This document shows positions 1 through 64,000 of a stretch of DNA of 64,000 nt, piece by piece (the first letter of the stretch is position 1; the number at the start of each line of letters is the position of its first letter). The DNA is taken from the NCBI RefSeq assembly GCF_000169175.1, contig NZ_AAWS01000023.1:1-64000 (forward strand). Direction: 5' to 3'. Origin of the DNA: Microscilla marina ATCC 23134. GTDB lineage: Bacteria > Bacteroidota > Bacteroidia > Cytophagales > Microscillaceae. The notes under the pieces were generated by a model. The model searched no databases. It was not told where the DNA came from and was given only the letters and a program-made list of their open reading frames with translations. The translations under genes were made by a program, and so were the position numbers.

Positions 1-691
1 GTTTCTTGCAGGTAGTACACTCACTGTCCAATACAATTTTCATTGATTCATATTTCTGCGCAGGTCTGATCAACACAATGTCTTTGTTGATTGATTGCAC
101 CTCTTGCTCTTTGGCAAAACGACGGTTAGGCGCAGCCATTTGAGCTGCTTCTTCGGCCGCAATAAATTTATACAAATCTTTTATTTTGTCAGCGTTTACT
201 ACAAAAACCCCCTCTACAGTGTACTTGTATACTTTGTTGCCTACTTGTACTTCGCGTTGCTCATTAAGCACAGAAGCAAAGAAAGGGTCAGCAATCAAAG
301 CATCCTCATCGTCTATGCCTTGAGGATTGCTCAATGCACGTGCTGTAGGGTACATTTTGTTGAGCTTATCGTGTTCAGTGATTTTACGTTGTTCGGTACG
401 GCTGACATAAGCCGATGAGTTTTGTCCACGTTCAGGCTGTAGTGAGCGAAATCCCTTTTGCTCCATAGCGTTGATTTGGCTTAAGTACTCGCTATTAAAG
501 TTGGCTTTTTTGGCATAAGCCATAAATTGTTTAAAGGCATCTTCGTTGGCAAATACTGCTCTGCCATTTTTTACATTCACTTGTGCACCGCCAGCAACTG
601 GGGCAAGTGCGTTGTCTTTTTTGGCGCAAGCCACCATTACAAGCCCTAGTACCAAGGCTAGTAATACTTTGTTAAGGTTCATTAAATTCAT
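1..691 (-). CDS. Lipoprotein of unknown function, 3' end cut by window edge
   Basis: Read directly from the minus strand: an open frame from ATG at 691 (a second ATG at 682) runs off the left edge with no stop, giving about 230 residues. The N-terminus is a lipoprotein signal: MNLMNLNKVLLALVLG, then a VMVAC lipobox, then charged AKKDN, so the mature protein should be anchored by the Cys in the envelope. The rest is soluble and charged with no domain I recognise. The visible end has a CTTCK segment (CxxC), which could be a metal or disulfide site. It has no close upstream neighbour. The lipoprotein call is strong; function is unknown. Confidence 0.8.
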   Translation of the reverse strand, partial: MNLMNLNKVLLALVLGLVMVACAKKDNALAPVAGGAQVNVKNGRAVFANEDAFKQFMAYAKKANFNSEYLSQINAMEQKGFRSLQPERGQNSSAYVSRTEQRKITEHDKLNKMYPTARALSNPQGIDDEDALIADPFFASVLNEQREVQVGNKVYKYTVEGVFVVNADKIKDLYKFIAAEEAAQMAAPNRRFAKEQEVQSINKDIVLIRPAQKYESMKIVLDSECTTCKK

Positions 692-1292
692 GTTTAAACT
701 ATGTTTTTGCAGGTAAGTGATCTGGAAAAAATAAGATGTGCCAATTCAAGAAAATATACTGTTCTCAAACGATTCAAAAAAAACGGTGCATAGCCAAAGC
801 TATGAAACTTTTTTTTGAGAAGAATGAAGGCAATAGATACACTTTAACAGCTCAAATTATTTATGAAAGATCACTAATTAAAAATATAACTTTATTTAGG
901 TAGAGGTATACTCATATACTGACCTAAACAAGCGGCGCGAAACTATCAAAGCTTTTTAAAAATCCTTACCAAGAACGTTTTTCTGCTATTTAAATCCGAA
1001 TTTTTTTTCTGACTTTATGACTATTTTTATATGGTTTTGAATGATTAAAGCTATTGTAATATACAAATACTGTGAGTGTATAAACTAAAAGGCTTAGATG
1101 CACCAGATTTTGAGTTGGTGCGCATGATTTAGGAATGGGTCAAAATTGAGGTGCTATTTGGGTGATGGGATAAGATAGCTTGTCCAGTACCTTGAAAAAT
1201 ATTCATAATTGTATTAATTAGCAGGGTCAATATTGACACAAAGCCATGGTTGGGTCACAACCAGAGCGCTAAAGTATAACCATTGAAAATAT
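692..1292. other. Intergenic region with no gene seen
   Basis: 600 AT-rich bases between two divergent genes. I see no convincing ORF, RNA or repeat. It presumably holds the promoters of both neighbours, but no clear TANNTTTG box stood out. Confidence 0.5.
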
Positions 1293-1772
1293 ATGAAAAA
1301 CCAACTTTTAAACCTCAGTTACCTGCTAGGTATACTGATGTTGTCGCAATTAAGCTTTGCCCAATCTAACCCACCGGTTAGCCACCATAAAGACTCGTTG
1401 GTTGCATTGACCAAAAAATATTACCAACTCAACATTAAGGTGTTTCAAACCGGGTCTACCTTGGCAGACATAGAGGCTATTTTTGAGCTATTTAGCCCTG
1501 ATTTTACCTACGTGCACCCCAAGTATGGAGGAGTATATACCCGTAAGAGTCTCTACAATGGTTATGTAAATAATCAGAAAAAAGGCAACTACAATGGCAG
1601 AGAAGCCGATGTAAAGGTGACGAAAATGATTGTGGGGCTCAATGCAGTAGCCGTAAAAAGAGCCTTTATTATCAGAGATGCAAAAACGGGCAAGTTAAGC
1701 GAAGGCGAGCGCAAAATGACCTTGTTTGAGTTTAAGGATGGAAAAATTAGCCGGATTTATGAGTATTGGTAA
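1293..1772 (+). CDS. Exported NTF2-like (SnoaL-type) protein
   Basis: 159 residues. Residues 1-23 form a signal peptide ending SFAQ, so the protein is exported. The rest has the size and pattern of the NTF2-like/SnoaL cone fold: a helix (ALTKKYYQLNIKVFQ), a loading strand (FELFSPDFTYVHPKYGG), then strands ending FEFKDGKISRIYEYW, which is the usual C-terminal strand of stress- or polyketide-type NTF2-like proteins. Members of this superfamily bind small ligands or are catalytic, and specificity cannot be read here. It is monocistronic, with a MITE just downstream. The fold call is reasonable; the role is unknown. Confidence 0.7.
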   Translation: MKNQLLNLSYLLGILMLSQLSFAQSNPPVSHHKDSLVALTKKYYQLNIKVFQTGSTLADIEAIFELFSPDFTYVHPKYGGVYTRKSLYNGYVNNQKKGNYNGREADVKVTKMIVGLNAVAVKRAFIIRDAKTGKLSEGERKMTLFEFKDGKISRIYEYW

Positions 1773-1827
1773 GCCGGTATTCAGGCGTACCATTGCTTGA
1801 CAATTCTACAAGGTTACAGTTAAAAAG

Positions 1828-1917
1828 GGGAGCGTTCAAAAAATTGTGTCTAAAAATTTTAACCCGCTGATTATCAGTATTTATTTTTCAAAAAGCACAA
1901 TTTAAATGAACGCTCCC
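1828..1917. mobile_element. 90-bp MITE with inverted ends and 8-bp target duplication
   Basis: The two ends are inverted copies: GGGAGCGTTCA then AATTGTG on the left (1828-1848), and the reverse complement on the right (1896-1917), differing by a one-base indel and three A/T changes between the two blocks. It is flanked on both sides by TTAAAAAG (1820-1827 and 1918-1925), a perfect 8-bp direct repeat, as expected from target duplication. It is too small for a transposase, so it would move in trans. The AATTGTG end and 8-bp duplication recall IS256-type elements, but that family assignment is inference. It could also act as a terminator after the NTF2-like gene. Confidence 0.75.
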
Positions 1918-1979
1918 TTAAAAAGCGCCACCCTTGCTTGCACTTATGGCTGTAGTCTTGTAGCTTGTCGCCCAAAAAA

Positions 1980-2780
1980 ATGCCCCGTCTACACTTATTC
2001 GAAATAGAAGATTTTCCCTGGTATCCAGCTGTCATTCGCGAAGGCCAAACCGATTTTTTACGGTTTATGATGCAGACCTTTGACGTGTTTCGTGCCGTGA
2101 TTCCGCATTTGCGCGAAGCCCAGCAAAAAAGTGACCGTCATCACCTGGTAGATTTTTGTTCGGGTGGGGGTGGCTCTATGCTCCTCATTAGAAAACACCT
2201 CAAACAAGATTCTAAAACACCTTTTCGGGCAACCCTCAGTGATTTGTATCCCAATATCAAAGCTTTTGAATATGTACAGAAAGCTTCTAATGGTGACATT
2301 GATTTTAAAACCACGCCTGTAGATGCTGCCAACCCCCCAGCAGATACTCCCCAAGGCTTTTGGACGATCTTTAATGGGTTTCATCACTTTCGCCCTGCCC
2401 AAGCCCAGCAAATACTTGCCACTGCCGTGGAACGAAAAACTCCCATTGGCATTTTTGAACCTATAGACAAGTCCTTATTTCAAATCATTATCAACACTAT
2501 AGTGTTATTGGTATTGATGTTAGTACTCACCCCTTTTGTGCGTCCTTTTAAGTGGAGTCGATTATTATTTACCTACCTTGTTCCTGTCATCCCCTTATGC
2601 ACTATTTGGGACGGGTTTGTGTCGGTGTTGCGGCTGTACACGCCCAAAGACTTGAGGCAAATGGTGAGCGCCATTCCGGAAACAGAAGCGTATGAATGGA
2701 AAATAGGCAAAGCCCGCCACATGTTTGGTACTGTGATTTACCTTATTGGCTATAGCAAGCCTGCCAAATTACCCATGTAA
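1980..2780 (+). CDS. Methyltransferase-like protein with C-terminal membrane segments
   Basis: I start it at ATG 1980; a TTG five codons upstream is possible. The product has 266 residues. Around residue 60 the stretch LVDFCSGGGGSMLLIRKHL matches motif I of class I SAM-dependent methyltransferases (strand, glycine loop, helix). The later ATLSDLYPNI and FNGFHHFRPAQAQQIL resemble the acidic motif II and the post-motif region. The C-terminal third carries two hydrophobic segments (LLVLMLVLTPFV and LLFTYLVPVIPLCTIW), suggesting membrane attachment, then a soluble tail. The substrate is unknown. It is monocistronic, between the MITE and a dispersed repeat. Confidence 0.6.
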   Translation: MPRLHLFEIEDFPWYPAVIREGQTDFLRFMMQTFDVFRAVIPHLREAQQKSDRHHLVDFCSGGGGSMLLIRKHLKQDSKTPFRATLSDLYPNIKAFEYVQKASNGDIDFKTTPVDAANPPADTPQGFWTIFNGFHHFRPAQAQQILATAVERKTPIGIFEPIDKSLFQIIINTIVLLVLMLVLTPFVRPFKWSRLLFTYLVPVIPLCTIWDGFVSVLRLYTPKDLRQMVSAIPETEAYEWKIGKARHMFGTVIYLIGYSKPAKLPM

Positions 2781-2787
2781 AGTGCGA

Positions 2788-2852
2788 AGTTTCGATCGGG
2801 CGTGGAGACACTGCCCTCCGAGGGCAAGCTCGGAGCAGGCGAGGCGGAATAC
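2788..2852 (+). repeat. Dispersed repeat family A (with hairpin)
   Basis: This carries TTTCGATCGGGCGTGGAGA followed by a hairpin whose 7-bp arms are CTCCGAG and CTCGGAG. The same sequence occurs in reverse orientation at 3864-3985. Shorter relatives containing GTGTCTCCACG lie near 7.86, 7.94 and 8.04 kb, at 13.75 kb and at 25.5 kb. All but the 13.75-kb copy are intergenic. Confidence 0.8.
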
Positions 2853-2962
2853 CAAGCGAAAATAGTATATTTGCAAATGTGAGAATATAAAGCGAGTTGC
2901 CCTGCTTAAGTCTACAGTAAGGAAGGGCTAATTGCTGCGATAAAGAACTAAAAATAAATAAT

Positions 2963-3724
2963 ATGGAAACACTACAAACAACCCTGAAAAACGGTTATGC
3001 CATTGTAACTTTAGACAGGGGAAGAGCCAATGCAATGAATGCCCAAATGGTGACTGAGTTACGCCAAATAATCAAAGAGTATAGCGAAGACACCAAGGTA
3101 GGAGGGGTGATTTTAAACGGCAAAGAAAACTTCTTTTCGGCAGGTTTAGACGTGATAGAGTTGTACAACTATGACAGCGAAGAGATCAAAGCCTTTTGGG
3201 AGAGTTTTTTTGGTATGATTTACGAAATGGCCGCTTTTCGTAAGCCCCTGGTGGCAGCTATTACCGGGCACAGTCCGGCGGGTGGTTGTGTGCTGGCGGT
3301 TTGTTGTGACTATAGAGTAATGGCAGAAGGCAAATACCAAATCGGCTTGAACGAGGTACCAGTAGGCATTCTTATCAACGAAAGTATATCGAGCCTGTAT
3401 GCCATGTGGTTAGGCGAACGCCGGGCTTATCAGTTTTTGATGGAAGGCAAACTCCTGAACGTGCAAGAGGCTGCCGAGTATGGGTTGGTCGACGAGGTGG
3501 TTGCACCAGAGAAAGTGTTGGAGACTGCCGAAGCCAAAATGCAGCAATACCTACAGTTTGGCAAAGATGTATGGCAAACCAGCAAGTTATTGTTACGCTA
3601 CGAGGTATTAGATAGAATAAAACGTCAGGAAGAGGCCAAACTGGAAGCTACTCTTAACCAATGGTGGAATCCTGCCACCAGGCAGGTATTAGAGCAGATG
3701 ATTGCCCGCTTGACTAAGAAATAG
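2963..3724 (+). CDS. Enoyl-CoA hydratase/isomerase family (crotonase) protein
   Basis: 253 residues, the usual length of a crotonase. The CoA-binding and oxyanion-hole elements are present: FFSAGLDV at about 58-64 and GHSPAGGC at about 102-109, where GG forms part of the oxyanion hole. One acidic residue sits in the catalytic region (LNEVPVGI, Glu131). The second glutamate of classical hydratases is not obvious, so the reaction may be isomerase- or hydrolase-like rather than hydration. It would act on fatty acyl-CoA in the cytosol. It is monocistronic and unlinked to the second crotonase at 31.8 kb, which is a different subfamily. Confidence 0.85.
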   Translation: METLQTTLKNGYAIVTLDRGRANAMNAQMVTELRQIIKEYSEDTKVGGVILNGKENFFSAGLDVIELYNYDSEEIKAFWESFFGMIYEMAAFRKPLVAAITGHSPAGGCVLAVCCDYRVMAEGKYQIGLNEVPVGILINESISSLYAMWLGERRAYQFLMEGKLLNVQEAAEYGLVDEVVAPEKVLETAEAKMQQYLQFGKDVWQTSKLLLRYEVLDRIKRQEEAKLEATLNQWWNPATRQVLEQMIARLTKK

Positions 3725-3863
3725 TGGGTTGAGTTTTGCACCATAAGACTCCAACAACAAGCGGCAAGTATCAAGCGTATTTGCCGTTTGTTGTTTTCAC
3801 AACTCACCTGTTTTCATCTATCATCATTGCCTGGCAAAGCCTGGATAGAAAAAGTGCTTGGGA

Positions 3864-3985
3864 ACACCTTCCGCCTCGCCTGCTCCGAGCTTGCCCTCGG
3901 AGGGCAGTGTCTCCACGCCCGAACGAAACCTCGTGTTTTTGCAAGCTTCAGAGAGGTTGCTCATTTTTTATAAGAAAGCCCTACC
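3864..3985 (-). repeat. Dispersed repeat family A, long copy
   Basis: Reverse-oriented partner of 2788-2852 (same GAGCTTGCCCTCGGAGGG hairpin), continuing to TATAAGAAAGCCCTA. The part from GGGCAGTGTCTCCACGCCC to TATAAGAAAG recurs at 13746-13826 inside a toxin gene. It is bracketed by two copies of TTGCCTGGCAAAGCCTGGAT at about 3828 and 3989. Confidence 0.8.
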
Positions 3986-4070
3986 ATCATTATTGCCTGG
4001 CAAAGCCTGGATATGAAAATGTATCTGTGAGCATCTCAGTACTCAAGTTACCTAATGCTTCCCCTTTACA

Positions 4071-4280
4071 ATACTCCGCAGTGATTTTAGTCAAAGTTGT
4101 TTGCTGGTTCTCAGTTATTTACGAATTTAAAAACTATTTAATTGGGTGTTTGGGCGTAAAACCGACACACTTTTAAAAATAAAGTGAGTAAGCAGTCTTA
4201 ATATAAAATACTGGCTTACAGCATTTAACAAGGTAAACATTTACTCGAATCAGCTATCGACTAAATACTATGGACTATTG
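4071..4280 (+). repeat. About 210-bp direct repeat, copy 1
   Basis: Near-identical to 6380-6596: both run from ATACTNNGCAGTGATTTTAG to AAATACTATGGACTATTG, with only a few substitutions and one extra TATCGAC in copy 2. Copies 1 and 2 bracket the molybdate genes in direct orientation. The last six bases, CTATTG, hold the modB stop codon on the minus strand. Confidence 0.9.
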
Positions 4281-4937
4281 CTTTAAATACCCCCCGTTGA
4301 TGGTATATACTGCCAGCAAAATAAGAAATGCTACCACCAGCAAAAACAAGGAGTAGGCATTGGCTGTGGCATAGTTGAGGGCTTCTACCTCGTCGTAAAT
4401 GGCAATAGATGCCACCTTGGTTTTGCCCGGAATGTTGCCCCCAATCATTAACACTACCCCAAACTCGCCAATGGTGTGGGCAAAAGCCAACACAACACCT
4501 GTAAGCAACGAAGGGCGCAAGTTGGGGAGCAATACCCTCAATAAAGTGGTACGCTTTGACTTGCCCATAGTGTAGGCGGCTTCGGTAAGCGACAGAGGCA
4601 AGTTGCTAAAGCCTGCCTGAATAGGTTGCACCATAAACGGTAAACTGTACAGCATAGAAGCAATGACTAATCCCTCGAAAGAGAAAATAAGCCGTAGCCC
4701 GACGCCTTCCAGCAGCCCCCCTAAAGCGGACTGAGGGCTGAGCGCCAACAGCAAATAAAACCCCAATACAGTGGGGGGGAGTACCAGGGGCATGCTTACC
4801 AGGGTTTCTATCACTGGCTTAAGTCGCGAGCGGGTAGTTGCCAGCCAGTATGCCAGGGGCAACGATACCAACAGCAGCAAAACAGTAGTAACCAGCGCCA
4901 ACTGAAACGTCAATATGATGGGAGTCCAGTCGATCAT
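4275..4937 (-). CDS. modB: Molybdate ABC transporter permease ModB
   Basis: 220 residues, slightly shorter than the roughly 229 of E. coli ModB. It is hydrophobic with about five membrane segments. The cytoplasmic EAA-type loop, which contacts the ATPase, is clear: LTEAAYTMGKSKRTTLLRVLLPNLRPSLL, read here as two blocks around residues 138-165. It also has MPLVLPPTVLGFYLL and GEFGVVLMIGGNIPGKT, typical of ModB/CysT permeases. Its ATG overlaps the upstream TOBE gene by 4 bases. The C-terminus ends GGYLKQ with its stop inside the 210-bp repeat. No ATPase gene follows, so ModC must come from elsewhere or has been lost. Confidence 0.93.
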   Translation of the reverse strand: MIDWTPIILTFQLALVTTVLLLLVSLPLAYWLATTRSRLKPVIETLVSMPLVLPPTVLGFYLLLALSPQSALGGLLEGVGLRLIFSFEGLVIASMLYSLPFMVQPIQAGFSNLPLSLTEAAYTMGKSKRTTLLRVLLPNLRPSLLTGVVLAFAHTIGEFGVVLMIGGNIPGKTKVASIAIYDEVEALNYATANAYSLFLLVVAFLILLAVYTINGGYLKQ

Positions 4938-5335
4938 GAGGCCAACATGATTTCGTTTGCTTTGACCATAGCCACCACTTGTTGCCCCAAGGCTAGTTGC
5001 ATTTGTTGTAGGGCAGGGGTGGTTACTACCGAGGTAATGCGGTATCCGGCAAAATCAAGTGATACTTTGCTCAATAAGGTATCTTCTACTATAGCTTGTA
5101 CGGTACACGGCAATTGATTAGGCACGCTTATATTTCCCGAAAGGGGCGCCAAAGCAAGCAATACTTCGGTTTCTTTAAACAATAACTCGATGTTTTGTCC
5201 CGTTTGCAGGTACTCTGCAGTTTGTGGAGTGTCTATCAGCAACACCTGCAAAGTGTGTTGAGCTACCAGTACTTGCACTAACGACAGGTGCGCTTGACTG
5301 TTGATGGAGGTGATATTTCCGGTAAGTTGGTTCAT
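4934..5335 (-). CDS. Di-TOBE (Mop-like) molybdate-binding protein
   Basis: 133 residues made of two TOBE/Mop-like repeats: residues 1-65 (starting NQLTGNITSINSQAHLSLV) and about 70-133 (starting SGNISVPNQLPCTVQAIVED). Each has the pattern of a short G-N-I strand followed by V-x-V/S-L-D strands. Mop-like proteins bind molybdate or tungstate oligomerically for storage or regulation. In many bacteria a TOBE domain is fused to ModC. Here it is free-standing between modA and modB with 4-base overlaps on both sides, so all three are translationally coupled. Confidence 0.85.
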   Translation of the reverse strand: MNQLTGNITSINSQAHLSLVQVLVAQHTLQVLLIDTPQTAEYLQTGQNIELLFKETEVLLALAPLSGNISVPNQLPCTVQAIVEDTLLSKVSLDFAGYRITSVVTTPALQQMQLALGQQVVAMVKANEIMLAS

Positions 5336-6117
5336 TTGACTAATGAGCGAGTGGTATATCCGTACTGTTGTAAAATATGTTGGGCAGCAGGAGTAAACAA
5401 AAATTTTTCAAAGGCTTTGGCATTCTCCAGGTTGCGTTGTACCTCGACTTTGTGTTGCTTGCCTTTAGGTAAGATTACAGCAATGCCTTGGGCTATAGGC
5501 GGGTACAAAGTAGGGGCGATATCAATCCATTTGCCCTTGTTTTTGAGCCGAGGCGACAACACCACCGCTTTGGCGGTAAACCCAACGTCGGCAGTTTGAG
5601 AAATAATAAATTGATTGGTTTGGGCAATGCTTTCGCCGTATACCAGCTTCGGTTTTATTTGGTCATACACGCCTTGTTGTTTGAGCACTGCCACAGCCGC
5701 TGCTCCATAAGGGGCTGTTTTGGGGTTGGCTATTGCCAAATGGCGAATGCCTTGCTGTGTGAGCGTACCCAGGTGGAGCTTAAGGTCAGGTTTTTGAGTC
5801 CAAAGCACCAGTTTGCCCCAGGCATAAGTTTTGGGGGCACTACTCAAGCCTGCTTTATACAAAGTCTGAGGGTATTTCATGTCTGCAGATACCAATACTT
5901 GATAAGGAGCTCCCTCTTTTATTTGTGCGGTGAGCTTTCCTGAAGACCCCACCACTACCCTGCAGTCAATTTTAAACTTCTGTTTGAACGCTTTGGTAAG
6001 TGCTTGCATAGCAAACTGCATATTGGCAGCCGTGGCAATGGTGATGCCCTCGTAAGGCTTGGTTTGGCAACCAGTAAAACATACCCAAAGCAGGCTTATG
6101 AAAGTGATTTTCTTCAT
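5332..6117 (-). CDS. modA: Molybdate-binding lipoprotein ModA
   Basis: 261 residues, first gene of the operon. Residues 1-17 form a lipoprotein signal ending CFTGC, so the binding protein is tethered at the membrane, the usual replacement for a free periplasmic protein. The mature part follows ModA: TIATAANMQFAMQALTKAF (substrate loop with Ala/Ser/Asn contacts), VVGSSGKLTAQIKEGAPY, ADVGFTAKAVVLSP, and a C-terminal AFEKFLFTPAAQHILQQYGY. It captures molybdate or tungstate and delivers it to ModB. Transcription probably starts in the 6118-6380 gap. Confidence 0.93.
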   Translation of the reverse strand: MKKITFISLLWVCFTGCQTKPYEGITIATAANMQFAMQALTKAFKQKFKIDCRVVVGSSGKLTAQIKEGAPYQVLVSADMKYPQTLYKAGLSSAPKTYAWGKLVLWTQKPDLKLHLGTLTQQGIRHLAIANPKTAPYGAAAVAVLKQQGVYDQIKPKLVYGESIAQTNQFIISQTADVGFTAKAVVLSPRLKNKGKWIDIAPTLYPPIAQGIAVILPKGKQHKVEVQRNLENAKAFEKFLFTPAAQHILQQYGYTTRSLVK

Positions 6118-6202
6118 CTATTATTCTCTTCTTGGTGATAGGCTTAGGAATGGTGTAAAAATAAAGTTCTATAGTAACGCCAAAATATTTTGTTGTCAGG
6201 AG

Positions 6203-6241
6203 AGGCAGGGCAATATCCAGTGGATATTGAGCCAGCCCTGC
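6203..6241. repeat. Long palindrome upstream of modA
   Basis: CAATATCCA-G-TGGATATTG is a perfect 9-bp inverted repeat (6211-6229), nested in an outer GCAGGGC/GCCCTGC pair. It sits about 95 bases upstream of the modA start. It could be an operator or a mobile-type hairpin; it does not look like the E. coli ModE site. Confidence 0.55.
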
Positions 6242-6379
6242 GGGACGGCGTCATAGCAGCGCTACGTCAAGTTTTTTTAACGAATTCTGTCAGCGAAAGA
6301 TGACGTTAAAAATGTAAATTTATTTTGGTACTATTCCTTATAATCGCTTGCCATCACGAGCCCGTTGCTTATAGTATCA

Positions 6380-6596
6380 ATACTATGCAGTGATTTTAGT
6401 CAAAGTTGTTTGCTGGTTCTCAGTTATTTACGAATTTAAAAACTATTTAATTGGGTGTTTGGGCGTAAAACCGACACACTTTTAAAAATAAATTGAGTAA
6501 GCAATCTTAATATAAAATACTGGTTTACAGTATTTAACAAGGTAAACATTTACTCGAATCAGCTATCGACTATCGACTAAATACTATGGACTATTG
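6380..6596 (+). repeat. About 210-bp direct repeat, copy 2
   Basis: Direct copy of 4071-4280, located 5' of the modA operon, with a duplicated TATCGAC near its end. The copies contain no ORF of their own that looks real. Together they could recombine and excise or amplify the intervening mod genes. Confidence 0.9.
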
Positions 6597-6735
6597 AGTA
6601 TAATATACACCGCAACAATCGCTTTCTTATGACAAAGCACTTGCAAAACTACAAATATCAAGTAGATAAAAAATAGCTTGGGCTTAAGCAATAGCAATGA
6701 GCGGCTCTCTCATTCGTAATTTAAAACGCTTCGTC

Positions 6736-7590
6736 CTAACCCATTTGAAGAATAAAATCCACCAACTTTTGTTCACCTGTCATGCCAATTTTTTTCTTGA
6801 TTCTATAATGATGGGTAATCACACTGGACGCCGAAATATTAAAAATATGGGCAATTTCTTTGTTCGACAAACCAATTTTCAAATAAGCACAATGCCTTTG
6901 GTCATTCAGGCTCAAGCCAGGGTAACGTTGCTGTAAATCTTCAAAAAAATGAGGGTGTACATTCTCAAAATGCAAGCGAAAAACATCCCATTCATTGTCG
7001 AGACTCAAGTTACTTTTAATCAATTTTTCTATTTGTCTTACTTCTTGTTTGAGCTCTCCCCGGAGCTTATAAGCCACTGTTTGTACCTTCTCTTGAATCG
7101 CATGGAGCAATTGATTCTTTTGTGTAAGCTGAATTGTTTGTGTACTTAGCTCCCGGTTTTTTTGGTCTTCAATAATGACCTGTTGCCGTTTGATGGTGCG
7201 CATTGCCTTATAGGTACTCAATGCTGAACCAATGCGGGCATATAGCTCCAGGTGGTTTACTGGCTTACGAATATAATCCACTGCACCAGCTTCAAAAGCT
7301 ATCTGAAGGTTTTGATGGTCAGTGTTTACTCCAGTAATAATAATTACCGGAATATCGGCAGTACTGGGCTGGGTTTTTAACTGTCTTATCAGCTCAATGC
7401 CATTCATTAAAGGCATGTCCCAATCGGTAATGATCAGGTCGGGCAATCGCTTTTGTAGCACCCGCATAGCCACCAGGCCATTGGGTGCACTTAAAAAATG
7501 GTAATGCTTGTTTTTGCTTTCCAAATAGTGGATCACAACCTGCAAATTATCCTTATCATCGTCTACCACCAAAATAGTGTCTTCGTTCAT
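6736..7590 (-). CDS. Response regulator with REC domain and LuxR-type HTH
   Basis: I start at ATG 7590 (MNEDTILVVDDDK) because the frame upstream of it is low-complexity; ATG 7596 is an equal alternative. The product has 284 residues. REC domain 1-120: acidic triad DDD at 10-12, phospho-acceptor Asp56 in ITDWDMP, Thr85, Lys108 in YIRKP. A coiled linker (about 130-190, rich in Q/K/E) follows. The C-terminal LuxR/GerE-type HTH at about 225-284 contains SLNDQRHCAYLKIGLSNKEI and the recognition helix ISASSVITHHYRIKKKIG. It should be a DNA-binding transcription factor. No kinase gene is adjacent, so the partner is unknown. Confidence 0.88.
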   Translation of the reverse strand: MNEDTILVVDDDKDNLQVVIHYLESKNKHYHFLSAPNGLVAMRVLQKRLPDLIITDWDMPLMNGIELIRQLKTQPSTADIPVIIITGVNTDHQNLQIAFEAGAVDYIRKPVNHLELYARIGSALSTYKAMRTIKRQQVIIEDQKNRELSTQTIQLTQKNQLLHAIQEKVQTVAYKLRGELKQEVRQIEKLIKSNLSLDNEWDVFRLHFENVHPHFFEDLQQRYPGLSLNDQRHCAYLKIGLSNKEIAHIFNISASSVITHHYRIKKKIGMTGEQKLVDFILQMG

Positions 7591-7740
7591 AGGCATTATG
7601 GGTACTAAAACATCATTTAAATGGCTGTGTTTTTTTGGGGCGACATATTTCAAAACAGCCTCCCCTTGAATCAAACCCAGGTTTTTGGATAAAGTTTTAA
7701 CAATGTAACAGTGAAGCAAAAAAATAGATAAAACCAGCGT

Positions 7741-8149
7741 TTAGTAACAGTTAATTTACATGTTTTTGGGGAGTTTTGTACTCTCCCCAGCTTTTAACTT
7801 CGTTGAGCTCAGCATAGTAAAACTGTAGCTTCGGTTTTTCAAAAGTACTGTCATCGCCTCAGCTCGTGTCTCCACCATAGCCGTCAGGTTAAGAGAAGTA
7901 TAATAAAAAATGTAGAAAATTCACTCAAAAATACCGTCACCGCCTCAGCGAGTGTCCCCACGCGCTGATCGAATCGCCAAAACTTGGTCACTGAAAGATG
8001 TTTTACGGAGTGAAAAAAAAATTAGCCTGACGGCTATGGTGTCTCCACGAGCTGACTGGAACTCTGAAAAACACTATTTACAGGCGCTACGACGAGGCGA
8101 TTTGTGAAGACACAAACCGAGGCGAAAAAATAGTAGGGTAGAGTAAGCC
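7741..8149. repeat. Patch of repeat fragments between the regulator and the S9 remnant
   Basis: It holds three fragments of repeat family A: GTGTCTCCAC at about 7868, GTGTCCCCACG near 7948 and GTGTCTCCACGAGCTG near 8040. It also holds an inverted pair, CACCATAGCCGTCAGG near 7876 and CCTGACGGCTATGGTG near 8027, enclosing about 135 bases. No gene is seen. Confidence 0.6.
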
Positions 8150-8470
8150 ATGTTACTAACACCTATTATTTATGCGCAGAAAAACAGTTATACTCTTGAA
8201 GAGTACATGCAGCAAACCAATTTTAGTGGGCTCACTGTGTCTCCTAATGGACGTTACATAGTGGTAGTTACTCGAAAAAATAACCTGAAAAAAGATAAAG
8301 TAGCCTATCAGATGTGGAGGGTTACCTTAGATAAGGCAGGAAATAAGCAAGAGATGACTCCTTTGACTAAAGTGTCTTTTAGTTCTTTTTATTCATTGAA
8401 ATGGGCACCCAATTGTTCCCCAAAGAAGGTCATTTCTGGCAGTCACCAGCCAACCAGTTTACAAAAATAA
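8150..8470 (+). pseudogene. N-terminal remnant of an S9 family peptidase
   Basis: The 106-residue frame looks like the start of a prolyl-oligopeptidase-type (S9) enzyme. It has the end of a signal peptide (LLTPIIYAQK), YTLEEYMQQTNFSGLTVSPN, GRYIVVVTRKNNLKKDK and LTKVSFSSFYSLKWAPN, which match the first blades of the beta-propeller. After residue about 90 the similarity stops, and the catalytic alpha/beta-hydrolase domain (normally 500 or more further residues) is absent: typA lies convergently only 175 bases away. It is therefore a truncated relic, beginning just beside repeat fragments. A further short frame at 8472-8610 (starting NRDELVESLFERQ) is not recognised. Confidence 0.65.
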
Positions 8471-8571
8471 AAATAGAGATGAACTGGTTGAATCATTATT
8501 TGAAAGGCAAGCCGTTGGTAAAATAAAGCTGGTAAACATTCAAGGCTATGTAGCACTAGCACTTGAAAAGC

Positions 8572-8608
8572 AAAACCCCGTTGAATCATCTGCTCAACGG
8601 GGTTTTTA
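8572..8608. terminator. Bidirectional terminator
   Basis: AAAA-CCCCGTTGA (8576-8584), a 9-base loop, TCAACGGGG-TTTTT (8594-8607): a perfect 9-bp stem with A and T tracts on the two sides. It sits between the plus-strand S9 remnant and the minus-strand typA. Confidence 0.9.
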
Positions 8609-8644
8609 AATTTATATAATTTGAAGGTATTGATACCTTATTTT

Positions 8645-10447
8645 TTACATTTTTTGCGCCATTTTTTTACGCTCGTGTTCGTTGAGGTAAATCTTACGCA
8701 AACGAATATTTTCAGGAGTAATCTCTACATATTCGTCTTTTTGGATGTACTCAAGCGACTCTTCCAGCGAGAAAGTTTTCTTAGGAGCAATCTTGGTATT
8801 GTCGTCAGTACCCGATGCACGCATGTTGGTCAATTTCTTACCCTTCTGTACGTTTACCATCAAGTCGTTCATTCGGCTATGCTCACCAATTACTTGTCCA
8901 GTATATACTACATCGCCTGGCTCAATAAAGAAAATACCACGATCTTGCAGTTTGTCGAGCGAGTAACCTTTTGTCATACCGTCTTCCATAGAGATCAACG
9001 AACCATTGATTCGTGTTTCTATTTCACCTTTATAAGGCTTGTATTCGTCAAAGCGGTGGTTCATTACTGCCTCACCTGCAGTTGCCGTTAAAATGTCATT
9101 ACGCAAACCGATCAGACCACGGGCAGGAATACTAAACTCAAGATGTTGCCAGCTGCCTTTGCTTTCCATAATCAACAACTCACCTTTACGTTTGGTAGCA
9201 AGCTCAATGGCTTTTCCGGAAGATACTTCAGGAACATCAATTACCAAAGTCTCAAACGGCTCGTGTTTTTTACCGTCTACTTCTTTGAACAATACCTGGG
9301 GCTGTCCTACCTGAAACTCGTATCCTTCGCGACGCATAGTTTCAATCAATACCGACAAGTGCAGGATACCACGTCCATACACCAAAAACTTATCTTCGCT
9401 GTCGGTTGCCTCAATCTTAAGTGCCAGGTTTTTTTCAGTTTCTTTATACAAACGGTCACGCAAGTGACGAGAAGTTACAAACTTACCTTCTTTGCCAAAA
9501 AACGGAGAGTTGTTAATTGTAAACAACATACTCATGGTAGGCTCATCGATGGCAATACGTGGCAATGGTTCTGGGTTTTCCCAGTCGGTGATGGTGTCAC
9601 CAATGTCAAAACCTTCGATACCAGTAATGGCACAGATTTCGCCAGATTTTACTTCTTGAACTTTGGCTTTGCCTAAACCTTCAAATACGTGTAGCTCCTT
9701 GATACGTACCTTCTTTACCTCGCCGTTGTTTTTGCACAACGCCATAAACTCACCTTCCTTCAAAGTACCTCTAAACACACGTCCGATAGCAATACGCCCT
9801 ACAAACGAAGAAAAGTCTAAAGAAGTAATTTGCATTTGAGGGGTACCTTCGTTGCTTGGGGCAGGAGGTATAATATCTACAATTGCCCCAAGCAATGGCT
9901 CGATAGTATCAGTTGGTTTTTCCCATTGTGTATCCATCCAACCCATTTTAGCCGAACCATAAATAGTATGGAAGTCTAACTGTTCTTCGGTGGCATCCAG
10001 GCTAAACATCAAGTCAAATACCATCTCGTGCACCTCATCGGGGCGACAGTTTTCTTTGTCTACTTTGTTTACTACCACAATTGGCTTAAGCCCCAACGCC
10101 AAAGCTTTGCTCAACACAAAACGGGTTTGTGGCATAGGCCCTTCAAATGCATCAACCAAAAGTAATACACCATCTGCCATTTTAAGCACACGTTCAACTT
10201 CTCCTCCAAAGTCGGCGTGACCAGGAGTATCAATAATGTTGATTTTGGTGTCTTTATAACGTACAGACACGTTTTTGGAAACAATGGTAATTCCACGTTC
10301 ACGTTCCAGGTCGTTGTTATCAAGAATAAGCTCTCCAAATTCCTGATTCTCGCGGAAAAGTTGAGAGAAGTGAATAATTTTATCTACCAACGTAGTTTTA
10401 CCGTGGTCTACGTGGGCAATGATGGCAATATTTCTAATGTTTTGCAT
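8645..10447 (-). CDS. typA: Translational GTPase TypA/BipA
   Basis: 600 residues, full length. It is an EF-G-like GTPase that binds the ribosome and helps 50S assembly and stress or low-temperature growth. Domain I has G1 AHVDHGKTTL (11-20), switch/G2 ERERGITI, G3 DTPGHADFGGEVER and G4 NKVDKE. Domain II (starting TSLDFSSFVGRIAIGRVFRG) and domain V follow. The TypA-specific C-terminal part contains PARGLIGLRNDILTATAGEA and ends KRK-rich (HERKKMAQKM). It is monocistronic, with a promoter just upstream at 10470-10503 and a strong terminator downstream. Confidence 0.97.
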   Translation of the reverse strand: MQNIRNIAIIAHVDHGKTTLVDKIIHFSQLFRENQEFGELILDNNDLERERGITIVSKNVSVRYKDTKINIIDTPGHADFGGEVERVLKMADGVLLLVDAFEGPMPQTRFVLSKALALGLKPIVVVNKVDKENCRPDEVHEMVFDLMFSLDATEEQLDFHTIYGSAKMGWMDTQWEKPTDTIEPLLGAIVDIIPPAPSNEGTPQMQITSLDFSSFVGRIAIGRVFRGTLKEGEFMALCKNNGEVKKVRIKELHVFEGLGKAKVQEVKSGEICAITGIEGFDIGDTITDWENPEPLPRIAIDEPTMSMLFTINNSPFFGKEGKFVTSRHLRDRLYKETEKNLALKIEATDSEDKFLVYGRGILHLSVLIETMRREGYEFQVGQPQVLFKEVDGKKHEPFETLVIDVPEVSSGKAIELATKRKGELLIMESKGSWQHLEFSIPARGLIGLRNDILTATAGEAVMNHRFDEYKPYKGEIETRINGSLISMEDGMTKGYSLDKLQDRGIFFIEPGDVVYTGQVIGEHSRMNDLMVNVQKGKKLTNMRASGTDDNTKIAPKKTFSLEESLEYIQKDEYVEITPENIRLRKIYLNEHERKKMAQKM

Positions 10448-10469
10448 GAGTACTTTTCGTAATAAAGTA

Positions 10470-10503
10470 CAAAAGTATAGAAAAGGACTGTAGGAAAGAA
10501 CAA
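10470..10503 (-). promoter_or_regulatory. Putative promoter of typA
   Basis: On the minus strand TACTTTTG (10477-10470) fits the Bacteroidota -7 box TANNTTTG, with a TTG 23 bases upstream (10503-10501). The spacing is at the long end. Transcription would begin about 15 bases before the typA ATG. Confidence 0.5.
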
Positions 10504-11039
10504 AATAGTTAAGAAATCAATCATTCTTAACTTTGACTTAAAAAAAAGTACAATGAAACAAAGGTAGTGATAAGTATATAGAGCCTTTATATGCCAGAAT
10601 TAAGTATTAGGGAATGCTTTTTATGTGAAATATAATTTGCTGAAAAAGCTTTTTGTTAATATCGTTGTGCTAACTTACCAAGCGGTGTTTTCTAGGAATA
10701 GTTATAAAGTATCAGTGTATTGTTTTAAATGATAATGGAAAGTTTAAAAACTTTTTGGAAACATTGTAATAAAAACCTGCCCAAGACGACTCATACCACA
10801 AATACCATGAAAATTTGACAAAGAAAATTGAAAAAAATACCCAAGGGTACAACTAATAACGAACTATAAACATCCAAATAAAAAAATCTGACTTTTTCTG
10901 TAACGAAAATTGCTTTAGCAAGTCTATATCTTGAGCGAAGCTGACATAAAAAATAGCAAAGTAAGCCAGATAATCTCACCCAGCAGCACTTTGCCATGTA
11001 CTGAATACAATAATTTTAATTATAAAACCATATAACCAA
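10504..11039. other. Divergent intergenic region with no gene seen
   Basis: About 535 AT-rich bases between typA and the receptor gene. No repeat, RNA or ORF was convincing. The receptor promoter must lie here, but no box stood out. Confidence 0.45.
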
Positions 11040-13457
11040 ATGTTTAGGAATTTACTATTACTTTTTATGGGCGTACTGCTCATGGCAAACCAGGCTATTG
11101 CCCAGGCTGATGTAACGGGCAAAATCAAAGATAAAGATGGAGAACCTGTAATTGCAGCAGTAGTAGCACTGTTAACTTCGCCAGGCGACAAAATGGTGAA
11201 GGCAGCCGTGGCTAAAAATGACGGAACTTTTACCATAAAAATGGTGAAAGCAGGTAGCTATAAGTTGCAAATAAGGGTGTTGGGTTACAAAGATTATAGC
11301 TCTAAGGCCTTTACCGTAAGCGGCAATGCTACCAAAGCATTGGATGCCATAACTTTAGAAAACGATATAGAGTCGCTGGGCGAGGTAGTAGTAAAAGCCG
11401 AAAAGCCCCTGGTACAGGTATTGGCTGACAAAACGGTGTTTAATGTAGACAATACAGTAGGTACTACGGGTAGCTCAGGGTTTGACCTTTTGCGCAAAGC
11501 ACCAGGGGTAATCGTAGATAACAACGACAATGTAATGGTAGAAGGCAAGTCAGGGGTATTGTTTTATATCAATGGCAAACCATCGGTATTGCGGGGCGAA
11601 GACTTGGTCAACTACCTCAAAACCTTGCAAGCAACCGATATAGAAGCCATTGAAATTATCACCCAACCATCGTCTAAATACGATGCAGAAGGCAATGCTG
11701 GAATCATAAACATTAAGTTAAAGCGTGATAAGTCATTAGGAACCAATGGTACGGTATCATTGGGGCTGATTGCCGGACAGTATAATCGCTATACAAGCTC
11801 TTTGTCTTTTAACAACCGTACCAAAAAAACAAGTTTGTATGGCGCTTATAGCAACCGTATAGGCAGAAGCTTCAATTTCATCAACTTTTATCGTATCCAA
11901 AACGGAACTACTTTTGATTCTCGCTCCAGAACAGTGCGTGACCGAAATGGGCATAACCTGCGTTTGGGTTTTGACTATTACTTGAGCAAAAAATCAACTT
12001 TGGGTGCCATCGTGACCGGAAGCTTTAACGAAATGTTTGCCAACAACGACTCTCGCACTCCTATTATCCCCAATGGTGCTACTACGCCCTCGCAGGTCTT
12101 GGTAGCCGAAAGCGATGCCCACAACAAAACATTTAATGGGTATGCCAATGTAAACTACAAATATGAAGGTGACAAGGGGCGTTCGTTAAACATAGACGTA
12201 GACTATGGGCAGTACATTAGCGACCGCACCAACCTGCAACCCAACCGCTTTTTTGATGGCGACGAAGCAATCATCGTGAGCGAAAACATCACTTTCTTTG
12301 ACACACCAGTAAATATTGGGGTGTTTTCGGCACAGTTAAATTATACCCAAAACTTTTTGAAAGGTGTGCTTGGGATAGGAGGGAAGTATGCACTGGTTAG
12401 TACTGATAATAATTTTCAGTTTTATGATCGAGTAGGAGGGGTAGATATATTGAATATTGCTCAAACCAATGAGTTTTTTTATGATGAGCAAGTCACTGCT
12501 GCTTACTTTAACTATAACCGAAAGTTTAAAAAACTGAATATACAATTTGGGTTGCGAATGGAGCACACCGCCTCTGACGGACGCTTGGAAAGTATGCAGG
12601 CAAACGCCGACAATCAGGTAAAACGCGACTATGTAAACTGGTTTCCGAGCGGTGGACTTACTTACAACCTCAACCGAACAAATACCTTGGCACTGAACTA
12701 CAGCCGTCGTATTCGCCGACCCAATTATCAGGTATTAAATCCATTTGAGTACAGAATAGATGGACTGTCTTTTCGCAAAGGGAACCCGTTTTTACAACCT
12801 CAATATACCGATAATGTGAAGTTGTCGCATACTTATAAATACACCTTGACTACTTCGTTGAGCTACAGCTTTACTTCAGACTATTTTGCGCAAGTAACCG
12901 AGGCTTTGCCAGATAATCGTAACTTTTTGATGACCCGTAATGTAGCAAATCGCAGGGTAATTAACCTGGGCATTGCTTATCCTACCCGTTTGACCAAATG
13001 GTGGAGCATCTACTTTAGTTTAAACGCCTACCGTAGTATTTTTGAAGCAACTAATCCCGCCTTTATTGGTATTTCTCAAAATGCCATGAGCCTTTATGCG
13101 CAAAATACTTTCAAGTTGCCTGGTGGGCTTACTGCCGAAATATCGGGTTGGTATAGCTCTCCTTCATTGTGGGGAGGAACTTACCAGGTCAAGAGTTTAG
13201 GTGCGTTGAATTTTGCTTTCCAGAAAAAACTTTTGGGCAATAAAATAACGGCAAGGCTTGCCTTTAACGACGTTTTGTATACTTCTCCGTGGAGAGGCGA
13301 TACTTTTTTTCCAAACCTTAGTATTTATGGCAGTGGTGGTTGGGACAGCCGTCAGGTGCGTTTCTCGTTGTCTTATAACTTTGGTCGTAAAGAAATCAAG
13401 CGGGCAAGAAAGCGTAAAACCAGTATTGAAAATGAAAAAGGACGAATGGGGAATTAG
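11040..13457 (+). CDS. Outer-membrane beta-barrel receptor (TonB-dependent-receptor-like)
   Basis: 805 residues. A signal peptide (1-21, ending AIAQA) is followed by a carboxypeptidase-regulatory-like beta-sandwich at about 25-105, with the typical VTGKIKDKDGEPVIAAVV start and GYKDYSSKAF. Next comes a plug-like domain (LLRKAPGVIVDNNDNVMVEG, then DIEAIEIITQPSSKYDAEGN with GIINIKLK) and a C-terminal barrel of alternating aromatic strands (AFNDVLYTSPWRGD and later). This is the layout of the Bacteroidota outer-membrane protein family 3 barrels. It should import or bind a large ligand, but no SusD partner is adjacent, so polysaccharide use is not supported. The last residues are very basic (KEIKRARKRKTS). 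Confidence 0.88.
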   Translation: MFRNLLLLFMGVLLMANQAIAQADVTGKIKDKDGEPVIAAVVALLTSPGDKMVKAAVAKNDGTFTIKMVKAGSYKLQIRVLGYKDYSSKAFTVSGNATKALDAITLENDIESLGEVVVKAEKPLVQVLADKTVFNVDNTVGTTGSSGFDLLRKAPGVIVDNNDNVMVEGKSGVLFYINGKPSVLRGEDLVNYLKTLQATDIEAIEIITQPSSKYDAEGNAGIINIKLKRDKSLGTNGTVSLGLIAGQYNRYTSSLSFNNRTKKTSLYGAYSNRIGRSFNFINFYRIQNGTTFDSRSRTVRDRNGHNLRLGFDYYLSKKSTLGAIVTGSFNEMFANNDSRTPIIPNGATTPSQVLVAESDAHNKTFNGYANVNYKYEGDKGRSLNIDVDYGQYISDRTNLQPNRFFDGDEAIIVSENITFFDTPVNIGVFSAQLNYTQNFLKGVLGIGGKYALVSTDNNFQFYDRVGGVDILNIAQTNEFFYDEQVTAAYFNYNRKFKKLNIQFGLRMEHTASDGRLESMQANADNQVKRDYVNWFPSGGLTYNLNRTNTLALNYSRRIRRPNYQVLNPFEYRIDGLSFRKGNPFLQPQYTDNVKLSHTYKYTLTTSLSYSFTSDYFAQVTEALPDNRNFLMTRNVANRRVINLGIAYPTRLTKWWSIYFSLNAYRSIFEATNPAFIGISQNAMSLYAQNTFKLPGGLTAEISGWYSSPSLWGGTYQVKSLGALNFAFQKKLLGNKITARLAFNDVLYTSPWRGDTFFPNLSIYGSGGWDSRQVRFSLSYNFGRKEIKRARKRKTSIENEKGRMGN

Positions 13458-13614
13458 TTGGTAGCCCTGACAAGGGTTTTAGGTACTAGGTACCCCCTGT
13501 TCTATGAGTAGTTCACAAACTTATAGTATGTTTATTTTCAGTAACTTATGAGTTTTTTGGGTTGGAGGTTTCGGCGCCCTTAAGTCCTTAGATACCAATA
13601 ACTATAAATTATAC

Positions 13615-13661
13615 ACTCCATCAGAGTAGGGCAACAGCCTGGGCTTTGGTGGAGTTTTTTT
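13615..13661 (+). terminator. Terminator after the receptor gene
   Basis: ACTCCATCA (13615-13623) pairs with TGGTGGAGT (13647-13655), with one G-T wobble, followed by a run of seven T. Confidence 0.75.
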
Positions 13662-13698
13662 GTGTTATAAAATGTGGGTGGGTTGGGGAAGGAGTAAA

Positions 13699-13955
13699 TC
13701 AATTGCCAAAAATCACTTCATTAATCTTCTTACGAATTTCCATTGCCTCGGGCAGTGTCTGCACGCCCGATCGAAAACCTCGAACCTTTCAAGTTTCAGA
13801 GGTTTTTTTTTATAAGAAAGTCCTATTGCTAGATAATAAATCTCTTCAGTATTGTATATTTCTTCTTGCGATATGATTAAAGATGGGTGTGGTTTAAACA
13901 ATCCATTGGGCAACTCAAAGTTTACTTCTACAATATCTCTTTGCTGGTATTTCAT
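13699..13955 (-). pseudogene. PemK/MazF-type toxin gene interrupted by a repeat
   Basis: From ATG 13955 the first 48 residues (MKYQQRDIVEVNFELPN, then HPSLIISQEEIYNTEEIYYL) match the N-terminal strands of PemK/MazF mRNA interferases. They include the QxDIVEVNF start and the P-S-L-I-I-S strand, although the usual Arg-Pro before it reads His-Pro here. The frame then enters repeat family A and ends at 13713 in unrelated sequence. In another frame beyond the repeat, 13743-13699 encodes MEIRKKINEVIFGN and a stop, which looks like the lost C-terminal helix. About 40 central residues are missing, so the toxin should be inactive. The partner gene starts two bases upstream. Confidence 0.65.
13746..13826 (+). 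repeat. Repeat family A copy inside the toxin gene
   Basis: Homologous to about 3898-3982: GGGCAGTGTCTGCACGCCC, a CAAG-TTTCAGAGG segment and TATAAGAAAGTCCTA align in the same order. It is the only copy of this family in the window lying within a coding sequence. Confidence 0.8.
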
Positions 13956-13957
13956 TA

Positions 13958-14401
13958 TTATAGATTCTCTAAACGTTTAGCAGTTCTTCTTTTACTTTTG
14001 CGGCTTTGCCCTTTGTGTAGCATTTTGAGCATGTAATGTTCGGCTTCTGTTGAAGACATTTCACCAGCCGCAATTTTTGGCAGTATATCGAGGTATGGGC
14101 TGGCTTGTAAACTTAGTTGATTTAATGTACTCAAAAGCTCGTTCTTTTCATTGGCATTATATGGAGTAAAAGGAAGCCTCAAAAGCGAGGTAAAAGCCAG
14201 CAGGTGCAGTAAAAGTTGGGCGTCTTCTTGGGTAAGTTGGGCTATGTCAAGCTTAAACGCCTTTACTTCTTCCAAGCTTATTTCTTTTAAGTCATCGAGC
14301 AGCTCAAAAAGGTTAGAAGGAGTTGAAGAAAAACGATGTAAATACCTTGTCGAAGATTTTTCAAACTTGGTGTTGTTAAATATCAATTGTAGGCTACTCA
14401 T
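13958..14401 (-). CDS. Hypothetical protein, likely partner (antitoxin?) of the broken toxin
   Basis: 147 residues, soluble and helix-rich. Its stop lies two bases before the toxin-remnant ATG, so the two were one operon, the usual antitoxin-toxin order. It has no ribbon-helix-helix or AbrB/MazE sequence I recognise. Visible features are an acidic, leucine-rich middle (NLFELLDDLKEISLEEVKAF), a segment typical of small DNA-linked proteins (AAGEMSSTEAEHYMLKML) and a strongly basic tail (GQSRKSKRRTAKRLENL). It is larger than most type II antitoxins. With the toxin inactive it should be free of selection as an antidote, yet it remains intact. Function is inferred from context only. Confidence 0.6.
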   Translation of the reverse strand: MSSLQLIFNNTKFEKSSTRYLHRFSSTPSNLFELLDDLKEISLEEVKAFKLDIAQLTQEDAQLLLHLLAFTSLLRLPFTPYNANEKNELLSTLNQLSLQASPYLDILPKIAAGEMSSTEAEHYMLKMLHKGQSRKSKRRTAKRLENL

Positions 14402-14553
14402 AACTCTTTTTTAATAAAGATAACGAAAATATCAGCCACGTGTATGTGTCAAATCATCGTTTTACTATCCATCAATATTTTAAAGAACTAAAAAACACAA
14501 ATGAAAATTGCTATCGCAACCAATTACATCCATTGCAAGTTTTTTAATCAAGC

Positions 14554-14603
14554 GCTCTACCTCGTTTTTAATTTCCCAAAAATTTTAAATAAACCAATTC
14601 CTC
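14554..14603 (-). repeat. 50-bp repeat matching the 3' end of the symporter gene
   Basis: 46 of 50 bases match 15440-15489, which is the last part of the sodium:solute symporter gene. Translated on the minus strand it still reads GIGLFKIFGKLKTR and a stop, against GIGLFKIWGKLRTR in the intact gene. The rest of this 320-base gap (14402-14722) shows nothing else. Confidence 0.85.
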
Positions 14604-14722
14604 TACCTTGGGAAGCGTCCTTACTTTCCGACCAGTACCCTTAGCCTCTTATGTTTTAGGGCTGTTAATTGAATAAGGTAAGTTTAGAAGTTTTCCGCAG
14701 GCTGTTACGAATGATATATTCC

Positions 14723-15436
14723 TTAATCTTTACAAACAGATTTAAGGCTTTTAGGTATTTGTTCACCCAGCTTTCTTGCTGTATTGAGGTCTTGACATGC
14801 CTTATTTTTTTTGCCTATATCTAAGTAAATATAACCACGTAAAAAATAAGCAATGGCATGTTTAGGGTTTAGTCGAATAGTCTTTGTATAGTCATCTATT
14901 GCAAGTTGGTGGGCTTTTGTTTCTTCAAAGGAAGCTGCACGACTCATATACAAGGAAGGTAGTGAGTCATTTAATTTTATAGCTTTGGAATAGTTTACGA
15001 TGGATTGACCTGTTTGTCCAATAGTAGCTTGCAATTGACCAAGATTAAAAAAAACTCGGTAGTCTTTTTTATTAAGCTCTATAGTTTCTAAAAAAAGTTT
15101 TTCTGACCTAGTATAGTCCTTTAAATGAAAATAAGTAATTCCTAGTAACAAATAGTTTTCGTAGTTCTTAGGGTTCACTTTGATGGCTGTTTTGAGGTAT
15201 TTTTGTGCTTTCGAATAATTTTCAAGGTTTGACTCAATCATTCCTAACATTTCGTTGGCAAAAATATCGCGCTCATTTTTTAAGAGCATCTGTCTACAAA
15301 TTTTACTCGCCTCACCATACTTTTGATGATTATATAGCTCAATAACTTCATTTTTTTCTTTGATATCTGACGCCTTATTATCTGCGCAAGCAGAAACCAG
15401 CATAATAATAAATATTAGTACAAAGCCTTGTCTCAT
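14723..15436 (-). CDS. TPR-repeat lipoprotein
   Basis: 237 residues. The lipoprotein signal MRQGFVLIFIIMLVSAC anchors it in the envelope. Residues about 30-230 are a chain of roughly six tetratricopeptide repeats with the usual W/Y-A-G-Y-A-P pattern: KYGEASKICRQML, NYSKAQKYLKTAIKVNPKNY, DYTRSEKLFLETIELNKKDY, TGQSIVNYSKAIKLND, QLAIDDYTKTIRLNPKHA and KKACQDLNTARKLG. TPRs make protein-binding scaffolds; the partner is unknown. It sits directly downstream of the symporter stop and is bracketed by the 50-bp repeats, suggesting it arrived by insertion or recombination. Confidence 0.85.
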   Translation of the reverse strand: MRQGFVLIFIIMLVSACADNKASDIKEKNEVIELYNHQKYGEASKICRQMLLKNERDIFANEMLGMIESNLENYSKAQKYLKTAIKVNPKNYENYLLLGITYFHLKDYTRSEKLFLETIELNKKDYRVFFNLGQLQATIGQTGQSIVNYSKAIKLNDSLPSLYMSRAASFEETKAHQLAIDDYTKTIRLNPKHAIAYFLRGYIYLDIGKKNKACQDLNTARKLGEQIPKSLKSVCKD

Positions 15437-15439
15437 AAT

Positions 15440-15489
15440 GCTCTACCTTGTTCTTAATTTCCCCCAAATTTTAAATAAACCAATTCCTC
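15440..15489 (-). repeat. 50-bp repeat, copy within the symporter 3' end
   Basis: It covers the last 14-15 codons and the stop of the symporter gene and is the partner of 14554-14603. The two copies are in the same orientation about 890 bases apart with the TPR gene between them. Confidence 0.85.
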
Positions 15490-17512
15490 CGGCAATGGCT
15501 ACCAAAGTAAGCACCAGGGCAGGGGTGGTTTGACTGTATAGCCAAAAACCAGTGGCAAACAAGGCACTGTATACGGTAAAACATCCCACTACCATTCCCA
15601 AAATTTCAAGTGGCAACTGCCAATCATTAGAGGAGCTATCCAGAGTTGTTTCGGCGCTTTTTATTTGTTGACGTACCTTTTTCCAACCTGGTCCCCCCGG
15701 AGTAGTAAGTAAGTAAAAGCTTTGCAGCGTTTTGGCGTCAGTGGGGCGGGTGATAAGCGTAGTAACCACCCAGGCAACTGTAGTCAATGCCACGCCCAGT
15801 ACCAGCTGAATATGCGAAGGAATGGGGGCAAAACCCAAAGCAGTATGGACAATTTGGAAGTAAATGGCAAGAAAGAAAGAAAAGAACATCGCCACTATTT
15901 CGGTGTAGGCATTGATGCGCCACCAAAACCAACGTAGGATGAAAATAAGCCCGGTACCTGCCCCAATTTGTAGTAAAATATTGAAGGCTTGCAAGGCATT
16001 TTCGAGCAAAAGGGCAAATACCGCTGCAAATACCATGAGCACTACTGTAGACACTCGCCCTACTGAAACCAGTTCTTTGTCTTTGGCTTCGGGTTTTACA
16101 AAACGTTTGTAAAAATCATTGACAATATAAGAAGACCCCCAGTTGAGGTGGGTAGAAATGGTAGACATAAACGCGGCAATGAGCGAGGCAATGACCAAAC
16201 CCAATAAGCCCGTGGGCAAAAAAGTAAGCATGCCAGAGTAAGACAAGTCTTGCCCTAATTTATTGATAGGAACGTGGGGGAATTTTAGCTGTAAAGCTAC
16301 CAAAGAATTGAATTTGAGCGGGTCGGAATTTTCTTTGTTTGTCCTGTAGTCTACCTTATTGAGGTAGGCAAGTGACTTTACCTTAAGGTCATTGCGGTGA
16401 GCTGCTACATATTGCCCCAGTTGGGCGTAGCTTTGAGCGTTTTTGTTGTTATCTTCCTGGGCTTTTCTTTGTTTAACCGCAATGCGGTTGATCAAAAAAT
16501 CTACGTCTTTTGCCTGCACCTCCTTGTCGAGCATTTTGACCGCCAATGGGCTTACTTTCATTTTTTGGTCATTGTCAATACTCATCGGGAAAATGACCAA
16601 CGAAGCCAACGCAATGATGATCCAAGGCCAGGGGCGTAAAGCATAATGGGCAAGGTTAAAAAACAAGGTGGCTCCCATGGCGTGTTTTTCTGACTTAGCC
16701 GAAAGCATGCGTTGGGCAATATAGCCACCCCCTCCCGGCTCAGCCCCTGGGTACCACACGCTCCACCATTGTACCGCCAAAGGCAAAATCAACACTGGGA
16801 TGAGCACGTTCATATCTGAGAAATCGGGTAAAACATTCAATTTACCCTTGACATTCTCGTGGGCAAGCAATTGGTCGAGCCCGCCTACTTCGGGCATACT
16901 GAGCACTACATAAGCAGCCCAAATGGCGCCAATCATAGCAATCGCAAATTGTACAAAATCGGTAATGATGACCCCTCGCAAGCCCCCCAGTGAGCTATAA
17001 GCTACTGTTACCACTGAGGCAATGAGTAGGGTTTGTACCGGTGTAAGCCCCAGCATTACCCCACCTATTTTGATGGCAGCAAGCGAAACCGCTGCCATAA
17101 TCATAATATTGAAAAATACCCCCAGGTAAATGGCACGAAAGCCCCGCAAAAACGCCGCTGCCTTGCCACTATAGCGTAGCTCATAAAACTCGAGGTCGGT
17201 CATTACCTTTGAGCGCCGCCAAAGCTTGGCGTACACAAATACGGTGAGCATACCTGTAAGCAAAAACGCCCACCAAACCCAGTTACCCGAAACTCCATTT
17301 TGGCGTACAATGTCGGTGACCAGATTGGGTGTATCAGCCGAAAAAGTAGTAGCTACCATAGACACCCCCAACAACCACCAGGGCATATTTCTGCCTGACA
17401 GAAAAAACTCTGTGGCACTCGACCCGGCTTTGCGCGATACCCACATACCTATGGCAAGCGTGACTACAAAAAAAGCGACTATAATTGCCCAATCTATTTG
17501 GTCTAAGATCAT
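15443..17512 (-). CDS. Sodium:solute symporter family transporter
   Basis: 689 residues, about 14 membrane segments, of the SSS (SLC5-like) family with the LeuT fold. The N-terminus has the family pattern GMWVSRKAGSSATEFFLSGR and NMPWWLLGVSMVATTFSADT, where S/T residues line the sodium site. Then come YSSLGGLRGVIITDFVQFAI and, after a long soluble loop (about residues 320-410, KVSPLAVKMLDKEVQAKDVD), LIASLIAAFMSTISTHLNWG. It imports an organic solute with sodium; the substrate (sugar-like in many Bacteroidota relatives) cannot be told. The large loop is longer than in typical members. Confidence 0.92.
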   Translation of the reverse strand: MILDQIDWAIIVAFFVVTLAIGMWVSRKAGSSATEFFLSGRNMPWWLLGVSMVATTFSADTPNLVTDIVRQNGVSGNWVWWAFLLTGMLTVFVYAKLWRRSKVMTDLEFYELRYSGKAAAFLRGFRAIYLGVFFNIMIMAAVSLAAIKIGGVMLGLTPVQTLLIASVVTVAYSSLGGLRGVIITDFVQFAIAMIGAIWAAYVVLSMPEVGGLDQLLAHENVKGKLNVLPDFSDMNVLIPVLILPLAVQWWSVWYPGAEPGGGGYIAQRMLSAKSEKHAMGATLFFNLAHYALRPWPWIIIALASLVIFPMSIDNDQKMKVSPLAVKMLDKEVQAKDVDFLINRIAVKQRKAQEDNNKNAQSYAQLGQYVAAHRNDLKVKSLAYLNKVDYRTNKENSDPLKFNSLVALQLKFPHVPINKLGQDLSYSGMLTFLPTGLLGLVIASLIAAFMSTISTHLNWGSSYIVNDFYKRFVKPEAKDKELVSVGRVSTVVLMVFAAVFALLLENALQAFNILLQIGAGTGLIFILRWFWWRINAYTEIVAMFFSFFLAIYFQIVHTALGFAPIPSHIQLVLGVALTTVAWVVTTLITRPTDAKTLQSFYLLTTPGGPGWKKVRQQIKSAETTLDSSSNDWQLPLEILGMVVGCFTVYSALFATGFWLYSQTTPALVLTLVAIAGGIGLFKIWGKLRTR

Positions 17513-17804
17513 TGTGTAATAAATTTGATTGATTGCTGTGAAATTTCGAGGTTGAAATATCTACAAAAAGGAGGGTTTTAACAAATACACAGCTACTTTA
17601 AGCAAGGGCAGGGCAAGAAGATAGTGGATACATACTTGCTGTATGGTGCCATTTTCGGTTGTTTAAGAGGTGGTTTTGGGCGGTGGTATTTCTTAGAAGC
17701 TAAACATATAGGTCTGCTGATTTTTATTATATTTGATCAAATCAACTCTGTGGTAGGTTCAAACTGTTTGGCCACCTATCAATTTATTTAAATGTAACAA
17801 TACT

Positions 17805-20800
17805 TTGTTAAACTACTGCCTTAAAATTATATGCTGTGGATTGTGGATGTTTGCAGTGCACACTCAATTATATGCCCAACACCCTCCTGCCTGGCAAATC
17901 ACTGATGAAGATGGCTTGCCCAGTATGGAGGTGTATGGAGTATACCAAGATACCAAAGGGTACATTTGGTTTGCTACCGAGCTCGGGGTATGCCGCTACG
18001 ATGGCAACTCATTCAAAACCTACCCAACTCCTACTGCCCGAAGCAAAGGAATGTCTAATTTGCGTGAAGACAAAAGAGGTAGGATTTGGTTTATGAATTT
18101 TTCAAATCAGGTTTTTTATATTGAAAAAGGCCAGGCAAAAGAACTCAAAATACCCAAGCACATCAAGATATATAGAGTACAAGAAGTACAGGTAAACATT
18201 AAAAATAGCAAAGTCTACATTCAAGACAGCCACCAAATACTTGAGTACAACCCAGCCAACCAACAATGGCAAACCTTTCAATTAGACCCAAAACTGTCTA
18301 CAATCACAGGGCTTACTCAAGACAACTATGCCAACATGTGGTATCTTGAGGGAGGGCGAGTTTTGTGGAAACACCCTCATAACGGCAAACCAGTAAAGGT
18401 AAAAAGAATGCCCGCTTTTTTTGGAGAGAAAATGATGTTTTTGGGTGACTTATGGGGGATGGGCAAGCGTGGTGACGAAATAAGGAGAGTCAAGAATGGG
18501 AAGATTGAAGCGGCCTTCTCTCAACATCATTCACAGCTCAAAGACCTGGTAATTACCAGATTTAAACGCGATCGTGAAGGCAATTACTGGATTTTGGGTT
18601 TCAATGGTGGTTATTGTTTTACGGCAGACTTTAAGCCTTTTCGAGGAGGCTTACATTTGTTTGAAGGTACAGTGGTTTCGGACGTGCTACAAGACCGTGA
18701 AGGAAACTATTGGTTTACTACACTGCGTAGTGGGGTATACTTTATGCCATCAAAAGAGGTGTTGTATTACAATGAAGATAACTCTGCCTTGGAAGATAAG
18801 CGTATCAATGCGTTGGCTATGAACACCAAAGGAGACTTATTTTTGGGAGGAACCAATGGCAAGGTATCAGTGTTTGACCCACACACCCGACGCATCAAGT
18901 TTCAGCATGACATAGGGCAAATAAAAGAGGTAGAGGCTATGCTATACAACCCTCATCAACAACAGTTGTATGTAAGCAGTAATGGTCTTAATATATTTAA
19001 GGAAGGGCAATCCAACAAATGGGACTTTTATACCAAACCAAACTATAAAGAAAGTCCTATGACAGTTATGCCAGACGCAGGAGTGGCGGGCAGTGCCCCA
19101 AAAAATTACGCTTTTTTTGGCAAAGACCACATCGTTTCGGCTTCATCGGTAGGCATAGATGTAATAAGGCTGGCTCCACGCCCCAATGAGCTGCCTCCAC
19201 TCACGCCAGTGTTTAGGGCTAACAACCGAACGTACCAAGTGACTCCCAACAAAATACCCTATGTGCATTATCTACCTTATTTTCTTCGTTTGCGTTCGGG
19301 CAGGGCAAGAGCGGTGTGGGGCGATACTGTCAATCAAAGAATATGGGCGGGATACCACGATGGGTTGTATTATTACAACGCTCAAGGGAAAGCCAACCAA
19401 CTGATAGACCAACAAAACAACCACGGTATTTATGCTCTTAGCATTACTCAAACCCCTAACGGCTTGGTATGGATAGGCACCATAGAGCATGGCTTGTACG
19501 GTATCAGAGATACCACCATTGTGTATCATTACGACATGGGCAGTGGATTGGTGAGTAATTATTGTAAAGTATTGCGCCCTGACGGTAATAAGCTATGGGT
19601 GGGTACTGCACAGGGGATTCAATTGGTAGATCCTGCCAAGTCTACTTTTGAGTTGTTTAATCAGCAAGATGGTTTGGTCACCAACGAGGTAAGAGACTTA
19701 CTCATTAAAGGCAATCAGGTGTGGGTGGCTACTACCAAGGGATTGTTGGTGTTTAATAAAACAGAAATGCGCAAGAATACCAGTTTTCCTCCCATTTATA
19801 TTACAGGGGTTTCTATTTGGGACAAAGAGGTGCCGCTAAAAGAAGCCTATGAACTGGCCTACGACCAAAACAACTTAAGGGTAGAGTTCAAGGGGTTGGC
19901 TTATCGTAGCCGGGGAAGGTTTTTGTATAAGTATCGTATGATAGGTCTCGACAGTACTTGGACAACCATCAATAGTACCAACAGCTTTGCCCGTTATTCA
20001 TCTATTCCGTATGGCACCTACGAGTTTGAAGTAAAAGCAGTAAACGAAGATGGCGTAGAAAGCGAAGGCATTGCTGTGTTGCAAGTTACTGTGCACAAGC
20101 ACTATACTCAAACCTGGTGGTTTATTCTATTGGTAGTATTAGGCGCCCTATCTGTCCTGAGTGCATTCTTTTTATTGCGTATTCAAAACCTCAAGCGCGA
20201 AAATCACATCAAGCAAGCACTCCGAAACTCTCAATTATCGGCACTCAAGGTGCAAATGAACCCTCACTTTATTTTTAATGCTCTTAACTCTATCCAAGAA
20301 TTTATTTTGCTCAATGAAAAGCGACTTGCCAATGCTTTTTTGGGTAAATTTGCCGACCTTATGCGACTTACACTAGATATGTCAAACGAAAAACAGGTAG
20401 GACTGGTAGAAGAACTAAAGGTACTTAGGCTATATTTAGAACTAGAAGCCATCAGGTTTGAAGATACGTTTGAGTATCAGATTAAAGTAGACGATAGCAT
20501 TGACCCTGAGGAGGTTTCTATTCCATCAATGCTTATTCAGCCTTATGTAGAAAATGCCATCAAACACGGTTTGTTGCATAAAAAAGACCATAGAAAGTTG
20601 TTCATTAGTTTTACCAAAAGCGATGAAGGCGATTTGCTTTGTTGTCAGGTAGAAGACAATGGCATTGGGCGCAAAAAATCTTGGGAGCTTAAGGCAAAAA
20701 GAAAAACTTACCATAAGTCGTTTGCCATGAGTGCCACCCAAAAAAGACTGGAGCTGCTCAATCATGGGCGCAAAGCTTCTATTATGGTCAGTATTATTGA

Positions 20801-20876
20801 TTTAGAAAATGAAGCAGGGCAAGCCTTGGGAACCAGTGTTCATTTAAAAATTCCTATTGACAGTACTTTTAATTAG
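17805..20876 (+). CDS. Sensor histidine kinase with Reg_prop propeller (LytS-type catalytic core)
   Basis: 1023 residues starting at TTG 17805; the first in-frame ATG (17847) would remove half of the signal peptide, so TTG is preferred. Signal peptide ends YAQ. Residues about 25-690 hold many two-component-regulator propeller repeats (GYIWFATELGVCRYDGN, LVWIGTIEHGLYGI and KLWVGTAQGIQLVD) forming a periplasmic beta-propeller sensor, then a Y_Y_Y domain (about 700-765). One membrane helix (WWFILLVVLGALSVLSAFFL) precedes the cytoplasmic His_kinase core: QMNPHFIFNALNSIQEFI carries the phosphorylated His, followed by QPYVENAIKHG and the ATP lid EDNGIGR. It pairs with the LytTR regulator at 21010, and the ligand is unknown. 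Confidence 0.93.
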   Translation: MLNYCLKIICCGLWMFAVHTQLYAQHPPAWQITDEDGLPSMEVYGVYQDTKGYIWFATELGVCRYDGNSFKTYPTPTARSKGMSNLREDKRGRIWFMNFSNQVFYIEKGQAKELKIPKHIKIYRVQEVQVNIKNSKVYIQDSHQILEYNPANQQWQTFQLDPKLSTITGLTQDNYANMWYLEGGRVLWKHPHNGKPVKVKRMPAFFGEKMMFLGDLWGMGKRGDEIRRVKNGKIEAAFSQHHSQLKDLVITRFKRDREGNYWILGFNGGYCFTADFKPFRGGLHLFEGTVVSDVLQDREGNYWFTTLRSGVYFMPSKEVLYYNEDNSALEDKRINALAMNTKGDLFLGGTNGKVSVFDPHTRRIKFQHDIGQIKEVEAMLYNPHQQQLYVSSNGLNIFKEGQSNKWDFYTKPNYKESPMTVMPDAGVAGSAPKNYAFFGKDHIVSASSVGIDVIRLAPRPNELPPLTPVFRANNRTYQVTPNKIPYVHYLPYFLRLRSGRARAVWGDTVNQRIWAGYHDGLYYYNAQGKANQLIDQQNNHGIYALSITQTPNGLVWIGTIEHGLYGIRDTTIVYHYDMGSGLVSNYCKVLRPDGNKLWVGTAQGIQLVDPAKSTFELFNQQDGLVTNEVRDLLIKGNQVWVATTKGLLVFNKTEMRKNTSFPPIYITGVSIWDKEVPLKEAYELAYDQNNLRVEFKGLAYRSRGRFLYKYRMIGLDSTWTTINSTNSFARYSSIPYGTYEFEVKAVNEDGVESEGIAVLQVTVHKHYTQTWWFILLVVLGALSVLSAFFLLRIQNLKRENHIKQALRNSQLSALKVQMNPHFIFNALNSIQEFILLNEKRLANAFLGKFADLMRLTLDMSNEKQVGLVEELKVLRLYLELEAIRFEDTFEYQIKVDDSIDPEEVSIPSMLIQPYVENAIKHGLLHKKDHRKLFISFTKSDEGDLLCCQVEDNGIGRKKSWELKAKRKTYHKSFAMSATQKRLELLNHGRKASIMVSIIDLENEAGQALGTSVHLKIPIDSTFN

Positions 20877-20885
20877 TATAGATAC

Positions 20886-20920
20886 TCAGGCAGTTGTTTT
20901 AGTATGTATATATTGCCTGA
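20886..20920. terminator. Hairpin between kinase and regulator genes
   Basis: TCAGGCA (20886-20892) pairs with TGCCTGA (20914-20920) across a 21-base AT-rich loop. There is no T run, so it may be an mRNA processing or attenuation element rather than a terminator. Confidence 0.4.
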
Positions 20921-21009
20921 TATGTTGACGTACTGAGTCAGTATTTAAATATAGCCAACATACTATGAATCATTTGTAATTACTTACACTCATAAAGTTT
21001 TACTTAATA

Positions 21010-21756
21010 ATGTTGAAAGCACTTATCATTGACGACGAAGCTAAAGCCAGACGTATTTTACAGGAACTGCTCAAAGAGTATTGCCCACAAATAGAGATAG
21101 TAGGTGAGGCAGATGACGTACCCAATGCAGTAAAAGCAATACATAAATACCAACCCAACCTGGTTTTTTTAGATATAGAAATGCCTGGTTATACAGGGTT
21201 TCAACTGCTTGACTTTTTCGATACTATCAACTTTGAAATCATTTTTACTACTGCTTACCGGGAGTACGCCATTCAAGCTTTTCAAGTGTCGGCCATTGAC
21301 TATTTGCTTAAGCCAATACAAATAGAGTTGTTGATAAAAGCCATAGAAAAAGTAGAAGGACAATTGAGTGAACCACAGATAAACGAGCGGATAGATACTC
21401 TCAAAAGCAATCTAAGTCAAGAGTACATCACCCGCATTGCCTTGCCGGTAGCCGAGGGGCTGCTATTTATAGAAGTCGACCAGATAGTGTATCTCAATGC
21501 AGAGGGAGCCTATACGCAGATTTTTCTTGAAGGAGGTAAAAAGGTGTTGGTATCTAAAAAAATTAAAAGTTTTGAAAAGGTACTCGATCACCCCAGTTTT
21601 TTCAGAACACACCGCTCTTATTTGATTAACCTAAACCGGGTAAAGCAATACGTAAGACAAGATGGTGGGTACATAGTCATGGACAATAACGACTCGGTAA
21701 ACCTTGCCCGTGAGCGTAAAGAAGATTTTTTGAAGGCATACTCTACCCCCCGTTAG
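21010..21756 (+). CDS. LytTR-family response regulator
   Basis: 248 residues. The REC domain (1-120) has acidic DDE at 8-10, phospho-acceptor Asp55 in FLDIEMPG, Thr80/81 and Lys101 in YLLKP. The C-terminal LytTR DNA-binding domain (about 140-245) shows RIALPVAEGLLFIEVDQIVY, the LNAEGAYTQIFLEGG strand-turn, and FFRTHRSYLINLNRVKQYVR, the signature of AlgR/AgrA/LytR proteins. It is encoded 133 bases after the propeller kinase on the same strand, so the two form a two-component system. The target genes are not visible. Confidence 0.94.
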   Translation: MLKALIIDDEAKARRILQELLKEYCPQIEIVGEADDVPNAVKAIHKYQPNLVFLDIEMPGYTGFQLLDFFDTINFEIIFTTAYREYAIQAFQVSAIDYLLKPIQIELLIKAIEKVEGQLSEPQINERIDTLKSNLSQEYITRIALPVAEGLLFIEVDQIVYLNAEGAYTQIFLEGGKKVLVSKKIKSFEKVLDHPSFFRTHRSYLINLNRVKQYVRQDGGYIVMDNNDSVNLARERKEDFLKAYSTPR

Positions 21757-22276
21757 TACTTATACCATTCCGTTGTCTTTGGTCAGAAACCTTAGGTTTA
21801 TAAGCATACATACTTGCCCTACATTTTTTGTCTGAACTACTGTAGGGCTTTATCATCATCTTTAAAAAAACGGCTGTGAACACTTCTTGTTTGGTGCTAA
21901 AATACGCACTTGACCAATGATGCCCATGTGATGTCACCTCTTTGTTTTTTTATAAATATTAGGGTATTGCCAGCGCTTTAGCACAAAGTTTTTATAAACT
22001 CATATCAACCATTCATCTTTGTAAAATCCCCGTTTATGAAATGCCTTGAACTTTAGACAAGTATTTGAGTTATTTTTATCCTATAAACTATTTAGAAAAG
22101 CTATACATGATCTGATACTTGTTAACCCTTTTGGGCACAAGTGTATAAAAAAGTGTGAAGACTTAATGAAAGTCATGGCACTATCTAACGTTGAAGTATC
22201 ATATAGGTGATTGCCTATTATAATACTTACCAATTATTTATGTGTTTAATCTATATTTATTAAAACCCGCGTCATT
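21757..22276. other. Intergenic region with one hairpin
   Basis: 520 bases without a gene. GCCCTACA (21816-21823) pairs with TGTAGGGC (21841-21848) and is followed by TTTATC, a plausible weak terminator for the LytTR gene. Nothing else was recognised. Confidence 0.5.
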
Positions 22277-22624
22277 ATGACACATTACAAGATTGAGGGA
22301 TATGTCTTGGCGGGAGTGCTCTGTATGATGTGTTTACTCTCTTCTTTGACACAAGCGTATGCTGCTGTTGTTCCGCAAGAAGACAAGGTTACATTTTATA
22401 TTAAAAATGACCTTGATCATGCTGTTTTACTCAAGCTAGGCACAAGTACTGTCACGCTAGACATAGGAACTACCAAAAAGTTTCACCGTTTGCCCAACTC
22501 AGTGATTTACCTTGCCCAACCCCACATTATGGCTTTTAGCCCTGAAAAAGGAAAAGAAATACTTAAAGTGGAACGTTCTATTCAAGGAAAAAAAATATTA
22601 CTATCAAAAATTGTTGATGAGTGA
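22277..22624 (+). CDS. Small exported protein of unknown function
   Basis: 115 residues. Residues 1-30 are a signal peptide (GVLCMMCLLSSLTQAYA, cleavage after AYA). The mature part of about 85 residues is beta-rich (VTFYIKNDLDHAVLLKLG, VTLDIGTTKKFHRLP and ILKVERSIQGKKILLSKIV), suggesting a small beta-sandwich. No family recognised. It lies 37 bases upstream of a lipoprotein gene on the same strand, so the two are probably co-transcribed. The CDS call rests on the good signal peptide, length and Bacteroidota-like codon use. Confidence 0.7.
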   Translation: MTHYKIEGYVLAGVLCMMCLLSSLTQAYAAVVPQEDKVTFYIKNDLDHAVLLKLGTSTVTLDIGTTKKFHRLPNSVIYLAQPHIMAFSPEKGKEILKVERSIQGKKILLSKIVDE

Positions 22625-22661
22625 CAATGGCGCCAGACAAGCCATTGTCTTTTAGGGAATT

Positions 22662-23144
22662 ATGAGAAAAAAAATAAAGATGCTCATCTGGTGTTTAATA
22701 CTACTGTGGGCACACTGGGGGTGTACACCTTACCAACCGCCCAAGTTCGACAAGCTGGTGTTGAGGTACCAAGATAGCTCAGTGCCCCCAAAATACCATC
22801 GAAGCTACACCATTACTGTTTCGCCAGAGCAAAGCATAGTGGTAGTAGATGTATATGGAAAAAGCCTTGCCAATAAAACCTATAAACTGAAAGCATCTAC
22901 CTTTGAAAAAATAAAAATGTTGGCGGAAGAGGTACAGGCTCCTGGCAACTACAACGAGCAAGCCAATGGAGGCGTAAGCCAAACCCTTAAACTAGTCCAC
23001 GGCGAACGGATAGTATATGCTTTGTTATGGGACAATAACCAAAAGCTAAAGTCTGCCACCAGCGACTTAGTAAAGGCAGTAAAAATATTGGTGCCCGACC
23101 TGGATAGGCTTTTGAAAACACCGTATGATAGCAATTTGGGATAG
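22662..23144 (+). CDS. Lipoprotein of unknown function
   Basis: 160 residues with a lipoprotein signal: MRKKIKMLIWCLILLWAHWG followed by the acylated Cys. The mature part begins with a strand-rich segment (KLVLRYQDSSVPPKYHRSYT, then ITVSPEQSIVVVDVYG), followed by helix KASTFEKIKMLAEEVQ and a second strand pair (VSQTLKLVHGERIVYALLWD), ending with a helix to about 150. It has the feel of a small ligand- or inhibitor-type fold seen in Bacteroidota lipoproteins, but I cannot name a family. It follows the exported protein at 22277 on the same strand. Confidence 0.75.
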   Translation: MRKKIKMLIWCLILLWAHWGCTPYQPPKFDKLVLRYQDSSVPPKYHRSYTITVSPEQSIVVVDVYGKSLANKTYKLKASTFEKIKMLAEEVQAPGNYNEQANGGVSQTLKLVHGERIVYALLWDNNQKLKSATSDLVKAVKILVPDLDRLLKTPYDSNLG

Positions 23145-23291
23145 TTGGGCAGTTTATCACCTAAAAAGGAGTTTTCTTGTGACCACCCCCACTGTTTTTG
23201 ATAAATTTTGAAGATTGCCAAGGGTATAAGTCCGAACTTGATTCGGGGAAGCAAAATAGTAATTACGTATTTAGTGTTTAGAGCACCAAAC

Positions 23292-24155
23292 TTACTGCTC
23301 TACTGTCAGCTGCATCCCCCGAATACCCATATCTACCACTTCTTCGTTGAGGTCTACATCCCATTTGCCATTGGCGTTGCCATCCTTCCATTCAAAGCTT
23401 TGGTTGGTAGACAAACGCACCGTAATGACAATGTCCTGGGTTTCGCTACCCGTAATTTGTAAAGGAGTGTCAAACCTGCCTGTAACCACACAAGAACCTG
23501 CCGGAATAGGCGAAGTAGCCGCTATAGGGTTGGGTACTGTAGTAGCAGGAGCTTGCCCGGTGTTGGTGCTAAAGTCAGTTTCAAAACCCCAATACCCCTG
23601 CAACTTATTGGCATTTACACTCACTTTTTTTGTTTTGATGGTATAATCCTTCAAATAGGTGTTGAAGCCCACAAAAGAGGCCAAGGTACCACTTAGTTCG
23701 TTGCCCTGAAAATTGAATTTTACTGCATAGTTTTGGTAAGACAATGACACCCGCAAATAGGCATAACTTCCCGCTTGAATACTGCTCAAGGGTACTTCTA
23801 GGTAAGTTTCATTGCCTGCCTTTAAAATACTCTGTTCAAAATCAATGGCTTTGCCGCCACCACTCGTTACTTCAGGAGCCTGGTACAACACCTGCCCGTT
23901 GCCAAACTGGGTGGTGGCAGTAGGGGTAAGCTCAAAATAATGCGCCCCAATTAAATTAAACTGAGGTGATTGCCCGGCATTGCCTGTAGGCACCGGATAA
24001 GGTTGCCCAAAATTGTTTAAACGAGGTTGAGTAGGGTCAAACACGAACTTAAACACTACTTTAGGGGTATTGACTGCCTGAGGGCTTTCCGCTTTTTTTT
24101 GGCAGCCACCCATCAGCAGGCTTGTAGATAATAAGAATAGGAATATTTTTTTCAT
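23292..24155 (-). CDS. Lipoprotein of unknown function with an EF-hand-like loop
   Basis: 287 residues. The signal ends LLMGGC, giving a lipoprotein. The mature protein is beta-rich and low in charge (KVVFKFVFDPTQPRLNNFGQ, VSLSYQNYAVKFNFQGN), like surface lipoproteins of Bacteroidota. Near the C-terminus DGNANGKWDVDLNEE fits a calcium loop of EF-hand/dockerin type (D-N-N-K-D-E at alternating positions), so calcium binding is possible. It is transcribed divergently from the radical SAM gene at 24247. Function unknown. Confidence 0.75.
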   Translation of the reverse strand: MKKIFLFLLSTSLLMGGCQKKAESPQAVNTPKVVFKFVFDPTQPRLNNFGQPYPVPTGNAGQSPQFNLIGAHYFELTPTATTQFGNGQVLYQAPEVTSGGGKAIDFEQSILKAGNETYLEVPLSSIQAGSYAYLRVSLSYQNYAVKFNFQGNELSGTLASFVGFNTYLKDYTIKTKKVSVNANKLQGYWGFETDFSTNTGQAPATTVPNPIAATSPIPAGSCVVTGRFDTPLQITGSETQDIVITVRLSTNQSFEWKDGNANGKWDVDLNEEVVDMGIRGMQLTVEQ

Positions 24156-24246
24156 TGATAAGTTTTTAATGTTTCATTAGTTTTATTGTTTCGCCTTCGG
24201 CTAATGGGATATATTGGCGCGAATACTCTAACAATTACCAAAAATC

Positions 24247-25227
24247 ATGCGATTAAGAAAAAAACCTGTATTGTGTAATTACTATGTCACCTATCGTTGC
24301 AATGCACGTTGTGGGTTTTGCGATATTTGGGAGCGTCCCTCTCCTTATGTTACCCTCGAAAACGCCCAACGCAATTTTGAAGGCCTTAAGCGCCTGGGAG
24401 TAAAGATCATTGATTTTACCGGGGGTGAACCTTTACTGCATAGACAGCTCCCCGAATTACTGGAAATGGCGCAAAATCTGGGGTTCATTACCACGGTGAC
24501 CACCAATGGATTGCTATACCCCAAACAAGCCGAAAAACTGCAGGGTAAGATAGACATGTTACACCTGTCGCTTGACTCGCCCAATAAAGCCGAACACGAC
24601 AAAAGCAGAGGTGTAGCCTGTTATGATTTTGTAATGGAGTCGATCAAAATAGCCAAGACGTTGGGCGAACGCCCCGATATTTTGTTTACTGTGTTTGAGC
24701 ACAACGTAGAGCAAATTAAAGAAGTGTACCACAAGGTATGCTTGCCCAATGACTTACTGCTTATCTTAAACCCGGTGTTTGACTACAACAACGTAGATAC
24801 CGGGCTACAGCTAAGCCCCCAAAGCCTAAAGGCACTCAAGCAATGGAGTAAGAAAAAATATGTATACCTCAACGAGGGTTTTATCGCCTTGCGGCAAGAT
24901 GGTGGCAACCACATCGACCGCCCGGTATGCAAGGCAGGCAGTACTACCTTGGTCATTTCGCCCGATAACAAACTGGTATTGCCTTGTTATCATTTGGGGC
25001 TAGAGGAGGTGCCCATCAATGGCGATTTATACAATGTGTACCGCTCAGAAAAAGTACAAAAACTCATTGCATTGGAAGGACGACTACCCGAATGTGAAGG
25101 ATGTGTAATTAATTGCTATATGCAACCCTCGTTTGCGGTAGAACTTAACAAGTATTGGTGGAAGGCATTGCCCAGCACGCTTAAGTATAACTACCTCAAG
25201 GGCACTTGGAAGGCTATGTTTCGGTAG
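24247..25227 (+). CDS. Radical SAM protein with SPASM-like C-terminus
   Basis: 326 residues. The radical SAM cluster motif is CNARCGFC (CxxxCxxC, about 18-25), followed by the SAM-binding DFTGGEPLLH (GGEP at about 59-62) and the second-half strand LHLSLDSPN. The C-terminus has a further cysteine set, CKAGSTTLVISPDNKLVLPC then CEGCVINC, as in SPASM/Twitch auxiliary 4Fe-4S domains. The family performs radical chemistry on peptides, lipids or cofactors, and the substrate is not evident. No short peptide gene was found beside it; a repeat block begins 60 bases downstream. It is distinct from the cysteine-poor SPASM protein at 39.5 kb. Confidence 0.88.
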   Translation: MRLRKKPVLCNYYVTYRCNARCGFCDIWERPSPYVTLENAQRNFEGLKRLGVKIIDFTGGEPLLHRQLPELLEMAQNLGFITTVTTNGLLYPKQAEKLQGKIDMLHLSLDSPNKAEHDKSRGVACYDFVMESIKIAKTLGERPDILFTVFEHNVEQIKEVYHKVCLPNDLLLILNPVFDYNNVDTGLQLSPQSLKALKQWSKKKYVYLNEGFIALRQDGGNHIDRPVCKAGSTTLVISPDNKLVLPCYHLGLEEVPINGDLYNVYRSEKVQKLIALEGRLPECEGCVINCYMQPSFAVELNKYWWKALPSTLKYNYLKGTWKAMFR

Positions 25228-25284
25228 CTACTAAAGCCTCAAGGTACGAGCTACGAGTCGAGATTTACCTCCTGCGAAGGCCTT

Positions 25285-25440
25285 ATCTTACCGCAGGGTG
25301 ACCTGAGCAATGCGAACCCAAAACTCACAAAACAACTTATTTTTGAAAACACCTCATCGCTAGCTTTATGGTTGGCAAGTATTGGTCTGGCTTGCGCCTT
25401 AAGACCAATACGGGAGGTTATTTTTTAGGTTGAACTGTCT
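25285..25440 (+). repeat. Hairpin repeat family B, first unit
   Basis: It reads CTTACCGCAGGGTGACCTG, then CAACTTATTTTTGAAAA, then the hairpin 25379-25411: GTATTGGTCT-GGC-TTGC-GCC-TTA-AGACCAATAC, then GGGAGGTTATTTTTT. The same order, inverted, makes up the 48.8-50.6 kb array. A second partial unit without the hairpin follows at about 25706-25806. Confidence 0.85.
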
Positions 25441-25506
25441 ACAATGGCACACGCGAGGACGACGTGCACTAGCAAGAGAATTAGTTACCTCCTGCTCAAG
25501 TCTTAC

Positions 25507-25556
25507 CTTCAGTACCGTCATCGCCTCAGCTCGTGTCTCCACGAGCTGATCGAAAC
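25507..25556 (+). repeat. Repeat family A fragment
   Basis: CATCGCCTCAGCTCGTGTCT followed by CCACGAGCTGATCGAAACC. CAGCTCGTG/CACGAGCTG are inverted, so this is a compact hairpin. It matches the fragments near 7.86, 7.94 and 8.04 kb. Confidence 0.75.
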
Positions 25557-25804
25557 CTTGAAAAGCATTGCTCCCAGACTCTGTGACGGGGCGATTTAGC
25601 TTTGCTGAGCACCGACATTCATTGGTATTTAAGGGCTCGTAAACTCGGTTGTGGCGACACAAACCAAGGCGAAAGGCTGTTTTTTAAGGTTACCCTAAAA
25701 TCACCATCTCCTGCGAAGGTCTTACCGCAGGGTGACCTTCGCAATGCGAACCCAAAACTCACAAAACAACTTATTTTTGAAAACCCTTTTTGGGCTTGAA
25801 CTGT

Positions 25805-26482
25805 CTTCAAAAACCTACCAGGATTTTTTAGCGTCATCAATGCTCACTGGTTGCATACTCGTAATTATATTCGAGAAATTCCCTTGTTTGTGATTAGCTT
25901 CGCAGAGCTCCCTATGGTCGGTTCGTAATTAAACTGTCTTACCGTAGGGCGACCTGAGCAACGCTACCCCAAAACTTGCAAAACGACTTGTGTACGGGGT
26001 TTTGGGTTAGCATGCGTTGGTCTGGCTAAAGCCCTAAGACCAACACGGGGAAGTTATTTTTTGGGCTGGCAAGTGTTCCTTCATTCGTCGGAATGGTTGG
26101 GCTCATTGGTCAGGCTAAAGACCTAAGACCAACACAGGGAGGTTATTTTTTTTGTTTGAATTGCCTTCAAAAACCTACCAGGATTTTTTAGCGTCATCAA
26201 TGCTCACTGGTTGCATACTCGTAATTAGCTTCGAGAAATCCCCTTGTCTGTGATTAGCTTCGCAGAGCTCCCTATGGTCGGTTCGTAATAAACTGTCTTA
26301 CCGTAGGGCGACCTGAGCAATGCTACCCCAAAACTTGCAAAACGACACTTGTGTACGGGGTTTTGGGTTAGCATGCGTTGGTCTGGCTAAAGCCCTAAGA
26401 CCAACACGGGGAAGTTATTTTTTGGGCTGGCAAGTGTTCCTTCATTCGTCGGAATGGTTGGGCTCATTGGTCAGGCTAAAGC
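25805..26482 (+). repeat. Tandem duplication (360-bp period) of family B sequence
   Basis: 25805-26164 and 26165-26482 are almost identical (start CTTCAAAAACCTACCAGGAT, end GCTCATTGGTCAGGCTAAAG). Each contains one family B hairpin (26024-26056 in the first copy: GTTGGTCT-GGCT-AA-AGCC-CTA-AGACCAAC). The frames within are not protein-like. The rest of the gene-free block to 26731 holds AGTATACTATGAATTTGTTA (about 26518), shared with about 59097. Confidence 0.9.
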
Positions 26483-26731
26483 CTTCTAAATATCAAATTC
26501 ATAAGCCGTTGATAATAAGTATACTATGAATTTGTTAGTTACCTATGGAACAGGACGCAACTTGAAGCTTGTTGCTTTTGCCCCTTGTCGCTTGTTCCTT
26601 GTGGCTGTAGTAGCTCCTGACTAATAAAAAAATCTCTCTTCCTCACTACAATAATGTGAAGGCATTTTTTTAGATTGCAAAAGAGGCGAGAATTTGGCTC
26701 TGTTTTATCATTTTAAACTTTTTTTGAATCT

Positions 26732-28063
26732 ATGGAAGAACCCGCAATACAGGATAAAATCAGCGAATTAGAGGCTAAACTAGATAAATTGCCGTCGGAA
26801 TCAGCTGATGAAGCAACACAAAAAGAACTGTATTTGGAGTTGGGAGATGCTTACCTGGATGCCAACGAATCCGCAAAAGCAAAACAGTTGTACCAGAAGC
26901 TGTTAACTGAAACCAACGAAGCTTATTATGCTGCTGCCTATTATGAATTGGGCAAAATAGCCCTTGATGAAAATGATTTTGCTACTGCACAGCAAAATCT
27001 GCAATTAGCCATAGAGTGGGGGCAAAAAACCAACGATGAAAATACCCAGGCTAAAGCACACCATGCTTATGCTTTTATTATGCTACAAACCCAAGATAGT
27101 GCTGCCGAAGAGAGTAAGGCTTGCCTTGACCATATTATGACAGCAGTGGCTTTGTTTAGCAAAAATAAAAAATACGATAATCTGGGCAAAGCTTTTATGC
27201 TGCTTACAGGATTTACCCAGGCGAGGCTCACTACCAACAAGGCCATTGCTTATTTTAAACAGTTGTTGGAACAGCACGAAGAGGCTACTGATCTACTTGG
27301 TTTTATTCATTATCACCTGGCTGCTTATTACGAAGCCGACGAAAACTCTAAAGAAGCTTTTAGACACTTTGAGCAGGCTTTGCATTACAAAAACAAGTTG
27401 AATATTGGCTCAGAACTAGGCGAAACTTATTACCACCTGGGGTTGCTACACGATGAACAGGGCAATAGTGACAAAGCTTTTGAGTATAACGTGATTGCTT
27501 TGCGTCACATGCTGTCTCTCGATGACATATCTACTTATGCAAGCATGGCGGTTATTTTTGTACAAGGGGGCATAGAAGATTGCACAAATGCCACCCTCAA
27601 GCAAGAAGCCAAAACTCTATTGGAGCAAGCCCAAAAGCTGGACTTATTGCCCCACGCCGATGCTGAAGGAGCTACAGAGGATAACGATGGCTTTGTGTAT
27701 GACCATTCTTATACAGGCAATTTGCTGGAGCAAACCCGTGAAGAACAGGAACAAGCCAAAGTAAGCGAGCTGGAAGAGCTAAAAAATGATTTTGCCAAAA
27801 AGAAAGCGGCTTTGCCTGACAGCGCCGAGGATTTTGCGCAAGCAGCTTATGACTTATTGTCTAAGTTGAATGAAGGCATTGATCGTTCGTTGTTTTCGTT
27901 TTTGGCACGCAAGAAAAACAAAACCCGTAAGGTGGAAGTCAATAACATTTTGAACGATAGTCAAGAGTCTCTCAAACAAGCTATAGCCAATGCTGACGAT
28001 GATGACCTAAAGACTGTGCTAGAAACCTGGAAAGGCAAACTGGACGATAATTTTAGGGGATAA
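26732..28063 (+). CDS. Cytoplasmic TPR protein
   Basis: 443 residues, no signal peptide. Tetratricopeptide repeats fill residues about 25-270: LYLELGDAYLDANESAKAKQ, YYELGKIALDENDFATAQQN, HYHLAAYYEADENSKEAFRH and YYHLGLLHDEQGNSDKAFEY. An acidic linker follows (GATEDNDGFVYDH) and then a helical, charged C-terminus (EEQEQAKVSELEELKNDFAK, probable coiled coil) ending with many Asp. TPR scaffolds mediate protein-protein contacts; the partner is unknown. It is monocistronic, follows the large repeat block, and has a good terminator. Confidence 0.85.
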   Translation: MEEPAIQDKISELEAKLDKLPSESADEATQKELYLELGDAYLDANESAKAKQLYQKLLTETNEAYYAAAYYELGKIALDENDFATAQQNLQLAIEWGQKTNDENTQAKAHHAYAFIMLQTQDSAAEESKACLDHIMTAVALFSKNKKYDNLGKAFMLLTGFTQARLTTNKAIAYFKQLLEQHEEATDLLGFIHYHLAAYYEADENSKEAFRHFEQALHYKNKLNIGSELGETYYHLGLLHDEQGNSDKAFEYNVIALRHMLSLDDISTYASMAVIFVQGGIEDCTNATLKQEAKTLLEQAQKLDLLPHADAEGATEDNDGFVYDHSYTGNLLEQTREEQEQAKVSELEELKNDFAKKKAALPDSAEDFAQAAYDLLSKLNEGIDRSLFSFLARKKNKTRKVEVNNILNDSQESLKQAIANADDDDLKTVLETWKGKLDDNFRG

Positions 28064-28093
28064 ACACATTTGCCTAAAACCTTTTTAAAAAAT

Positions 28094-28131
28094 AAAATCC
28101 CTGAAAATAACACTTTTGGGGATTTTTTTTA
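28094..28131 (+). terminator. Terminator after the TPR gene
   Basis: AAAATCCC (28094-28101) and GGGGATTTTTTTT (28118-28130) form a short stem followed by eight T. Confidence 0.8.
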
Positions 28132-28217
28132 TGCTGGCATGAACGCTATCTTGGCATTTTGAGTAAAACAAAAAACACGCTATCCATAAAATTTATCAGG
28201 AAACCTTCTCATTTTTT

Positions 28218-28225
28218 TATATTTG
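28218..28225 (+). promoter_or_regulatory. Putative -7 box for the 28261 gene
   Basis: TATATTTG fits TANNTTTG exactly and ends 35 bases before the ATG at 28261. No TTG sits at the best distance upstream. Its position argues against a start further upstream in this frame. Confidence 0.5.
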
Positions 28226-28260
28226 TAAAAAAATGGCAGAACAAAACCATTAGAAAAGAT

Positions 28261-28662
28261 ATGAATCCCGAAAATTTAGAAACATATAACTCAGAATTGG
28301 GCAACGATCCCGAATTGGATGGCAAATACCTGGGTACCATTACCAAAGATTTTGTAAAGGTAGCCAAAGTGCTCAAGGAAGCTTCTTATCAACTACGCTC
28401 GCGTGGTTTCGAATATCCTATTTTTCCGGTGGCAAAATATAAAATACCTGTAGGTGAGCTATTGTTTGAAGGCAATGACCTGGGGCTTGAGTGGAACTAC
28501 TTTGTATCGTACCGCGATATTTTTGTGCAAAACAAACTCATTACCAAGCCCACTAAGTTTGAATCGGCCTACAAAAACCCAGAAGAGTTTTGTTGCCTTT
28601 TTGTGGTAGACGAACCTTACTCGAGCTTTATGTTTGTGCCTTACCCTGACGAAGAGGATTAA
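28261..28662 (+). CDS. Conserved-looking hypothetical protein
   Basis: 133 residues from ATG 28261 (MNPENLETYNSELGNDPELD). The frame is open upstream to a TTG at 28159, but that stretch overlaps the promoter box, so I reject it. Soluble and acidic, with a helix (TKDFVKVAKVLKEASYQLRS), then strands around YPIFPVAKYKIPVGELLFEG and WNYFVSYRDIFVQNKLI. The end is acidic (YPDEED). No family recognised. It is followed 13 bases later by the 28676 gene on the same strand, so the two likely form an operon. Confidence 0.75.
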   Translation: MNPENLETYNSELGNDPELDGKYLGTITKDFVKVAKVLKEASYQLRSRGFEYPIFPVAKYKIPVGELLFEGNDLGLEWNYFVSYRDIFVQNKLITKPTKFESAYKNPEEFCCLFVVDEPYSSFMFVPYPDEED

Positions 28663-28675
28663 AAATACGTAAATT

Positions 28676-29266
28676 ATGTTCCGAAAATTGTTTTCAGGCG
28701 GAAGCAATGATCCTGTTACTCAAGAGCTCATTGACTATAAAAATAAACTACAGGAAATGTCGAGCATGTTGCTCATCAATAGTAGTCGGTTGATTGATGG
28801 TGACTTTGCCGAAAGTGCTTTTATATACCATATCTGGAAGCTCAACGAAGGTGACAAGGATAATTTGGTAGATTGGGAGTTTAAAAAACTGATAGAAGAA
28901 GCACAAAAAGAACTGAAATTGATCTATGCCTCTTTTAATAACCTAACGATTGCCAACCCCAAGTTACAAAAAGCACCAGTAAGAAAGCTTTGCGAACGTT
29001 GGGAAATCTTGTTTCAATGGTTACGGGGCAATCAAATAAGCGTCATAGAGTTGAGCGAAAGCGGTATAGAAGACCTTTTTAGTGTGGCCGATATTTCGCC
29101 TCTGGAGAGTTATGAACCTTTGCCTGCTGAACTGGAACAACAAAAACGTTTTTTAGATTTACCTTTTCGATTTGCTATCGATACTCCTGCCCATGAGGTG
29201 GGGATTTTGGGCAAAATTCAAAACATCAAAGCCGAAATCAGACGCTTTATGGAGCGCAAGTATTGA
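28676..29266 (+). CDS. Hypothetical helical protein
   Basis: 196 residues, soluble, mostly helical (ELIDYKNKLQEMSSMLLINS, DWEFKKLIEEAQKELKLIYA, KAPVRKLCERWEILFQWLRG), ending KAEIRRFMERKY. No signal peptide, membrane segment or known motif. It is probably co-transcribed with 28261 (13-base gap) and may share its function. Codon use and composition match neighbours, so it is very likely a real gene, but I do not recognise it. Confidence 0.75.
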   Translation: MFRKLFSGGSNDPVTQELIDYKNKLQEMSSMLLINSSRLIDGDFAESAFIYHIWKLNEGDKDNLVDWEFKKLIEEAQKELKLIYASFNNLTIANPKLQKAPVRKLCERWEILFQWLRGNQISVIELSESGIEDLFSVADISPLESYEPLPAELEQQKRFLDLPFRFAIDTPAHEVGILGKIQNIKAEIRRFMERKY

Positions 29267-29411
29267 CTAGTAATAAGCAGTAAGCCATCAGCTACAACAA
29301 TGCCCGAATATTTTATATTTTAGCAGGAATGCTGTAGTTTTACAAAGAAAAAGGATAATAATAGTTGCCGTATACTATGGGACGGTTCACCAAGGACTAA
29401 AACAATAAAGA

Positions 29412-31550
29412 ATGAAGCCCGATTTTAGCAAAATAGATTTTTCTACCACAGGTACTCAAGTTTCGGATGAGGCTGATACTGACCAAAAAAACTGGAAAAC
29501 TGCCGAACGCATAGAGGTAAAACCTTACTATACTGCTCAAGACCTCGAAGGAATAGAGCATTTGGGTTTTGTGGCGGGTATCCCTCCTTACTTGCGTGGT
29601 CCCTACGCCACTATGTATGTGCAACGTCCCTGGACAATTCGCCAGTATGCCGGGTTTTCAACCGCCGAAGAGTCCAACGCCTTTTATCGTCGTAACCTTG
29701 CCGCAGGACAAAAAGGACTTTCGGTAGCCTTTGACCTTGCCACCCACCGAGGCTACGACTCTGACCATCCTCGGGTAGTGGGCGATGTAGGAAAAGCTGG
29801 GGTAGCTATAGACTCAGTACTAGATATGAAAATTTTGTTTGATGGTATTCCTTTAGACAAAATGTCGGTATCGATGACGATGAATGGAGCGGTGATTCCT
29901 ATCATGGCTTTTTATATAGTGGCAGCCGAAGAGCAAGGGGTAAAACCTGAACTTTTGAGTGGCACTATCCAAAACGATATTTTGAAAGAGTTTATGGTGC
30001 GCAATACCTACATTTACCCACCATTGCCCAGTATGCGCATCATTGCCGATATTTTTGAGTACACCTCGAATCACATGCCCAAGTTTAACTCTATCAGTAT
30101 AAGCGGCTACCACATGCAAGAGGCAGGCGCTACGGCTGATATTGAGCTTGCTTATACACTTGCTGACGGGCTAGACTACATACGCACCGGGCTAAAAGCA
30201 GGCATGGACATTGACACGTTTGCGCCACGTTTGTCGTTTTTTTGGGCAATTGGTATGAATCATTTCATGGAAATTGCCAAGATGCGCGCTGGGCGTTTAC
30301 TTTGGTCAAAAATTGTCAAACAGTTTCACCCCAAAAACCCTAAATCGTTGGCGTTGCGTACCCACTGCCAAACTTCGGGTTGGAGTCTGACCGAGCAAGA
30401 CCCCTTCAATAATGTGGCGCGTACTTGTGTAGAAGCAATGGGTGCAGTTTTGGGGCACACCCAATCGTTGCATACCAACTCACTGGATGAGGCGATTGCT
30501 TTACCTACCGACTTTTCGGCGCGCATTGCCCGCAATACGCAGTTGTATTTACAAGACGAAACCAACATTACAAAAGTGGTGGACCCCTGGGGAGGATCTT
30601 ATTATGTAGAACGCCTCACCCATGACCTGATGCACCGTGCCTGGGAGCTTATTCAAGAGGTAGAAGAACTGGGCGGAATGGCAAAGGCCATAGAAACCGG
30701 ATTGCCCAAAATGCGCATAGAAGAGGCCGCCGCCCGAAAACAAGCCAGAATTGACGCGGGCAAAGACGTGATTTTGGGGGTAAACAAATACCGCCCCGAT
30801 GAAGAGAAAGAAATAGAACTACTAGAGGTAGACAATACTGCGGTGCTCAAGTCGCAACTGGCACGTTTAGCAAAACTCAAGCAAGAGCGCAACCAGGCAG
30901 ATGTAGACGCAGCACTTGCGGCCATTTCCAAAGCTGCTGAAACAGGCGAAGGCAACTTGCTTGACCTTGCTGTAAAAGCAGCCAGGGTACGTGCCAGCCT
31001 GGGAGAAATTTCGCAGGCAATGGAAAAAGTATTCGGACGACACAAGGCAACAATTCGTGCTATTTCGGGCATTTATTCGGGAGAAGTGTCTGACGATGAA
31101 AATTTTAAGAAAGCCCTCGACATGGCAGATCAATTTGCCCAGTTAGAAGGACGCCGTCCCCGTATTTTGGTGGCAAAAATGGGGCAAGACGGGCACGATC
31201 GAGGAGCCAAGGTCATTGCTACTAGTTTTGCCGATTTGGGATTTGATGTAGACATAGGGTCTTTGTTTCAAACCCCCGATGAGGTGGCACGCCAGGCTAT
31301 AGAAAACGACGTACACATTGTAGGTGTTTCGAGTCTGGCAGCTGGACACAAAACTTTAGTGCCTGCCCTTATCAACGAATTGAAAAAATACGACCGTGAA
31401 GATATTATGGTCATTGCCGGAGGAGTGATTCCACCCAAAGACTATGACTTTTTGTACGAAGCAGGCGTTTCAGGTGTATTTGGTCCTGGTACCGTTATTT
31501 CGGTAGCTGCCCAGAAGATTCTGGAAGAATTGATGAAAGAAGAGGCATAA
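29412..31550 (+). CDS. scpA: Methylmalonyl-CoA mutase, large (catalytic) subunit
   Basis: 712 residues, the normal size of the B12-dependent catalytic chain that interconverts succinyl-CoA and (R)-methylmalonyl-CoA. The N-terminal TIM barrel has [20 protein letters not shown] (active-site Tyr/Arg region), then [40 protein letters not shown] and [11 protein letters not shown]. The C-terminal cobalamin-binding domain (about 575-712) carries DGHDRGAK (DxHxxG, the base-off His that ligates cobalt), then [10 protein letters not shown] and [10 protein letters not shown]. The small subunit MutA is not next to it. It is 145 bases downstream of the 28676 gene and has its own terminator. Confidence 0.97.
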
Positions 31551-31573
31551 GCTTGTACAGAGGTACATTCCAA

Positions 31574-31611
31574 AACGGTTGATTGGATCAATATCTGATC
31601 CGCCGTTTTTT
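31574..31611 (+). terminator. Terminator after methylmalonyl-CoA mutase
   Basis: AAAACGG and CCGTTTTTT arms enclose an inner GGATC/GATCC stem, followed by a run of six T. Confidence 0.85.
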
Positions 31612-31782
31612 ATTGCTTACACTTTGCTATTCAAACCAAAAAATCATTGGATTTGGCGGATGATGGCTAAACTTTATTCATGTAATTAATGGATTTACCC
31701 CATAAAATTACTTTTATTTGTAGTGAAAGTATTTTATATATACAAGGGAATAAGTCCCTCACTTATCATTTAAACACGCCCA

Positions 31783-32598
31783 ATGGAATTTGAAACTTTA
31801 CTACTATCTATAGAGGGGCATGTAGCCACCGTAAAAATTAATGTGCCCAAAAAAGCCAACGCTATGACCCAGGCTTTTTGGAAAGAAATCAAAGAAGTGA
31901 TGCAAGCCCTCGATCAGAATGAAGATGTAAGGGTGATTGTATTGGAAGGAGAAGGCAAACACTTTACCTCAGGTATAGACCTTACCATGTTTATGCAACT
32001 TAAGGCAGAACTTGACAAAAGCGATTGCCCAGCGCGTTCACGCGAAAAACTTCGCCATACTATTCTTACCTTACAAGAGTCTTTCAATGCCATAGAAAAA
32101 TGCCGTAAACCTGTACTTGCTGCCATTCATGGGGCTTGTATTGGTGGTGGTATAGACATGATTTCTGCCTGTGACATGCGCTATTGCTCAACAGATGCCT
32201 ATTTTACTGTCAAAGAGATTGACCTGGGAATGGTGGCTGATGTAGGTACCCTACAACGCTTACCCAAAATCATTGGCGAAGGCATCGCCAGAGAACTTGC
32301 CTATACAGGGCGCAAGTTTTCGGGTGAAGAAGCCAAAACAATGCAATTGGTGAATCAATGTTATGACTCACGCGAGACAATGCTTAAAGAGGTATATAAC
32401 ATTGCTCAAACCATTGCGGCTAAGTCTCCGTTGGCGATTAGGGGTACCAAAGAAATGTTTCTATATACCCGCGATCATTCGGTAGAAGAAGGACTCAACT
32501 ACATAGCTACCTGGAACGCTGGCATGTTATTTTCAAAAGATTTGCAGGAAGCAGCAATGGCTGGAATGCAAAAACGAACTCCTAACTTTGCCAATTAG
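31783..32598 (+). CDS. Delta(3,5)-delta(2,4)-dienoyl-CoA isomerase-like crotonase (ECH1 type)
   Basis: 271 residues. Crotonase fold with the oxyanion-hole pieces FTSGIDL (61-67) and HGACIGGG (116-123). The stretch FTVKEIDLGMVADVGTLQRL (141-160) matches mammalian ECH1 closely. There, a Glu and an Asp eight residues apart move the proton, and Glu145 and Asp153 occupy those positions here. The enzyme shifts double bonds of odd-position unsaturated fatty acyl-CoAs during beta-oxidation. It is monocistronic, downstream of methylmalonyl-CoA mutase but separated from it by a terminator. Confidence 0.88.
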   Translation: MEFETLLLSIEGHVATVKINVPKKANAMTQAFWKEIKEVMQALDQNEDVRVIVLEGEGKHFTSGIDLTMFMQLKAELDKSDCPARSREKLRHTILTLQESFNAIEKCRKPVLAAIHGACIGGGIDMISACDMRYCSTDAYFTVKEIDLGMVADVGTLQRLPKIIGEGIARELAYTGRKFSGEEAKTMQLVNQCYDSRETMLKEVYNIAQTIAAKSPLAIRGTKEMFLYTRDHSVEEGLNYIATWNAGMLFSKDLQEAAMAGMQKRTPNFAN

Positions 32599-32736
32599 CA
32601 CACAGTGGTGTATACCTCACGCTTGGGGTATATTTTTAGTATTCTTTGGTTTTGGTCAAAGATTTGCAGCAATAAATTTTCAACAATCATAGTGAGCATG
32701 TCGTCCTAAGTACACAGGAAGAAAACCAATTTAACA

Positions 32737-33126
32737 ATGAAGAATATTTTTTTGGAGGAGACAGATGATGGACCTCAACTAAATTTCAATTTTAACGATG
32801 GAGTCTTCGAAGTAAAGGGCACCTCAATGCCTGAACACCCCGACGAATATTATCGTGAAGTGCTTACTCATTTGCAAATTTATGTAGATGATCCTACCGC
32901 CAGCAAAACTACTATGGTGTTTAAGTTTTTGTATTTCAACACAGGAACCAATCCCATTATTATGCGTTTGTTAGAAACCCTCGAAAAACTCATGGACAAA
33001 TCTCACAAAGTAGAAGTGCAGTGGGTATACGAACATGACGATATGGACATGAAAGAGGTAGGAGAGTATTTTAATGCACTTACCCAACTTGACATTAAGT
33101 TGTTTCCTATTGAAAGTATAGATTAG
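32737..33126 (+). CDS. SiaC/DUF1987 family regulatory phosphoprotein
   Basis: 129 residues, the standard length. Key family patterns: FEVKGTSMPEHPDEYYREVL near 24-43, FKFLYFNTGTNPIIMRLLE with FNTxT (68-71), VQWVYEHDDMDMKEVGEYF near the C-terminus. In Pseudomonas, SiaC is phosphorylated on a Thr in this FNT region by SiaB, reversed by the phosphatase SiaA, and controls the diguanylate cyclase SiaD. None of those partners is in this window, so the local role is unknown. It ends at a strong bidirectional terminator. Confidence 0.85.
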   Translation: MKNIFLEETDDGPQLNFNFNDGVFEVKGTSMPEHPDEYYREVLTHLQIYVDDPTASKTTMVFKFLYFNTGTNPIIMRLLETLEKLMDKSHKVEVQWVYEHDDMDMKEVGEYFNALTQLDIKLFPIESID

Positions 33127-33144
33127 CCTGCTGGTAGTCATAGT

Positions 33145-33185
33145 CAAAAAAGCCTGCTGTTGTTATTCAGAAGCAGGCTTTTTTT
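33145..33185. terminator. Bidirectional terminator
   Basis: AAAAAAGCCTGCT and AGCAGGCTTTTTTT: an 8-bp perfect stem with A and T tracts. It separates the plus-strand SiaC-like gene from the minus-strand barrel gene. Confidence 0.9.
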
Positions 33186-33206
33186 GGTTAACATTTAGTA
33201 AGTACC

Positions 33207-33241
33207 AAAAAAAAGCGAAACTCGTAAAACACGAGCTTCGC
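33207..33241 (-). terminator. Terminator of the sigma/barrel operon
   Basis: On the minus strand GCGAA-G-CTCGT, a GTTTT loop, then ACGAG-T-TTCGC followed by eight T. The stem is two 5-bp blocks separated by one mismatch. Confidence 0.88.
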
Positions 33242-33269
33242 TCAAAGGTGGTTATGAATAAAAATATAA

Positions 33270-34703
33270 TTAATGGCGACGTACTTCGCCAAAATTACAG
33301 CGTAAATTGATGCCTGCCGAGCCAAACCTTAGCTCTTCTTTGGTCAATGAGTTAAGTGGGTACTTGATGTAGGGCTCAATGAGTATTTGCATATTCTTGG
33401 CTACCATATACTTCATTCCCATAGAAACATTCAACATTTTGGCAAAATCAAAACGACTCAATGCTTCGGGTTGTGACTTACTGTTGGTTTCTATTACTGT
33501 AGTCTCTAATCGTTCGAGTTGGCTTCCCACGCCTCCTTTATAATAAGCCTTGGCAATGGTTTCGCGGGTATTATGAGTGTAACGTTCCTCTAAATAAGCC
33601 AAAGACGACAATCCTACTGATACATATAAACCCCGATTAGTGTTTCTACTTAAATGGTATTGCAGGTTTACTGGGATGTCTAGCCCTACAAACTGCATGT
33701 TGATTGACTTTTGTTGTCCCAACGAACGACTCTCGGTGGTACCGCTTGTCGTAATTTTTTGCATCGTAGCAATGGTAGGTAAACTTGCCGACTGTCTCAT
33801 GTTGAGCGATTGTCTGGTAAGCAATACCCCAGAAGTAACACTGAGCCTTTTGCCCAGTCTGATTTCAGACATTACTCCCCCTCCAAGGTTGACTTTTGAG
33901 TCTTTTTCACCTCTTTTAGAGTAATTTACCAATGATGAAAGCATTACACCAAATTTCATTCTTTTGCCTTTAGGCAAAACAGCAGCGTTGTTATATCGAG
34001 CTACTTTATTAGTAGTAACTTCTCTAAAAGAAGCCTGCTCAATCATTGCTACTCTATTAGTTGGGTGGATAGCTTCATAACTGGCTTCTTTCATAGCCAG
34101 GGTATGCATATCAAACTTTACTGCTTTATTATCTGGGTTCAACAATACACCATTTGATGGGTGCTTTGTCAGGCGATTGTTAGCTGCTATTTTATTTGCA
34201 TAAATATTTTTATCTTTTTCAGTGTTTTCAATTAAACCTTTGTCAGCTATAGTATTTGTTGTTACTGTAGGCAATATACCATATTGCTTACTTGCAGCAG
34301 TATTTTGATTAGTTGAGAGTTTTTTTCGGTTGTTTTGGATATTGGTCACCTTGTTATTACCATGTGTTGTATTAGTAATAGATGGAGGCAAAACCTTTAC
34401 TCCCTCAAATCCCTCTTGTTGAATGTGTTTTTTGGCATAGATACCAGCTTGTTGTTGAGTAGGGGTGTTCCCTTCAAAATCACTTTGCAGTGTTTTATAG
34501 GTAAAAACTCCTCCCAACACTAAGATAGCTGCCGCTGCAACTTTTGCCGGAATTGATGTCAACAATGCACGCATTTTTCCAGATTTTTGCGCTTTCATTT
34601 GTTGCTGCATCATCTCCCAGCCCTGGGCGTTGTAAGGCTCTTCATGTTTGTCAAAAGTCTGACGTATTTTTTGACTTAGCCTTTCATCAAACAGCTCTTT
34701 CAT
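33270..34703 (-). CDS. Anti-sigma-like N-terminus joined to an outer-membrane beta-barrel
   Basis: 477 residues. Residues 1-50 are soluble and charged (LSQKIRQTFDKHEEPYNAQG, then WEMMQQQMKAQ) like the cytoplasmic arm of Bacteroidota anti-sigma proteins. Residues about 52-68 are one hydrophobic helix (AKVAAAAILVLGGVFTY). A long Asn/Thr/Lys-rich linker follows (70-240). The last 230 residues are a small beta-barrel of the outer-membrane type (KFGVMLSSLVNYSKRGEKDS, VNLGGGVMSEIRLGKRLSV, GLDIPVNLQYHLSRNTNRGL), ending in aromatic/charged alternation. Its start overlaps the ECF sigma gene by 17 bases, so they are coupled. It would need to span from inner to outer membrane, which is unusual. Confidence 0.75.
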   Translation of the reverse strand: MKELFDERLSQKIRQTFDKHEEPYNAQGWEMMQQQMKAQKSGKMRALLTSIPAKVAAAAILVLGGVFTYKTLQSDFEGNTPTQQQAGIYAKKHIQQEGFEGVKVLPPSITNTTHGNNKVTNIQNNRKKLSTNQNTAASKQYGILPTVTTNTIADKGLIENTEKDKNIYANKIAANNRLTKHPSNGVLLNPDNKAVKFDMHTLAMKEASYEAIHPTNRVAMIEQASFREVTTNKVARYNNAAVLPKGKRMKFGVMLSSLVNYSKRGEKDSKVNLGGGVMSEIRLGKRLSVTSGVLLTRQSLNMRQSASLPTIATMQKITTSGTTESRSLGQQKSINMQFVGLDIPVNLQYHLSRNTNRGLYVSVGLSSLAYLEERYTHNTRETIAKAYYKGGVGSQLERLETTVIETNSKSQPEALSRFDFAKMLNVSMGMKYMVAKNMQILIEPYIKYPLNSLTKEELRFGSAGINLRCNFGEVRRH

Positions 34704-35250
34704 ACTCTATCTCGTAGTCAAAATTTTGATGAAATAAAACTCGTAATTTTTTCTTTGCCCTGGCCAGGTTTGTACGCGAAGTACTCTCTGGGATTTCGAG
34801 CATTTCGGCTATTTCTTTATGAGAATAACCCTCAATTTCATATAAGTTAAAGATTATGCGGTATTGGTTGGGGAGCTCATTTAACAGTTTTAGAATGTCA
34901 TTTACCGACAAATCATCTATGATATCCAAACGGCACTCTTCATTTCTTGCCATTTCAATATTGAGCGTATGACGGTGTTTCTGGTTTTTACGATAATAAT
35001 CAATGGATGTGTTAATAATGATTCGGCGTAGCCAACTCTTAAACGATAAGTTCTCGTTGTATTTCATGATGTTTTTGAACACCTTCATAAAACTATCGTT
35101 GAGTATTTCCAATGCCTCATCTTTTGAATAAGAATATCGTAAGCAGATACTCATAGCGTAGCCATAAAAATGCTTATACAGCATTTCCTGCGACTTTGAC
35201 TTCTTCTTTCGGCATCCTTTAATTATTTCTTTTTCTAGCGACTTATCCAC
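34687..35250 (-). CDS. ECF-type RNA polymerase sigma factor
   Basis: 187 residues. Sigma region 2 at about 20-85 (MLYKHFYGYAMSICLRYSYS, then EALEILNDSFMKVFKNI, SFKSWLRRIIINTSIDYYRK) and region 4 at about 120-175 (LLNELPNQYRIIFNLYEIEG, YSHKEIAEMLEIPESTSRTN, LARAKKKLR) are clear. It should direct polymerase to a small regulon in response to envelope signals. The next gene, overlapping by 17 bases, encodes a membrane-spanning candidate anti-sigma protein. The 5' end is preceded by a long AT-rich gap that must carry the promoter. Confidence 0.94.
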   Translation of the reverse strand: MDKSLEKEIIKGCRKKKSKSQEMLYKHFYGYAMSICLRYSYSKDEALEILNDSFMKVFKNIMKYNENLSFKSWLRRIIINTSIDYYRKNQKHRHTLNIEMARNEECRLDIIDDLSVNDILKLLNELPNQYRIIFNLYEIEGYSHKEIAEMLEIPESTSRTNLARAKKKLRVLFHQNFDYEIEYERAV

Positions 35251-35776
35251 AGGCTTATCTAATAATTATAGTTCCGACTGTTGTTTAATTTTAGAGCAAA
35301 GTGCAGTGAACAGTTTTTGGGCACTGTTCAAACTACAAATTTCCAAAGTTTAAGTGTGAATTATTGCCATAACGAAATAAACTTTGTGAATGTCTCACTA
35401 TATCACAACAATCTTCAAATTTTACTTGATATTTATTAAGGCAGAGATTCTTACATCTCTTTGTTTTAAATAAAGTTGATACAACTTTGATGATAAGGTC
35501 AAGGGTTTGCTGTTAAATTTAGTGATGCTTGCGTTTCACTTTGCTAAATAAGTAACAGCACAAAACGTGGCAAAAGTTCTGTGCTGACTACTTTTCACCT
35601 ACCAATTCATTTAAGCGATAAGCTTATATGAGCAATTGTATCTACTTCACGTAAAGACAAAAGGAAATGCTACATACCCTTAAATTTTTTCTCTTTTTCT
35701 TTGATTTATATCAAAAGTAATAATTTTATAACTTCTGAAGTTTTAAAATATACCAAATCCAAATGATTTTATAGAT
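35251..35776. other. AT-rich intergenic region, nothing recognised
   Basis: About 525 bases upstream of the sigma gene, without convincing ORF, hairpin or repeat. Confidence 0.5.
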
Positions 35777-36245
35777 GTGGTATGTTGGCATAGACAAAGT
35801 AAAAGTGTAATTGGTTGTCTACTTGATAAAAAAAATAAAATAGACAAAACAAGCGATGAGTTTCTCACTTTTTTGTATGATGACTCGGAAGAAGGTGAGT
35901 TTGAAAACATTATCACCATCTTAGAGACCCTCACCCCCGAAAATATTTTGCTTGGGCAAGAGTTGATGAAGAGTTTATATCCTTTTTTACCTGCTAAGGT
36001 CATTCAAGTATTGATCGACTTTATTGCGTATGTTCACCAAAAATGTTGTGCAATTTGTGGATACCCTCTTTATAAACAATACAATTATTCTAGCCAAGCG
36101 CTGGGCTTGTCAAGAGTACCTCACTGAAAGAGACGATTGCGAAACTAGGGCAGAAATGGCAATGGAACGTATAATTGCCTTGGAAGTGTTGCCCCTAAAA
36201 TACGATTGTCCTACACGCGTTGAACATCACATTACGATGCTCTGA
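35777..36245 (+). pseudogene. Possible frameshifted hypothetical gene
   Basis: Two overlapping plus-strand frames look like parts of one protein. Residues to about 83 of the first (TSDEFLTFLYDDSEEGEFEN, then TPENILLGQELMKSLYPFLP, KVIQVLIDF) are protein-like, then it drifts into Cys/Tyr-rich noise. From 36024 the next frame reads FTKNVVQFVDTLFINNTIIL, ACQEYLTERDDCETRAEMAM, ERIIALEVLPLKYD. A one-base shift near 36020 would give a roughly 155-residue acidic, helical protein. No family recognised; low confidence. Confidence 0.35.
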
Positions 36246-36428
36246 GCAGTAGCATTGATAGAAGATATAGAAGTGCTTAACTCATTGATTTTTGTAGACA
36301 GTGTGTATGTTGAATAATATGTTTGCTTGGTAATACTAAGCCCTCACCCCAAAACTTTTAACTTTCCTAGTATTTGCTTATACTAGCTATCTCATAAATA
36401 TTTCAAGAAATAGTAAAATATCACATAG

Positions 36429-37793
36429 ATGCCGATAAAAGATATAAGCCGTCGCTATTTTCTAAAAACTGGTACTATAGCCGGAGTTGGAGTAGGTGTG
36501 TTGGGGGCGAACGTAGCCTTTGGAAAAGACGATCGAAAGGTTAAAATTGGTTTTATTGGGGTAGGGCTGAGAGGCCGCGAACACCTGCGCCTTGCCCTGC
36601 AACGCAAAGACACTGAAGTAGTGGCTATTTGCGATATTGACCCACAAGCAATCAAAATTTCTCAAGAAATGATTCGCAAAGCCGGGCGAAAAAAAGCAGT
36701 GGCATTTTCTGACAATGAACTATCTTACAAAAAATTACTGGAGCGTACCGATATACAAGGGGTGATCATAGCTACCCCCTGGCTATGGCATACCCGCATG
36801 GCAGTAGACGTAATGAAGTCGGGCAAGTACGCAGGGGTAGAGGTGTCTGCTGCCAATACACTGCAAGAGTGCTGGGACCTGGTAAACACCTCTGAGGCGA
36901 CCGGAATGCCGTGTATGATCTTAGAAAATGTGTGCTATCGCCGCGATGTAATGGCAGTACTCAACATGGTGCGTCAAAACATGTTTGGCGAAATGATACA
37001 CCTCGAATGTGGTTACCAACACGATTTGCGCCATGTAAAGTTTAACAATGGCAAGCAACCTTATGGAGGAGGGGTGGAGTTTGGTGAAAAAGGTTTTTCT
37101 GAAGCCAAATGGCGTACTGCTCACTCAGTCAATCGAAACGGAGACTTATACCCTACCCACGGCATAGGGCCAGTGGCAAATTATACCAATATTAACCGGG
37201 GTAACCGCTTTTTGTACTTAACTTCTACCGCCACCAAGTCGCGCGGACTGCATAACTACATCGTAGAAAAGGGAGGTAAAGATCATCCCAATGCCAAAGT
37301 ACGCTTCAAGCTAGGTGATATTATCACTACTGTGATCAAAACAGCCAATGGAGAGTCTATTATTGTAAGCCATGATACCAACTTACCGCGTCCTTATTCG
37401 CTGGGCTTTAGGGTACAAGGCACCAAAGGGCTTTGGATGGCTGTCAACAACTCATTGTTTATCGAAGGTACCAGCCCTAGGGCACATGTTTGGGAAAGTG
37501 CTCGAAGCTATTTGAAAAAATACGACCACCCGCTTTGGAAAAAGTATGAAAAAGACGCTACCGGAGCCGGTCATGGTGGCATGGACTATTTTGTGTTGCA
37601 TGCCTTTGTAGAGTCTATCAAGCGCAAAACCTCTACTCCACTTGACGCTTATGATGCTGCTGCCTGGAGCGCTATTACTCCTCTTTCAGAGCAATCTATT
37701 GCCCAAGGCAGCCAACCAGCTCATTTCCCCGATTTTACCCGTGGGCGTTGGATGAAACGCAAACCCATATTTGCCTTAAACGACCAGTACTAA
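36429..37793 (+). CDS. Gfo/Idh/MocA-family exported protein, GH109-like glycosidase
   Basis: 454 residues. The N-terminus has a twin-arginine motif (SRRYFLKTG) and a hydrophobic stretch, so a folded, cofactor-loaded enzyme would be exported by Tat. The NAD-binding Rossmann domain begins KVKIGFIGVGLRGREHLRLA. EVSAANTLQECWDLV, MILENVCYRRDVMAVLNMV, and NGDLYPTHGIGPVANYTNIN with NRGNRF closely follow GH109 alpha-N-acetylgalactosaminidases, which use NAD in an elimination mechanism. Substrate is inferred from family only. It is monocistronic. Confidence 0.88.
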   Translation: MPIKDISRRYFLKTGTIAGVGVGVLGANVAFGKDDRKVKIGFIGVGLRGREHLRLALQRKDTEVVAICDIDPQAIKISQEMIRKAGRKKAVAFSDNELSYKKLLERTDIQGVIIATPWLWHTRMAVDVMKSGKYAGVEVSAANTLQECWDLVNTSEATGMPCMILENVCYRRDVMAVLNMVRQNMFGEMIHLECGYQHDLRHVKFNNGKQPYGGGVEFGEKGFSEAKWRTAHSVNRNGDLYPTHGIGPVANYTNINRGNRFLYLTSTATKSRGLHNYIVEKGGKDHPNAKVRFKLGDIITTVIKTANGESIIVSHDTNLPRPYSLGFRVQGTKGLWMAVNNSLFIEGTSPRAHVWESARSYLKKYDHPLWKKYEKDATGAGHGGMDYFVLHAFVESIKRKTSTPLDAYDAAAWSAITPLSEQSIAQGSQPAHFPDFTRGRWMKRKPIFALNDQY

Positions 37794-37877
37794 TTTATAA
37801 GGCATTATTATAGACGAATTAGTAGTTGAACAATGGCTAAAATCTAGCTTATGAGGAGAGTTCAGAGAAGCTTTTTA

Positions 37878-37911
37878 ACAAAAAAAGAGAAGTAATACTT
37901 TCTACTTCTCT
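37878..37911 (-). terminator. Terminator of anmK
   Basis: On the minus strand AGAGAAGTA, an 8-base loop, TACTTCTCT, then a T-rich tail. It lies about 140 bases after the anmK stop. Confidence 0.8.
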
Positions 37912-38048
37912 GAACCCTCCTGTTTTATTAGAAGTGAAATGTTTGCAAGGCCTTGGTTGACAATGCAAGCGTTTTGTATACTCATTAAAGGATCACCTGG
38001 AAGTTCGCAACCACCGCTGTTTTGTGTAAAGACACAAAGCTAACAACA

Positions 38049-39236
38049 TCAAGCAAAAGACACTTTACCCATTGTAAGCGCGGGTGCCTCGCCCAAAGCA
38101 TAACCTTCGCCTGCCACACATTCATTGGCAAGCACTGCCATCAACACTGCTTCTTTGGCGTCAGGCACAATGCTACTCAAACTCTCCATGTCAACAAACA
38201 CACAGTGTGGCAAAAGCTCCTCAAGCCAACCCATCAGGCAAACGTTGTGATAACCTCCACCGCTCACAATCACCTCTGCTTGTGGTATATCTGGAATCCG
38301 CAAAATGGCTTCGGCAATCGTTTCGGCAGTAAACCGGGTAAGGGTAGTCACCCAATCTTCGGGGGGGATGTTGATATCAGGTAGTTGTTTTTGAACCTGT
38401 GCAATGTATTTTTTGTTGAAAAGCTCTGCACCGGTGGTTTTAGGCAAGTTTTCCGTAAAAAACAAATGACTTTTCAAAGCGTCTAGCAATAACTTATTTA
38501 CTGTGCCCTGTTGGGCAATGCTGCCACCACGGTCATAAGTTTGAGGCGAGAAAAAATGTTGCATAGCCCAGTCAATCAAACAATTGCCTGGACCTGTATC
38601 AGTAGCAAATACCTCTTGGGGAGCCAACGAAGCAGGCAAATAAGTAAAATTGGCAATGCCTCCAATATTCAGTAAAATTCTATTAATGCCTCGTTTACTA
38701 AACAGCATATAGTCGGCATAAGGAGCCAATGGAGCACCCTCTAGTCCGGTAGCCATGTGTTTTTGTCTAAAATCACTAATGGTAAGTATCCCGGTTTTGA
38801 CAGCAAGGTGGTCACCATCGCCCAGTTGAAGCGTAGCATTGGGCAAGGTAAGAAGGTTGTGGAGTCTTTGTGGTGCATGATACACGGTTTGCCCATGACT
38901 GGCAAGCAAATCTATTTCGGTAGGGTCAATGCCCCATTGTTCCAATGTTTCTAATACAAACCGGGCGTGAAGCTCAGCAAGCCAGGCGTGCAGTATGGTC
39001 ACATCCTGTAGCGAGACATCCTCTTGTGATACTACTTCTTTCAAACGATGCTTTTGGGGAGAGGAGTAGGGGTAAGTATAAAACTTGAGTAGTTCTATGC
39101 TGGATTGAAGCCCAGTACCTTCTATACGGCAAAGTGCCATATCCAGCCCATCGAGCGAAGTGCCAGACATTAACCCCAGGATAAGTTTCTTTGGTTTTTC
39201 GGCAATAGAGTAGAGTTGTTGTAGGTTTTTGTTCAT
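38049..39236 (-). CDS. anmK: Anhydro-N-acetylmuramic acid kinase
   Basis: 395 residues. It phosphorylates and hydrolyses 1,6-anhydro-MurNAc to MurNAc-6-phosphate during cell-wall recycling. Family signatures: LILGLMSGTSLDGLDMALC near the start (ATP-binding loop of the sugar-kinase/HSP70 superfold), ASHGQTVYHAP, LGDGDHLAVKTGI with VISDFRQKHM-type sequence, LNIGGIANFTYLP, FATDTGPGNCLIDWAM, and IVSGGGYHNVCLMG. It is monocistronic, with terminators on both sides isolating it from the RiPP cluster upstream. Confidence 0.95.
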   Translation of the reverse strand: MNKNLQQLYSIAEKPKKLILGLMSGTSLDGLDMALCRIEGTGLQSSIELLKFYTYPYSSPQKHRLKEVVSQEDVSLQDVTILHAWLAELHARFVLETLEQWGIDPTEIDLLASHGQTVYHAPQRLHNLLTLPNATLQLGDGDHLAVKTGILTISDFRQKHMATGLEGAPLAPYADYMLFSKRGINRILLNIGGIANFTYLPASLAPQEVFATDTGPGNCLIDWAMQHFFSPQTYDRGGSIAQQGTVNKLLLDALKSHLFFTENLPKTTGAELFNKKYIAQVQKQLPDINIPPEDWVTTLTRFTAETIAEAILRIPDIPQAEVIVSGGGYHNVCLMGWLEELLPHCVFVDMESLSSIVPDAKEAVLMAVLANECVAGEGYALGEAPALTMGKVSFA

Positions 39237-39324
39237 TACTTGCTATTGGGAGTATATTTAAAATTAATTCTTTAATACTCTGGGTAGTACAATTTTGCAA
39301 GATAAAAGCTATTGCCATAAAACA

Positions 39325-39363
39325 ATAAAAAAAGGCGCAAAAACCCAAAGGGTCTTTGAGCCT
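39325..39363 (-). terminator. Terminator downstream of the RiPP operon
   Basis: Minus strand: AGGC-T-CAAA-G-ACCC-TTT-GGGT-T-TTTG-C-GCCT and then seven T. Three 4-bp blocks pair perfectly around single mismatches. It lies between the SPASM gene and anmK and marks the operon's end. Confidence 0.88.
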
Positions 39364-39501
39364 CAGACTGATTATAATTTAAAAGCAAAAGCCTAAGGCG
39401 TTAACTTCCAATTATATTACACACTGCAAACTTAGCAGGTATAACTGGGAATAACTGAGTAATAGTGAGTAATAGTGAGTAATGAGGCGGTTTTTGCCTA
39501 T

Positions 39502-40542
39502 TTAAGGGTTGGACCAACTCGCGGTGTAAGGATCATAATTGCACTTTGAGGGTTTAGAATATACATTTTCTGGGTTTTGAATGAATGCTCGGCAATCAGT
39601 ACAAATATGTCTAAATTCACAGTCTTTACAAATTTCTACCTGATTTTTGTTAATCTCCCAAAGTTTTTTGAAATCCTTTTGTAACATCGCCTGATGCAAC
39701 GATACTTGAGCAATGTTGCCAAAAGATTCGGTTAATGAGGGACAGTTTTTGATTTCTCCCTGGGCATCAATGCCAATTTTTTTGTTAAGACAAGTATTAA
39801 ACTGGTGAGACTCTGTCATTGTTTTGGTATCAATGCTAAAATAAAAAGGGTCAATCACTCCACAATGATCAGCCGATGTAATCTCATAAGTAAGCAAGAT
39901 CATTTGCCCCAGCGAAAAGTCGGTACCAGGTTTCATCACAGGTCTTATGTCTGATTCTGGAGCCCCATGAAGCACCAACTTATGAATGCGTGCATTAGAA
40001 ACAACCAAAGCCTCAGCGGCTGGTATATCAAGCAAATTACCGTACTTTACCACCAGCTCTATTGACTTAAACCTACTTCTTTTGGTGCTTTCTAGGTGAT
40101 GTTCTAAGGTGTCTTTTGACACATCAGTATAGTACCTCAACTGTATGTGGTCGCAGCCTAACTCTTCGAGCTGGGCAAATATTGCTTTGAAATCATGGGT
40201 TGACGCCGCGTCTATGTCAATAATTGCATTGTTGATACTAGAATAGGTCTGCCAGGTCATGTCCAATGGTGGGAAAAACTCTGGAGTATCTGTCCAAAAA
40301 CCTAACTCGTTTTCAACCAAAAACTCAAAATACTCATCCAGCGTTTCGTCATAGTCATATACTTCTTGTATTTCACTATAGGTTTGGTGCTGGTGCTCTG
40401 TAAGTATGGTGTACAGCGAGTTTGGAATAAGCTTTATTTCGCCCCGTTGCATATCACATATAGTACTTCTTACGGCCCCTTTAACAGCTACACAACAGGC
40501 AAACAGCTTGAAGTACATCTGTGCTTGTTTAGGATTGGTCAT
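39502..40542 (-). CDS. SPASM-domain peptide maturase of a grasp-with-spasm system, no radical SAM motif
   Basis: 346 residues. The C-terminal part carries a SPASM-type cysteine set: C251, C267, then C305, C308, C314, C317 and C334 (CLNKKIGIDAQGEIKNC, CKDCEFRHICTDC, KPSKC), expected to bind auxiliary 4Fe-4S clusters. The N-terminal part looks like a degenerate radical SAM barrel, but its only early cysteines are C16, C17 and C29, so the CxxxCxxC that holds the SAM-cleaving cluster is missing. This combination, next to an ATP-grasp ligase, is what the grasp-with-spasm name describes. It may act as a substrate-recognition or chaperone partner. It overlaps the 80-aa gene by 14 bases. Confidence 0.85.
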   Translation of the reverse strand: MTNPKQAQMYFKLFACCVAVKGAVRSTICDMQRGEIKLIPNSLYTILTEHQHQTYSEIQEVYDYDETLDEYFEFLVENELGFWTDTPEFFPPLDMTWQTYSSINNAIIDIDAASTHDFKAIFAQLEELGCDHIQLRYYTDVSKDTLEHHLESTKRSRFKSIELVVKYGNLLDIPAAEALVVSNARIHKLVLHGAPESDIRPVMKPGTDFSLGQMILLTYEITSADHCGVIDPFYFSIDTKTMTESHQFNTCLNKKIGIDAQGEIKNCPSLTESFGNIAQVSLHQAMLQKDFKKLWEINKNQVEICKDCEFRHICTDCRAFIQNPENVYSKPSKCNYDPYTASWSNP

Positions 40543-40771
40543 TGTTTAGTACTTTTGGGTCAAAAATTTTTGAAACAGGTTTATTGAGTGGGTATACATC
40601 ATAAAAATCAGTCTGATGTAAATCAGAGGTTTCATTTTTACGAATTTCATGGTTTTCCTCTGCGTTAGAGGGCATACGTTGCGCCAGTTGGATATAAGGA
40701 GGGAGTGTTTGGGCGGTTTCTACACCAAAAATCTTTTCTAATCTTGGAAAAACAGTTTCTTTTTTTTTCAT
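40529..40771 (-). CDS. 80-aa protein between the two maturases: second precursor or recognition factor
   Basis: 80 residues, overlapping the SPASM gene start by 14 bases, so translation is coupled. Residues 5-18 (ETVFPRLEKIFGVE) resemble the F-x-R-L/F-L-E helix by which microviridin leaders dock to their ATP-grasp ligase. The C-terminal half is rich in possible donors and acceptors (ETSDLHQTDFYDVYPLNKPV, then SKIFDP), as expected of a graspetide core. There is no GG or cleavage motif. It may be a precursor in its own right, or a separate leader/accessory protein used in trans. It is clearly unlike the six tandem precursors. Confidence 0.65.
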   Translation of the reverse strand: MKKKETVFPRLEKIFGVETAQTLPPYIQLAQRMPSNAEENHEIRKNETSDLHQTDFYDVYPLNKPVSKIFDPKVLNNDQS

Positions 40772-40907
40772 ACGTTTTATTTAATTCAATACTCCATAAT
40801 AATTTTATATTGAAATAAGGTTTTGATAATCAGTGGTTTATGTCTGTTTGAGCATTTGTAATAAAAGCATCAATACTCACATCGGTTTCTAAAACAGGGT
40901 TTAGCAC

Positions 40908-40935
40908 CGATATTCATTGGCATCTAAGGACTTGA
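40908..40935 (+). repeat. Repeat family C copy (ACCGAT hairpin)
   Basis: CACCGATATTCATTGGCATC then TAAGGACTTG. Same family as 51166, 58880 and 58922, with a degenerate copy near 25613. Confidence 0.75.
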
Positions 40936-40971
40936 AGCTTATTGCTTAAATCTTGCCCCTGCCCTAGCAGT

Positions 40972-41952
40972 TTATGCGTTGCTGTCTGGTTGGTTGTTGA
41001 GCAAATAGTCCGCAATTTTTTTCTCCAGATAATAGTTACAAGGAAGCGATACCATACCAAATTGCCCGACGGGGTTTACTTCCAAGAAATAGAATTCATT
41101 GTCTTGAGTAACCATAAAATCCAGCGAACCAGTATTAAGTTGAAGCTCATTCATTAACTTATCAATTTTTTCTTCTAAGTCTTGTGGCAGTTGATAAGGC
41201 ACCGTACGGTTTGGTTTGGTCATGTTATATACCCTAAAATCTACCGCTGTTTGTTGGTCTAACTGAGAGAAAATAGCCATGCTATAACATTTTCCATCCA
41301 AATAAAACACCCTCAATTCATACTTCTTGACAATCTTTTCTTGCATCAACGCCGGAAAGAAATTTTCTGGCAAGGTTTGGATAAAATCTTGGGTTACCTC
41401 AGTAGTATAAGAGCAATAAGTAGCATCATCAAAAGATATAATGGCCACTTCCGACAAAGCCTTGGTGATTACTTCCAAGTCCAGGTTTAAGGCATCTTCT
41501 TTGGCAGTTAGTACAAAAGCCTGAGGAATGGTAAGCCCTATTGCTTGTGCCTGGTGCTGAACAATGAGTTTGTTCAGTGAACTTTTAAAATAATTGCCCA
41601 GGTTTCTTTTTTGGGAAAGTAAAAAAAACAAATATTCTTTTACAATCTCCCATTCTTGAGCCAGTTCTGCCGAAATATCTACATGATTTGTATCAAGTTT
41701 CATAGAATGAGCAGGGTGGTCAGCAAAAAAAGATTGACCTTTTCGGTGCCAAAAGGCTACAATGTCTTTAAAATATATTTTTTGTTGGTTTACCTGAATA
41801 AATGAGCGGTCGGCTCCTTGGCCTGATACAATGTGTAACTGTTGGAGTGCATTTTCTTCATCAACCCTTATCACGGTACCACCTTTTCCATCAATCCAGT
41901 CAATGATGTCATTGGTAGAGCTGTCTATTTTACGGGTAGCTATTACAATCAT
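40972..41952 (-). CDS. ATP-grasp peptide ligase of a grasp-with-spasm (graspetide-like) system
   Basis: 326 residues, the usual size of MdnB/MdnC-type ligases, which activate an Asp or Glu side chain as acyl-phosphate and join it to Thr/Ser (ester) or Lys (amide) in a precursor peptide. The N-terminal domain starts MIVIATRKIDSSTNDIIDWI and has the family-like FWHRKGQSFF. The ATP-grasp core includes PALMQEKIVKKYELRVFYLD and NTGSLDFMVTQDNEFYFLEV, with E291-V-N293-P294 providing the metal ligands. It lies 245 bases downstream of the last tandem precursor gene and 200 bases upstream of the 80-aa gene. Confidence 0.9.
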   Translation of the reverse strand: MIVIATRKIDSSTNDIIDWIDGKGGTVIRVDEENALQQLHIVSGQGADRSFIQVNQQKIYFKDIVAFWHRKGQSFFADHPAHSMKLDTNHVDISAELAQEWEIVKEYLFFLLSQKRNLGNYFKSSLNKLIVQHQAQAIGLTIPQAFVLTAKEDALNLDLEVITKALSEVAIISFDDATYCSYTTEVTQDFIQTLPENFFPALMQEKIVKKYELRVFYLDGKCYSMAIFSQLDQQTAVDFRVYNMTKPNRTVPYQLPQDLEEKIDKLMNELQLNTGSLDFMVTQDNEFYFLEVNPVGQFGMVSLPCNYYLEKKIADYLLNNQPDSNA

Positions 41953-42196
41953 GATTTCTTTATTGGCTAAGTACAGTACACTGTAAAAATAACCTACCTT
42001 ATTAAAGTAGCATCAAATATATGATTTCTTTGGGTTTTGTTGGCAAGTTACTTTTGAGCGTATGAAGTAATTTGTGGGAAAGTGCTAGAGTTAAAAAGAT
42101 GGTAGTCACCCCAAACAGAGGTTGACTACCATCAACTCGTAAACATTCAAGCAACAACCAATGGTTGGATCAAGTCGTTGCCTGATACAGACTGTA

Positions 42197-42358
42197 TTAT
42201 ACTACGTCTCCGTCTTTTACGTGTACAGGGCCACCTGGGTAGTCATTATAAATGGTTTTGATACCGCCTTGGTATCCACCTTTACAGCCTTGCTTTTGGA
42301 TGTTGTTCAGCTTTTGGTTAGAAAACAAATCGCTGTTTAGTTTACTTAATTTTTTCAT
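42197..42358 (-). CDS. RiPP precursor 1 (53 aa, double GG, Cys)
   Basis: Translated by hand. Leader MKKLSKLNSDLFSNQKLNNI then QKQGCKGG, core YQGGIKTIYNDYPGGPVHVK then DGDVV. Compared with copies 2-5 it has a four-residue insertion that adds a Cys and a second GG, so leader cleavage could occur at either GG. It is the copy nearest the ATP-grasp gene. The core has Thr, Tyr and Lys donors and Asp acceptors suited to side-chain lactone or lactam formation. Confidence 0.85.
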   Translation of the reverse strand: MKKLSKLNSDLFSNQKLNNIQKQGCKGGYQGGIKTIYNDYPGGPVHVKDGDVV

Positions 42359-42409
42359 AATAATTAGATGTTTTGTTTGTTTTGTGATGCGTGTTATGGT
42401 TAAAATAGC

Positions 42410-42559
42410 TTATACAGCGTCCCCGTCTTTTACGTGTACAGGACCGCCTGAGTAGTCATTATAAATGGTTTTGATGCCACCCTTGATGCTTTGTTTCTGG
42501 ATGCTGTTCAGTTTTTGGTTAGAAAACAAATCGCTGTTTAGTTTACTTAATTTTTTCAT
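42410..42559 (-). CDS. RiPP precursor 2 (49 aa)
   Basis: Leader MKKLSKLNSDLFSNQKLNSI then QKQSIKGG, core IKTIYNDYSGGPVHVKDGDA then V. It is part of a tandem set with a period of about 202 bases. It has Ser where copies 1, 3 and 5 have Pro, next to the internal GG. It is preceded by the same AT-rich leader sequence as the other copies (AACATCTAATTATTATG). Confidence 0.85.
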   Translation of the reverse strand: MKKLSKLNSDLFSNQKLNSIQKQSIKGGIKTIYNDYSGGPVHVKDGDAV

Positions 42560-42612
42560 AATAATTAGATGTTTTGTTTGTTTTGTGATGCGTGTTATGG
42601 TTTAATAATAAC

Positions 42613-42762
42613 TTATGCAGCGTCCCCGTCTTTGATGTCTACCGGGCCACCTGGGTAGTCATTAAAAATAGTTTTGATGCCACCCTTAATGCTTTGTTTT
42701 TGGATGCTGTTCAGCTTTTGGTTAGAAAACAAATCGCTGTTTAGTTTACTTAACTTTTTCAT
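42613..42762 (-). CDS. RiPP precursor 3 (49 aa)
   Basis: Leader as in copy 2; core IKTIFNDYPGGPVDIKDGDA then A. It is the most diverged of the five similar cores: Phe replaces Tyr, Asp-Ile replaces His-Val, and the last residue is Ala. Thr, the NDY Asp, the Lys and both Asp of KDGD are kept, which marks them as the likely cross-linking residues. Confidence 0.85.
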   Translation of the reverse strand: MKKLSKLNSDLFSNQKLNSIQKQSIKGGIKTIFNDYPGGPVDIKDGDAA

Positions 42763-42813
42763 AATAATTAGATGTTTTGTTTGTTTTGTGATGCGTGTTA
42801 TGGTTAAAATAGT

Positions 42814-42963
42814 TTATACAGCGTCTCCGTCTTTTACGTGTACAGGGCCACCTGAGTAGTCATTATAAATGGTTGTGATGCCGCCCTTGATGCTTTGTTT
42901 CTGGATGCTGTTCAGCTTTTGGTTAGAAAACAAATCGCTGTTTAGTTTACTTAACTTTTTCAT
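42814..42963 (-). CDS. RiPP precursor 4 (49 aa)
   Basis: Leader as in copy 2; core ITTIYNDYSGGPVHVKDGDA then V. The Lys after the first Ile is replaced by Thr, so this Lys is not essential to a shared cross-link, whereas Thr-Ile, NDY and VKDGD are kept. Reading frame, length and upstream sequence agree with its neighbours. Confidence 0.85.
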   Translation of the reverse strand: MKKLSKLNSDLFSNQKLNSIQKQSIKGGITTIYNDYSGGPVHVKDGDAV

Positions 42964-43015
42964 AATAGTATAGATGTTTTGTTTGTTTTGTGATGCGTGT
43001 TATGGTTAGAATAGT

Positions 43016-43165
43016 TTATACAGCGTCTCCGTCTTTTACGTGTACAGGACCACCTGGGTAGTCATTATAAATGGTTTTGATGCCGCCCTTGATGCTTTGT
43101 TTCTGGATGCTGTTCAGCTTTTGGTTAGAAAACAAATCGCTGTTTAGTTTACTTAACTTTTTCAT
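43016..43165 (-). CDS. RiPP precursor 5 (49 aa)
   Basis: Leader as in copy 2; core IKTIYNDYPGGPVHVKDGDA then V. This is the consensus of the group; copies 1-4 differ from it by a few residues each. Its upstream region has ATACTATTATG instead of the AATTATTATG of copies 1-3. Confidence 0.85.
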   Translation of the reverse strand: MKKLSKLNSDLFSNQKLNSIQKQSIKGGIKTIYNDYPGGPVHVKDGDAV

Positions 43166-43215
43166 AATAGTATAGATGTTTTGTAATAGTGAATAAAATA
43201 TAAATTAAAGTGTAC

Positions 43216-43377
43216 TTAGTCTTGAACAAATACTGTGTACATAAAAGTAACCCCACTGTTGGTTTGTCTGGGCTCGCTTTTAGCTGTCATGTCGCCACCT
43301 TTGATGCTTTGCTTCTGGATGTTGCTTAACTCTTGGTTAGAAAACAAATCGTTGTTTAGTTTACTTAACTTTTTCAT
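43216..43377 (-). CDS. RiPP precursor 6 (53 aa, unrelated core), first gene of the operon
   Basis: Leader MKKLSKLNNDLFSNQELSNI then QKQSIKGG is clearly shared with copies 1-5, but after GG the core is DMTAKSEPRQTNSGVTFMYT then VFVQD, with no similarity to the others. It is rich in Thr/Ser and has only three acids (one Glu, two Asp). Leader conservation with a replaced core is the expected sign of RiPP diversification. It is the most upstream precursor. Confidence 0.85.
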   Translation of the reverse strand: MKKLSKLNNDLFSNQELSNIQKQSIKGGDMTAKSEPRQTNSGVTFMYTVFVQD

Positions 43378-44069
43378 AATAATTAGATGTTTTGTGATGA
43401 ATAATAATTAGATAAATATATACCAACAGATAAACCGCACATAGTGCGTTATTTATGGTGTTGCAAATTAACTGTGAGGGTATAGTAATCCCCTGCTATA
43501 TATTAGATTTTAGCTTAGTCTGCTAAAACCCAGAGGTAGTTTATTGTTATCTTATAGTGTATAAGACAAACATTATTTATAAAAGCAAAATTGGACTAAT
43601 CAAATAAGGCGATGTGTTTGTTTGGTCAATAGTATAGACATAGATCACCTGTTCATACAGTGAATAACTGCTGCGTATACCTTGGTGAAATGGCATAAAT
43701 ATTATGAGACCAAAAACTGAAAAGCCTTAAGTATAATTAGATTAGTGAATGAGGTAATAGAGTTTTAAAGGTTCTAAACAGAGTTTATGAGGGGATAAAA
43801 TACTATGATTGGTTTGACGATTATAATTTTTCATGGTAATGGGTTTTATGGTGTTAGTATAATTGGTTATTGGCATCGCAAACATAGTAACTTGCAATGC
43901 AATGTACAAGTGATTTGGCTATTTTTTAAGAAAAAATATATAACTTTTTTAATGTATATCCGATAGTTTTATTGGGCTTAAGTGGCAAACACCGACTTAA
44001 GTAGTTGATTTTCAGTTTTAAGAAGCAAAATCTTCCCTTAAGACTCAATGAGTAATGGCTATGTGTTTT
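43378..44069. other. Upstream region of the RiPP operon
   Basis: 690 AT-rich bases without a gene. CGCAC-ATA-GTGCG (43436-43448) is a small palindrome about 60 bases before the first precursor and could be an operator. I saw no clear TANNTTTG box and no transporter, peptidase or regulator gene. Confidence 0.5.
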
Positions 44070-45626
44070 TTAGTGAATAAGCACTGGTTTACTCTCATTG
44101 TGGTAACGATCTACTGCACTCACCGCGTACCTGTAACGGAGCTTGCTGCGAGGCGGCATAGGTTCAACATAACGTTTATTACGAGTGATTTGACGAATAT
44201 ACCGAGGTTGGGTATAGTCGGGTTTGGTTTGATCAGGAAAACGATACACTACATAATAAGTAGCTGTATCGCCATCTATAGCCGGGCTTGGGGCATTCCA
44301 TTTGAGCGATATTTTAGACGACGCCCTTACAATGTATACATTTTGAGGAGCTTTAGGGGGCATGCGATTTTTCCAAGGCATGGTTGGAATCAGCGCAGGA
44401 TATTTATACAGTTGTTGCCGGAGTGTGTCAGTTACTTTTGCTGGGTTTTTTTGCAAAAAATCAGACCTAAAATAGGCATTACCCAAAATACTACGGTATT
44501 GTCGAGTCATTCTTACCTGATTGGGTAACTCAGACACCTGTTTCCAATGGTCATCCTTGTCGTTTTTTATTTTATAAAATGCGTGCCCTATATAAATATG
44601 ACGGCTATAGGCGTGTTTTGCCCACCAAAAGGCCAAAGACTTAAAACTGGCGCGTGGGTGTTCAATACTCCAGTAAAGCTGAGGCACCAGATAGTCTATC
44701 CAACCTTTGCGTAACCACTTCAATACATCAGCATATAGGTAGTCATAGCTAGATTGCCCTACCTGGGTATCTGAGCCGTTGGGATCCTCACTTTTATTGC
44801 GCCAAACTCCCAAAGGGCTAATGCCAAACTTAAGGTAAGGTTTAATGGACTGAAGTGTATCGTGCACTTCTTTGATGAGTGAATTTACGTTTTGGCGTCG
44901 CCAATGGTGTACATCTTTGCTATTGCCCCCATGCTTCATAAAGGTGGACTGATCTGGAAACTCAAGCCTGCCTTTTTTATAAGGATAAAAGTAATCATCA
45001 AAATGTATCCCGTCAATGTCATAACGTTGGGCAATATCGGCCACCACTGCCTTAAGGTAGTGTCGTACTGCTGGAATACCAGGGTTAAATTGTTTGTGTT
45101 TACCGTATACTACAAACCATTCTGGGTGGCGTTTTGTGATGTGGTTGGGTGCAGTAGCATCGTGCTTTATATTATATACTGCCCGGTAGGGATTAATCCA
45201 GGCGTGTAGTTCTATGTTGCGTTTGTGGCATTCTGTCACTAAAAACTCCAGCGGGTCCCACAAAGGTTCAGGGGCTTTTCCCTGTTTGCCCGTCAGCCAT
45301 TGTGACCATAGTTCAATCTCACTTTTATAAAAAGCATCTGCCGCTGGGCGTACTTGAAAAAAAATAGCGTTGATGCCGCTTTTTTGATGAAAGTCGAGCA
45401 GCTTGATAAGTTCTTGCTTATGCTCACTGGGGGGAGCCCCTTTTTCTTTCGGAAAGTCCATGTGGTCAAACGTAGTAAGCCATACTGCCCTAAACTCCCG
45501 TTTAAGTTTACGCTTTGTTACCTTCACATTGTTGCTACAGCCGATTAGCCAAGGCAACCATACAAATACAAAGGCTTTTGCCCAATGTTTAGATAAAAAA
45601 TGAAAGAGTGCGTGCATGACCATCAT
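44070..45626 (-). CDS. Family-10-like glycosylhydrolase lipoprotein (DUF187/GHL10)
   Basis: 518 residues. The signal ends PWLIGC, so it is a lipoprotein. The barrel domain (about 45-370) matches the GHL10/DUF187 family: REFRAVWLTTFDHMDFPKEK, SGINAIFFQVRPAADAFYKS, ELWSQWLTGKQGKAPEPLWD, HAWINPYRA, and YDIDGIHFDDYFYPY, which supplies conserved Asp residues. A C-terminal fibronectin-III-like domain (about 425-515, starting PPKAPQNVYIVRASSKISLK) follows. It probably hydrolyses a glycan at the cell surface, but the substrate is unknown. It is monocistronic. Confidence 0.9.
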   Translation of the reverse strand: MMVMHALFHFLSKHWAKAFVFVWLPWLIGCSNNVKVTKRKLKREFRAVWLTTFDHMDFPKEKGAPPSEHKQELIKLLDFHQKSGINAIFFQVRPAADAFYKSEIELWSQWLTGKQGKAPEPLWDPLEFLVTECHKRNIELHAWINPYRAVYNIKHDATAPNHITKRHPEWFVVYGKHKQFNPGIPAVRHYLKAVVADIAQRYDIDGIHFDDYFYPYKKGRLEFPDQSTFMKHGGNSKDVHHWRRQNVNSLIKEVHDTLQSIKPYLKFGISPLGVWRNKSEDPNGSDTQVGQSSYDYLYADVLKWLRKGWIDYLVPQLYWSIEHPRASFKSLAFWWAKHAYSRHIYIGHAFYKIKNDKDDHWKQVSELPNQVRMTRQYRSILGNAYFRSDFLQKNPAKVTDTLRQQLYKYPALIPTMPWKNRMPPKAPQNVYIVRASSKISLKWNAPSPAIDGDTATYYVVYRFPDQTKPDYTQPRYIRQITRNKRYVEPMPPRSKLRYRYAVSAVDRYHNESKPVLIH

Positions 45627-45784
45627 TTACATTAGTTGAGTTTTTAGATAAGCCACGAATATACAGTTTAGTCAGGAGTTGGGGGGTGTGTAGCGCGTAG
45701 TTTTTTGGTGGCTATCAGGTATTGCTCCCTGTGTGACACAACAAAATAACCAAGTGGGGCTGTTCAATGATCATTTGAATGAAA

Positions 45785-45831
45785 ATTGCCTCTGGCAAAA
45801 ATACCGTTGTATTTTAGTTACCAGAGGCAAT
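45785..45831. terminator. Strong hairpin downstream of the 45878 gene
   Basis: ATTGCCTCTGG and CCAGAGGCAAT form a perfect 11-bp stem, with an inner AAAATAC/GTATTTT stem. On the minus strand it is followed by TTTTC, so it likely terminates the 45878-46342 gene. Confidence 0.7.
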
Positions 45832-45877
45832 GAGGTTATCACTTCACCAAGTCAGCGTAAGCGCAAAAATGCCCTAT

Positions 45878-46342
45878 TTATTGATGGAGCCATTCAATGG
45901 CTTCAGTTTCTGACGAGAAAAAGCGAATGTTTACAGATTGAGAGTTTTCTTCTTCGAGAAGTTGATTTACACTCAATTGTGCAATAAACTCTTCGGGATA
46001 AATCAACGCCCATTTAGCAATACCTGCTGTAATTAACTGAGGTAACAGCTCATTGTCAAGCCAGGCTTGTTGCTCAGGGCTTATGGGGTAGTTAAAGTTC
46101 CGAGAGTCAGAATACAACTTTGAGGCATTGTTTGCTGCAAACAAATGAATTTGTTCTTTACATTCGGCAGTAAACTGATCGGCATTCATAGTAGCGGTGT
46201 CACCTTTCCAGGTAGACTTGAGTAAACTTTCTTCTTTTACTATAAAGTGGCTTACAAATTCACTTTCATACAATTTCTCCATGACATAAGTAGCTAATGT
46301 TCGTATATTGTTTATTTGTGCCTGATCGTTTGAGATAGGCAT
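45878..46342 (-). CDS. Hypothetical protein, SpoIIAA/STAS-like pattern
   Basis: 154 residues, soluble. The C-terminal half (LDNELLPQLITAGIAKWALI, FIAQLSVNQLLEEE, VNIRFFSSETEAIEWLHQ) has the pattern of the SpoIIAA-like/STAS-type proteins common in Cytophagales. There, a WL-x-LLP segment is followed by a strand and a terminal F-F-x-x-x-x-E-A-x-x-W-L. Those proteins often sit near signalling genes, but none is adjacent here. It is monocistronic between the glycosidase and the pab genes. The fold assignment is tentative. Confidence 0.65.
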   Translation of the reverse strand: MPISNDQAQINNIRTLATYVMEKLYESEFVSHFIVKEESLLKSTWKGDTATMNADQFTAECKEQIHLFAANNASKLYSDSRNFNYPISPEQQAWLDNELLPQLITAGIAKWALIYPEEFIAQLSVNQLLEEENSQSVNIRFFSSETEAIEWLHQ

Positions 46343-46589
46343 AGCAAGTATTGTAAAATACTAAATCTGGATGAATATCATAGCTTAAGCTATTTTCAAT
46401 TCGTTTTAACTATATACGAGACAAAAAAAATTAAGATCTGGTATTTCAAAGTAGGTATGGCAGTGTTGTGCTCCACCTTGAGCGAAAGCGAATAAGAGCT
46501 TGGTTAAATAGAGTGGTTTCTGACGAGTTTTGTGCTTAGATGCATTAAACTGAGCACTGCGTAAGCTAAAATGATCAGAGATCTTTATC

Positions 46590-47198
46590 CTAAACAAGCA
46601 ACGACACGTTTTCCATCCATACCTCCTGGCGGTCTTCCCAGCCCATGAGTGCATTAAACAAAGCCAGTTTTTCAAATTGAACAAGGCTTTGGTAATGAAT
46701 CTCAGCGGTTTGCAATACCCCTAGTTCTAGCAAGCGGGCACGTTGTGTACCTGGTAATAAAGGGCGAGCAGGGGTAAACCACCCTTGACCGTTCCAGGCA
46801 GCCACATTACAATAATAAGAATCGGTAATGTACCCATCTTGTATCAACAATACATCGTCGTAAGAGCCTCTTTGGGCAAAAAGCGCCGTCAGCGCGGTGC
46901 GATCCATTTTTTTGTATGCATATTCCAGCCCTGAGGCTTCTACCAGTTGTAAGCTTTGAATGGGGCGAATATGGTATGCCTCAAAGCTTATCGATTGCAC
47001 CTGTTTGCCATACACTACCCTACACTTATAGCGTTGTCCTGGCAACCATTCGGCAGGGGCTTGCAGATGTGTACTTAACAAAAGTTCATCGCTGCATTGC
47101 CATACCTCCCGACGTGCCCGATCGAGGCGTTGTTGGTGGGCGTCTATATGGTAAAAATTACCGTTTTCAAACCTGATTGTTTCTAATAATGGGTACAT
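46590..47198 (-). CDS. pabC: Class IV aminotransferase, probable aminodeoxychorismate lyase
   Basis: 202 residues, somewhat short for PabC (about 270) but of the compact type. PLP-enzyme features: YPLLETIRFENGNFYHIDAH, HQQRLDRARREV, catalytic Lys in LEYAYKKMDRTALTAL, then DVLLIQDGYITDSYYCNVAA and TPARPLLPGTQRARLLELG. It would cleave 4-amino-4-deoxychorismate to p-aminobenzoate and pyruvate for folate synthesis. It overlaps the pabB gene by 32 bases on the same strand, which supports this substrate over branched-chain amino acids. Confidence 0.85.
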   Translation of the reverse strand: MYPLLETIRFENGNFYHIDAHQQRLDRARREVWQCSDELLLSTHLQAPAEWLPGQRYKCRVVYGKQVQSISFEAYHIRPIQSLQLVEASGLEYAYKKMDRTALTALFAQRGSYDDVLLIQDGYITDSYYCNVAAWNGQGWFTPARPLLPGTQRARLLELGVLQTAEIHYQSLVQFEKLALFNALMGWEDRQEVWMENVSLLV

Positions 47199-48159
47199 AT
47201 ACCTTGTCCGTTAATTCTTGGTACTCGGCTAGTGCATTGCTAAAAGTAGTAATGCCACCACCACTTTTAAAATACAACTTTCCGTGGATGTTTTCTATAA
47301 AACGGATCATTACCCCACTATCGAGCATTTCACCATCAAAATAACCAAAAACCCCCGTGTAATAACCTCTTTCATAGCTTTCTGCTGCCTTGATCACCTC
47401 TACTGTTTTCTTTTTTGGAGCTCCACTGATAGAGCCAGCTGGCAATAGTTCAAACAAAATATTGCCAATACGCTGGGCGTAATCAGGAGGTAGGTCTCCT
47501 ACTACTTTGGAGCTTACCTGTAGCAACGTTTTGTCCTGAGTAGCCACCTCATCTATGTATCTAAATCGGGCAACATGCACATTTTTAGCCACCTTACTCA
47601 AATCATTCCTGATGAGATCAACAATAGTGGTATGTTCTGCCATTTCTTTAGGGTTTGCCAAAATCTCGGCGGCGGCATTGGGCAAAGAAGCATCTATGGT
47701 GCCCTTCATGGGATAAGATGCAATGCGTTGCTGCTTGATTTGAACAAAAATTTCGGGAGAAAACACCACCCATTCACCCTTGTACCATAGCTTGTAACGT
47801 GCTTTACTTTGCCAAAAAATCTCTTGCAACGATAAGTTGGTTTCTATAGGCGTAAGCATCGAAAGGTTGAGTAAATAAGAATAGCCAAAATTGATTTTTG
47901 CCAAAGCGTTGTCGAAACTTTGTTTGTATTGAGCAAAGGGTACAGGTTTTTTATTGAAAATCACCTCTTTTTGAGGAGGAATATTGGGTAGAGACAAGGC
48001 ATTATTCCTTCCTTGAATATCAAATAAAACTTCCTGAGGGTTTATTTCATTCAACGGTAATACCACTGGTTGGTTAGCCTCAAAGTCAATGATAAACAAA
48101 AAAGGGGTTTTAGCCGCCCCATATTTGTTCATTTGCTCAATTGCTTGTGCCTTATTCAT
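47167..48159 (-). CDS. pabB: Aminodeoxychorismate synthase component I
   Basis: 330 residues: only the chorismate-binding domain, without the N-terminal extension found in longer PabB/TrpE proteins. Diagnostic sequences: SYPMKGTIDASLPNAAAEIL (PMKGT, with the catalytic Lys of PabB), EHTTIVDLIRNDLSKVAKNV, LLPAGSISGAPKKKTVEVIK, and GVMIRFIENIHGKLYFKSGG with GGITTFS. It aminates chorismate using ammonia from PabA. It is divergent from pabA with a 38-base gap and overlaps pabC. Confidence 0.92.
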   Translation of the reverse strand: MNKAQAIEQMNKYGAAKTPFLFIIDFEANQPVVLPLNEINPQEVLFDIQGRNNALSLPNIPPQKEVIFNKKPVPFAQYKQSFDNALAKINFGYSYLLNLSMLTPIETNLSLQEIFWQSKARYKLWYKGEWVVFSPEIFVQIKQQRIASYPMKGTIDASLPNAAAEILANPKEMAEHTTIVDLIRNDLSKVAKNVHVARFRYIDEVATQDKTLLQVSSKVVGDLPPDYAQRIGNILFELLPAGSISGAPKKKTVEVIKAAESYERGYYTGVFGYFDGEMLDSGVMIRFIENIHGKLYFKSGGGITTFSNALAEYQELTDKVYVPIIRNNQV

Positions 48160-48166
48160 ATATTTG
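48159..48166 (+). promoter_or_regulatory. Putative -7 box of pabA
   Basis: TATATTTG, exact TANNTTTG, ends 31 bases before the TTG start of pabA. It overlaps the pabB start codon on the other strand. Candidate TTGs upstream lie at 15- and 23-base spacing. Confidence 0.55.
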
Positions 48167-48197
48167 CGTTTTGTTGCGCAAATAAAATAATAAAACC

Positions 48198-48824
48198 TTG
48201 AAAAAGTTGCTCATAGCAGATAGTTATGATTCATTTACCCATAACCTTATTCAGTTGATAGACCAGCACAAGCATTGTGCTTATACCGTAGTAAAAACTG
48301 ATCAGATAGACCTTGATCAGGTAAAAAAATATGACAAGATTTTGCTGACACCAGGGGCAGGTTTGCCCAAAGAATCGGGTGATTTACTGGAGTTGATCAA
48401 GCACTATGCGCCTACCAAAAGCATATTAGGGGTATGTTTGGGGCATCAGGCCATAGCCGAAGCCTTTGGCGCGTGTCTTTACCAGCTACCTCAAGTGTTG
48501 CACGGGCTTACCCAAACTATGCAGCAAATGCCTGCGTCAAGCCCCGCCCGTTTGTTTACCGATTTGCCCACCAGTATCCAAATAGGATTGTACCACTCGT
48601 GGGTAGTGCACCCCGATAGCTTACCCCAGGGTTTAGAGGTGACCGGAGTGTTGGCAAGCATAGACAGTACTTTGTCTCACTTTAGAGCCTGTCCTATGCC
48701 CAACTTTCCGTTGATTATGGCAATGCAACACCGCCAATACGATGTACATGGTATTCAGTTTCACCCTGAGTCGATTATGACCCCACAAGGGCGTACTATC
48801 CTGTATAATTGGCTGGATGCTTAG
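48198..48824 (+). CDS. pabA: Aminodeoxychorismate/anthranilate synthase glutamine amidotransferase
   Basis: 208 residues starting at TTG 48198; no ATG is available and the family begins exactly here (LLIADSYDSFTHNL). Class I glutaminase features: oxyanion loop ILLTPGAGLPKESG, nucleophile Cys in ILGVCLGHQAIAEAFG, and catalytic His-x-Glu in VHGIQFHPESIMTPQG. It releases ammonia from glutamine for PabB. Linkage to pabB and pabC favours p-aminobenzoate over tryptophan, though one amidotransferase may serve both. The TTG start probably keeps expression low. Confidence 0.92.
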   Translation: MKKLLIADSYDSFTHNLIQLIDQHKHCAYTVVKTDQIDLDQVKKYDKILLTPGAGLPKESGDLLELIKHYAPTKSILGVCLGHQAIAEAFGACLYQLPQVLHGLTQTMQQMPASSPARLFTDLPTSIQIGLYHSWVVHPDSLPQGLEVTGVLASIDSTLSHFRACPMPNFPLIMAMQHRQYDVHGIQFHPESIMTPQGRTILYNWLDA

Positions 48825-48843
48825 AAACTTTTTTTAATTAAGA

Positions 48844-50612
48844 ATTAGCGCAAAGCGAGGCTGAAGACAATTCAAGCCAAAAAACAACCTCCCTGTTTTG
48901 GTCTTAAGGCTTTAGCCAGACCAAAACTTGCCAACCCTAAAGCTGAGGTTTTTCAAAAATAAGTTGTTTTTGAAATTGTCGCACAGCATTGCTCAGCTCA
49001 GCCCGTGGTAAGACAGTTGAATTACGAATTTTTCAATTGTTAATTACGCGTATGAACTGGTGATTTTACTGTGTAAGATGTTGATTTACAGTAGATTAAA
49101 TGGCTGTTTTTCTTGCAAAAGGCGGGTGATTTTACATTAGCGCAAAGCGATGCTGAAGACAATTCAAGCCAAAAAACAACCTCCCTGTTTTGGTCTTAAG
49201 GCTTTAGCCAGACCAAAACTTGCCAACCCTAAAGCTGAGGTTTTTCAAAAATAAGTTGTTTTTGAAATTGTCGCACAGCATTGCTCAGCTCACCCTGTGG
49301 CAAGACAGTTGAATTACGAATTTTTCAATTGTTAATTACGCGTATGAACTAGTGATTTTATTGTGTAAGGTGTTGATTTACAGTAGATTAAATTGCTCTT
49401 TTTTGCAAAAGGCGGGTGATTTTACATTAGCGCAAAGCGAGGCTGAAGACAATTCAAGCCAAAAAACACCCCCCCTGTTTTGGTCTTAAGGCTTTAGCCA
49501 GACCAAAACTTGCCAACCCTAAAGCTGAGGTTTTTCAAAAATAAGTTGTTTTTGAAATTGTCGCACAGCATTGCTCAGCTCACCCTGTGGTAAGGCGGTT
49601 TAATTACGCGTGAAACTAGTAACTTTACTATGCAAGATGTTGATTTACAGTAAATTAAACTAATTGTTTTCTTGCAAAAGGCGGGTAATTTTACATTAGC
49701 GCAAAGCGATGCTGAAGACAATTCAAGCCAAAAAACAACCTCCCTGTTTTGGTCTTAAGGCTTTAGCCAGACCAAAACTAAAGCTGAGGTTTTTCAAAAA
49801 TAAGTTGTTTTTGAAATTGTCGAGCAGCATTGCTCAGTTCACCCTGTGGTAAGACAGTTTAATTACGAATTTTTCAATTGTTAATTACGCGTATGAACTA
49901 GTGATTTTATTGTGTAAGATGTTGATTTACAGTAGATTAAATTGCTCTTTTTTGCAAAAGGCGGGTGATTTTACATTAGCGCAAAGCGAGGCTCTTTTAA
50001 TTAAGAACTGACCATCGGGAGCTCTTCGAAGGTAATTAGCGCAAAGCGATGCTGAAGACAATTCAAGCCAAAAAACAACCTCCCTGTTTTGGTCTTAAGG
50101 CTTTAGCCAGACCAAAACTTGCCAACCCTAAAGCTGAGGTTTTTCAAAAATAAGTTGTTTTTGAAATTGTCGCACAGCATTGCTCAGCTCAGCCCGTGGT
50201 AAGACAGTTTAATTACGAATTTTTCAATTGTTAATTACGCGTATGAACTAGCGATTTTACTGTATAAGATATTGATTTACAGTAGGTTAAACTGCTATTT
50301 CTTGCAAAAGGCGGGTAATTTTACATTAGCGCAAAGCGATGCTGAAGACAATTCAAGCCAAAAAACAACCTCCCTGTTTTGGTCTTTAGCCAGACCAAAA
50401 CTTGCCAACCCTAAAGCTGAGGTTTTTCAAAAATAAGTTGTTTTTGAAATTGTCGCACAGCATTGCTCAGCTCACCCTGTGGCAAGATGGTTTAATTACG
50501 AATTTCCCAATTGTTAATTACGCATATGAAACTAGTGATTTTACTATATAAGATGTTGATTTACAGTAGATTAAACTGCTATTTTTCTTGCAAAAGGCGG
50601 GTGATTTTACTA
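48844..50612 (-). repeat. Tandem array of hairpin repeat family B (about 290-bp unit)
   Basis: Units begin with ATTAGCGCAAAGCGA at 48844, 49136, 49426, 49695, (short fragment 49975), 50035 and 50325. Each full unit contains GCCAAAAAACAACCTCCCTG, the hairpin GTTTTGGTCT-TAA-GGCT-TT-AGCC-AGACCAAAAC (48895-48927 in the first), CAAAAATAAGTTGTTTTTG, and AAGGCGGGT with ATTTTAC. It is the inverse of the 25.3-26.5 kb block. No protein-like frame exists, and units differ by small deletions in the hairpin (copies 4 and 6). It fills the whole gap between pabA and 50600. Confidence 0.92.
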
Positions 50613-50618
50613 TATTTG
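50588..50618 (+). promoter_or_regulatory. Promoter at the end of the repeat array
   Basis: TTG (50588-50590), 20 bases, TATATTTG (50611-50618): a good Bacteroidota promoter. The part from TTGCAAAAGGCGGGT through ATTTTAC also occurs at the end of most other array units, but there TATATTTG is replaced by ATTAGCG, so only this last copy can be active. Confidence 0.7.
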
Positions 50619-50623
50619 CCTAT

Positions 50624-50686
50624 ACTTTCACGGTGAAAGTAAGCCCAAGAGGTGTAAGTTTGGACACTCTCCTCAAGGGCTTTTTT
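50624..50686 (+). ncRNA. Candidate short leader RNA with its own terminator
   Basis: Directly after the promoter: hairpin ACTTTCA-CGG-TGAAAGT (50624-50640), then AAGCCC (50641-50646), which pairs with GGGCTT (50677-50682), enclosing GTGT/ACAC, then six T. The promoter would thus give a 60-nt terminated RNA. Since the 82-aa gene starts 22 bases later, it may be an attenuator of that gene or an independent small RNA. No known riboswitch class was recognised. Confidence 0.55.
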
Positions 50687-50707
50687 GCAAAATATTAATC
50701 TTACAAG

Positions 50708-50956
50708 ATGCAAGATATTAATTTAAACTCAGAGGTACAAAACATTGCCATTCCTCAATCAATGGTCAACCTATTTGCTCAAAGCATATACGCCCATTTA
50801 GAGGCATTAGCACTTGACACCAACGCTTCGCTAGAATTGTTCGAAAATCAAGAATATACTCAGGTAAAAACCTTTCTACAGGCAAACATCCAACAAATGC
50901 AATATGCACTCAACAACATAGAAATACTGGGTAGGATGAAACAAGAACAAGCCTAA
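50708..50956 (+). CDS. Small hypothetical protein (82 aa)
   Basis: 82 residues, acidic and helical (MQDINLNSEVQNIAIPQSMV, NLFAQSIYAHLEALALDT, FLQANIQQMQYALNNIEILG). No signal peptide or membrane segment. It is bounded by its own promoter plus leader upstream and a clear terminator 7 bases downstream, which supports a real transcription unit. I recognise no family. It could be a small adaptor or regulator. Confidence 0.7.
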   Translation: MQDINLNSEVQNIAIPQSMVNLFAQSIYAHLEALALDTNASLELFENQEYTQVKTFLQANIQQMQYALNNIEILGRMKQEQA

Positions 50957-50962
50957 AACACC

Positions 50963-50990
50963 AAAGCCCTGGCGCAATCAGGGCTTTTCT
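50963..50990 (+). terminator. Terminator of the 82-aa gene
   Basis: AAAGCCCTG-GCGCAAT-CAGGGCTTTTCTT: 7-8 bp stem and T-rich tail. Confidence 0.88.
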
Positions 50991-51165
50991 TATTTGAGTT
51001 GAATTTGCTACAATAAGCATTCAAATAACGAGCGTACAACCTGTCAGAATTTTATGACGACGTTAAAAAATCTCCTAAATCTTAACTTCTAACTACGCTT
51101 TTTGTAAGTTGCTGAAAATCAAAATGATACAAAAGTGTAGTTACTTGTGGAACAGGGTCTAGCAC

Positions 51166-51193
51166 CGATATTCATCGGTATCTAAGGACTTGC
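51166..51193 (+). repeat. Repeat family C copy
   Basis: CACCGATATTCATCGGTATC then TAAGGACTTG; ACCGAT/ATCGGT form a 6-bp stem with a 4-base loop. It is preceded by TGTGGAACAGG, also present near 26.5 and 59.1 kb. Confidence 0.75.
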
Positions 51194-51232
51194 AACTTGT
51201 CGCTTGAAGCTTGCCCCTGTTGGGGCTTCTAA

Positions 51233-52105
51233 CTAAAAACTCTTACACTTCAACAAGTCCTGATATAAATCTTCAGGAGGCAGTGAACCATCTGGTTTTA
51301 CCTTAAGGTAAGTAATATGCAAATGGGTAGGCGAACGTTTCTCAGAAGCGCTCTTGCCAGTGCGTCCGATATGGGCAATGCGTTGTCCTGGTTTTACAAT
51401 GTCTCCTGGTTTTACAAATAGCTTACTGTTGTGGGCATAATAAAAAATGCCTTGGGTACCAGGGTCATAAACCCATAGATAATGACCACCCTCTAGTGCA
51501 CTGCCCGGTTTCCAGGCTGGGTCATAAGCTACCACAATGCCGCTGCCCATCGAGAGCGTATTTACTGGCTTGCCTGTGTTGTCATCCAGGTTGTCCTGAT
51601 TGCGGTCATATATAAAAATATCGTGTGAAGGATGTCCTCCGTGTTCATTGCCATCAAAGTAGTTGTAACCATTGGGCACATAGCCTTCCCCGTTTTTACC
51701 TCCAATAAAATGCTTGTTATACCCTTGAATGGGAAATACCCATTGCTTACGCCCGTAGTTTATACCTCCATTTTGGTAAAAATATTTTGCCACCAATGGC
51801 AACAACTTTTTAATGCTATCTTTAGCCGCTGAGCGCTTTATTTTACCATCCCGCACCAGTGTATTCAATTGGTCGAACCGCTCACAAGGCGAAAGTATTT
51901 TAGTTGCTTTGATAGGTTTGTTTTGGGCAACCTGAGCCAAGGTAACCGTAGGAGGCAAAGCCACTTGTTGGGTAGTGGGCGGCTTTTGGTCGCAAGCCAG
52001 CAAAAGCAACGATAATAAACAATAAAAAACTCCTCCTGCAGCTACAGGAAGAGTCTTTGTTTTGGGAGTGAATGTTTGCATAGAAAAGTTTGGTTTTAAA
52101 AACAT
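51233..52105 (-). CDS. M23 (LytM-type) peptidase lipoprotein
   Basis: 290 residues from ATG 52105; ATG 52081 would give a shorter, more typical signal (MQTFTPKTKTLPVAAGG, then LLLLAC lipobox). The M23 zinc site is visible: HGGHPSHDIFIYDRN (H-x(n)-H-D ligands) and HLHITYLK (HxH). GSGIVVAYDPAW, LWVYDPGTQGIFYYAHNSKL, VKPGDIVKPGQRIAHIGRTG are the usual barrel strands. It cleaves peptide cross-links in peptidoglycan or is a related peptidase. It follows the M28 peptidase gene by 13 bases, so the two lipoprotein peptidases are co-transcribed. Confidence 0.9.
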   Translation of the reverse strand: MFLKPNFSMQTFTPKTKTLPVAAGGVFYCLLSLLLLACDQKPPTTQQVALPPTVTLAQVAQNKPIKATKILSPCERFDQLNTLVRDGKIKRSAAKDSIKKLLPLVAKYFYQNGGINYGRKQWVFPIQGYNKHFIGGKNGEGYVPNGYNYFDGNEHGGHPSHDIFIYDRNQDNLDDNTGKPVNTLSMGSGIVVAYDPAWKPGSALEGGHYLWVYDPGTQGIFYYAHNSKLFVKPGDIVKPGQRIAHIGRTGKSASEKRSPTHLHITYLKVKPDGSLPPEDLYQDLLKCKSF

Positions 52106-52118
52106 CTTTACTACCTCT

Positions 52119-53228
52119 TTATTTTGCTAACCCACTGCTACTGCTGCTTGTGGCGGCTTTTTCGGCGTCACTACTTGCCGCAGTGTTATATACATATTGT
52201 AGTACAGTTTGCCCTACAGCCTCTAGGGTGTTTTTGTCAATAATAGACATGTTATCCGCGTGGGTATGGTGGTACTTAGCAAAGTAAGCTGTTTCATTGG
52301 TAGGGTCAAACTCAATAATATCAATCATAGGTATATTGGTATGTTTATTTACATACGTATGGTCATCTACAATTTCAGGAGCATTCTTAGGAATAAATAC
52401 ATTGCCATAACCCAGTTTGGCAGCAATGGCCCATACCTCATTTACTGTTTCGCCCGCCGTTCGTACCGAAAAACCTTCTTTGTACATTTTGGCTCCTTTG
52501 GCACCCACCATATCCAGCAAAATACCATAATAATAACTGCCAGGGTTATTTTTAGCCCAGTATTGTGAGCCCAAACACCAAGTATCGGCTTTTTTGTGCT
52601 CATCTTTAGCAGATTCAGGGTAGCCCAGGTCTTCGCTGTCAAACAATACAATGTCGATATTTACTGTTGGCTTTTTGGGCGATGTGTGAATGGTGCGGGC
52701 AATCTCTAACAAAACACCCACCCCACTGGCGCCGTCATTGGCACCATCAATGGGTTTGTCAGTATCTTTGGTGTCTTTGTCGGCAACGTGACGGGTGTCC
52801 CAGTGTGCTGCCAGCAACACGGTGCGTTTGGCCGCAGCAGCAGCGGGTGCCTTATAGCTGGCAATAATGTTACGCGATTTGAGCACTACACCATCATAAC
52901 GAATGGCGTCAAAACCTTGTGCCTTTACTTCCCAACCATAAGATTTGAGTTTATCTAAAAAATAATTTCCACACTGTACGTGAGCGTCAGTATTGGGAAC
53001 CCTTGGACCAAACTCGACTTGTTTTTTTACAAAGGCATACGCTGAGTCGGCATTGATTTTTGGGGCATCAACCAGTACCAAGGGCTTAGGTGGGGGAGGA
53101 GTAGAGTTTTTTACAGTACTCCCTCCATTGGGTTTGTCACCGCTACAACCTGGCAAAGACAGCAGGGTAATAGCAGACAACAAGCAATATATAATGAATG
53201 TATTGATAACAAGTTTTTTCATTTTCAT
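52119..53228 (-). CDS. M28 family peptidase / glutaminyl-cyclase-like lipoprotein
   Basis: I start at ATG 53228 (MKMKKLVINTF), giving 369 residues and a proper lipoprotein signal ending LSLPGC; the longer frame to 53282 adds an unlikely extension. Zinc-enzyme signatures: LAAHWDTRHVADKDTKDT (His and Asp), GANDGASGVGVLLEIART (bridging Asp), LFDSEDLGYPES (Glu), and later IPMIDIIEF-type and HHTHADN sequence (His ligand). The WDTR and SEDLG pattern is that of M28 members related to glutaminyl-peptide cyclotransferase, so either peptidase or cyclase activity is possible. First gene of a two-gene operon. Confidence 0.9.
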   Translation of the reverse strand: MKMKKLVINTFIIYCLLSAITLLSLPGCSGDKPNGGSTVKNSTPPPPKPLVLVDAPKINADSAYAFVKKQVEFGPRVPNTDAHVQCGNYFLDKLKSYGWEVKAQGFDAIRYDGVVLKSRNIIASYKAPAAAAAKRTVLLAAHWDTRHVADKDTKDTDKPIDGANDGASGVGVLLEIARTIHTSPKKPTVNIDIVLFDSEDLGYPESAKDEHKKADTWCLGSQYWAKNNPGSYYYGILLDMVGAKGAKMYKEGFSVRTAGETVNEVWAIAAKLGYGNVFIPKNAPEIVDDHTYVNKHTNIPMIDIIEFDPTNETAYFAKYHHTHADNMSIIDKNTLEAVGQTVLQYVYNTAASSDAEKAATSSSSSGLAK

Positions 53229-53313
53229 TGATGTTTTTTCAGTAGTTGAGAACAAATATACCAAGTTTGAGAACCGATGCAATGAAAAGCAAGTGCTTGT
53301 GAACGTAATAGAG

Positions 53314-53667
53314 TTAATTGTTCTTATATAGTTGAATCAGCAACAATGGCAAAATGGCAATGCCAAGCACGATAAGGTAAGTGCCATAGTTTTTGGTAGA
53401 ACTGGTCACCATGTCGAAAAATATAAAAAGAGCAGCAATGATCGCGTATGCTTGTGAGAAAATTTTTAAGACTTTGCTGTTTCTAACAATACCAATAATG
53501 GCCGTAACAATAGGCAAACCAAAAAGGATGATGGTTGCAGCAATAAAAACCAGGGTTATTTTTATGAAGCCTCCTACCAAAGCTTCTACGACGTCTTTTG
53601 CCAAGAGTGGCGAAGTAACCAAAAGCAATAGTAAGGTAGTAAGTAATATTCTTTGAAAATTTTTCAT
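53314..53667 (-). CDS. Small membrane protein, paralogue 4 of 4
   Basis: 117 residues from ATG 53667 (MKNFQRILL); the frame continues upstream only through non-ATG codons. A signal peptide (LLLLLVTSPLLAK) is followed by two or three hydrophobic segments. The shared family motif is LPIVTAIIGIVRNSKVLKIF. It is the last and most diverged gene of a four-gene array on the minus strand. No known family is recognised. The topology (signal, about 90-residue mature part, hydrophobic pair around a basic loop) resembles VirB2/TrbC pilins, but there is no conjugation gene nearby, so that is only a thought. Confidence 0.75.
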   Translation of the reverse strand: MKNFQRILLTTLLLLLVTSPLLAKDVVEALVGGFIKITLVFIAATIILFGLPIVTAIIGIVRNSKVLKIFSQAYAIIAALFIFFDMVTSSTKNYGTYLIVLGIAILPLLLIQLYKNN

Positions 53668-53684
53668 GGGAAAAGTTAGAGGAA

Positions 53685-54044
53685 TCAATTTTTATTTTTG
53701 TAGAGTTGTAAAATAATGAGTGGTAAAGCACCTGCCAATGTAAGGATTAAAAAAGGTGTTAAAATTTTGATTGAACCAACACTAATAACAAAGCTACTAA
53801 GGGCAGCAGTAATGAGCGCAATTGAGAATCCCTCAGATACCATTTTTAATTTTTGATTGTTTTTAACTACCCCAAGTATTGCTGTGACAATAGGAGTAAG
53901 CAAAACGAAGGCAAATGCAAATACTACTATCAATATTGAGACAATCCCATCAATTATACCTGTGGGATTATTTGCCTTTGATGGAGTGACAATGCTCCAC
54001 CAAAAAAGCAAGGTAAGAACAAATACTTTTGGAGTACTTTTCAT
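53685..54044 (-). CDS. Small membrane protein, paralogue 3 of 4
   Basis: 119 residues. The signal peptide MKSTPKVFVLTLLFWWSIVT then PSKA is identical in sequence to that of paralogue 2, while the C-terminus (LILTLAGALPLIILQLYKNK) resembles paralogue 4. Family motif: TPIVTAILGVVKNNQKLKMV. The mosaic suggests gene conversion between neighbours. The intergenic gap to paralogue 2 is only 7 bases. Confidence 0.8.
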   Translation of the reverse strand: MKSTPKVFVLTLLFWWSIVTPSKANNPTGIIDGIVSILIVVFAFAFVLLTPIVTAILGVVKNNQKLKMVSEGFSIALITAALSSFVISVGSIKILTPFLILTLAGALPLIILQLYKNKN

Positions 54045-54051
54045 AAAATAG

Positions 54052-54408
54052 TTAGCGTTGCTTTTTCCTGGCTTCTAAAATAACGAGTGGTAATGCGGCA
54101 ATCAAAAAAATAATGAGATGAAATAGCCAAGGCTTAAGATCATTGTATACCGCATTGGTTGCAATGATCCCCAATACTACAAAAGAGTATGCTTTAGAAA
54201 AAGCTTTGAGTTTCCTGTTGTTCTTTTGTATCCCTACAATTGCTGTAACGATAGGAATGAGCAAAACCACGGAGGAGGCCAAGGCTATAAAGATCAATAC
54301 TTGGGCAACTCCATCAACTATACCCATTGGGTTGCCTGCCTTTGATGGAGTAACAATACTCCACCAAAAAAGCAGGGTAAGAACAAATACTTTTGGGGTG
54401 CTTTTCAT
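54052..54408 (-). CDS. Small membrane protein, paralogue 2 of 4
   Basis: 118 residues. N-terminus as in paralogue 3; the C-terminal 30 residues (NDLKPWLFHLIIFLIAALPL, VILEARKKQ) are the same as in paralogue 1, with an 88-base stretch identical in DNA (54060-54147 against 54424-54511). Family motif: IPIVTAIVGIQKNNRKLKAF. Three hydrophobic segments. It is the clearest mosaic member of the array. Confidence 0.8.
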   Translation of the reverse strand: MKSTPKVFVLTLLFWWSIVTPSKAGNPMGIVDGVAQVLIFIALASSVVLLIPIVTAIVGIQKNNRKLKAFSKAYSFVVLGIIATNAVYNDLKPWLFHLIIFLIAALPLVILEARKKQR

Positions 54409-54415
54409 AAAAAAA

Positions 54416-54775
54416 TTAGTTTTGCTTTTTCCTGGCTTCTAAAATAACGAGTGGTAATGCGGCAATCAAAAAAATAATGAGATGAAATAGCCAAGGCTTA
54501 AGATCATTGTACACCGCATTGACTACCACGAGTCCCAATGCTACAAAGGAATATATTTTAGAAAAAACTATGAGCTTCTGATTGTTCTTTTTTACCCCTA
54601 CAATTGCCGTGATAATAGGAATGAGTAAAAGTACAAACCCAACAACGGCTATTGCTAACAACACTTCAAATAGTCCGTCAAGGGAATGTAACAGGAGGCT
54701 TTTTGCCATGAGAGGAGCAGTAGCAAGTCCTCCAAGCAATATGGTAAAAACAAGTCTTTTATAAGTATGTTTCAT
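54416..54775 (-). CDS. Small membrane protein, paralogue 1 of 4
   Basis: 119 residues from ATG 54775 (MKHTYKRLVF); a 16-codon extension to 54823 runs into the upstream terminator hairpin and is rejected. The signal peptide ends APLMA. Family motif: IPIITAIVGVKKNNQKLIVF; C-terminus shared with paralogue 2. It is the first gene of the array. Function unknown. Confidence 0.8.
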   Translation of the reverse strand: MKHTYKRLVFTILLGGLATAPLMAKSLLLHSLDGLFEVLLAIAVVGFVLLLIPIITAIVGVKKNNQKLIVFSKIYSFVALGLVVVNAVYNDLKPWLFHLIIFLIAALPLVILEARKKQN

Positions 54776-54793
54776 AGGTCGTTTTTTTGTGCA

Positions 54794-54829
54794 AAAATAT
54801 CCCCTGACAATGGTGTACATCATCAGGGG
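54794..54829 (-). terminator. Terminator after the AAA+ gene
   Basis: CCCCTGA (54801-54807) pairs with TCAGGGG (54823-54829). On the minus strand the hairpin is followed by ATATTTTTG. It separates the ATPase gene from the small membrane protein array. Confidence 0.75.
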
Positions 54830-54913
54830 AAGGGTACCAAATGGTATAATAAGCTACTACTCTACTTAACAAATATGGCTTGAGGTATTGACATTGAAGT
54901 ACCACACCAATTT

Positions 54914-56215
54914 TTAGTAACTGATGTCAAAATCTTCGGGCTCAAACACCGTCATTTCTGCTTCAGTTACATAATCTTTAGTACCCAGGCGATCGGCTTG
55001 TTTCATATACACCTTTTCAAATAGGTTACGTACACCACGTCCATTGCCAAATTTGGCGGCATCGGTACCAAACGACTTCATGATCAACTTGCGAGCGTGT
55101 AGCTTGGCGGCATCGGTGAGCTCATAGCCCCGGTCGTGGCACATTTTTTCAAAAATTTGTGTAAGCTCATCCAGGTTATAATCATCAAAATGGATTACTT
55201 CAGAAAAACGAGAACTCAACCCTTGGTTGGCCGCCAAAAAACGCTCCATGTCCTTGGTGTATCCAGCAGCTATCACTATGAGGTTTTCGCGATAGTTTTC
55301 CATGAGAGGGGTCAAAGTATCAATCGCTTCAGGACCAAAGTCTTGGGTGCCACCATTGGTAAGGGCGTAAGCTTCGTCTATAAAAAGCACCCCCCCCAAA
55401 GCATTCATCACTACTTCTTCTACTTTTTTGGCGGTATGTCCTACATATTTTTCTACCAGGTCTGAGCGTCGGGCTTCTACCAGGTGCCCCCGCGAGAGTA
55501 GCCCTATTTCCTGAAAAATTTCGGCAATCAGGCGTGCTACCTCTGTTTTGCCGGTGCCAGGGTTGCCCATAAACACCAGGTGCAACGAGGGCATCATTAC
55601 GTTCATCCCCTTGTCCTTTCGCATTTTGTGCATTTTTACAAAATTGGTCAATACCTTTATTTTGCGTTTTACTTTATCTAGCCCAATCATCTCATTAAGG
55701 CGTTTCTCGGCACTTTCGTATTGTGCGGCTATCAAGTGTATCAGTTTGGCAATTACCTCAGCATCAGTACGATATTTCTCCTTATCGTCAATGCTGTAAA
55801 TTAGCTGATTATCGATGATAATTTCGTCGTTGCTGGTTTCAAACACAAACTTATCACCTCTCAAGTGGGCATCTTTAATAATAGCCCAAGAAATAAACTT
55901 GTCGAAGCTATGGCTGCTACTTTCTGCTACAATAGAAATACCTTTATCGGTAAAAACAACACTGTGATTGGAGGGAAAAAGAATTGGTAAAAACCAAGGC
56001 TGATCGGTTTCTATCAAAAAATAAATTTCTTCATTAAAAGGCAGGTTATGCAACATGCGGGCATTTTCCCTTTCTTCTACACTCAAGCCCTTTACTCCTT
56101 CTATTTTTTGGGTAAATGACGCATTGCCATACCCATGTATAAATACAGTACGATGGTTTGTGAAATGGTTACAAAGGTTGGGATTTTGCTCTAATACCTC
56201 TCTTACTTTACTCAT
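54914..56215 (-). CDS. CbxX/CfqX (SpoVK-like) AAA+ ATPase
   Basis: 433 residues from ATG 56215 (MSKVREVL); a TTG nine codons upstream is possible. The N-terminal 170 residues are an unknown domain (VFIHGYGNASFTQKIEGVKG, ISIVAESSSHSFDKFISW). The C-terminal AAA+ module has Walker A GNPGTGKTEVARLIAEIF, pore/linker YVGHTAKKVEEVV, Walker B GGVLFIDEAYALTNGG, sensor region LIVIAAGYTKDMERFL, arginine finger GLSSRFSEVIHFDDYN, and the second-region-of-homology tail NGRGVRNLFEKVYMKQADRL. Relatives include Rubisco activase CbbX and SpoVK. It should remodel a partner protein, not identified here. Confidence 0.9.
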   Translation of the reverse strand: MSKVREVLEQNPNLCNHFTNHRTVFIHGYGNASFTQKIEGVKGLSVEERENARMLHNLPFNEEIYFLIETDQPWFLPILFPSNHSVVFTDKGISIVAESSSHSFDKFISWAIIKDAHLRGDKFVFETSNDEIIIDNQLIYSIDDKEKYRTDAEVIAKLIHLIAAQYESAEKRLNEMIGLDKVKRKIKVLTNFVKMHKMRKDKGMNVMMPSLHLVFMGNPGTGKTEVARLIAEIFQEIGLLSRGHLVEARRSDLVEKYVGHTAKKVEEVVMNALGGVLFIDEAYALTNGGTQDFGPEAIDTLTPLMENYRENLIVIAAGYTKDMERFLAANQGLSSRFSEVIHFDDYNLDELTQIFEKMCHDRGYELTDAAKLHARKLIMKSFGTDAAKFGNGRGVRNLFEKVYMKQADRLGTKDYVTEAEMTVFEPEDFDISY

Positions 56216-57689
56216 AATTTTATTTACAATATTTCGGATCAACTGTTAAAGTATACCCTGAATTGGCAGGTAAAGTTATTGCCACCATCTTTTCTTTCGT
56301 GTGGGTGCTCTGTGGTGACAATATATAATTCTCAATATAGCACCTGTTAGCAAGATAGAGAAACATACGACAAAAAAATATATTTTACTTACCTCCCTTG
56401 TTTAAGTATGCTACTTAGGCACTTATTGGGCTAGCTACATGCCAGGAAGGATTTTTATTGTTGTTATATACAACTATATTTTATATCACAAAAAAATGCC
56501 TCTTATATGAGTGATTCACATTAGCTCAACAAATGTAATTTGTAGCTTAAATTGGTTGAATTTGCCTGATAAATGGGTGAAAAAAAATGTGTTGAAAAAA
56601 ACGTTGTTTTGAGAAGATAAGCTGGGTTTATGAGGTATTTTGGGTAAAGAAGAAAAAAAAACAGGCAATTTTTAAGGCAAATCATTGCTATCCCAAAAAA
56701 AATCCTAACTTTGCACCTTAAGTTTGATCACTTATTTTCCGGACAGTGCTCACCAATATTGGGGGGCATTGTCTTTTTTATTTTATACCCTTCTCTTATA
56801 CTCCTATCCTCTTTTTATTTCTCACACTATCACGCTGACGCAATGCTTTTTATGGTTGTATTGTGCAACTATATTATAAACCATTAAAATATAGCATTCT
56901 TAGCGAAACAGAAAATTTTATCCTACTTTGATCGTTTAGAACGTAAGTTTTGCTGCACAACCAAGTATGGGGGCATTTTATGAAATATAATAATGAGTGG
57001 AGTTTTTTTCAGCTGCTCGGCTAATCAACGGGTTTTGCACACCACCTTAATTTATTAAGTATCATCAGTACATTCACCTCATCACATGACTTACTATAAC
57101 AACACCTGAGTTTTTGATACTTAACAACACCCAACATACTGTTTTTACTACCTGACACAAATTACCCCTAAAAAATAAGTAGTCTTGAATCAAACGTTTG
57201 GTGATAATTGCTTATAATAGACAAATGGTAAATAAACAATGTAAAGTTCAGTAAATCAGGTTACTTTGGCACGATTACTTAACAAGTGAAAAACTTGTAA
57301 TATTCTTTTTTTTTCTTTTGGTTTAAAAATTGAATATATTTTATCCTGCTGTTTTTCGCGTGGATGTATATCTTCACAAACTATCTGATCATCAAGCTTC
57401 AAACAGTAGTTTACTTTAAGGCGTTGGTCAGTTTATAAGCATACAACTCTCTGAGGGCAAACTTGGGGCGCTAGGTAGCATAAGTTGAGTACTTGGATAA
57501 TAAATAAAATTAAAGGCAAATAGTTTTAACCCTATAAAAAGGTTTACCAAAAAATGTTTTAAGTCAGTGTGTTTGAGCACGGTCAGTGGGTCTGGCAAGG
57601 TTTTGTCAATGGTACCCTTACATCAGTTCTTTTTAAAACGCCAGCCGCTGTGGGTTGGGTAAATAAAGGTAAATCACTTTTGAGTTTAC
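56216..57689. other. Long gene-free region before the TerC gene
   Basis: 1.47 kb of AT-rich sequence without a credible ORF. It contains one candidate small RNA gene (56685-56779, listed separately). The remaining about 900 bases to the TerC start show no repeat or riboswitch I could recognise; in particular I do not see the conserved core of the manganese yybP-ykoY riboswitch. Confidence 0.6.
56685..56779 (+). ncRNA. Candidate small RNA: promoter plus terminator, about 60 nt
   Basis: TTG (56685-56687), 18 bases, TAACTTTG (56706-56713) is a textbook Bacteroidota promoter. About 30 bases later comes GACAGTGCTCACCAA, which pairs with TTGGGGGGCATTGTC (56742-56773; one A-G mismatch and two wobbles), followed by six T. 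There is no start codon/ORF between or downstream for 900 bases. The unit would give a transcript of roughly 60 nt. Confidence 0.55.
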
Positions 57690-58787
57690 ATGATTTCTAA
57701 CGAGGTTTTATTTTTCGCGGCATTTATTGTTTTTATTCTGGGCATGCTTATGCTTGACCTGGGTGTTTTTAATAAAAAGTCACACATTGTATCTTTTCGA
57801 GAAGCCACCCTCTGGAGCGTTACTTGGGTAACGGTGGCAATTATTTTTTATCTGATCATAAGAAATTATGGACATGTGATGCATGGCATCGAAAACCAGG
57901 CGCAACTCAACGATGTTATTTCTAAATATAGTTCCCTTAAAGAAGCTCCCCCCTCAGATCCAAAAAATTATGAACAAAACCTGGACAACTATCGCCGGGT
58001 GATTGCACTTGAGTTTCTCACTGGATATTTGCTTGAATATTCACTTTCGGTAGACAACATCTTTGTAATTATTTTAATTTTTGTCTCGTTCAAAGTGCGT
58101 GAACAGTATTATAAAAAAGTCCTGTTCTGGGGCATTCTGGGTGCCATTGTCATGCGCTTTTTGTTTATTTTTCTGGGTTCAGCGCTTATTCAAAACGAAG
58201 TGGTGGGCAAATGGATTTTTTACCTCTTTGGTGGTTTCCTGCTCTATTCGGGGATTAAAATGTTTTTTGACAAGGATGATGGTGAAGCCATTGACACCCA
58301 AAAACATCCTATAGTAAGGCTTGCTTCGAGGTATTTCTCTGTGTTTCCCCGTTATGTGGGTGACCGTTTCTTTATTCAGCGTTATGGGCGTATTCAGATC
58401 ACCCCTTTGTTTGTTGTATTGCTAATTGTTGAATTTACTGACCTTATTTTTGCTGTTGACTCTGTACCAGCAGTATTTGGAGTCACCAAAGACCCTTATA
58501 TTGTATTCTTTTCAAACATATTTGCCATTTTGGGCTTGCGTTCTATGTTTTTCTTCTTGTCTAACATTATGCACATGTTCCATTACCTTAAGTTAGGGTT
58601 GGCCTTTTTACTTATTTTTATTGGAGCCAAAATGTTGTTACACAAATGGTTGCATTCTATCGGTTTCGAAAATCACTACTCACTCTTTGTTATTATTTTT
58701 ATTTTAGGAAGCAGTATTGGTGCTTCGCTTGCTTTTCCGGCAAAAAAGAAAGAAGGAGAAGAGGCAAAAGAACAAGCAAGTGTGTAG
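57690..58787 (+). CDS. TerC/Alx family membrane protein
   Basis: 365 residues with about eight to nine membrane helices. Conserved acidic motifs of the TerC family lie in the membrane: MLDLGVFNKKSHIVSFREA, LEYSLSVDNIFVIILIFVSF (VDN), and VEFTDLIFAVDSVPAVFGVT (FTD and VDS). These proteins are thought to export manganese or calcium and are linked to tellurite/acid resistance (Alx, TerC). The stretch at about 70-100 is a soluble loop longer than usual (QLNDVISKYSSLKEAPPSDP). Charged tail KKKEGEEAKEQ. It is monocistronic, after the long gap. Confidence 0.93.
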   Translation: MISNEVLFFAAFIVFILGMLMLDLGVFNKKSHIVSFREATLWSVTWVTVAIIFYLIIRNYGHVMHGIENQAQLNDVISKYSSLKEAPPSDPKNYEQNLDNYRRVIALEFLTGYLLEYSLSVDNIFVIILIFVSFKVREQYYKKVLFWGILGAIVMRFLFIFLGSALIQNEVVGKWIFYLFGGFLLYSGIKMFFDKDDGEAIDTQKHPIVRLASRYFSVFPRYVGDRFFIQRYGRIQITPLFVVLLIVEFTDLIFAVDSVPAVFGVTKDPYIVFFSNIFAILGLRSMFFFLSNIMHMFHYLKLGLAFLLIFIGAKMLLHKWLHSIGFENHYSLFVIIFILGSSIGASLAFPAKKKEGEEAKEQASV

Positions 58788-58878
58788 CCTCTCTTCCATC
58801 TACCGATTTTATAAGCCGCTAAAAATCAACGTTCTATAAAATCGGTAAGTTGCTTGTAGAGCAGTGTCAAACTTGAAG

Positions 58879-58949
58879 CACCGATATGCATCGGTATCTA
58901 AGGACTTGTTGCTAAAAGCACCGATATGCATCGGCATCTAAGGACTTGA
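58879..58949 (+). repeat. Repeat family C, two copies in tandem
   Basis: AGCACCGATATGCATCGGTA then TCTAAGGACTTG at 58879, and AGCACCGATATGCATCGGCA then TCTAAGGACTTG at 58919. Each has the ACCGAT-ATGC-ATCGG(T/C) hairpin. They fill part of the gap after the TerC gene. Confidence 0.85.
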
Positions 58950-58987
58950 GGCTGTAGAAGCTCTTGACTATACATCTGTATGATATT

Positions 58988-59028
58988 AAAAACCCTTGTC
59001 TGAAGAGGTATGTCAGACAAGGGTTTTT
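58988..59028. terminator. Strong bidirectional terminator
   Basis: AAAAACCCTTGTCTG, a 10-base loop, CAGACAAGGGTTTTT: a 15-base perfect inverted repeat. It lies between the plus-strand TerC gene and the minus-strand 59171 gene. Confidence 0.92.
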
Positions 59029-59092
59029 GTTTGGTAATATTGAGTTTATGTGTTATTTTGCTTCTAACTAATAAATTTATAATATGTTGAAA

Positions 59093-59150
59093 ATGAGTAT
59101 ACTATGAGTTTGTTAGTTGCATGTGGAACAGGATGTACCTAGTTCCTTGT
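59093..59150 (+). repeat. Repeat shared with 26.5 kb
   Basis: AAATGAGTATACTATGAGTT, then TGTTAGTT and TGTGGAACAGGA; a near-copy lies at about 26514-26570. The TGTGGAACAGG portion also precedes the family C copy at 51.15 kb, so this is probably a longer version of family C. Confidence 0.7.
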
Positions 59151-59170
59151 CGGTGCTTAAGAGTGCCTCA

Positions 59171-59731
59171 TTATCTCTTACCTTTTGCTCTTCTGGCAAA
59201 TTTTATATCAATAATACTGAAGCCCTTATTGTATTTATCGTGGGTATGTTGTAGCCACTTTGCCCTTTTGTTTGCGGCATGCTCGTGCTCAAAAACTTGT
59301 ATTTTAAGCTTTTTGTCTTCAAACTTTGTGTGAGTAAAGTCATAATGAACACTACTCATTTTTGCGTGTGAAGGATCAGTCGCGTGTATGGTGGTTTGGT
59401 GTGAGTGGTGAATCAATGGGGTAAGGTAGACTTTGATAGGGTGAGTCCAGTCAAAGTTATCTTCTTTATGAACCACAATATGCACAGGGTAATACAAAGC
59501 TCCAACAAAGCTCAGTGTGTCTTGCTCTATCACGTGTAAGGTAATGCTGCCATTGGCATCGGTGGCCAGCGAGTCGTCTTTATTGAGGTGGGTCAGCGAG
59601 TGCACATTTACTTGTGACAGTGGCAGGTGGGTTTCGGCATCAAACACTTGGAAAACTGCTTTACTTTCGGTTTGTGCAAATGTTGGAACAAGGGCAAAAA
59701 CCAGAAAAAAAATGGTGAGAGAATGTTTCAT
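59171..59731 (-). CDS. Exported protein with carboxypeptidase-regulatory-like domain
   Basis: 186 residues. Signal peptide 1-20 (ending PTFAQ). Residues about 24-105 look like a small regulatory beta-sandwich (KAVFQVFDAETHLPLSQVNV, SLATDANGSITLHV and YYPVHIVVHK), as in the CarboxypepD_reg-like family. The second half is histidine-rich (HHSHQTTIHATDPSHAKMSS) and very basic (HEHAANKRAKWLQHTHDKYN), suggesting metal binding. It lies 10 bases downstream of the YbjN-like gene on the same strand. Function unknown. Confidence 0.75.
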   Translation of the reverse strand: MKHSLTIFFLVFALVPTFAQTESKAVFQVFDAETHLPLSQVNVHSLTHLNKDDSLATDANGSITLHVIEQDTLSFVGALYYPVHIVVHKEDNFDWTHPIKVYLTPLIHHSHQTTIHATDPSHAKMSSVHYDFTHTKFEDKKLKIQVFEHEHAANKRAKWLQHTHDKYNKGFSIIDIKFARRAKGKR

Positions 59732-59741
59732 ATAGTAAAAT

Positions 59742-60191
59742 TTAGTTGTTAAAACTCTTAAGCTCGTCGTCTAGCTTATCAGCCCACCACTCCAGATCAG
59801 CCACACAGGTAGCAAGCTCCTGATAATCCATACCGCGAATGTCACGCTCATAAGTAGCATAAATTTTATTGGTATCTTTAGCAATGGTGAGTTTTACTCC
59901 CAGATTTACATCATTCATCTCTAGTAAGTTGTTCAAAAACTTTTCACGAGCAGTGGTGCTTAGTTGAGGTACATCGGCAAGAAACGAGAATATGCGTAGG
60001 TATTCTCTGGTTTTTTCTTTGCCTACTTCTACCGATTGAATAAAAACTTCGATGTTGGCAGAGCCGTGCTTCCAATGCCATACACGTTTTTCACCATCAT
60101 AAGTTTGTTCAGTAGTTAAGCCGATGGACTCTACATAATGCCCAATCATAGCTTCTACCATTTCAATACGAATTTCTTTGATTGTTTTCAT
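59742..60191 (-). CDS. YbjN-domain protein
   Basis: 149 residues from ATG 60191 (MKTIKEIRIEMVEAMIG); the open frame upstream has no ATG. The fold pattern is that of YbjN/type III secretion-chaperone-like proteins: helix, strands (WHWKHGSANIEVFIQSVEV, YLRIFSFLADVPQLS), helix FLNNLLEMNDVNLGVKLTIA, strand KIYATYERDIRGMDYQELAT, and a final helix. YbjN proteins are poorly characterised and linked to stress and motility in E. coli. First gene of a likely two-gene unit with 59171. Confidence 0.8.
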   Translation of the reverse strand: MKTIKEIRIEMVEAMIGHYVESIGLTTEQTYDGEKRVWHWKHGSANIEVFIQSVEVGKEKTREYLRIFSFLADVPQLSTTAREKFLNNLLEMNDVNLGVKLTIAKDTNKIYATYERDIRGMDYQELATCVADLEWWADKLDDELKSFNN

Positions 60192-60320
60192 TTTGCATAA
60201 ATTTTTCAATTATAAAAATAAAAAAAACTATTCTTTTTCAAATAGCTTGTGGGTAATTTACTTCATGTTTTGTTTTGCTTAATAAGTTCAATGTTTCTGA
60301 TCCTTATTTGCCAAAGGCAC

Positions 60321-60354
60321 AAAAAAACACCACCTTGTTATTTAAAGGTGGTGT
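60321..60354 (-). terminator. Terminator of the pseudouridine synthase gene
   Basis: Minus strand ACACCACCTT, 8-base loop, AAGGTGGTGT, followed by T7. Confidence 0.88.
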
Positions 60355-60404
60355 AATGAACCATACAGGCACAAATTAATTAATGACTTACTCTTTACCT
60401 TTTA

Positions 60405-61487
60405 TCAGTGATGTTGCACATAGTGTTCCCACTTTTCCATAGCTTTTTGAAAATCTTTGGGCAACTCAGAGTCAAACTGAATAAATTTTTGGGTAGTAGG
60501 GTGCACAAAACCCAATGACTTGGCGTGCAATGCCTGACGAGGCATTACTTTAAAGCAGTTTTCTACAAAAGCCCGGTACTTTGAAAATACTGTACCCTTC
60601 AAGATCTTGTCTCCCCCATAGGTAGCATCATTAAATAGCGGATGACCCAAGTGTTTCATGTGTGCCCTTATCTGATGGGTTCGTCCGGTTTCGAGGTTAC
60701 ATTGTACCAACGATACATAGCGTAGGTTTTTTAGTACTTTGTAATGTGTAACGGCATGTCTGCCAAAGTCACCCTCTGGGAATGCTGCTGTTACCCGGCG
60801 GTCTTTCAGGCTACGCCCCAGGTTTACATCAATAGTACCCGCCTCTTGTTTGGGTTCACCCCATACCAAGGCATAATAGGTACGTTCTATAGTATGGTCA
60901 AAAAACTGTTTGGCAAGGTGTTGCAAGGCGTGCTCTGATTTGGCTACTACCAATAAACCAGAAGTGTCTTTGTCTATTCGGTGTACCAACCCAGGGCGAC
61001 CATCGCGGTTTTCGGGTAAGTTTTTAAAGTGATAAGCCAAGGCATTCACCAACGTGCCTGTCCAGTTGTTGTAGGCAGGGTGCACTACCATGCCTGCTTC
61101 TTTGTGTACCACTAAGAGGTCATCGTCTTCGTACACAATGTTTATTGGAATATCTTCAGGGACTACCTCAGACTCGCGGGGTGGCTCTGGCAATGATATA
61201 ATGATGATGTCTTCAGGGCGCACTTTGTAGTTAGGTTTAACCTCCTGATCGTTTACCTTTACAAAACCTTCACGTATAGCGTTTTGAGTTTTGTTGCGGG
61301 TAATGTTGGGTACCCTGTCCATCAAAAACTTATCTATTCTTACAGGTTCTTGCCCTTTGTCTACTACAATGCGGTAATGCTCAAACAAATCGTCATCTTC
61401 AGGCGAGTCAGCCTGTATATTTTCCGGGGTATTGCCTGGATTGTCAGCGGCTTGCCAGTCTTCACTAGGGGTCTTCTCTTCTTCCAT
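60405..61487 (-). CDS. RluA/RluD-family 23S rRNA pseudouridine synthase
   Basis: 360 residues. The N-terminal 45 residues are acidic and low-complexity. The S4 RNA-binding domain follows (VRIDKFLMDRVPNITRNKTQ, AIREGFVKVNDQEVKPNYKV). The catalytic domain has LVHRIDKDTSGLLVVAKSEH (HRIDKDTSG, catalytic Asp of the RluA family), YYALVWGEP, QCNLETGRTHQIRAHMKHLG and HPLFNDATYGG. It probably makes pseudouridines in the 23S rRNA helix 69 region (RluD role) and so helps ribosome assembly. It is monocistronic with its own terminator. Confidence 0.93.
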   Translation of the reverse strand: MEEEKTPSEDWQAADNPGNTPENIQADSPEDDDLFEHYRIVVDKGQEPVRIDKFLMDRVPNITRNKTQNAIREGFVKVNDQEVKPNYKVRPEDIIIISLPEPPRESEVVPEDIPINIVYEDDDLLVVHKEAGMVVHPAYNNWTGTLVNALAYHFKNLPENRDGRPGLVHRIDKDTSGLLVVAKSEHALQHLAKQFFDHTIERTYYALVWGEPKQEAGTIDVNLGRSLKDRRVTAAFPEGDFGRHAVTHYKVLKNLRYVSLVQCNLETGRTHQIRAHMKHLGHPLFNDATYGGDKILKGTVFSKYRAFVENCFKVMPRQALHAKSLGFVHPTTQKFIQFDSELPKDFQKAMEKWEHYVQHH

Positions 61488-61695
61488 TTTTTTTAGATGG
61501 GGAGTGTTTCAATATATTTATTTGCAAAAATGAAGATTTTCGAGCGTATAAAAAATTTAAAATGTGGACAAATGCATTTGAGGTAGTGTTTGAGTTATAA
61601 AAAAGGCAAAAGGAAGGGTAAGAGGGGTAGAAAAGGGGAAAGGCAAGGAATATAGAGCGTGCATTGTTACAAAATGCACACCCTGGATTGAGTCG

Positions 61696-61896
61696 TTAGT
61701 CTTTATCAGGAGAAATGGCCAGGCTGGCTTTTTCTGAATCATTCATCCGGCCAATATAAGATTTTAATGCGGCACGGGTATTTTTTAAAGCCAATTCATA
61801 GCTTGCTCCTGTTGCCCTGCATTCGGGTATTTTGGGAGCATAAGCTTCATAATGATTGCCTTTTTCCTCAATAATAATTTCAAATTTATAGCCCAT
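61696..61896 (-). CDS. HicB-like protein without a HicA partner
   Basis: 66 residues from ATG 61896 (MGYKFEIIIEEKGNHYEAYA). The sequence follows the HicB partial RNase-H fold: a first strand pair, then YAPKIPECRATGASYELALK and a helix NTRAALKSYIGRM. No HicA (double-stranded-RNA-binding toxin of about 60 aa) is encoded on either side, and the C-terminal DNA-binding part of many HicB antitoxins is absent. It may be a free-standing regulator or a leftover antitoxin. Confidence 0.75.
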   Translation of the reverse strand: MGYKFEIIIEEKGNHYEAYAPKIPECRATGASYELALKNTRAALKSYIGRMNDSEKASLAISPDKD

Positions 61897-62041
61897 GATA
61901 AACCAATAATTTGTTAAACAATAATGTTTGAAAACCCTCAATAAAATTGATGATATATTTAAACTACAATGATAACGTTTTTATATTTGTTTGAATATGT
62001 TGCAGGGTCAAATTTAGCATTGCAAAGGCCATTATACTTGG

Positions 62042-62404
62042 TTATTTGACATAATCTAAGGTAAACTTTTCGAATAGCTGGGCAAACAAAAACATCTCAG
62101 GGAGGTTACTTACCTTGATTTTACCCAACATAATGGCCATTTGTGGCTTGGTTTTGCCTAAGTTTACATCTACATAAGTTTGGGCTTTGGTGCGCACCGT
62201 GCAAGTAGGTTTGTTGTGGTGCCCTGTCTTTACTTCTAGTTTGCCATTTTGCACTTTTACTGTATACAAATAATTACCTTTAGTCTGGTCGGTTAGAGTA
62301 AAGTGTAAGTTGCTATCAATCTTGTGCTCCAGCGCTTTAGCTTCTCTAAACCTAATTGCCAATGTATCAAATATTTGTGTTGGCGTAACGTCTTTCTCTT
62401 CCAT
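62042..62404 (-). CDS. SCP2 sterol-binding-domain protein
   Basis: 120 residues, one SCP2/ SterolBP domain: helix (TPTQIFDTLAIRFREAKALE), strands (LHFTLTDQTKGNYLYTVKVQ, NGKLEVKTG), then CTVRTKAQTYVDVNLGKTKP and QMAIMLGKIKVSNLPEMFLF. The G-K-I-K-V-x-G/N segment is typical. It binds lipids or fatty acyl-CoA in the cytosol. It is encoded 7 bases downstream of the 62912 gene and presumably co-transcribed. Confidence 0.85.
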   Translation of the reverse strand: MEEKDVTPTQIFDTLAIRFREAKALEHKIDSNLHFTLTDQTKGNYLYTVKVQNGKLEVKTGHHNKPTCTVRTKAQTYVDVNLGKTKPQMAIMLGKIKVSNLPEMFLFAQLFEKFTLDYVK

Positions 62405-62411
62405 TAATTTA

Positions 62412-62912
62412 TCAATTTTTTAAACTACCATTGGTTTTAGTGCTTGGTTGTATGGCTGTTTTTGCTAGTTCAAGCATCTTTTTGTTATCATCATATAACG
62501 CAGGGTCTTTTGTAATTATCAAAAAAGCCTGGCTAGGTTCTTTTTGTTTTTTATAATCCGACACCCAAATCAAATAAGCCTGTTCCTTTTCCATACGTTG
62601 TATGCTTTGATTTACCGCCTCTAGGGGCAATTGGTTGCGGTGGTAATAGTTGTTGCGTGAACTGGTTTTACCAAAGCTTCTAAACTGTGACCTGCCCTTG
62701 CCACTTATACTGGACTTACCATCATATACACTTACTGTCCAGTCTATTATATGGTATCCATAAGGCCCCCAAATGTTTAGTTGGTTGAGCCTTTGCGTTT
62801 TATTAAAGTAAGTCATCACTGCTTTGCCTTTGGTACGCGAGAAATTACTCTTAAAATAAATGATTGTAGCACCAACAATAAGAATGGCCAGTATAATTGT
62901 TTTTTTGTTCAT
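62412..62912 (-). CDS. Single-pass membrane protein of unknown function
   Basis: 166 residues from ATG 62912 (MNKKTIILAILIVGATIIYF); a longer frame upstream lacks a better start. One N-terminal helix is followed by a soluble, basic domain (KGRSQFRSFGKTSSRNNYYH, AYLIWVSDYKKQKEPSQAFL). No lipobox. No family recognised. It precedes the SCP2 gene on the same strand by 7 bases, suggesting a linked, possibly lipid-related role. Confidence 0.7.
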   Translation of the reverse strand: MNKKTIILAILIVGATIIYFKSNFSRTKGKAVMTYFNKTQRLNQLNIWGPYGYHIIDWTVSVYDGKSSISGKGRSQFRSFGKTSSRNNYYHRNQLPLEAVNQSIQRMEKEQAYLIWVSDYKKQKEPSQAFLIITKDPALYDDNKKMLELAKTAIQPSTKTNGSLKN

Positions 62913-63024
62913 AGTTAAAGTGTTGTAAGCCAGTAGCAACAAACGATAAGTTAACTTCAAAAAACAAAAGTTAACAATGAATAAAAAGCGTTGTGAAGAG
63001 ATAAGGCTTGCCCCTAAAAATTAA

Positions 63025-64000
63025 TCACTTTTTATCCTCGATGCTTTTAAGCTTTTTACGGGCTTCAGTTACAATATTTCGATTAGGCGAACGGGCAATG
63101 ATCGAATTAAGGGTGGCTTTGGCTTGAAAATACTCCTTGAGTCCAATATAGTTATCAGCAATGAGCAGAAAGTTTTTACCCCGTAAATCATCGTCCATAG
63201 GAAACTCTTTGCTAAGGCGAAACAGGGCATCGAGTGAGGACTTGTATTGTCCTTGATTATAAAGTACGTGCGCGTACGAATAAAGTGCAATGGCTCCTGT
63301 TTTGTCTTTGGCACTTTCGCTTACCTTTTTAAATAACGGCAATGCTTCATTAAATTTATTTTCATCGTAATAAGATTGGGCGATATATAAGGTAGCCTTA
63401 TTGCGTGAAGCGGTAGAGTTACCCTTTTCTATGATTTCGTTGGCATAATAACGCACCGAATCCAGTTTTTTCATTTCATAATAGGTATTCATGAGGCCTT
63501 CCCAGGCCTTGAGTTGGTTTCGCGAACTTTTGGTAATAGAAGCCAACATTAGGTAACTGTCAATGGCAGCCCGGTACTGCTCTTTTGCATAAAGCAAATC
63601 GCCTACCCGACGCATAGAACGTTCCATATAGGTGCTTTTTTGTTCTTGTACTACTGCCATGTGGTAACGCAATGCATTTTCATTATCACCACTGTTCAGG
63701 TAAGCTTCCCCCAGGTAATACTTGGCGTTAGGGCTGCCGCCTTCGGGGTATTTACTAATATAAGCCTTGAACAAAATGATGGCTTCGCTGTACTTTCCGT
63801 CAAAAAAGGCTTGCTCGGCATTGCGTAAGTCAATCGTAAGCAATGCTTTACTATTAGGGTTTACTTTTTTGTAATTACGTAAAATTTCGTTGAGCTCATC
63901 AGTTCTTCCTGCCTGGGTGAGCAAATCTTGTAAGCTCAACAATGCACTGGGGGCAGTACTATGAGTAGGGTGGTCTTTCAATATAGCCTTATAATCTTTG
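63025..64000 (-). CDS. TPR-repeat protein, 5' end cut by window edge
   Basis: The minus-strand frame is open to the right edge of the window (KDYKAILKDHPTHSTAPSAL precedes the TTG sometimes taken as start), so the true start lies outside. At least 325 residues. Tetratricopeptide repeats throughout: AEQAFFDGKYSEAIILFKAY, KYYLGEAYLNSGDNENALRY, YIAQSYYDENKFNEALPLFK and LYNQGQYKSSLDALFRLSKE, each with the two-helix pattern, ending KKLKSIEDKK. The spacing and content resemble outer-membrane-assembly or cell-division TPR proteins (YbgF/BamD-like), but no other such gene is visible. Confidence 0.85.
   Translation of the reverse strand, partial: KDYKAILKDHPTHSTAPSALLSLQDLLTQAGRTDELNEILRNYKKVNPNSKALLTIDLRNAEQAFFDGKYSEAIILFKAYISKYPEGGSPNAKYYLGEAYLNSGDNENALRYHMAVVQEQKSTYMERSMRRVGDLLYAKEQYRAAIDSYLMLASITKSSRNQLKAWEGLMNTYYEMKKLDSVRYYANEIIEKGNSTASRNKATLYIAQSYYDENKFNEALPLFKKVSESAKDKTGAIALYSYAHVLYNQGQYKSSLDALFRLSKEFPMDDDLRGKNFLLIADNYIGLKEYFQAKATLNSIIARSPNRNIVTEARKKLKSIEDKK

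Follow-up and report, generated by a model that had tools for sequence, protein, structure and literature searches.

A grasp-with-spasm graspetide locus in Microscilla marina whose SPASM protein lacks the radical SAM motif

The gene cluster described here, located within a 64,000-nucleotide stretch of the Microscilla marina genome (the window), is a grasp-with-spasm graspetide system of an already known but chemically uncharacterised kind, and it corresponds to branch 5 of Makarova 2022 (PMC8939145). It probably also corresponds to graspetide group 14 of Carter 2026 (PMC13097080), the feature that matches being the co-occurrence with SPASM, as the ATP-grasp ligase of that group is always accompanied by a SPASM-domain protein. 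Newly recognised are the loss of the radical-chemistry site from the so-called SPASM enzyme and a seventh peptide gene residing on another contig. The favoured overall explanation, to which a probability of roughly 70% was assigned, is a grasp-with-spasm graspetide locus featuring RRE-mediated leader binding, ring formation by the ligase, activation by an LPL protein and export by functions encoded elsewhere.

All genes of the locus are encoded on the minus strand: six leader-sharing precursors come first, then the genes for an ATP-grasp ligase, a protein of 80 aa and a SPASM protein, and a terminator-like hairpin lies behind them; the start of the SPASM gene (40542) overlaps the gene of the 80-aa protein (40771-40529). 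Gene coordinates, order and strand had been described identically in the sequence-only reading, and the search against profile models suggested there placed the ligase in TIGR04192, the SPASM protein in TIGR04193 and the precursors in TIGR04194, well above the respective cut-offs. The terminator assumed to close the cluster was recovered as a hairpin followed by a T run (39325..39363, minus strand, stem 39358-39338), the fold of which is better than that of 199 of 200 shuffled sequences; the scan found three hairpins of this kind in the region versus 3.2 expected, which is at chance level. Designation of the cluster as complete was too strong, as neither a leader peptidase nor an exporter is encoded at the locus. 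C39-type proteins are encoded at three other genomic sites. A secreted ‘cluster 23’ protein was reported for ‘almost all’ branch 5 loci (PMC8939145), and no evident candidate for it was found between positions 39236 and 44070. The locus shares with grasp-with-spasm systems of branch 5 the ligase, SPASM and leader families, the gene order, the GG-type leaders and an LPL protein directly upstream of the SPASM protein (PMC8939145). It differs from the other grasp-with-spasm loci examined, which usually feature one precursor, in harboring five to six tandem one-leader precursors, and from branch 5 in the extra precursor encoded elsewhere in the Microscilla marina genome.

All six local precursors match TIGR04194 at about 59 bits (cut-off 33) and PF14406 at 64-84 bits (cut-off 25), and the common leader ending in KGG, as recognised earlier, is present in each of them. 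Precursor A1 (53 aa, 43216..43377, minus strand; TIGR04194 58.5 bits, PF14406 64.2 bits) carries the shared leader followed by an unrelated core, DMTAKSEPRQTNSGVTFMYTVFVQD, and is conserved in the sister genome. Precursors A2 (43016..43165), A3 (42814..42963), A4 (42613..42762) and A5 (42410..42559), all on the minus strand and 49 aa in length, possess the cores IKTIYNDYPGGPVHVKDGDAV, ITTIYNDYSGGPVHVKDGDAV, IKTIFNDYPGGPVDIKDGDAA and IKTIYNDYSGGPVHVKDGDAV, respectively. For the core of A2, the calculated [M+H]+ is 2258.145 in the linear form and would be 2240.135, 2222.124 and 2204.113 with one, two and three bonds, respectively. Precursor A6 (53 aa, 42197..42358, minus strand) contains two GG sites and the core (YQGG)IKTIYNDYPGGPVHVKDGDVV, which differs from that of its orthologue in the sister species by five synonymous and no nonsynonymous codon changes. 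Accordingly, the repeated core proposed for the whole family, marked by Thr, NDY, KDGD and GGPV, was confirmed for five of the six precursors (IKTIYNDYPGGPVHVKDGD) and does not apply to A1. Cysteine is absent from all six local cores. The further claim that the ring pattern is without counterpart was overstated: since neither PMC8939145 nor PMC13097080 describes a product of the group and connectivity is unreadable from the sequence, the novelty of the pattern amounts to a statement of ignorance.

The predicted ring-forming enzyme is a graspetide-type ATP-grasp ligase of 326 aa (40972..41952, minus strand) scoring 498.7 bits against TIGR04192 (cut-off 230). Among solved structures, it is closest to MdnB, MdnC and CdnC (phmmer) and aligns over its full length to MdnC and CdnC. 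Furthermore, it contains the DFR motif at residues 238-240, and the ATP/metal positions E291, N293 and D278 are conserved across 44 distinct relatives, which upholds its initial classification as a graspetide-type ligase. A scan of genome contigs with the ligase returned the sister Microscilla locus only, besides a 30-residue match in a Tissierellia MAG that was not used. Enzymes performing intermolecular or terminal ligation, e.g., amino acid tagging as by RimK or PGM1, do exist among ATP-grasp ligases and the ligase shows weak similarity to RimK, but the dedicated graspetide-type family prevails by a wide margin, the alignment to MdnC and CdnC is full-length and the cores contain invariant donor and acceptor residues, so that tagging without ring formation is highly improbable. 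Microviridin systems (MvdC/MvdD), including a copy elsewhere in the same genome, resemble the locus in their homologous ATP-grasp ligases and GG-type leader end, whereas they feature a PFFARFL-type leader motif and a TxKYPSD core and lack SPASM and LPL proteins.

The SPASM-domain protein (346 aa, 39502..40542, minus strand) was assigned to TIGR04193 with 344.2 bits (cut-off 175) and matches TIGR04085 with 29.1 bits (cut-off 27). Its AlphaFold2 model (pLDDT 90.4) consists of an RRE, a degenerate radical-SAM-like barrel and a SPASM domain, the barrel featuring a short loop after its first strand and no cluster loop. The CX3CX2C motif for the [4Fe-4S]-SAM cluster is absent from this protein and from all 44 distinct family members, none of which contains a similar cysteine triplet within its first 220 residues. 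Likewise, no SAM-binding GGE-type motif was detected in the protein encoded in the window, and the 44 members contain one isolated GGD. Judged by these motifs, the SPASM protein does not qualify as a radical SAM enzyme. Radical SAM chemistry by this protein had been considered as a candidate function and was rejected because the motif is missing in all members. Makarova 2022 (PMC8939145) described the protein as such an enzyme and it is annotated as ‘SPASM family radical SAM enzyme’; the rSAM-SPASM-like fold, the conserved auxiliary cysteine sets and the three cysteines of the remote precursor would also fit a true second modification enzyme that acts after the ATP-grasp ligase and introduces C-C, C-O or thioether bonds. 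Such a role is very unlikely, given that CX3CX2C or a similar barrel triplet occurs in none of the 44 members, that the GGE motif is missing and that the six local cores are devoid of cysteine. The assignment regarded as most likely from sequence comparison is that the ATP-grasp ligase makes the rings and that the SPASM protein acts as its non-radical, leader-binding partner.

This partner role is consistent with the predicted leader-binding, RRE-like winged-helix domain at SPASM residues 9-89 (40276..40518, minus strand), for which fold comparison by VIA-align yielded matches to TbiB1 (Z 8.7, rmsd 3.0 over 78 residues), TruD (Z 8.0) and MccB (Z 7.0). When compared by sequence with solved structures, the SPASM family returned weak matches to unrelated proteins only. 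The best fold matches were SuiB-type RRE/radical SAM/SPASM peptide cyclases, which display the same domain order of RRE, barrel and SPASM; unlike these, the protein belongs to the TIGR04193 SPASM family without CX3CX2C and is paired with an ATP-grasp ligase. A precedent is provided by rosaritide (group 21, MirB and MirC), where ring formation depends on the partner protein MirC, which contains an RRE-like domain (PMC13097080). Both systems combine a ligase with a conserved partner containing an RRE-like N-domain; in the rosaritide system, the partner is PPIase/SurA-like rather than SPASM and the ligase belongs to another family (TIGR04187).

Eight cysteines in the expected order were found in the SPASM domain (39541..39864, minus strand), namely C227, C251, C267 and C317 (set I) and C305, C308, C314 and C334 (set II). 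The set for auxiliary cluster II is complete in 43 of the 44 members, while that for cluster I is complete in 29 and wholly absent in 15, i.e., the cysteines are retained or lost as whole sets. As a counterpoint to a non-radical structural role, the conservation of the auxiliary Fe-S cysteines could point to a redox function. The clusters might perform a non-radical redox step, or sense iron or oxygen to switch peptide modification; conservation at these frequencies exceeds the obvious need of a purely structural scaffold, but a third of the family lacks the whole of cluster I, which is therefore dispensable, and no redox partner gene is present at the locus. Such a function is regarded as quite unlikely.

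The 80-aa protein (40529..40771, minus strand; LP at residues 23-24, KPVSK at residues 64-68) is, by profile comparison, a member of the LPL family, since it matched the profile of 24 small proteins encoded at the equivalent position of other loci with a probability of 95.5% (E 1.4e-8). Modelled alone, it adopted no confident AlphaFold fold (pLDDT 68.8). A P-h-x-h motif is usual in graspetide leaders. The P-h-h-x-h form is absent from the leaders studied here and is found in the LPL protein as PYIQL and in the microviridin leader of the same genome as PFFAQF. The resemblance to P-h-x-h spans few residues and follows a loose definition.

In the mechanism envisaged, the N-terminal RRE of the SPASM protein would bind the shared precursor leader, and the SPASM protein itself would be an Fe-S partner without radical activity whose ancestor was a SuiB-like RRE/radical SAM/SPASM enzyme. 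By homology, the ligase would phosphorylate Asp side chains of the core and join them to Thr or Lys side chains. For the five like cores, K/T2, T3 and K16 are candidate donors, and D7, D17 and D19 are candidate acceptors; the likeliest arrangement, a guess based on which residues vary, would be a hairpin around the PGG turn connecting position 2/3 with D17/D19. In the weakest step, the LPL protein may supply the P-h-x-h motif missing from the leaders and thus activate the ligase. Finally, the modified peptides would be cut after KGG and exported by a C39-peptidase transporter encoded elsewhere. More tentatively, with the odds leaning against it, the system may represent a three-part synthetase in which a defunct radical SAM protein, composed of an RRE and a non-catalytic Fe-S SPASM part, recognises the leader and the ligase is activated in trans by the P-h-x-h motif of the LPL protein, so that tasks normally united in one leader-ligase pair would be distributed among three proteins and precursor genes could reside at separate genomic sites.

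Another contig encodes a seventh precursor, which contains three cysteines and has a different core; the sister species retains it as well. Local enzymes probably also serve this precursor. It could instead be a relict without current role, as no biosynthetic gene adjoins it and an extra insertion is present upstream of it in the Microscilla marina genome compared to its sister; against this, its reading frame is intact in both species and the core changes comprise six synonymous versus two nonsynonymous codon differences, making the relict interpretation unlikely. Trans-encoded precursors are uncommon: among the 39 leader matches of one genus, 37 are located at most 10 kb from a SPASM gene, with one being 436 kb away and one without an assigned distance.

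Regarding distribution in Bacteroidota, 395 genomes were sampled from the class and 28 of them scored above the cut-off, and in one genus the system is present in 45 of 59 genomes. Hence, grasp-with-spasm systems are widespread in Bacteroidota, yet neither PMC8939145 nor PMC13097080 reports a product. Should the SPASM protein be a non-radical partner, its usual labelling as a radical SAM tailoring enzyme would be wrong family-wide, as would the thioether and C-C products predicted on that basis, and reconstitution should succeed without SAM. With the six local precursors and the remote one, substrates of predicted mass are already at hand.

All genes that the sequence-only reading had listed for the minus-strand cluster (43377-39502), namely six precursor genes and genes encoding an ATP-grasp ligase, an 80-aa protein and a SPASM protein, were found at the coordinates given. 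The ligase and the SPASM protein scored far above the curated cut-offs of the NCBIfam grasp-with-spasm models (TIGR04192 and TIGR04193), the check proposed in that reading, and the six precursors exceeded the curated cut-off of the precursor model TIGR04194 just as clearly and were matched by Pfam PF14406 as well. As a discovery, the cluster is correct and ordinary, being a known system (grasp-with-spasm). A peptidase or exporter is not encoded in the locus. The predicted terminator corresponds to a hairpin located 3' of the SPASM gene, whose fold beats those of 199 of 200 shuffled sequences, but such hairpins occur in the region in the number expected by chance, so that the case for a terminator comes from its position. 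The core proposed to be common to the precursors was recovered in five of them (I-K/T-T-I-Y/F-N-D-Y-P/S-G-G-P-V-x-x-K-D-G-D), but not in the first precursor of the row, which combines the same leader with an unrelated core, DMTAKSEPRQTNSGVTFMYTVFVQD. In the sister genome (an uncultured Microscilla), the first precursor likewise carries an unrelated core behind the common leader. The last precursor features two GG sites. Among nine like cores from the two species, T3, K16, D7, D17 and D19 are invariant and position 2 is K or T throughout, both of which are possible donors.

The SPASM protein is the most informative part of the cluster. Neither CX3CX2C nor, within residues 1-220, C-x(2-4)-C-x(1-3)-C was present in any of 44 distinct homologues, and the GGE-type SAM motif is absent from the protein. 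The AlphaFold2 model computed with the family alignment is confident (pLDDT 90.4, pTM 0.85); in this predicted model, residues 9-89 resemble RRE domains (TbiB1, Z 8.7; TruD, 8.0; MccB, 7.0) and residues 95-340 the radical SAM/SPASM proteins SuiB, TigE, anSME and PqqE (Z approximately 10.7-11.3, rmsd 4.4-7.5). In radical SAM enzymes, the cluster loop sits after the first barrel strand; here, a loop of seven residues, devoid of cysteine, comes after this strand (residues 105-110). Eight cysteines appear in the order canonical for two auxiliary clusters, as in anSME. The cluster II set is complete in 43 of the 44 distinct proteins; of the cluster I set, 29 proteins have all cysteines and 15 have none, and a single supported branch of the tree separates these two groups. 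One third of the TIGR04193 family is devoid of the entire auxiliary cluster I set and keeps the cluster II cysteines. This all-or-none loss is consistent with real metal sites. The motif loss, the loop, the fold and the all-or-none cysteine sets are best explained by a SPASM protein that is no radical enzyme but an Fe-S scaffold of radical SAM origin with a predicted leader-binding domain. It was named a SPASM radical SAM enzyme by Makarova 2022 (PMC8939145) and described cautiously by Carter 2026 (PMC13097080). The NCBIfam model name omits 'radical SAM', so that the curator may have known of the missing radical site. A genuine radical SAM protein (PF04055) is encoded at 24247-25227, approximately 14 kb from the cluster, and is probably unconnected with it.

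The solved structures closest to the ligase are the graspetide synthetases MdnB, MdnC and CdnC. K164, Q204, R214, D278, N293 and G296 are invariant in all 44 distinct ligases compared from grasp-with-spasm loci, and conservation reaches 95% or more at E212, E291 and the DFR-motif residues D238 and R240. Residue conservation and solved relatives agree with ring formation by the ligase, which they support and do not show. In 43 of 44 loci, the ligase and SPASM genes have a small ORF between them (35 aa or longer; a few are probably spurious readings), and LP-h and terminal Y-K-P-I-S motifs are common to many of these ORFs. The 80-aa protein matched a profile of 24 such ORFs (probability 95.5%, E 1.4e-8) and was therefore assigned to the LPL family described by Makarova 2022. 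Other graspetide leaders have a P-h-h-x-h motif that is absent from the precursor leaders of the cluster; the LPL protein carries PYIQL and the microviridin leader of the same genome PFFAQF. Contact between LPL protein and ligase was suggested earlier (Makarova 2022, PMC8939145). The structure model of the LPL protein alone is weak.

A seventh precursor of 65 aa, in which the common leader precedes the core QRIPLTCRLIEVTDSHDGIDPRLECIQNGDSC, is encoded remotely (locus L043, G000:C13:183588-183782, minus strand) and has an orthologue in the sister genome (G433:C234:10348-10542). Its core contains Cys. Upstream of it lie genes for a 1469-aa protein whose eCIS-core match is below threshold and for 237- and 248-aa proteins of unrecognised family. 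Between the two species, its core codons show six synonymous versus two nonsynonymous differences, which indicates a maintained gene. Since no ligase adjoins it and the whole genome yielded a single above-cut-off ligase for TIGR04192 and a single protein for TIGR04193, the simple reading is that it is modified in trans by the cluster. A second distant precursor is located in a genome of another genus (L129, G210:C1:4368862-4369020), where the closest SPASM gene is 436 kb away; in that genus, 37 of 39 leader matches are near a cluster.

The source genome comprises 9.77 Mb in 135 contigs. The uncultured Microscilla record, assigned to the same genus, contains the same cluster with five precursors and a 95% identical ligase. 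In the order, two of 291 genomes gave PF14406 matches, and both belong to this genus; in the phylum sample, the match was strong in the source genome only, at threshold in G210 and below threshold in a third genome. Beyond the genus, matches in both samples were few and weak. The precursor models were perhaps built from Microscilla loci like this one, as we infer; PF14406 derives from the Iyer 2009 analysis according to Makarova 2022 (PMC8939145).

Elsewhere in the genome, C39-peptidase proteins are encoded at three sites, two being complete ABC exporters (L118:7366-9579 and L119:6100-8295), one of NHLM type. The NHLM-type exporter is above cut-off and adjoins a protein resembling an NHLP leader. 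Either exporter is a candidate for processing of the GG leaders in trans. The genome also harbors a canonical microviridin cluster (L115, G000:C58, locus coordinates 5398-7777) with a PFFAQFL-leader precursor bearing two TMKYPSD cores, MvdC and MvdD. Two further MvdD-like ATP-grasp genes (L116:6245-7300 and L117:7424-8428) are below the curated cut-off, and no recognised precursor was found beside them.

The analysis shows gene content, families, motif loss and predicted fold; all chemical steps are inferred. The RRE of the SPASM protein would hold the precursor leader, the ATP-grasp ligase would close rings by joining Thr/Lys to Asp side chains within the core, the LPL protein would have an assisting role, and a transporter encoded elsewhere would remove the leader at KGG. 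A hairpin pairing positions 2/3 with 17/19 is our guess for the rings, K16-D7 pairing being the likely alternative. Three points usefully refine the picture of the known system: the SPASM partner is read as non-radical, the first precursor is the odd one of the row, and a seventh precursor is encoded in trans.
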